In this document: one piece after another, positions 1 through 22,650 of the stretch
Numbering within the stretch: position 1 is the stretch's first letter
Layout: each line of letters opens with the position of its first letter
IMG/VR virus record: IMGVR_UViG_3300044628_000683
Span: 1 to 22,650 of that record
Strand: one strand, 5' to 3'
Length of the DNA: 22,650 nucleotides
DNA from: a virus
The notes under the pieces: model-generated
What the model was told of the DNA's origin: nothing
The model's database searches: none
Seen by the model: the letters and a program-made list of their open reading frames with translations, nothing else
Made by a program: the position numbers and the translations under genes

Positions 1-336
1 CAAATCTATAAACATTAGACTAAAGTAATAAGCATGAGCAATGAAAAGTCCTGTAGTTATTATATAATAATAAATTTTACTAACTTTTATTGCTTTTTGT
101 TTATTGATCATACTTATTAATAATTTATTTTTACTAAAATTATTATACCAATTTTTTGTAATTATTACAATAGCCAAATAAGTTACTGTAATACTTGCAA
201 TTATATTATAAACAGCATTATTACTAAATTGCTGTATTGTTTGTTCATTTTGTAATAATGAAAATGTAATCCAACGTCCGCCCCCGTACCAAAGTAACAT
301 CAAAAAAGCAAGATATTTATTTAATTTATTTAACAT
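1..336 (-). CDS. Small multi-pass membrane protein, 3' part cut by window edge
   Basis: The frame opens with ATG at 336 and stays open for 112 codons to base 1, so the C-terminus lies outside the window. A GAGG ribosome binding site sits about 7 bases upstream, and the start overlaps the end of the preceding gene by 11 bases. The visible part has three likely membrane segments, near residues 8-27, 41-60 and 88-110, with a lysine/asparagine-rich loop at about 61-85. Its first segment (LMLLWYGGGRW) resembles that of the upstream protein (ILLIWYLAIRW), so the two are probably paralogues. No family is recognised. Being downstream of the tail-fibre block, it could be a lysis, superinfection-exclusion or other accessory membrane protein, but nothing in the sequence decides this. 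Confidence 0.7.
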   Translation of the reverse strand, partial: MLNKLNKYLAFLMLLWYGGGRWITFSLLQNEQTIQQFSNNAVYNIIASITVTYLAIVIITKNWYNNFSKNKLLISMINKQKAIKVSKIYYYIITTGLFIAHAYYFSLMFIDL

Positions 337-721
337 CTTTCAACCTCAATTTTTGCAATATTTTGATAAAAAAAAAACTTTCTTGGTAGCATAAACTAAT
401 ATTTAATATATAATAAGTAGTAATTAATATATCTAAAATCACATAAAATAAATTAATAGTTGATGGGTCTTTTAAATAATCAAAAGTCATTAATCCTACA
501 CATGCTAAATTGTATAAAAATAATCCTAAACTTAACATGTAATATGTCTTGTTTCTTTCTTTTGAAAACAATGTTATGCTCAAATAGCCAATGCTAATAA
601 AAGCAATCAATAAACTTGATGGATTAAATAGCCATTCTATGCTTAATTGATTAGTGTTTGCTAACATCACCCAGCGAATTGCTAAATACCAAATCAATAA
701 TATTGCTGTAAAAAATCTCAT
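326..721 (-). CDS. Small four-pass membrane protein, unknown function
   Basis: This 131-residue protein starts at ATG 721 behind an AAGGAAAC-type ribosome binding site. Four hydrophobic segments are visible, near residues 4-20, 36-52, 61-79 and 90-111, and the C-terminal tail is basic (KILQKLRLKDVK). It follows the terminator hairpin that closes the fibre block, and no promoter is obvious between the two, so it may be expressed by read-through. Its first segment shares a WY-x3-RW pattern with the next gene, which overlaps it by 11 bases, suggesting a tandem duplication. Small size and membrane segments at the end of a late region would suit a lysis role, but four segments are more than most holins have and no family is recognised. 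Confidence 0.75.
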   Translation of the reverse strand: MRFFTAILLIWYLAIRWVMLANTNQLSIEWLFNPSSLLIAFISIGYLSITLFSKERNKTYYMLSLGLFLYNLACVGLMTFDYLKDPSTINLFYVILDILITTYYILNISLCYQESFFFIKILQKLRLKDVK

Positions 722-731
722 TATGTTTCCT

Positions 732-761
732 TTTTAAAAATGAGAAGCCTCCGAAGAGGCT
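732..761 (-). terminator. Intrinsic terminator hairpin with UUCG tetraloop
   Basis: Read on the minus strand, 761-746 forms a perfect stem AGCCTC-TTCG-GAGGCT, six pairs closed by the very stable C(UUCG)G tetraloop. It is followed by TCTCATTTTT, a T-rich but interrupted tail. It begins seven bases after the stop codon of the 119-residue gene and ends just before the ribosome binding site of the next gene. It therefore separates the fibre block from the membrane-protein pair. The imperfect T tract suggests it may be leaky. Confidence 0.75.
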
Positions 762-767
762 GTTAAG

Positions 768-1127
768 TTAAATTAAAAATAAAGTTTTACTAAAAATTAA
801 TTGTAATTTATCCAAAGTATTGATATCTTGTATGTTATTAAACACTACTAAATAAGTATTAACTAACGGCGTAATTCTTTGTACATACTCAAGCATATTA
901 TCAAGATTGTTTATCCAATTAATAGGAAAAGATATTGCTATTGTTATATTAGGATTAATTGCTTTATATTTTGTATAAAAATCTGTAGTTAGTGCAACTT
1001 GCTCATCTACCGTTCTTATTGTGGCATTATCACCTTGAAGTTCTTTACAAAATATATAATTTGCTCTATTTAATAAATCAGCATTAATATCATCAGATAA
1101 ATTATTAATTGTATATAAAGTTGTCAT
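768..1127 (-). CDS. Unidentified 119-residue protein at the end of the fibre block
   Basis: The start at ATG 1127 has a strong AAGGAG ribosome binding site that overlaps the stop codon of the collar-fibre gene, so the two genes are translationally linked. No family is recognised. The sequence has no signal peptide, no membrane segment and no cysteine cluster. It alternates probable strands (IFCKEL, ITIAISFP, TYLVVFN) with amphipathic helices, as in a small alpha/beta fold. Its place directly after the receptor-binding genes and before the terminator would fit a fibre assembly factor or another virion-associated protein, but this is only positional inference. Confidence 0.7.
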   Translation of the reverse strand: MTTLYTINNLSDDINADLLNRANYIFCKELQGDNATIRTVDEQVALTTDFYTKYKAINPNITIAISFPINWINNLDNMLEYVQRITPLVNTYLVVFNNIQDINTLDKLQLIFSKTLFLI

Positions 1128-1139
1128 AATTATTTCTCC

Positions 1140-2306
1140 TTAAAATTTAATATGAAAATATACAAATTCAGTCGGTTGCATATTATTATGCGGTTGCCCA
1201 CCACCTACATTATTTGTGTTATATTGATTAGCTCCTGTATCTAAACCCTGCCTATTGCTAAACACATCGTTAGCGTCATAATCGTTAAATACATAACCTT
1301 GTACATAGTGATTATGACTTGGCATTTGATTAATAGTCAATGTATGTGTTTCAGCACCTGTAAATTTACCTATACCGTGGCTTGTACTTGCATTTGCTAA
1401 TACTTTGCCTTGATAATCAGGCACATTGAATGTAGTAGCACTTGATACATTTCCAATTGTCAAAAACATAGTATGTGTACCTGATTGTGTACCGCTTGTT
1501 GCTATATATGTACTAGTAATTAAATTGGCATAACTAGTTGCTAAATTAAATGTATTAGCTCCTGTTACATTTATCCAATATGTGGTATTAGCAGATAACC
1601 CTGTAGGTAATGCACCTGTTGTTGTAAAGTATATTTTTTGTCCTGTAGTTAGCCCATGGTTAGTTAAGGTGATAACAGCAGGCGTTGCAATGCTTATTGT
1701 AGCCGTACTTTTTTCTGTATTTAATAAATTGAATAATGCAGAATATTCACTTCGGTTGTAACTACTGCCATTACACAATAAATAACCACCTAGATTTGGT
1801 GCTACATTTTGAATAATGGTGCCAGTTGGTACATTATCTGGAGTAGTATTTAATACCATATTTAATTGTTCTATAATAACATAACTTCTAGTTGAAGTTG
1901 GTTGAGTAGTACCACTTCCAGTGTCTCTTATGCTTACAGATGTTGGACTTGTTACAGAAATAGTTTCTATTAATATATTAGATGTATTCCAATTTGAATT
2001 ATTATCCACAGTGGGGATAAACAAATCTTGTCCAAAGAATGAAGATGTTGTTTCGTTGTACCATTTAATAGTTGCTTGTCCCGTTGCAAAACCAATTTGC
2101 CAGCACCCAGTTAGTTTGTAAATGCCAGGTTGTAACAATATTGTATTATTAGTTGGATTTAGTGTTATGTTTGAACCAATCAATCTACTAATTATACCTA
2201 ATTGTAATCTTCTTGAACCATCCCAAACATTCACTCCCGCAGGTGGTAAAAAATGTCCAACACTTTGCGTCGGTGAATTATTTTTTAATACTGCATTATT
2301 TGCCAT
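1140..2306 (-). CDS. Tail-collar-domain fibre (probable receptor-binding protein)
   Basis: The frame could begin at 2393, but ATG 2306 (388 residues) is chosen because GAGGAG lies just upstream and the gene then begins two bases after the previous stop. Residues 1-150 look like a C1q/TNF-type beta jelly roll ending SYVIIEQL. Residues 159-198 (VPTGTIIQ, GYLLCNGSSYNRSEYSALF) are the start of a phage tail collar domain (PF07484), and the collar resumes at about 281-307 (FNVPDYQGKVL). An inserted module at about 199-280 carries the NHGLTTGQKIYF and LPTGLSANTTYWI pattern seen in other phage tail proteins. The end is typical of collar fibres: HTLTINQMPSHNH at 321-333 and HNNMQPTEFVYFHIKF at 373-388. 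It is probably the distal adhesin that contacts the host surface; the receptor is unknown. Confidence 0.85.
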   Translation of the reverse strand: MANNAVLKNNSPTQSVGHFLPPAGVNVWDGSRRLQLGIISRLIGSNITLNPTNNTILLQPGIYKLTGCWQIGFATGQATIKWYNETTSSFFGQDLFIPTVDNNSNWNTSNILIETISVTSPTSVSIRDTGSGTTQPTSTRSYVIIEQLNMVLNTTPDNVPTGTIIQNVAPNLGGYLLCNGSSYNRSEYSALFNLLNTEKSTATISIATPAVITLTNHGLTTGQKIYFTTTGALPTGLSANTTYWINVTGANTFNLATSYANLITSTYIATSGTQSGTHTMFLTIGNVSSATTFNVPDYQGKVLANASTSHGIGKFTGAETHTLTINQMPSHNHYVQGYVFNDYDANDVFSNRQGLDTGANQYNTNNVGGGQPHNNMQPTEFVYFHIKF

Positions 2307-2308
2307 AG

Positions 2309-5300
2309 TTAAATCTCCTCTATAATTAAAACAGGATAAGACTGACTGAGTGTAGTATATACTCCAGTACCCACCGCTCCTATCCTTTCGCAAGGATTAG
2401 ATACCCACTTAGTTTGTTCTAGTTGAACTGTTGTATTTGCATTTGCATTAATAACAACTGCGTATGCTAACATTGACCCAGCTGTGCTGTCAGCAGTTGA
2501 TGATGCATAAGTACCTCCGCTATTACTAACAGGAGTTGTACCGGTTATTTTAATACTATACTGTAAATGTGGATTATTGAGTGCTGCGGGGTCACAAAAT
2601 GGCACCATAGCAGTAATTTTATAATTACGATTTGCTGTTAAAGTTGCCGTCCATGTAGACGTATCAAACGATACAGTATTACCTAACAACAATCTTTGAT
2701 TATCTAGCCTAATTAATTGCCCTGTTGCAATATTTGCACCTTGTGCTACAGTTAAAGAAGCAATTAAATAACCTTTTACTCCTGTTGTATAATCTACAGA
2801 TGAAGGGCGATATTGCAATATTATACCCGTAGTAGTTGATATTGCTTTTAAAATAGGGTTACTAAATCCAGATGATGGTTCAGTTGCTGTCAATTGCCCC
2901 GCCGTTGCATTACTAACAAAGTAATATTCACCAGCAGTTAAGGTAGTTGTACCGATAACATTCGTCCAGTTTGCTAAAGTTAAAACACCGATTTGTGTAG
3001 TAACAATACTATTCACACTTGGGATACTTGATATTAATTCTGTAGCAAGAGTTGATGCAATATCAGACCTTGCTAATACTAAATTAGTACCATTGTAATA
3101 CACCGCCTTACCAATATCAGCACTTGTAAAACCATGTCCTGTAATATTATAAGTGTTTGTAATTGCTGTGCTACCACCAGCACTTGCTGTATTTAATTGT
3201 TCCCATGTACCCGCAATTGTAGTATTATCTACTAATTGAAAATATATTTCACTATTTGATGCAACTGTGAATATTGAAGTACCTGTATTGTCAGTAATAC
3301 CAACTGTGCCAGTGCTTTTATTAATAACTCTGTATTCTTTACCTTCTAGCAATTTTAAAGAATTTGGTAATTTTATAGTATGAGTTGTAGTCCCCGTTAT
3401 TCTGATTTTACTATTGCTATTAAAATCAAGAGAAGTAACACTAGCAGATGCTACAATCTCCAGTGGTTCAATTGTAATACCAATTGTATTTACACCATCT
3501 TTTATTACTGATAATGCTTTTTTAAATGTATTAGGGCTACTTCCTGTTATTGTATTAACTACAAACGAATGCATAGCAAACGAAGAATTGCCAAAAGTAT
3601 AATCAATAACAGTGGCTGAACCACTTGCTATCTCATAACTAGCCCTTGCTCGTTCTTGTGCTCCTGAACTTCCAGACCATATATTTGTTTGATTTGCCCC
3701 CTCGGTAGCCACTTGGTTTATTGTGCCAAGCAAACTAACTACAAAATCACCTACCGCAGTCGGTGTGCCTACCGCATTATATAATATACTTGCACTAGTT
3801 ACTTGATTGTTATTAAATGCAGTCAATACTTTAGCCGTTGGTGTAGTCTGATTTACATTAGTAAAATTGATTGCTTTAGCTACTACTGAAGTTGTATTAC
3901 TAAGCGTAATAACAATATTAGCCGTTGTTTGTGCGGGGGCAACCAACCCCCAACTTTCTACCTTTTGAGATGTAGATGATGTTCTATTAATTAGTGTCAT
4001 TGCTACACCATTGTAAGTAACACTATTCGCTTGTGCTGATGCCCCGCAAGATAATTGCACCACTAAATATCTATTACTACCCGTTGGCACTGTATGGCTA
4101 ATTGTTAGTGAGTTTGTATTTGTACTAGCCCCAGTCGAACTAACAGCACCCAATACCACTCCACTTGCCTCACCACTTGCAGAGTAAAAATTAATATCAC
4201 CTGAACCACCACCACCTGTACCGTTTGGTGCATATATGTTTATATTATTACCAATTGCATCATTGCCAGTTTTTGCTGTACCTTTTATAATTACATCTAC
4301 ACCCGTGCTGTCTGTCTCTTTTGTACCAAGAATAATATCTTGATTAGCATTTGTCAATAAATAATCAGATTGTTTAGGATATATAAATTCCCAAGTACCA
4401 TTTGCTGTGCTGTTATCAAGTAATACAATATTTATATATAATGAAGCATTTAAAGTATAAATTACTGTAGATGCATCATTAAATATATTAGTGTTACCAT
4501 TACTGTTATTTAATATTGTATATGTAGTACCTTCAGTCAATAAAGTCGCATTAGGTAACTTAATACTTTGAAAGTTTGTACTATTTGCTAATATTTCTAT
4601 TAAACCGTTGTCATTTGCTGTTAGTGTGGTTGTAGAACTAGTAGCTGTAATTTCTCGCTTTTGAGTAACAAACATCTTACTTTCAATACCCTGAGGTGTA
4701 ACTTTAGCCATTACCAAAGGTGTATTTGCTGTGCTACCACTTGCACCCCCAATTGATGTTTTAAAATTAATAATTCCAGATGGTTTATTTCCAGTAGAGT
4801 TTGGGGCTGTAATATCAATATTAGGTGCTTGATTATCAGCACCTGTCATTTGCTGACCTTTTATTTGTACTGTAACTCCGTTAGCCCCTGTTTCTTGCAA
4901 CCCAAGAATAATATCCTGATTAGCATTTGTCAATAAGTAATCCGATATTTCTTCTACAAACGGTGTATGTACATGAGATATTGCAGTAGTGCTATTATAT
5001 TGTATGCTAACAATAATATTTTGTGTATGAGTTGTAGTAGCATATAATTTAACTAACATTCTGTCAGTATTTAGCACTGAGTAAGCCGTTGCGGTTGTCT
5101 CTAAATTTAACTCAGCATAATCTAAAGTTAAATTATTGCCATTGGGATTTGCTGTAAATAATAAAGTAGATGTGTTATCAGCACTATATTTCCACAATTC
5201 AGCATATATCTTAATAACATCACCAGTTGGTATTTTATCAGCCTTGGCTTTTATATTGAAATTCCACAACCCTGAACTTAGACTAAATTTATTAAGTGGT

Positions 5301-5905
5301 ACTGTAATAAATTGTTCTATTAATAATGTATTGTTATTAACAGTAATGTTTTTTGTTGTTAAAGTACCATTAGGTGGTATTGCAGTTAGTGTTTTATATG
5401 TTGCTGAGTTTATTGTAGTATCAGTTGCATTTAAATAATAAATTTGTCCCGTGCCAACTCCACCGCCGTTATTTAATCTTGTAATTATTTCATCAAGTGT
5501 TGTTTTTATACTTTTTGTATTACTATATTTAATTAAATGTGCAAGATTTGTATTCATAACAACTTCATTTGTTGAATTGTTATTATATACTTGCACATAA
5601 TCCCATCTATTACTTAATTCTATAACACTTGTAGAACCATTAATTGTGTCATTAATTGTGTCATGAAAAGGCTCTACAAATACTTTGTATGCTGTATTAT
5701 CAGTTTTTATTACATGAATATAACCAAAAGTTTGATAAACTTCTTGACCTATCGGCGTTGAAGATCGTGTCCACGGCAATGTTATTGTAATATCTTTATT
5801 TTGTATACTGCAATCTACGTATACAATCTGTCCCCAACCAATCAATGTTTCATCATCAGTAAAAATCACAGGTTGTAATAGTTGTCTTTCATAAGGTGTT
5901 GACAT
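2309..5905 (-). CDS. Large modular tail fibre protein, 1198 residues
   Basis: This is the largest gene of the window and almost entirely beta-rich, Thr/Asn/Ser-rich sequence, as in phage fibres. The N-terminal module (about 27-117) has an ITLP strand and an IELSNRWDYVQVY end. Two copies of a roughly 190-residue unit begin with SDYLLTNANQDIILG at residues 321 and 513. Each ends in a Y-x-I/V-x-N strand module closed by GTWEF or GTWEQ (about 445-508 and 843-904). The second copy is split by about 207 extra residues (583-790) with the look of an Ig-like domain (SLTISHTVPTGSNRYLVV, VTYNGVAMTLINR). Residues about 1044-1198 form a C1q-like jelly roll ending PVLIIEEI, probably the distal tip. It lies between small fibre-type proteins and the collar fibre, one base after the previous gene. 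A role in adsorption is inferred. Confidence 0.85.
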   Translation of the reverse strand: MSTPYERQLLQPVIFTDDETLIGWGQIVYVDCSIQNKDITITLPWTRSSTPIGQEVYQTFGYIHVIKTDNTAYKVFVEPFHDTINDTINGSTSVIELSNRWDYVQVYNNNSTNEVVMNTNLAHLIKYSNTKSIKTTLDEIITRLNNGGGVGTGQIYYLNATDTTINSATYKTLTAIPPNGTLTTKNITVNNNTLLIEQFITVPLNKFSLSSGLWNFNIKAKADKIPTGDVIKIYAELWKYSADNTSTLLFTANPNGNNLTLDYAELNLETTATAYSVLNTDRMLVKLYATTTHTQNIIVSIQYNSTTAISHVHTPFVEEISDYLLTNANQDIILGLQETGANGVTVQIKGQQMTGADNQAPNIDITAPNSTGNKPSGIINFKTSIGGASGSTANTPLVMAKVTPQGIESKMFVTQKREITATSSTTTLTANDNGLIEILANSTNFQSIKLPNATLLTEGTTYTILNNSNGNTNIFNDASTVIYTLNASLYINIVLLDNSTANGTWEFIYPKQSDYLLTNANQDIILGTKETDSTGVDVIIKGTAKTGNDAIGNNINIYAPNGTGGGGSGDINFYSASGEASGVVLGAVSSTGASTNTNSLTISHTVPTGSNRYLVVQLSCGASAQANSVTYNGVAMTLINRTSSTSQKVESWGLVAPAQTTANIVITLSNTTSVVAKAINFTNVNQTTPTAKVLTAFNNNQVTSASILYNAVGTPTAVGDFVVSLLGTINQVATEGANQTNIWSGSSGAQERARASYEIASGSATVIDYTFGNSSFAMHSFVVNTITGSSPNTFKKALSVIKDGVNTIGITIEPLEIVASASVTSLDFNSNSKIRITGTTTHTIKLPNSLKLLEGKEYRVINKSTGTVGITDNTGTSIFTVASNSEIYFQLVDNTTIAGTWEQLNTASAGGSTAITNTYNITGHGFTSADIGKAVYYNGTNLVLARSDIASTLATELISSIPSVNSIVTTQIGVLTLANWTNVIGTTTLTAGEYYFVSNATAGQLTATEPSSGFSNPILKAISTTTGIILQYRPSSVDYTTGVKGYLIASLTVAQGANIATGQLIRLDNQRLLLGNTVSFDTSTWTATLTANRNYKITAMVPFCDPAALNNPHLQYSIKITGTTPVSNSGGTYASSTADSTAGSMLAYAVVINANANTTVQLEQTKWVSNPCERIGAVGTGVYTTLSQSYPVLIIEEI
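4326..4370 (-). repeat. Direct repeat copy within the fibre gene (start of second unit)
   Basis: These 45 bases match 4902-4946 with three mismatches. They encode the opening of the second SDYLLTNANQDIILG unit. Near-identity at DNA level, in a gene whose protein units have otherwise diverged, suggests either recent duplication or ongoing recombination between the copies. Confidence 0.85.
4902..4946 (-). repeat. Direct repeat copy within the fibre gene (start of first unit)
   Basis: This is the partner of 4326-4370, 42 of 45 bases identical, encoding the opening of the first SDYLLTNANQDIILG unit. The copies are 576 bases apart, an exact multiple of three. Recombination between them would therefore delete or add one unit without breaking the frame. 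Confidence 0.85.
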
Positions 5906-5906
5906 A

Positions 5907-6236
5907 TTATGTTATCCTCGTATAAACGTTTGGTTCGGTTGCTATAAATTCAACATTATCATATTGATTTTTCAAAACATAACTAGTTGAAGTATCCCCA
6001 TTTTTTATAATAACTCCTGACGGAGATTGAATTGTGACTTTATTATCACTGTTGTCGTATTTAATAATTTTATATTCTGTTTTAACATAATCATTATTAA
6101 AATCAACAGCAGGTAATGTATACACTATTGCCCCTGCACTTGCGTCTAATTCAATAAGCTTTATAATAGTATAATTACCACCGCCTCCTCCACCACCACC
6201 GTTGCCGCCGTTACCTATATTATTACCAATTGGCAT
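5907..6236 (-). CDS. Small glycine-rich fibre-module protein
   Basis: ATG 6236 (109 residues) is preferred over the frame's first ATG at 6251. GGAGGTG lies directly before it and it starts one base after the upstream stop. Residues 5-20 are almost all Gly and Asn, with one run of eight glycines. A compact beta module follows (about 24-109) with LIELDA, VYTLPA, EYKIIKYD and NKVTIQSPSG strands. The same LP...Y-x-I...V-x-I layout occurs in the large fibre encoded immediately downstream. A free-standing module with a flexible glycine linker could be a connector or cap on the fibre or baseplate. No family is assigned with certainty. Confidence 0.7.
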   Translation of the reverse strand: MPIGNNIGNGGNGGGGGGGGNYTIIKLIELDASAGAIVYTLPAVDFNNDYVKTEYKIIKYDNSDNKVTIQSPSGVIIKNGDTSTSYVLKNQYDNVEFIATEPNVYTRIT

Positions 6237-6237
6237 T

Positions 6238-6552
6238 TTACACCTCCACATTCATTAAACTAGTTTGTAATGCAACCCCCACCGCTGCCGCCGTTGCTGA
6301 TTTTACTACTCTATAAGTACCTGCACTTAAATAAATATCAAGTCCATTCGTTTTTGTTGTCAATTGAAAAAGTGTATCATTTGCCCTATAGTTTACCCAA
6401 GTTTGAGAAGCAGGGCAATATATCTGAATTGTAACAGTTTCGGTTGTTGCTAAATTATCTGCTGTTATAAAACCAAGATGGTTAAAGTTTACACTAAAAC
6501 TATCACTTGTTGCCTCAGCAGTTTGTGGTATTATTAATATTTTTGTAGACAT
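6238..6552 (-). CDS. Small beta-rich virion protein, unknown
   Basis: The 104-residue frame starts at ATG 6552 after an AAGGAT ribosome binding site. It shows alternating strands (KILIIP, SFSVNFN, VTIQIYCP, GLDIYLSAGTYRVVKS) and no helix-forming or membrane segment. Placement between two fibre genes, with a one-base gap to the downstream gene, makes it part of the same translational block and probably a small structural or decoration protein of the fibre assembly. The LSAGTYRVVKS strand is of a kind common in virion beta sandwiches. No family can be named. Confidence 0.65.
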   Translation of the reverse strand: MSTKILIIPQTAEATSDSFSVNFNHLGFITADNLATTETVTIQIYCPASQTWVNYRANDTLFQLTTKTNGLDIYLSAGTYRVVKSATAAAVGVALQTSLMNVEV

Positions 6553-6564
6553 ATTTTATCCTTT

Positions 6565-7983
6565 TTAAAATTGAATTCTATTTGCATAAAATGTTATATG
6601 AAATCTACCTTCACCGCCAGGGGCGGTGCTAGACCAATTTAACCTATTTCGTTCAGGTATATTTTGATTAGAATATCTTACACTGCATAATGCTGGGAAA
6701 AGTTGATTTGGATAAGTAACAGTACCGCTCCCAAAACTTTCATTTGCGCCCAAAGCTTGTCCGAAATCAATAGTATTTGTAAATATGCCTATGGTCTCTA
6801 AATCGATACTGCTGTTAGTATAATTGAATACTACAAAATCAAAATGTACTAAATAAATTAAGTCGCTAATACCTGCGTTTTGATTAAAATTGATTTTAAT
6901 TGCGGTTAAATGCCCTGTTACATTACTAATTACAAATTTTGTTTTAAATATTGGGTTGTTATTAACTTCAAAATTATTGGTAAGCACGTTAAAAACATTT
7001 GTATCTATTCTTACATTAGAAACAGTGTCAGTTATGCTTGGAAAGTATAATCTTTTAGGTTCTTGATTTTGTGATACATTATTTGTGCCAAGTATTGTAT
7101 TTGCCTCAGTCAATGTTTTACCAATTACAGGTAATACAGTGCCAATTCCCTCAATACATACATCAGACAGATAAAAAGGATTTAGCCAATCTGTGGGATG
7201 TGATATAACTTTTAAAACAATAAAAATATAATCACTTGGTTTTTCTGATATAACTCCTAAATTACCACCATAAGTTTTTATTTCTAAAACAGCACTACTA
7301 TAATTATTTTCTAATAATATGTTTGTAGTGTATTTATCTAATAAAAATTGTGCGTTTTGAAATTTATACCTTGGGTTACCCGTAAAAGATAAAGAATACA
7401 TTGCACCATTACCACCACTATTTTTCAATGCAAATTTAATTTTTACATTATAAACTCCTACATCTGTAACTCCCACAGTTGGCGACTGTAATTTACCACA
7501 ATAAACTACAATTTCAGTGCCATTTGTAGTAAAATCACCAGTTATGGGGATTTCAGAAATGCTAATATAATCAGACAACTCAGTAAAACCCCAAGATACA
7601 CCATCAATTTTATCAACATCAGTAATAAAATTATCTGTGTTATTATCTTTTAATGAAGTAACAAACCTTTTATAATAATCACTCCACAAAGTAGCACCCG
7701 TACTATAGCCTCCCGCTGTTGCTATGTCAGTATTGAATGTATATGTACCTCCTTTGTTAAGAAACTCAATATGTTCGCTGTATAACTTGAATACACCGTT
7801 CATTTCAGCACGCTTAATATACTGCCCACCTGTAGCAGGGTCTTGCTCTTGACTTGGGGGAAAGCCTATCTCTTGATTGGCTACAATGTTGCTTGTGGCA
7901 ACTGGTGGTATAACTACATCGCCAGTTGCAGTTGTACCGTTTGCCCATTTTTTTATAATTGCCATTGGATTTATTAAAGACAT
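6565..7983 (-). CDS. Tail fibre / baseplate-distal protein with a conserved N-terminal domain
   Basis: The start at ATG 7983 has a strong AAGGAG site overlapping the previous stop. The N-terminal 100 residues match a domain seen at the start of phage fibre proteins: GDVVIPPV, then IGFPPSQEQDPATGGQYIKR, AEMNGVF, YTFNTDIATAGGYSTGATLW. This probably docks the protein to the baseplate. Residues about 110-472 are beta-rich and not assignable to a family, ending HITFYANRIQF. Its position right after the DUF2612 baseplate protein is where the first fibre gene is expected in Mu-like and Pam3-like gene orders. A role as proximal fibre or fibre adaptor is inferred from position and the N-terminal domain. 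Confidence 0.75.
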   Translation of the reverse strand: MSLINPMAIIKKWANGTTATGDVVIPPVATSNIVANQEIGFPPSQEQDPATGGQYIKRAEMNGVFKLYSEHIEFLNKGGTYTFNTDIATAGGYSTGATLWSDYYKRFVTSLKDNNTDNFITDVDKIDGVSWGFTELSDYISISEIPITGDFTTNGTEIVVYCGKLQSPTVGVTDVGVYNVKIKFALKNSGGNGAMYSLSFTGNPRYKFQNAQFLLDKYTTNILLENNYSSAVLEIKTYGGNLGVISEKPSDYIFIVLKVISHPTDWLNPFYLSDVCIEGIGTVLPVIGKTLTEANTILGTNNVSQNQEPKRLYFPSITDTVSNVRIDTNVFNVLTNNFEVNNNPIFKTKFVISNVTGHLTAIKINFNQNAGISDLIYLVHFDFVVFNYTNSSIDLETIGIFTNTIDFGQALGANESFGSGTVTYPNQLFPALCSVRYSNQNIPERNRLNWSSTAPGGEGRFHITFYANRIQF

Positions 7984-7992
7984 TTTATCTCC

Positions 7993-8568
7993 TTAAAATA
8001 CTAGATTGTCTTGAATTGTATAACTAACTCCCGCAGGAATTGGTAATACACCATTAATTGAAAAAATATTTATTTCTACAGGTTGTAATTTAAAATTAAA
8101 TTCTAGTTTTAAAGTCATAACTTCACTTATGTTTTCTTTTACTCTAACCTTTTTAAACATACTAATTTTTTGATAATAATAATTCAATATTTTACTAATA
8201 TTACCTACACTACCATTGCTTATTTGTGATAAATAAACTAATTGAAGAACCTGTCTATATGCATCGTCAGTTAAATTTTGAATAATTGGAATGCTTGGTT
8301 TGTACCAATTACCGTTATTAAAATTAGCAGGTGGGTTTAAAAATGAACTAGTCCCATTATAAAAGCCAAACACCTTACGGTCATTGGGGTCAGTTTTTAT
8401 CCCACGACTAAAATTTAATATGCGCCCCCAATTGTCTAAACAATCCCCGCTTCCTGTTTGAATGTTAAAGCAATGATTATAAAATTCTTCTTCATCAATT
8501 GATAAAATAGGTTTTAATCCATCAATCAATGCTTTTAAATTAGTCGCTTTATCGTATTGAATATACAT
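7993..8568 (-). CDS. DUF2612-family baseplate protein (Mu gp48-like position)
   Basis: This 191-residue protein starts immediately after the stop of the J-like wedge gene (TAAATG). It has the DUF2612 hallmarks: an acidic N-terminal helix (SIDEEEFYNHCFNI), LDNWGRILNFSRGI at 44-57, the FGFYNGTS block at about 68-75, a YRQVLQLVYLSQISNGSVGNI helix region and a C-terminal GVLPIPAGVSYTI segment. Members occupy the place of Mu gp48 / P2 gpI, at the outer edge of the baseplate, joining wedges to fibres. Length is normal for the family. Confidence 0.85.
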   Translation of the reverse strand: MYIQYDKATNLKALIDGLKPILSIDEEEFYNHCFNIQTGSGDCLDNWGRILNFSRGIKTDPNDRKVFGFYNGTSSFLNPPANFNNGNWYKPSIPIIQNLTDDAYRQVLQLVYLSQISNGSVGNISKILNYYYQKISMFKKVRVKENISEVMTLKLEFNFKLQPVEINIFSINGVLPIPAGVSYTIQDNLVF

Positions 8569-9732
8569 TTAAATCACCGTTACTACAATATTATCTAAAT
8601 TAAGCCGTGCCACTTCGTTAATCGCCGTAGTTATACTTGTACCTGTAGGACTTGGGCTTGTACCAATTGTAAGTGCTGTAATTTGATATATGCCTAATTT
8701 AACAACTGGGGCATAAAATCTACCAGCATAAAAAGGCTCGCCCATTTGCACAGGCACTGTGCCATCTAATCCGTAAAAATTATTATATATAGCCTGTTTT
8801 ATACTAGGGATAGTTTCAGCAGTAAAATTATCGTTTATCACAGTTATTGAAATATACGTTTGTATAATATTAGCCACATCAAATTTTGCTGTAAAAATTT
8901 CCCATGGATATAAAGGGTCTGTATATGTTTGCGTTATTCCGCCAACCATTCCGCACCCACCTGATTTTTTTTCATATAAAATTTGTGCTACTTGTGGATA
9001 ATATTGTGTATCCACATCTACACATAAATATATTGACTTAGGTAATACTGTTATACTATCTACAATTAAATTTGTATTATTGTTATTTTCTACAATATTA
9101 TAATCTTTTATATTTATATTATTTTCGAGTGCTGATATAATAGATTTTAAAGTACCGCTTGCATTTAAAGATAAAGATATTTGCCTTCTTTTTCGTAAAG
9201 CAGTATCTGTTTCTCCTGCATTACCTAATGTGCCATCGCTTGAATTGTTTACACTGTCCCAACCTGTTATTTTTTGTAATATCCTATTTACAGTATTAGC
9301 ATTGCAAGGGATGGCACCATTGTCTTCTGATATAAACAATACGGCTACAGCCCCCGCAGGAGGGATTGTTACACCCGTATCTATTACAAACCTATTCCCC
9401 GCTGTATTTAATACAATACTACCAGCAGGGATTACAGTCCCTACAGCACCTGTAATTATGCAACCTACTTGACTTGGCTTTGGTGGCAATCTTGTAATTT
9501 GATGTAAAGCACACAGGCTATCAAGATATTTGCCACTTGCAAAAGCAGGGTCATAAACATAACCTCGTAATAAAGCCCTTGTGTCTTCCACATCAATACC
9601 AATTAAAGACAATTGTTCCACTAGTTGACCTATCACACTACTTTCAGATAGAGAAGGATTTTTAAATACATTAATAAATACTTGTTGTATCTCTTGAATT
9701 ATTTGTTCTGCTGTTTTGTTTGTATATGACAT
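8569..9732 (-). CDS. Baseplate J-like wedge protein (Mu gp47 / P2 gpJ family)
   Basis: The protein has the standard Baseplate_J (PF04865) layout: a helical N-terminus, SGKYLDSLCALHQITRLP at 66-83, the PAGSIVLNTAGNRFV strand pair at 102-116, and the GWDSVNNSSDGTLGNAGETD signature at 157-176 followed by TALRKRR. It forms the wedge arms of the baseplate with the gp25-like protein encoded directly upstream. The ATG at 9732 directly follows that gene's stop. At 387 residues the length is typical for the family. Confidence 0.92.
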   Translation of the reverse strand: MSYTNKTAEQIIQEIQQVFINVFKNPSLSESSVIGQLVEQLSLIGIDVEDTRALLRGYVYDPAFASGKYLDSLCALHQITRLPPKPSQVGCIITGAVGTVIPAGSIVLNTAGNRFVIDTGVTIPPAGAVAVLFISEDNGAIPCNANTVNRILQKITGWDSVNNSSDGTLGNAGETDTALRKRRQISLSLNASGTLKSIISALENNINIKDYNIVENNNNTNLIVDSITVLPKSIYLCVDVDTQYYPQVAQILYEKKSGGCGMVGGITQTYTDPLYPWEIFTAKFDVANIIQTYISITVINDNFTAETIPSIKQAIYNNFYGLDGTVPVQMGEPFYAGRFYAPVVKLGIYQITALTIGTSPSPTGTSITTAINEVARLNLDNIVVTVI

Positions 9733-10116
9733 TTATATCTCCAGAATAATCGGTTGTGCTTGATTATTTAATTGTATTTCTACACTTAATTTCAATTGCC
9801 TATCAGTTGTTATTGTGTAATTAATATTATTAATATTCTTAACTCCATATTCTTTTCGTTGAGTTATACTTAAATAATCATTTTGAGTTTCAATTGCGTT
9901 TGTAATATGATAGTTAATTAAATTCTCATCTAACTGAGGATTAGATAAAATCGCAAGATAAGGTATCCCTAAACTTGTTTTCCACCTATATTCACCTATC
10001 CAAAATTTCAATGCTGATGTTATATTTTGTATTAATTCATTAGCCCCATCTACAGTAGCCAAATCATTACTATCATTTAAATATATGTCTCCATTTTTTA
10101 AAGCAATTCCTGTCAT
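9733..10116 (-). CDS. Baseplate wedge protein, gp25 / Mu gp46-like
   Basis: This is a 127-residue protein with ANELIQNITSALKFWIGEYRWKTSLGIPYLAIL in the first half, the helix and GE-W...GIP-Y pattern of the gpW/gp25-like wedge family (PF04965 or DUF2634 relatives). Beta strands follow (INYTITTDRQLKLSVEIQL). Its start overlaps the stop of the spike gene (TAATG), and the J-like wedge follows with no gap, giving the usual spike, gp25, J order. It should sit next to the sheath initiator and bind the J-like protein. The family assignment rests on short motifs and gene order. Confidence 0.82.
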   Translation of the reverse strand: MTGIALKNGDIYLNDSNDLATVDGANELIQNITSALKFWIGEYRWKTSLGIPYLAILSNPQLDENLINYHITNAIETQNDYLSITQRKEYGVKNINNINYTITTDRQLKLSVEIQLNNQAQPIILEI

Positions 10117-10865
10117 TATACTACGCCTCCTGTATTGCTACCTCCAGATTGCACCCCGCTATGAGTATGTGCCTTGAATGGTGAACCATTAATATTTAAA
10201 TCTCCTCCATTAGTAGCAATACCGTTACTACTAATTGAAGTGCCTCCACCTGTTACGCTTGTAGCAGCCGTTACAGTGCTTGTAGCCTCTACGGCACCAT
10301 CCAATTTAATATTAGGTGCTTTTATCGTTGCCAAAGTATTTGCCTCCACTTTTACATTATTACCTTTTACCGTAGTATCGCCAGTTGTTATGATATTGAT
10401 AGGTTTGTCAGCCCCCGTAATATTTATTCCATCTTTTGTTATTTTAACAAAAATTGACGGTGCTTGTCTACCAATTACGCCTAAAATAATACCGTCATTA
10501 TGATTAAATAACCTAGCACTAGATGGATTTGACCTTTTCTTTTCTTTTTTTACCGCTGATATATCTCTTTGAGCATATCCCACGACTACAATATCGCCGA
10601 CCACTGGCTCTACAATAATACCTGCAATGCCACCCCGTATTTCTAATTTGGGTATATTAAATTGAATAGGTGGTTCTTGTGGTACCCCGTCATGCTTTAT
10701 TAAATAAGTTAAACTCTTAACATCATATGTACCATTTGAATTAATAGCCTCAATCTCACATAATAAAATCGTATTTAATTGTTTTAATTTATTATCAATC
10801 ACATAATCCCATTGATTTGCTTGATTAAATAATAAGTTCTGATTAATTCCAGTTGCTAATTTCAT
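10116..10865 (-). CDS. Membrane-puncturing spike protein (Gp138 / gpV-like)
   Basis: Residues about 30-135 form an OB-fold region (ILLCEIEAINSNGTYDVKSL, GIIVEPVVGDIVVVGYAQRDIS) as in Gp138-type spikes (PF18352). Residues about 135-225 are short repeating strands (ITKDGINIT, PINIITTGDTTVKG, IKAPNIKLDG) expected to build a trimeric beta-helix. The end has KAHTHSG with H233 and H235, the HxH motif that binds an iron ion at the apex of known spikes, then a GVQSGGSNTGG tail. It is the tip that pierces the cell envelope. The start overlaps the hub gene's TGA (ATGA). Confidence 0.9.
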   Translation of the reverse strand: MKLATGINQNLLFNQANQWDYVIDNKLKQLNTILLCEIEAINSNGTYDVKSLTYLIKHDGVPQEPPIQFNIPKLEIRGGIAGIIVEPVVGDIVVVGYAQRDISAVKKEKKRSNPSSARLFNHNDGIILGVIGRQAPSIFVKITKDGINITGADKPINIITTGDTTVKGNNVKVEANTLATIKAPNIKLDGAVEATSTVTAATSVTGGGTSISSNGIATNGGDLNINGSPFKAHTHSGVQSGGSNTGGVV

Positions 10866-11857
10866 ACATATCCCAACGGGTCAAAATAATTAAGCATTAA
10901 TTTCATCTCCCACACTTTACCTCTATTTTGCAATACTGCTGTTAATTCATGTATCCACCATTCGCTTGACTTCAAAGTCTCTAAAGTATCAGCATAAGGG
11001 TCTTGTATTCCTAAGTCTTGATTAGGTATATTCACATCACCATCGCTTATATTTAAATCGCTAAATGATAATAACTTTACTTTACTGCCCCAACGAATTG
11101 ATGGGTTAAGTCTTACTCGAATTGATATACCAAATTGTTCTAAAGTAGGATAGCCTAATAATCCATTGTATTTACTAATAGTTAATTCTTGAGTATTAGG
11201 GCTTTCATTTAGGTTGTAAACAACCAAATAAGGATCGTCAATTTTATATTGTATCCCCGCTTGTGTAGTTAATTCATCTAATTGTTTCGCCAAACTACCA
11301 GAAGTGCTAAAATTCTCAACTTGTAAACTTTCATTAATTTTAAGAGGCTGATATATTAATTCTATTCCTGTACTATTTTTATAATTTGTTAAAATTTCTT
11401 TGATTAAATCTTTAACTAAATGAGTATCTTTTGCTTCTAAATTTGGTAAATCAGTATTACCTTTTGCAAACAAATCTTGAGAAAATATTTTAAATGGACG
11501 ACTTGGATTATTTCTATCTACCATTGCTGTATAAATCTGCCCAGAATACACCAACGGTGGTAACCCATCATCATTTAATTCGTAACCTGCATATATTTCA
11601 ATTTTATTACTTGGTAAATAACTACCTGTTCTAAATTGTAATTTTGTCAATTGCCTTATGTCACTATTTTGCATACCGTAAATTACAGCCGTAGCATTTG
11701 TAATCATCATCCCTGAACTTTTTGTATAAATCACTTCCATCGTTAATCCATTAGGACTACCGTCAATTAATTTTGTATTAGATTGGGTGCTTTCAAACAC
11801 ACCTTGGTCTAATTTAAATTTAACAAATAAATACCTAGTAGGCAATTCAGTATTCAT
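10862..11857 (-). CDS. Baseplate hub protein (gp27 / gpD-like, Pam3-type)
   Basis: The 331-residue protein lies between the plug and the spike genes, the usual place of the central hub in Pam3-like and E217-like phages. Visible features agree: a beta-rich start (TRYLFVKFKLDQG), a KIEIYAGY...PLVYSGQIYTAMVD strand block at about 85-114, a helix with the VKDLIKEILTNY pattern, and a distal part with the GIQYKIDDPYLVVYN strand and SIRVRLNPSIRWGSKVKL. The end is an HELTAVLQNRGKVWEMKLML strand. Such hubs form a trimer that links the tube to the spike. The start overlaps the plug stop (TAATG). Confidence 0.82.
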   Translation of the reverse strand: MNTELPTRYLFVKFKLDQGVFESTQSNTKLIDGSPNGLTMEVIYTKSSGMMITNATAVIYGMQNSDIRQLTKLQFRTGSYLPSNKIEIYAGYELNDDGLPPLVYSGQIYTAMVDRNNPSRPFKIFSQDLFAKGNTDLPNLEAKDTHLVKDLIKEILTNYKNSTGIELIYQPLKINESLQVENFSTSGSLAKQLDELTTQAGIQYKIDDPYLVVYNLNESPNTQELTISKYNGLLGYPTLEQFGISIRVRLNPSIRWGSKVKLLSFSDLNISDGDVNIPNQDLGIQDPYADTLETLKSSEWWIHELTAVLQNRGKVWEMKLMLNYFDPLGYV

Positions 11858-12144
11858 TATTTATCCTTATAATTTAAAGTGCAAGTTATCCCAAAATTAT
11901 TATAATTAGGCTCGCTCCCTGCTGTGTCATAAAAAAATAAATCACCTTTGAGGGTATTGTAATACCTATTAATAATAATCTCATTATTACATTTTATACC
12001 TGTGTCATATATTACATTATCAATCAATAAATCACAAAATAAATTATTGTTTTTTGTATAAAAAATTATTTCTATTGCTTGTTGGTTAATAATAGTTCTA
12101 ACTTTTTGATTAGGTATTCTGCGTAAAGGTATTTCTCTTATCAT
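11857..12144 (-). CDS. Baseplate plug protein (Pam3 gp18-like, DUF6983)
   Basis: A 95-residue protein with the plug-family pattern: an N-terminal IPL-x-PNQ segment (IREIPLRRIPNQKV), a CDLLIDNVIYDTGIKCN strand pair, a GDLFFYD block and the C-terminal NNFGITCTLNY. In cyanophage Pam3 this small beta-barrel protein closes the baseplate centre above the hub. The ATG at 12144 overlaps the TGA of the Dit-like gene, with a GAGG site further upstream than usual. The order Dit-like, plug, hub, spike supports the call. Confidence 0.8.
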   Translation of the reverse strand: MIREIPLRRIPNQKVRTIINQQAIEIIFYTKNNNLFCDLLIDNVIYDTGIKCNNEIIINRYYNTLKGDLFFYDTAGSEPNYNNFGITCTLNYKDK

Positions 12145-12734
12145 GTTGGATTAACCTCTTTCGTTGTTGTCTTTGATGTAACAGTGCCACCATCTTTACT
12201 CGCTCCATCTTCTGGGTCTTCTATTTCATCATCAGGCAACCCATCAGCATTATTATTGCTAATTCTAGCCTCTTGAAATGTCAGCATTGCTATTAATTTC
12301 ATACCCCCAATTAATTTATACTGAAAGTTTTTTAATAATAAATCTTTATAAATATTAAATAATGGATATTGATCAATTATCGTTAATAAAGTATTACTAA
12401 TTCTATAACTTTGTAAAGTATCAACTGTTTTTGATACTTTTTTTGCTAACTTTTCTTGAGTATCTTTTTTGCTTGTAATTATTGGTGTATAAATCGCTTG
12501 TATTTGAATAGTAAAAGGCGTTGCTTGAATGCTATCACTACTAAAATCACCTGCTTCTAATGGTTCATAAGGTATATTGCTGACATTATTAAAGTCAAAG
12601 TCGCTTAAAGCAGTAAATTTAAATACCGTTTCTGCCTCTGCTTCTGCCTCTGTCGGTTTTTTTAATTTCAAATATTCATTTGTATATATTTTAAAATTAA
12701 TTTCTTGAGGAGGTTTACTGGTAAATAATCCCAT
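12141..12734 (-). CDS. Dit-like baseplate protein
   Basis: This 197-residue protein follows the tape measure, with GGAG just after the TMP stop serving as its ribosome binding site. The core (about 40-160) resembles the Dit_like family: NVSNIPYEPLEAGDFSSDSIQATPF, a THxL-like helical stretch (KVSKTVDTLQSYRISNTLLTI) and FQYKLIGGMKLIAMLTFQEARI. Dit-like proteins form the ring joining the tail tube to the central baseplate. Two low-complexity stretches are unusual: EAEAEAE at residues 29-35, encoded by repeated GAG/GCA triplets, and an Asp/Glu then Thr/Lys-rich C-terminal tail from about 165, probably disordered. Confidence 0.8.
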   Translation of the reverse strand: MGLFTSKPPQEINFKIYTNEYLKLKKPTEAEAEAETVFKFTALSDFDFNNVSNIPYEPLEAGDFSSDSIQATPFTIQIQAIYTPIITSKKDTQEKLAKKVSKTVDTLQSYRISNTLLTIIDQYPLFNIYKDLLLKNFQYKLIGGMKLIAMLTFQEARISNNNADGLPDDEIEDPEDGASKDGGTVTSKTTTKEVNPT

Positions 12735-12745
12735 TTGTCTGTCTC

Positions 12746-14287
12746 CTAGTGACTAAAGCTATTCATAAATGCAAGCGGGTTGCTCATGTTGTTTTTTCCA
12801 CTAAACACATCTACAAAATCTTGCGGTGATTTTACCGCCGGTAATGATACGTTACCTATGCTAATACTTTGATTATTTGTCTTGTTAGTGACATTGCTAG
12901 TTTGATTATTTCCAAACCCAAGTTTATTTGCAACGTATTCATAACCTTGTTTTAATTCTTGCTTAGGTCTTTCGTAATACATGGCTTGTGTCATAACCTT
13001 ACTAGCATAAGCCGACTGCCCTGTCTTTTTCCATTCGTTAAATTCTTTCATATCACCATGCCAGTAAGCCAACGCACCTGCTATATTACCACCACTCATT
13101 TTCATAGCTTTCGCCAATCTTTCATCCCTAACTCTTTTATTAATAGCAGGATTAAATAATTCTTCGTCCGTTGGTGTATAACCTAAGACATCTTTCGCAG
13201 CGTCCTTATGAATTTGATATAATCCAAACGCCTTACCTTTATCGCCAACGGCTCTTGCATTGCCTCCACTTTCTATTGATAATTGGGCTTTTTGTATTAA
13301 ATCATTGGCATTAGGCAAATCTTGTAATTGATATTCTAAATTATTTTTAGTTTTCCCGCCCCCAAGAACTTCATGTAAAGCATTATATACTGGTGGTACT
13401 GCTTTTTTAATTACTTGATTGGTAAAATCTTTACTAACTCCTATCAGTTTATTAAGCATTTCTAAAGCTGGCACTAATGTTTTAGTTATAGTCTCCGCAA
13501 GGGGTAAAAATGCGGTTCCCACGGATAATTTTAATTTATCAAATTGCTGTGTCATATCTTGCAAATCTTCGTTCAATTTCATAAAATCTTTTTTGTCTTT
13601 ATCCCCCATAATACCAACTTTTGCTTTTCCTTGCAATTTTGCGTATTCTTCATTTGATAATTTGAATAACGGCAATAGTTCAGCAGTTATATTTAAAGTT
13701 GCTAATATAGTTCTTTGTTGTTCGTCCGTCTTTCCTTGCATTGTTTTGCGTAAATCACCAATAATATCTACAGTGCTACGCAGTGAACCGTTGCTATTTC
13801 TCGCACTTATACCTAGTCTATTTAAAGCCCCCGCAAATTGAGGATTTGCACCTGTATTAAGTGATATTAATTGTTGTTCCATGGTAGCAAATAAATTATT
13901 CATGCTTTCAACTGGTATACCTAATCTTTTCGCCATATTGCCAAATATTTGTAGGTTTGTAGTCGAAACACCTGTTATATTAGATAAATTATTTAATCTT
14001 ACAGCCGTGTCTTTTAATCCCATGACAAGGTCACTAATACCCTTTACCGCTAACACCCCGCCAATTGCTACCGCTACAGTTTTTAAACTTTTAGCAAAAT
14101 TATTAAATTTTGCAAACGGGATACTTTTATTTAACTTTTTAAAAGCGTTATCGGTTTTTTCAGTGCTTTTTTTTAAATTTTCATGGACTTTGTCAGCCTC
14201 TGAAACCATTTCTTTTAATTTTTTCTTGGCATCTTTATTATCTACAATAAATTGCAATATAAACTTATCTAAAATATTCTCAGCCAT
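12746..14287 (-). CDS. Tape measure protein with lytic transglycosylase domain
   Basis: The N-terminal 70 residues are lysine/glutamate-rich coiled coil. A hydrophobic stretch at about 70-90 (VAVAIGGVLAVKGISDLV) and a helical tape-measure region follow (GVSTTNLQIFGNMAKRLGI at 106-124, then a GMx-like helical bundle to about 300). Residues about 328-432 form a soluble-lytic-transglycosylase (SLT) domain: SIESGGNARAVG with catalytic Glu339, GKAFGLYQIH at 351-360 and ALAYWHGD at 405-412. It sets tail length and should cut peptidoglycan during DNA injection. At 513 residues, the usual 0.15 nm per residue rule gives a tail near 75 nm; the globular SLT part makes this rough. The tail chaperone extension ends three bases before the ATG. 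Confidence 0.9.
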   Translation of the reverse strand: MAENILDKFILQFIVDNKDAKKKLKEMVSEADKVHENLKKSTEKTDNAFKKLNKSIPFAKFNNFAKSLKTVAVAIGGVLAVKGISDLVMGLKDTAVRLNNLSNITGVSTTNLQIFGNMAKRLGIPVESMNNLFATMEQQLISLNTGANPQFAGALNRLGISARNSNGSLRSTVDIIGDLRKTMQGKTDEQQRTILATLNITAELLPLFKLSNEEYAKLQGKAKVGIMGDKDKKDFMKLNEDLQDMTQQFDKLKLSVGTAFLPLAETITKTLVPALEMLNKLIGVSKDFTNQVIKKAVPPVYNALHEVLGGGKTKNNLEYQLQDLPNANDLIQKAQLSIESGGNARAVGDKGKAFGLYQIHKDAAKDVLGYTPTDEELFNPAINKRVRDERLAKAMKMSGGNIAGALAYWHGDMKEFNEWKKTGQSAYASKVMTQAMYYERPKQELKQGYEYVANKLGFGNNQTSNVTNKTNNQSISIGNVSLPAVKSPQDFVDVFSGKNNMSNPLAFMNSFSH

Positions 14288-14289
14288 TT

Positions 14290-14478
14290 TTAACTCTCTT
14301 CTTGGTTATTTTCATGAATTATCATATTATTATAATTGTTTGTTAAGATAATGTCAAATAATTGAACACAATTATTATATGAAATATTCATAAAATCTAA
14401 ATAACCACATATTTTATTAGTAATTAAAGCCCCAATTATATGAGGCATATCGTACTTAACCACCCCGTAAGTATTTAA
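14290..14478 (-). CDS. -1 frameshift extension of the tail assembly chaperone
   Basis: Shifting back one base at A AAA AAT (14484-14478) continues the chaperone frame for 62 further codons, to a TAA at 14292-14290 just before the tape-measure ATG. The fused product would be about 223 residues. The extension reads as plausible protein (KYDMPHIIGALITNKICGYL, VQLFDIILTNN) and exactly fills an otherwise empty 185-base gap. An internal ATG is present (residue 11 of the extension) but has no good ribosome binding site. This matches the G/GT arrangement known for lambda and the equivalent fused chaperones of Mu-type and P2-type phages. The frameshift itself is inferred from sequence, not shown. Confidence 0.78.
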   Translation of the reverse strand, partial: LNTYGVVKYDMPHIIGALITNKICGYLDFMNISYNNCVQLFDIILTNNYNNMIIHENNQEES

Positions 14479-14960
14479 TTTTTTGCTTGGGCTTCTTGTG
14501 AATTTTCGCCCGTTAGTTCCAAAAAATCGTTATACACCTCCGCAAACGTGAATTTTAATACTTCATATATTAATTTGCCTAACACGACTGGGCTTTTAAC
14601 ATACAAGTCAATATTTGTATCTATTGATATAATTTGCCCTGCTCCATTCAATACTTTTACATGAGATAATATTAAATTATACAAATCTTGCAATTTGTCT
14701 AAACTTGCATTGCTTAATATTTCATATATAGTATCAGTAATTAATACTAAGGGAGTGATGTTGTTAATTGTAACATCATCTTTTACATCAGCCGTTTGTA
14801 ATACTAAATTAAGTGAATTGACTAACTCATCTTTGCGAATATTTTTAAATAACATTGGCAAGAATTTCATTAATACTGTCATTGCTGACATTTCTTGTAT
14901 AATAAATTCTTTTTCTTGCTTTCTATCTTTTATTGTGATTTTTTGTATGTTCATTGACAT
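14475..14960 (-). CDS. Tail assembly chaperone (zero-frame product)
   Basis: The 161-residue protein is mostly helical and acidic, with the look of phage tail assembly chaperones: a short beta N-terminus (NIQKITIKDRKQEKEFIIQEM), then helices (MTVLMKFLPMLFKNI, SLDKLQDLYNLILSHVKVL, SPVVLGKLIYEVLKFTFAEVYNDFLEL) and a disordered end (GENSQEAQAKN). It lies between tube and tape measure, where these proteins always lie. They coat the tape measure during tail assembly and are absent from the virion. ATG 14960 has AAAGG upstream; a second ATG two codons later is possible. The 3' end carries the slippery site that makes the longer form. Confidence 0.82.
   Translation of the reverse strand: MSMNIQKITIKDRKQEKEFIIQEMSAMTVLMKFLPMLFKNIRKDELVNSLNLVLQTADVKDDVTINNITPLVLITDTIYEILSNASLDKLQDLYNLILSHVKVLNGAGQIISIDTNIDLYVKSPVVLGKLIYEVLKFTFAEVYNDFLELTGENSQEAQAKN
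14478..14484 (-). promoter_or_regulatory. Programmed -1 frameshift slippery site A AAA AAT
   Basis: In the zero frame the codons are GCA AAA AAT TAA, so the heptamer A AAA AAT fits the X XXY YYZ rule with a stop codon immediately after it. The -1 frame is open from here to the tape-measure gene. A short G-rich stretch (ACGGGGTGG) begins about 10 bases downstream and might take part in a stimulatory structure, but no clear hairpin is seen. Confidence 0.75.
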
Positions 14961-14980
14961 AATAGTGCCTTTCTATTAAT

Positions 14981-15057
14981 AATAATGCCTAAAGAAACTA
15001 TAGAAACAAGTAGGCATCTTGCTTGTCAGTTCTAGCAACCTATCTATAGTTAATTTA
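14981..15057 (-). promoter_or_regulatory. Structured intercistronic element before the tail chaperone gene
   Basis: The tube-chaperone gap is rich in complementary segments. Read on the minus strand, AACTATAGA (15051-15043) pairs with TCTATAGTT (15004-14996), nine pairs. Inside it, GACAAG (15027-15022) pairs with CTTGTT (15010-15005). The loop of that hairpin contains ATGCCTA (15017-15011), which is complementary to TAGGCAT (14991-14985) beyond the outer stem, so the whole could form an H-type pseudoknot. The same loop can alternatively pair with AGGCA (14970-14966), which overlaps the chaperone ribosome binding site. The ends match those of the element at 22249-22320. The pairings are visible; a function is inferred. 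Confidence 0.5.
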
Positions 15058-15540
15058 TTATAGTAGTCCCGCTGCGCCCGCTGCTAAACTAACTACAGAA
15101 CCAAGTGTGGTTTCGTTAATATCACTTGCATGAAATGTAAAAGTCACTTCTTGTAATTTCTCCAAAGCCTCATAACCTTTATATTTAGTTACAAATACAC
15201 AACCATTGTAAGTCGCTGTATAAAAGTTTGATGGACTTGTTACTGTAATGGTTGCTGGAGGTGGTGCTTTTAATATTTTCTTTGGTTTCAAAAAATCAAT
15301 TAAAGACTTAGTCCCAGTTGCATTTGCTTGCAATGTTATTTTGCCTACAATTATACGAGGTCTGTACGCCACAGTCATAATACCGTCCATTGTCATTTCA
15401 GTGTCAACATCTTCCACATCATCAATTTGTATAACTTGATTTATACCAAATCCTTCTGCTAAAACAATTGGTACTGTATTTAAAGGTGAAGCTACAGTTA
15501 ATATAAAATCGGACGCCGTAGCATTTAATATAACACTCAT
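15058..15540 (-). CDS. Tail tube protein (DUF3277-like)
   Basis: The 160-residue protein starts at ATG 15540 with AGGAG upstream. It follows the sheath gene, as tube genes do in contractile phages. It shows the tube-family pattern: a beta start (NATASDFILTV), GFGINQVIQIDDVEDVDTEMTMDGIM with the acidic turn and conserved MDG, a GKITLQANATGTKSLIDFL strand-helix, and later strands (FYTATYNGC, LQEVTFTFHAS). Stacked hexamers form the inner tube through which DNA passes. Length and order agree; the family name is assigned from these motifs only. Confidence 0.85.
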   Translation of the reverse strand: MSVILNATASDFILTVASPLNTVPIVLAEGFGINQVIQIDDVEDVDTEMTMDGIMTVAYRPRIIVGKITLQANATGTKSLIDFLKPKKILKAPPPATITVTSPSNFYTATYNGCVFVTKYKGYEALEKLQEVTFTFHASDINETTLGSVVSLAAGAAGLL

Positions 15541-15549
15541 GGTTTACTC

Positions 15550-17076
15550 CTATGCTATATAAGTATTAGTGTTGTTAATTGTAAAGAACCCGCCATTGTT
15601 TGCATACCAAATTTGCACTTTCATTGCAGGGCGGTTGGCTCTATCCGCAGGTGCTGGAGGTGTAATTTTAATATAATAACCATTACTGGTCAATTCACCA
15701 CTAATGTCAATACCCGCTTGTTGTTTCAATATTGCTTTTTGAGTTTCATCAAATACTTTACCAGTTTGCTCAACTCCATTATTCAATGCTTTATTCATTA
15801 CATCAATAATAGATGTCTTCAACAAGGCTTGACCTATTTGTCCATAATCTAATTTACCTACACTACCCAATAAAGTCGCTTCTGAAATTTGTATTTGGTC
15901 TGCTAACCACGCGTTGTTTGCTTGATTGTCCATGAATTTATAAGCACCGCTTATGTACCCATTACATGAAAATCTAAACTCGCTATTTGCACTATTAAAA
16001 TTACCATAAAAGTTTACTTTTTTTTGTATCAAAGCCTCATACTCTGTGTCTGTATTTGCACTAACAGTTAATCCACTTTGTTGTTTGTCTGATAATAATA
16101 TAGTAGAATTCGCCGCCGTATAATCAACTCCCGCAATCATGCCCGCAAAAAAAGCCACATGCGTATAATTATTATAAAGAATTGAAACTCCCGCATAATT
16201 GTATTCATCCAACACGGCTTTCATTTGACTATTATTATTAAGTGAAACCATGTTTGCCTCGTTGCTCCAAGCAATATAATTATATTTAGGGAATTTGCCA
16301 TTGCACCAATTTGCCAACGCTAAAAATTCTACATACCCGATTTCTGTACTTACATTCCATAAGGTTGTAAAAGAATACCAGTTTTTTGTAACTAATAATA
16401 TTTTTTCCATATTTTCAGCAGGTGTTAAATCTACTGAACCTTGAGATAATACCGCAGCGTCTGATTGTTTTAACTTCAATAATGAACCAAGCCCAACCCC
16501 TGTACCATCAGTTACGTAACCAACTGTTGATGTACCACTTGTAACAGCATTGCTAATCGTAAAAGCCTCAGTAATGCTATCATATACCACTGTTGCGTTT
16601 GTTAAAGTTCCGCCCCTTATTTCAGCCTGTAATAAACTTGCTACATTTGATAAACTTGTAGCACTTGACAAATCAATAGTAGTTACATTTACAGTAGCCC
16701 CGTCAAATGATAATTCTAAAGTTCCCGCAGTTACCGCTTTTAATGCACTTAATTTATCAATCCCTACAATACCACCACGAATGTACGGTGCTACGGCTGT
16801 ATCAATATATCGTGCAAATCTAATAAATCTTGGTTTAGATGGGCTGTTATCGTAACTTTTAAAATAACTTTCAGCAAATTTATATTCATCACTTGCTAAG
16901 CCAAAATAATCGCCAACTAATTCGGCAGAAGTAAAAGGTAACACGGATTGTGTAGCATTGTTTGGTATTAATTGATTTTTTGTTAGCACTGTAGTCACCA
17001 AATCAAGACCAGTGGTACTAACATCAATAACAGCATTGGTTATTGAGATTAATTTATCTAATGATATCGCTGCCAT
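15550..17076 (-). CDS. Tail sheath protein (DUF3383 family)
   Basis: At 508 residues this is the usual length for DUF3383 sheath proteins (PF11863). The N-terminal part (ISLDKLISITNAVIDVS, FTSAELVGDYFGLASDEYKFAESYFKS, PRFIRFARYIDTAVAPYIRGG) has the conserved sheath layout. A beta domain of about 110-210 is probably surface-exposed. The C-terminal domain carries YGNFNSANSEFRFSCNGYISGAYKFMDNQANNAWLADQIQ and the KLDYGQIGQALLK-to-end helical part that contacts tube and neighbouring sheath subunits. AAGGAG precedes ATG 17076. It contracts to drive the tube into the cell. The assignment is supported by the tube gene directly downstream. Confidence 0.9.
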   Translation of the reverse strand: MAAISLDKLISITNAVIDVSTTGLDLVTTVLTKNQLIPNNATQSVLPFTSAELVGDYFGLASDEYKFAESYFKSYDNSPSKPRFIRFARYIDTAVAPYIRGGIVGIDKLSALKAVTAGTLELSFDGATVNVTTIDLSSATSLSNVASLLQAEIRGGTLTNATVVYDSITEAFTISNAVTSGTSTVGYVTDGTGVGLGSLLKLKQSDAAVLSQGSVDLTPAENMEKILLVTKNWYSFTTLWNVSTEIGYVEFLALANWCNGKFPKYNYIAWSNEANMVSLNNNSQMKAVLDEYNYAGVSILYNNYTHVAFFAGMIAGVDYTAANSTILLSDKQQSGLTVSANTDTEYEALIQKKVNFYGNFNSANSEFRFSCNGYISGAYKFMDNQANNAWLADQIQISEATLLGSVGKLDYGQIGQALLKTSIIDVMNKALNNGVEQTGKVFDETQKAILKQQAGIDISGELTSNGYYIKITPPAPADRANRPAMKVQIWYANNGGFFTINNTNTYIA

Positions 17077-17095
17077 TTATCTATTTCTCCTTAAA

Positions 17096-17785
17096 TTAAA
17101 TTGATGGTGCATACTCTAATTCATTATCAAACAATTGAGTTGCCAAAGGTATATCAGTAATTGCACTATTACTGAATAACTCAAATTTAAATGTAAACCT
17201 TTTAATAAAATTCTCATTATCTAAAACATCAGATAAATTGACTATACTAAAATATCTACCCACACTCGCATTGTATGGTTCTAAAAATTGATTGATTAAC
17301 CTACCGTTTACTACTGTTCTCATAATCTTAGCATTTTTCTCAGCATAATCGCCGTAAAAATCCAGTTGTATCGTGTTTATGTCACAGGCTATTATTGTGT
17401 AACTTTCAGTCTCTTTGTTATATATTTCAAGAGGACGCCCCGTTGTGTCACTATCTAATTTTGTTATTACTATAAAATCGCTGTCTTGCGGTATAAATGA
17501 ATTATTTTGAAAGCCCTCAAATATGTTATTTTTATGTGTGTATAATGAGTTTATTTTAGTTACCGCAGGTGTTTGACTAATTGTTATTGTATTATTTGTC
17601 TTTGCTGTTACAAAACATGGATTAGGTATATTCTCACCTATTATTACATCCCCAATATTTATATTAGTAGTAACTATATTTGTAATAATATTACTACCTG
17701 TAGTTAAATTACCACCAGTCTGATTGCCCGTAAAAGTAACTAGCATATCATAAACTCCAGCCAAATTATCTGATGTTATATTCAT
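17096..17785 (-). CDS. Tail terminator / completion protein (LIC_12616-like) with inserted beta domain
   Basis: ATG 17785 (229 residues) is preferred to the in-frame GTG at 17794 because it overlaps the upstream TGA as ATGA. The family core is split. Residues about 1-20 form the first helix (NLAGVYDMLVTF). The rest resumes at about 88 (IFEGFQNN, DSDFIVITKL) and contains the conserved TIQLDFYGDYAEKNAKIM at 138-155 and the RFTFKFELFSNS strand. Between them, about 21-86 is a small beta module with the TGSNIITNI...NIGDVIIGENIPNPCFV...TITIS pattern seen in other phage structural proteins. Terminators cap the tail end and join it to the head, which agrees with the place before the sheath gene. Confidence 0.78.
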   Translation of the reverse strand: MNITSDNLAGVYDMLVTFTGNQTGGNLTTGSNIITNIVTTNINIGDVIIGENIPNPCFVTAKTNNTITISQTPAVTKINSLYTHKNNIFEGFQNNSFIPQDSDFIVITKLDSDTTGRPLEIYNKETESYTIIACDINTIQLDFYGDYAEKNAKIMRTVVNGRLINQFLEPYNASVGRYFSIVNLSDVLDNENFIKRFTFKFELFSNSAITDIPLATQLFDNELEYAPSI

Positions 17786-18156
17786 TGTTGGCACCCTATA
17801 ACACTACTCCAACCAGTAGCATACTTGCTAATAACTTGTACTATTTTATATTCTAAATTATCACACACAATATAATCTCCTGCCTCTGATAATGCTTTGT
17901 TAAGCCCTGTTATTGTGTCTGAATTTATGTAAAATTTTTTATATATTTTAGTTAAATTGATATTATTAATATGCTGTAATTCTTGAGTATTTGCTAAATA
18001 AACACGGGCTTTTGTATTCACAGTTATATAAATTGGTGTAATAATGCCTTTATTATTTACATTACCGTTAAACAACTTTAATATAATATCAAACTCAGGT
18101 GTAATGTTATTTAACACAGGTGTTACTATTTTATGCAAATTTAACCCAGCCATCAT
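17782..18156 (-). CDS. Head-tail neck protein, conserved in this phage group
   Basis: This 124-residue protein starts at one of two adjacent ATG codons (18156 or 18153), the first overlapping the upstream stop, with GAGG upstream. It begins MMAGLNLHKIVTPVLNNITPEFD and has strands (IITPIYITVNTKARVYLA), a KIYKKFYIN block and an end DYIVCDNLEYKIVQVISKY-x-GWSSVIGCQQ. The layout resembles a conserved hypothetical protein found at this place in DUF4054/DUF3383-type phages. It is probably a head-closure or stopper-type protein. This rests on gene order and general likeness, not a firm family match. Confidence 0.68.
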   Translation of the reverse strand: MMAGLNLHKIVTPVLNNITPEFDIILKLFNGNVNNKGIITPIYITVNTKARVYLANTQELQHINNINLTKIYKKFYINSDTITGLNKALSEAGDYIVCDNLEYKIVQVISKYATGWSSVIGCQQ

Positions 18157-18644
18157 ATTACCTCATATGCCACAGATTTTGACATCTTACCAGTATGAAC
18201 CAATGGTTTACCCGCTCCGCCTTTTATCGCTATAGTCAATGGATGGTTTGCTTGAAATTCTCCATCTTCTATCATCTCACGAATAGCACTTTCTACAATC
18301 TCACCAAATATCGCTAATACTTTATCTACATCGTATTGATATTTAACTATCAATTTATCTATAATATCAGCCCATTTGTTCTCGTTCTCAGTAGCAGTGC
18401 GTTGCATAAAAGGACGGGGCGGGATATTAATAAATTTTGTGCTATCTTTTAAATGAAAGCCGTATTTATTAAACAACGCTCTAGTCTTGTCAGTAACTGG
18501 TACTTTTGCACCATACTCATTAATAATTGCTATTTTAGAAATTTCTTTTTGCAAGAAACCCACATTTAGCATTTTTTTGCTAGTAGCAAATTTATTAAGT
18601 TTAGTTAATAAATCACTATTCTTAACTCTTTGAATTTTACTCAC
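18153..18644 (-). CDS. Virion morphogenesis / HK97 gp10-like neck protein
   Basis: The start is a GTG (18644) overlapping the end of the DUF4054 gene by eight bases, with GGGTGG upstream. The 163-residue sequence contains the typical gp10/gpG-like blocks: VGFLQKEISKIAIINEYGAKVP (about 28-49), INIPPRPFMQRT at about 92-103, and the C-terminal GKPLVHTGKMSKSVAYEVI. Such proteins sit at the head-tail joint or help to complete the tail. It is followed by a further neck protein with an ATGA overlap. Confidence 0.8.
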   Translation of the reverse strand: MSKIQRVKNSDLLTKLNKFATSKKMLNVGFLQKEISKIAIINEYGAKVPVTDKTRALFNKYGFHLKDSTKFINIPPRPFMQRTATENENKWADIIDKLIVKYQYDVDKVLAIFGEIVESAIREMIEDGEFQANHPLTIAIKGGAGKPLVHTGKMSKSVAYEVI

Positions 18645-19026
18645 CGTATGCCACCCATGTACTCCAACCTTGTTGCTGTATTATAGCCCAACACAAAGCA
18701 CCATATTTACTTTGGTTCCACCAAGCACTCGTTTTTGTAACTTTAGTATTAAATTCAAGAGAAGTGCTAACGTCCCCCTCATTAGCACTACTAATCCTAC
18801 CCACTAAAGACGCACCCGTGCCATCAGCACCGTATATTGTTGTTAATATATGTGCCAACACAAGACACGCCCAGTAATACTGTTCGTTCTCATCACTGTA
18901 TTTTTGAATAGCCCATTGATAAAAACTTTTAGCATTATAATTAAACAAATTAGTTAATTTTGTGTTATCAATATTTGCAAACTCAGGATAATCTAATTTG
19001 AATTGAGTAGGATTAAATGCTAACAT
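18637..19026 (-). CDS. DUF4054 head-completion protein
   Basis: A clear match to the DUF4054 (PF13262) layout in 129 residues: FKLDYPEFANIDNTKLTNLF at the start, YYWACLVLAHILTTIYG in the middle, GRISSANEGDVSTSLEF at about 76-92 with the conserved SSA-x-EG-x-VS core, and WWNQSKYGALCWAII near the end. Members are head-tail adaptor proteins that bind under the portal. The ATG at 19026 overlaps the stop of the preceding gene (TAATG), so translation is coupled. Confidence 0.9.
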   Translation of the reverse strand: MLAFNPTQFKLDYPEFANIDNTKLTNLFNYNAKSFYQWAIQKYSDENEQYYWACLVLAHILTTIYGADGTGASLVGRISSANEGDVSTSLEFNTKVTKTSAWWNQSKYGALCWAIIQQQGWSTWVAYGE

Positions 19027-19346
19027 TATTTAACAACCACTTCAGGTGCTTTATAATTTTTCAAAGTAGGGTCAATAGGGTCAGTAGGCATTTTAACATC
19101 CTTTGTTTCTTGATACTTAGCCTTTGCTGATTTGTCTTGTTTGTCAGCAAATATGTATCCTTGATTAATAATATAAGAATACTTTGTTTTTATTTCATCC
19201 CAAACAGCGTCTTCTACATAAGTCATACCGTAAGCGTCACCCAACCCTAATTGCACAGCCTGAATATTAGCTCCGTTAATTATTACAGAGCCACCGTTTG
19301 TCAAGGGAAACTCTACATCCATATATTGCCTGTTAACTATATACAT
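19026..19346 (-). CDS. Small conserved head protein of unknown role
   Basis: The 106-residue protein starts at ATG 19346 with AAGGAT upstream, in the slot between major capsid and DUF4054 genes where Mu-type phages encode a small gp35-type protein. The middle (VIINGANIQAVQ, DAYGMTYVEDAVWDEIKTKYSYIINQGYIF) resembles conserved hypotheticals at this position, which share a VT-x-V-x-D...H/N-x-G-Y/F-I pattern. The C-terminal third is Lys/Pro-rich and probably disordered. It may be a minor head or capsid-surface protein; function is not known. Confidence 0.65.
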   Translation of the reverse strand: MYIVNRQYMDVEFPLTNGGSVIINGANIQAVQLGLGDAYGMTYVEDAVWDEIKTKYSYIINQGYIFADKQDKSAKAKYQETKDVKMPTDPIDPTLKNYKAPEVVVK

Positions 19347-19368
19347 GTTTTTATCCTTTTATAAATAA

Positions 19369-20463
19369 TTAAATGCCAGTCATCGTTGCAATCGCAGCAG
19401 GTAATCTAATGATAGCACCCGCAACACCAGAACTTATTTTTTGTTTAATTGTAGACATCCCTACAACTGTATTACTAAACAATGCTTGAAAAGTAAATCC
19501 ATTTGATACAGTATCTACCTCGTCTACTTTTTCTAATATTAATTGAACCAAATTACCGCTGTCAGCATCACTTAATCTATATTGACTTGCAGTTACTACG
19601 CGAATATTTGGGAATGTACCCTTAATATATTCTAATGCCGTACGTCCGTAAACATTTGGTTTAACCAAATATACTTGGTCTTGTGGTGATAATGCCAATA
19701 TCATCGGTGTTGTAGTGTCCAAATTAACATTATTTGCTAATTTAGATACTATACCATTGAACATTAATAAAATATCATTTGCAATTTCATTATATTCTTT
19801 ATATTTCCATTTTGCACTACTTGGCTTTGAAACACTTGCTACAGCAGGTATAGCAGGATTAAGGTCACTATCATTCAATAAACCTCTAACTTCTTTTGCT
19901 CTAGCAACGCCATTGAAAAATATATCATTTTGTACTAATACTATTTTTCTCGCCGCAGCCTCTCTTTTTAGAGATATTGCGTCTATTTTGGCAGCCGACA
20001 ATGTAGCAACTTCCAAATCACCGTAATTAATAGCAGTACTGTATCTATATACACCTCTGTTTTCTAAATTTAAGTTAATATCAGAAGTATTTGGCTCATC
20101 TCTATCATCATAATCACTAACGTTACCACTAAAAGCAATTGTTGGGAATGACATTGAGTTAGTTTCTAAACCACCTTGTTGATAATCGCCCCCAATTTCT
20201 CTAAATGCCACTTTTTGCGTAATCGCTTTAATAACTTGATTTGTATAAATAGTAGTCATAAAAGCAGGTACACCAGAACTTGGCGTGTTAAATGAAGCGT
20301 CTACACTATCCATCGCAATTTTAATATGAACCGCTTCTTTTCTATCTGTTGCTAAATATTGTGGATTGTCAGCAAATACAATATTTAAATTATCTTGATT
20401 GTAATTATTATCAAAAATTACTTCAGAAGCGGATTTTATTCTTTCTAAATCTATGTTTTTCAT
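19369..20463 (-). CDS. Major capsid protein (DUF2184-like)
   Basis: ATG 20463 (364 residues) is chosen over the frame's first ATG at 20481. GGGAG lies directly upstream and the start then follows the cement stop by one base. The sequence has a helical N-terminal arm (1-52), then a capsid core: AFMTTIYTNQVIKAITQKVAFREIGGDYQQGG (about 67-98, typical of DUF2184-like capsid proteins), NRGVYRYSTAINYGDLEVA, a spine-helix-like stretch (SLKREAAARKIVLVQNDIFFNG) and a C-terminal P-domain/A-domain strand pattern ending in IKQKISSGVAGAIIRLPAAIATMTGI. IAMDSV at 49-54 may be where the maturation protease removes a 52-residue arm. Capsid identity rests on these motifs plus protease, scaffold and cement genes directly upstream. 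Confidence 0.87.
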   Translation of the reverse strand: MKNIDLERIKSASEVIFDNNYNQDNLNIVFADNPQYLATDRKEAVHIKIAMDSVDASFNTPSSGVPAFMTTIYTNQVIKAITQKVAFREIGGDYQQGGLETNSMSFPTIAFSGNVSDYDDRDEPNTSDINLNLENRGVYRYSTAINYGDLEVATLSAAKIDAISLKREAAARKIVLVQNDIFFNGVARAKEVRGLLNDSDLNPAIPAVASVSKPSSAKWKYKEYNEIANDILLMFNGIVSKLANNVNLDTTTPMILALSPQDQVYLVKPNVYGRTALEYIKGTFPNIRVVTASQYRLSDADSGNLVQLILEKVDEVDTVSNGFTFQALFSNTVVGMSTIKQKISSGVAGAIIRLPAAIATMTGI

Positions 20464-20464
20464 T

Positions 20465-20986
20465 TTAAACTCCCATAACATCAGATACGTTAGATATTTT
20501 CACCAATTGACCTGCTGTTAATTCAGAAGCCACACTAATAAATTTAAAATTAGTTTTTGTATAAGTCGTCATTGTACCACCAGCATCAGCCACAACTTCA
20601 CCAGTTGTATTATTGATATACACAGCCGAACCAGCAACCACAGGATTTGAACCAACCAAAGTCACTAATTTAACATAAAAAATACCACGGTTTGCAACTT
20701 CGCAAGGATATTTATTAAGTATTTGTAACCCCGAATTAGTAGTAATACCTTGTGTTAAATTGATGTTAGAATTATTACGAACAACCATCCCCGCTAATTG
20801 TGTATTAGTACCTTTTGCCTGTGCCACTTGATTATCTGTACCATCTACTAGCCAAACAAAAGTACCAATTTTTACTCCGTTAGTTTCATTTACAATATAT
20901 CCATTTGTTGGATAAAATACAGTAGTTACAAACCCACCTTCGTAACCTTGTGCTAAATCCAACAATGCTTCTTTTTGAAATGCCAT
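20465..20986 (-). CDS. Capsid cement / decoration protein (Gp24-like)
   Basis: This 173-residue protein starts with MAFQKEALLDLAQGYEGGFVTTV, a pattern typical of phage structural cement proteins. It continues as a beta-rich sandwich with GTFVWLVDGTDNQVAQAKG (about 41-59), LAGMVVRNNSNI, PCEVANRGIFYVKLVT and GSAVYINNTTGEVVADAGG, the latter a hallmark of cement and DUF2190-type capsid decoration proteins. It lies between scaffold and major capsid, as usual for cement proteins, and should stabilise the expanded shell. AAGGGG precedes ATG 20986, and its stop is one base before the capsid start. Confidence 0.85.
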   Translation of the reverse strand: MAFQKEALLDLAQGYEGGFVTTVFYPTNGYIVNETNGVKIGTFVWLVDGTDNQVAQAKGTNTQLAGMVVRNNSNINLTQGITTNSGLQILNKYPCEVANRGIFYVKLVTLVGSNPVVAGSAVYINNTTGEVVADAGGTMTTYTKTNFKFISVASELTAGQLVKISNVSDVMGV

Positions 20987-20987
20987 T

Positions 20988-21509
20988 TTATAAGCCCCTT
21001 TCTTTAAGTGCTGTTTCTAAATCTAAACTACCATTAACACTATCGTGTGCCAATGTAGTCAATTCTTTTTTATTAATATTTAATACACTTACTGCTACTT
21101 TTTTCGCATTAGTATCAAGCCCATCAAACGCTATTTTGTTATCTTTTAGTACTTTACTATACAAGGCGTCAGCACTATCAAACGCTGTGCGGTTTATCAC
21201 ACCAATATGCTTTTCGCACAATTCTACAGCCTCGTTATATTCACGTAATTGTTTATTAATCTCATTCTTAACTAACAATTGAAGTGAAGCACTGTCCATC
21301 GCTGTTTTTTTATCATCTTTTTCGTCTTTGTCTTCATCTTCCGCTTTTTTATCTTTGTATTCTTCTTCTTTTTCTTCATCCTCAGCAGGTGTTAAAAATT
21401 TAAGAAGTCTTTCTTTTAGTTCTGGGTTTTCTTGTAGCATGTCTATGATTTTATCATAATCGCTACCTTCTCCAGCCTCTTGGTCTAGTGCTATTTTTTG
21501 TTTTGGCAT
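20988..21509 (-). CDS. Scaffold protein from internal start in the protease gene
   Basis: In frame with the protease, ATG 21509 (codon 242, MPKQKIALD) would give a 173-residue scaffold alone. It is preceded by AAGGAGG with seven bases of spacing, the strongest ribosome binding site of the head section and far better than that of the full-length start. The split falls exactly between protease and scaffold. The same arrangement is known for lambda C/Nu3 and Mu I/Z. Scaffold alone is normally made in excess so that capsid protein assembles around it. Confidence 0.72.
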   Translation of the reverse strand: MPKQKIALDQEAGEGSDYDKIIDMLQENPELKERLLKFLTPAEDEEKEEEYKDKKAEDEDKDEKDDKKTAMDSASLQLLVKNEINKQLREYNEAVELCEKHIGVINRTAFDSADALYSKVLKDNKIAFDGLDTNAKKVAVSVLNINKKELTTLAHDSVNGSLDLETALKERGL

Positions 21510-22232
21510 ATCGCCTCCTCCTTTTGTTAATAATGCGTTACTGTCGTTAATTATCGACTTAGTATTCCTTGGGTTTTCCACATGTGCCACATGGTTTGCA
21601 GATAAATCCGTCATAATTATATCATATGTCTGCTTTTCATGCACCCCACTCTTAACTACAGGCGTATATCTATAACCCGCAGATAATCCTTTTTTACCTC
21701 TTGCCTCAATTTGTTCTACCGCCTCTTTATCCCAAAGAACTATAGAACAAGTCAAATCCTTGCCATCAAAATTAATATCGCTTGATAATGTACCAATAAC
21801 ATTGCTCTTAGGTATATCGTCAGCATACACTACTAAATGAGTATCAAGTAACGGCATGTCTTTAAATGTGTCTTTGGCTTTGTTTATTTCGTCGGCAGGA
21901 CGGTATAGTTTATATATTTGGTCGGCATCTAAGCCCAATGATTGATAGTTAGGTATTTCACGTCCCAAGTATTCAAATACTCCTGCGGACGTAATAATAC
22001 AATTTGCTACTCTTGTGAATTCATTATCGTCTATGGTGCGTTGGCTGTCATTAGCAATGGTGTGTTCTTTTTTTGCACTAACCACTTTTTCTAATACAGC
22101 CGTAGCATATGCGTATTTATTGCTAATATTATTTTTTTCAGCATTAGCAATAGCCTTATCCCACACACCCTCTAACTTTTGTGTAGATATATTTGTCTTT
22201 TTGTGTATTTTTTTTATCAAATCACTTGGCAT
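20988..22232 (-). CDS. Prohead maturation protease (DUF2213) fused to scaffold
   Basis: Residues about 70-222 are the protease. Y/P-rich strands precede LLDTHL with His132, GLSAGYRYT contains the likely nucleophile Ser184, and NHVAHVENPR with His214/His217 follows, as in DUF2213 proteins related to herpesvirus-type prohead proteases. Residues 1-55 are a separate small helical domain. From 242 on the protein is a scaffold: acidic helix, a strongly charged tract (282-309, Glu/Asp/Lys only apart from Ala/Tyr) and coiled-coil helices. An I/T-A-x-D motif recurs at 59-62, 247-250, 310-313, 349-352, 367-370 and (as IIND, LAHD) 227-230 and 394-397, mostly before Ser. It may be the cleavage site. The ATG at 22232 has no good ribosome binding site. 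Confidence 0.87.
   Translation of the reverse strand: MPSDLIKKIHKKTNISTQKLEGVWDKAIANAEKNNISNKYAYATAVLEKVVSAKKEHTIANDSQRTIDDNEFTRVANCIITSAGVFEYLGREIPNYQSLGLDADQIYKLYRPADEINKAKDTFKDMPLLDTHLVVYADDIPKSNVIGTLSSDINFDGKDLTCSIVLWDKEAVEQIEARGKKGLSAGYRYTPVVKSGVHEKQTYDIIMTDLSANHVAHVENPRNTKSIINDSNALLTKGGGDMPKQKIALDQEAGEGSDYDKIIDMLQENPELKERLLKFLTPAEDEEKEEEYKDKKAEDEDKDEKDDKKTAMDSASLQLLVKNEINKQLREYNEAVELCEKHIGVINRTAFDSADALYSKVLKDNKIAFDGLDTNAKKVAVSVLNINKKELTTLAHDSVNGSLDLETALKERGL
21510..21523 (-). promoter_or_regulatory. Internal ribosome binding site for the scaffold start
   Basis: AAGGAGG at 21523-21517 followed by AGGCGAT and ATG 21509. As protein this stretch reads as the Gly-rich KGGGD linker between protease and scaffold, so codon choice here serves both the linker and the ribosome binding site. 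Confidence 0.75.
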
Positions 22233-22309
22233 CTTTTAAAATCTTTAAAATAATGCCTCGTGATAATCTTTGGAGAGTTCTCGAATCGTTTCACAACGTT
22301 TTGAGGCAT
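22217..22309 (-). CDS. Possible 30-residue upstream ORF in the leader
   Basis: An ATG at 22309 (the AATGCCTC arm of the leader stem) opens a 30-codon frame rich in basic residues (MPQNVVKRFENSPKIITRH...). It ends with TGA at 22219-22217 inside the protease gene, in a different frame. No ribosome binding site is visible and 30 open codons could easily arise by chance. If translated, ribosomes would melt the leader structure and pass over the protease start. Confidence 0.2.
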   Translation of the reverse strand: MPQNVVKRFENSPKIITRHYFKDFKRCQVI

Positions 22310-22320
22310 TTGTTAATTTA
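22249..22320 (-). promoter_or_regulatory. Foldable leader element upstream of the protease gene
   Basis: On the minus strand, AATGCCTC (22310-22303) is perfectly complementary to GAGGCATT (22259-22252). Between them are CGTT-GTGA-AACG (22298-22287), a short stem with a GNRA-type loop, and GAG-AACT-CTC (22282-22273), so a three-way junction is possible. ATTTTAAAG follows the outer stem, so a weak terminator or attenuator is an alternative reading. It starts with TAAATTAAC and ends with AGGCATTATT, as does the element at 14981-15057. Confidence 0.5.
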
Positions 22321-22328
22321 TTATTATT

Positions 22329-22357
22329 AATATATCATAAAATCAAACATTTGTCAA
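22329..22357 (-). promoter_or_regulatory. sigma70-type promoter before the protease-scaffold gene
   Basis: A perfect -35 hexamer TTGACA (22357-22352) and a -10 hexamer TATATT (22334-22329) are 17 bases apart, the optimal spacing. Transcription would start near 22322 and give a leader of about 90 bases before the protease ATG. The promoter lies just after the head morphogenesis gene and would raise expression of the scaffold, cement and capsid genes relative to upstream ones. The AT-rich background makes chance -10 matches common, but the exact -35 and spacing are convincing. Confidence 0.72.
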
Positions 22358-22365
22358 CTTTTTTA

Positions 22366-22650
22366 TCAAATTTCTAAAATTGGCACAGAATAACAATTAC
22401 AGTTTATTTTTTCCGCAGGTTGTATATACTCACCGTCAATATAACATCCTTCTTCAAGATTGTATATTTTATTATTAGCCTTGAGATGTGATTGCCTTGG
22501 TTCTTTGCTTGCTGTACTATGTTTCCATTTTGCTTTAGTAAATCCTAAATCCAATTGCCTCGCTCTATTAATAACATTAGTAGAGTAATCTAATTGATTT
22601 TTAGCAATTAATTTAACTCTTTTTTTATTTATTGTATTTATTTTAGATAA
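22366..22650 (-). CDS. Head morphogenesis protein (Mu gpF / SPP1 gp7-like), C-terminal part
   Basis: The frame is open from base 22650 down to a TGA at 22366, so only the last 94 residues are seen and the start is outside the window. They show the Mu F-type end: a helix with KLIAKNQ and STNVINRARQ, LGFTKAKWKHSTASKEPRQSH (the W-x-HS...PR-x-SH block), then GCYIDGEYIQPAEKINCNCYSVP with the conserved P-x-E-x-INC-x-C core. Such minor head proteins bind the portal and are injected or help DNA packaging. A TTG at 22554 could be taken for a start, but the conserved region begins further upstream. Confidence 0.85.
   Translation of the reverse strand, partial: LSKINTINKKRVKLIAKNQLDYSTNVINRARQLDLGFTKAKWKHSTASKEPRQSHLKANNKIYNLEEGCYIDGEYIQPAEKINCNCYSVPILEI

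Follow-up and report, generated by a model that had tools for sequence, protein, structure and literature searches.

The T4 prohead protease gp21 recognises the motif [L/I]-x-E, and phiKZ gp175 recognises [S/A]-x-E. The motif of SPN3US gp245 is A-x-E, favouring Ser at P1' and V or A at P4; the enzyme of this phage processes the portal, the major capsid protein (MCP) and itself. We searched the open-access literature and found in it no cleavage motif for proteases of the DUF2213 family.

Cryo-EM structures are available for two phages with related head proteins, E217 and Pa193 (PDB 8FRS and 9B40), whose MCPs were modelled over residues 66 to 382. The E217 authors left it undecided whether the first 65 MCP residues are cleaved or disordered. 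In Pa193, residues 1-93 of the portal were neither seen in the structure nor detected by LC-MS, and cleavage is named as a possibility. A fragment of Pa193 gp24, residues 286-326, is present in the capsid, and its authors were unable to tell if gp24 undergoes cleavage. The main texts of both studies contain neither the word 'protease' nor a cleavage motif. Cleavage of the capsid arm is reported for phage 7-7-1; the 7-7-1 region that we examined holds neither MCP nor protease.

The window, that is, the whole stretch of 22,650 nucleotides analysed here, carries a group of head genes on the minus strand at its right end. They encode a partial MuF-like head protein (22366-22650), a DUF2213 protein of 414 residues (20988..22232), a cement/decoration protein (20465..20986; PF22758, E 1.3e-19) and an MCP of 364 residues (19369..20463). 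The order protease-scaffold, cement, MCP recurs in nearly all annotated phage records examined, and in 288 of 288 complete pairs drawn from phage records, viral contigs and genomes. The window's MCP matches PF09950 (2.7e-7; 30.6 bits, cut-off 26.8) and Pa193 9b40_A (9.5e-14), and its nearest solved relatives are the capsid proteins of E217 and Pa193 (8frs, 9b40). Both phages resemble the window in having a homologous protease-scaffold (gp24 in Pa193), cement protein and MCP, the latter visible only after an AMDS tetrapeptide.

The DUF2213 protein (PF09979; 116.6 bits, cut-off 22, E 1.5e-33) matches PHROG 2229, head maturation protease, at 5e-71. Among solved proteins, the closest to it in sequence is Pa193 gp24, a 'scaffolding protein': while gp24 was labelled a putative scaffold by its authors, the homologue here is a protease-scaffold. 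We modelled it with AlphaFold2 from 42 sequences, with a mean pLDDT of 77; an earlier model from 6 close sequences had a pLDDT of 38 and was set aside. The best Foldseek matches of the model are to 5jbl, T4 gp21 (prob 0.92-0.96, E 0.003-0.02), and VIA-align superposes residues 63-220 on 5jbl_A with a Z of 11.4 and an rmsd of 2.6 over 129 residues. Herpesvirus assemblins (HCMV and VZV proteases) share the fold at Z 6-9, below the value for gp21.

In assemblins, the protease is fused to the scaffold and the invariant residues follow the order His-Ser-His. Residues H132, S184 and H214 of the window's protein, invariant in an alignment of 42 diverse sequences, come in the order of that triad. The chain divides into a helical N-terminal domain (1-59), the protease (63-230; 21543..22046, minus strand), which lies between the first two motif copies described below, and the scaffold (231-414). 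On its sequence and model, the protein is best read as a prohead protease of the T4 gp21/herpesvirus assemblin type with its own scaffold, and with predicted proteolytic activity. The likeness to gp21 would reach beyond the protease fold to the substrates, scaffold and shell precursors, and to a cut behind an acidic residue with a short P3 preference; T4 differs by its [L/I]-x-E motif, its separate scaffold gp22 and its uncut portal.

The preliminary description drew attention to a pattern, [ILT][AI]-x-D, listed seven times in this protein as a candidate maturation site. All seven copies are found at the residues given there, but the loose pattern occurs eight times: TIDDN at 66 had been omitted. 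Against 1.34 copies expected from shuffling, this is a 6-fold excess (P about 5e-5). The strict form A-x-D-S, with four copies (60, 311, 350 and 395) against 0.20 expected, is 20-fold enriched (P about 5e-5). Across the 27 ORFs of the window A-x-D-[SA] occurs five times, four of them in the protease-scaffold and one in the MCP arm; the other 25 ORFs lack it, among them that of the cement protein, which serves as an internal control.

All seven copies are encoded on the minus strand. The first predicted site, IAND|S (59-63; 22044..22058), has a motif score of 10.1, is kept by near relatives and adjoins a linker with pLDDT below 50 (55-61). It divides the N-terminal helices from the protease, as had been proposed: the gp21 match begins at residue 63. 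Candidate site IIND|S (227-231; 21540..21554), where the protease domain ends, combines an invariant Asp230, which may mark a cut or be structural, with a motif score of only 1.4. Since the gp21 match spans residues 63-220, these first two copies bracket the protease domain. IALD|Q (247-251; 21480..21494), a weak candidate scoring -1.3, falls within the disordered segment 232-257 and is kept by near relatives.

Two predicted sites follow in the scaffold: TAMD|S (310-314; 21291..21305), at the start of the helical region, with a score of 12.9 equal to that of the MCP site, and TAFD|S (349-353; 21174..21188), in the loop between helices 314-343 and 354-364, with a score of 7.8. Conservation of Ala311 and Asp352 in the 42-sequence alignment is 90% or higher. 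A further weak candidate, IAFD|G (367-371; 21120..21134), occupies an inter-helix loop, scores 1.7 and is kept by near relatives. The last predicted site, LAHD|S (394-398; 21039..21053), is 17 residues from the C-terminus in a disordered segment (394-403), and its Asp397 is invariant. With the fourth low-confidence linker of the model, 281-311, six of the seven motifs lie within or directly beside linkers or in inter-helix loops, and IINDS is placed where the folded domain ends. By sequence, the strong copies among the seven candidates are ANDS 60, AMDS 311, AFDS 350 and AHDS 395, while IALDQ 247 and IAFDG 367 score weakly. The Pa193 gp24 fragment 286-326 was rejected as support for cleavage at the motif, because its borders differ from the motif copies.

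The MCP carries the motif in its N-terminal arm. IAMD|S (20305..20319, minus strand; motif score 12.9) spans residues 49-53 from ATG 20463, in agreement with the preliminary description, and residues 55-59 from ATG 20481. The start at 20463 is supported by near relatives, whose alignment with the longer ORF begins at its residue 7. In the MCP, LATD and IAND also fit the loose pattern, which is thus unspecific there when taken alone. Residues 1-52 would constitute the propeptide (20308..20463, minus strand). In the alignment, the arm preceding the motif falls on residues 1-65 of E217 and Pa193, which their structures do not show, and in the homologous Pbunavirus MCP residues 62-65 read A62-M63-D64-S65, directly before the first visible residue 66. 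The mature MCP that had been predicted to start at Ser53 fits these models, which begin one residue after the equivalent Ser65.

A model that starts exactly after Ser65 would also suit cleavage of the same motif after Ser or Ala (A-x-D-S|N), and herpesvirus assemblins do cut Ala|Ser sites, not after Asp. We nevertheless consider a cut at this position unlikely, as one unmodelled terminal residue is usual. Moreover, all seven motif Asp residues are kept in 9-11 near relatives, while several sites differ in the residue that follows (S, N, G or E). What stays constant in the motif is thus the Asp rather than the Ser. That P1' tolerates several residues beside a fixed Asp favours Asp as P1. The characterised gp21-type phage proteases in the literature examined, those of T4, phiKZ and SPN3US, have closely similar motifs and all cut immediately behind the acidic residue, and it is by analogy with gp21, gp175 and gp245 that we place the predicted cut directly after Asp.

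We reduced 288 syntenic loci to 79 representatives at 80% MCP identity and aligned them; 74 form the main clade, with a mean MCP-core identity of 38%. Every one of these 74 has a D-[SAD] site 10-19 residues before the first anchor of the MCP core, of the type D-[SA] in 72 and A-x-D-[SA] in 53. Its P3 residue is Ala in 53, Gly in 12 and Val in 5; P2 is Met in 50, and P1' is Ala in 58 and Ser in 14. The site is absent from its usual place in the MCP of the five distant DUF2213 phages among the 79. A D-[SA] also lies 10-24 residues from the C-terminus of the protease-scaffold in 71 of the 74. Within the same phages, both the MCP arm/core border and the scaffold keep the motif, in line with the predicted shared maturation site, and homologues whose scaffold keeps the motif while the capsid arm lacks it were not seen in the main clade.

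The expected co-variation between the two proteins was found in part. A small P2 in the MCP site goes with a higher number of small P2 residues among the scaffold sites (P 0.0005), also when permuted within broad clades (P 0.002-0.01), but not significantly within the finest clades (P 0.2); P3 co-variation is weak within clades (P 0.02-0.15). It lends mild support to a shared cleavage motif.

To quantify specificity, we compared A-x-D-[SA] counts with per-protein shuffles in the 74 main-clade phages. Observed-to-expected ratios are 8.7 in the MCP arm (64 vs 7.4, z 21), 3.5 in the scaffold (224 vs 63.6, z 20), 5.4 in the portal's first 110 aa (z 10) and 3.0 in MuF (z 8). The protease domain gives 1.5 (z 1.7), and there is no excess in the MCP core (0.37), cement (0.83), sheath (0.79) or the rest of the portal (1.07). 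A-x-E-[SA] is unenriched in MCP arms (1 vs 2.9 expected), scaffolds (49 vs 67.6), portal N-termini and MuF alike, and A-x-N-[SA] is unenriched in the scaffold of the 74 phages. The rule of Glu at P1, common to T4, phiKZ and SPN3US, does not extend to these phages by enrichment, which concerns A-x-D-[SA] and not A-x-E-[SA].

A motif model made from the MCP arm sites alone, leaving out the scored phage each time, finds 143 matches in scaffolds against 11.1 expected (12.9-fold over shuffles), 33 against 2.1 in portal N-termini (16-fold) and 18 against 3.8 in MuF (4.7-fold). Its excess is modest in the protease domain (11 vs 2.2) and nil in cement (0 vs 4.0), sheath (6 vs 8.9) and MCP core (2 vs 3.9). 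Other ORFs of the same loci contain 20 matches in 120,638 aa, or 0.17 per 1000 aa, compared with 7.26 in scaffolds.

These figures bear on whether the MCP arm is removed at all. It could be merely disordered, as the E217 authors allow, its likeness to the scaffold motifs being due to chance or to shared ancestry of a short duplicated segment. Such an account is barely credible given a z of about 20 for the MCP arm as well as for the scaffold, a leave-one-out prediction that works, and control proteins without the motif. As for duplication, the likeness beyond the motif that had been noted between scaffold AHDSVNGSL and capsid AMDSVDASF is not shared by relatives, in which LTYDS-NGVIDL or LAHDGLSNSL is found instead.

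It is also very unlikely that the motif is no cleavage site but a structural element (helix N-cap or linker) or one that binds scaffold to shell. Several copies do stand just before predicted helices, and Asp230 is invariant at a folded-domain edge. However, other N-cap residues are unenriched at this position in scaffolds (ratios of 0.57 for A-x-N, 0.68 for A-x-T and 1.34 for A-x-S, versus 3.5 for A-x-D), and we reject the N-cap explanation on this ground. The sheath and the MCP core show no excess, and the motif recurs in four unrelated proteins, upstream of each folded core.

We propose that the protease very probably cleaves directly behind the Asp of (hydrophobic)-A-x-D|(S/A preferred, others tolerated), and would in this way free itself, break the scaffold and trim the MCP arm. 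It would act once the prohead is built. With cuts near 62/63 and probably 230/231 the protease domain would be released, and further cuts at 313, 352 and 397 (possibly 250 and 370 too) would break the scaffold at inter-helix loops. A cut after Asp52 would remove MCP residues 1-52, leaving a mature MCP that starts at Ser53. The same enzyme would probably trim the N-terminal arms of the portal and the MuF-like protein. The analysis shows the protein families, a predicted fold, conservation, and enrichment by position and by protein; we infer cutting as such, Asp rather than Ser as P1, and the portal and MuF as substrates.

The proposed site resembles those of phiKZ gp175 and SPN3US gp245 in motif geometry, a Ser-favoured P1' and multiple sites per propeptide. 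P1 is Glu in both, whereas here it is predicted to be Asp, with A-x-E unenriched. This departure from the Glu of characterised relatives counts against the Asp rule.

The portal and MuF are probable substrates that the preliminary description had overlooked. In the window's own clade, the portal has MAMD-N near residue 76 and MuF has IALD-K near residue 59. The related portal of Epa7 contains a single A-x-D-S in its arm, AMDS at 70-73. From their sequences, both N-terminal arms are probably trimmed by the same protease; that the SPN3US portal is also processed makes the prediction plausible for the portal.

We think it likely that an entire lineage of phages whose protease-scaffold is of the DUF2213 type relies on an Asp-directed code, A-x-D|[SA], for scaffold and protease, MCP, portal and MuF; it would represent an Asp-specific branch of gp21-type proteases. 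If true, this would provide a cleavage rule, of which we found none in the literature searched, for a phage group that is large and in clinical use: Pbunavirus, Obolenskvirus, Bcep1-like phages, and many prophages of Enterobacteriaceae and Acetobacter. It would explain why the first 65 capsid residues of E217 and Pa193 are missing from the cryo-EM maps, and Pa193 gp24, published as a putative scaffold, is likely to be a protease as well. The substrates of any member would become predictable from sequence, with new N-termini predicted for MCP, portal and MuF.

Two translation starts can be considered for the major capsid protein (MCP) of the window: the longest open reading frame begins at 20481, within the end of the cement gene, and an alternative ATG lies at 20463, just past the cement stop codon. 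The latter is the more likely start, and with it the numbering of the preliminary description, which placed the predicted cleavage motif IAMDS at residues 49-53 of the MCP, is correct.

In a distant DUF2213 branch with psageK9, RHEph04, Geezett and P818 (loci L026, L027, L035 and L039), the MCP is short and devoid of the long N-terminal arm. Three of these four proteins retain D-A about 7 residues upstream of the core anchor (AFQDA, TFDA and FRDA); that of P818 carries KADA 5 residues before it. The MCP of a Helicobacter pametensis prophage (L029, region 2791-3927) retains LAMDA. Its protease-scaffold slot is occupied by a putative chitinase, with no DUF2213 protein among the annotated neighbours; the prophage is possibly degraded, or the gene swapped.

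Long antisense ORFs are annotated over the head genes of JQ177063 (L022, 4444-7179) and MT161386 (L024, 5724-7688), covering protease-cement-MCP or the MCP; the true head genes are therefore absent from both annotations.

A peptide resembling [L/M]-D-A-Y-L is conserved in many Pbunavirus-like scaffolds (e.g. L213, L216, L226 and L280). Situated downstream of the last cleavage motif, about 7 residues short of the C-terminus, it is a candidate shell-binding tail.

In near relatives from the window's clade (L003, L004, L005, L006, L286 and L287), A-x-D also occurs upstream of the cores of the portal (MAMDNNP, near residue 76) and MuF (IALDKAP, near residue 59). Across the main clade, the motif is enriched 5-fold in the portal N-terminus and 3-fold in MuF. 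Because of this occurrence and enrichment, both proteins are probably additional substrates of the head protease.
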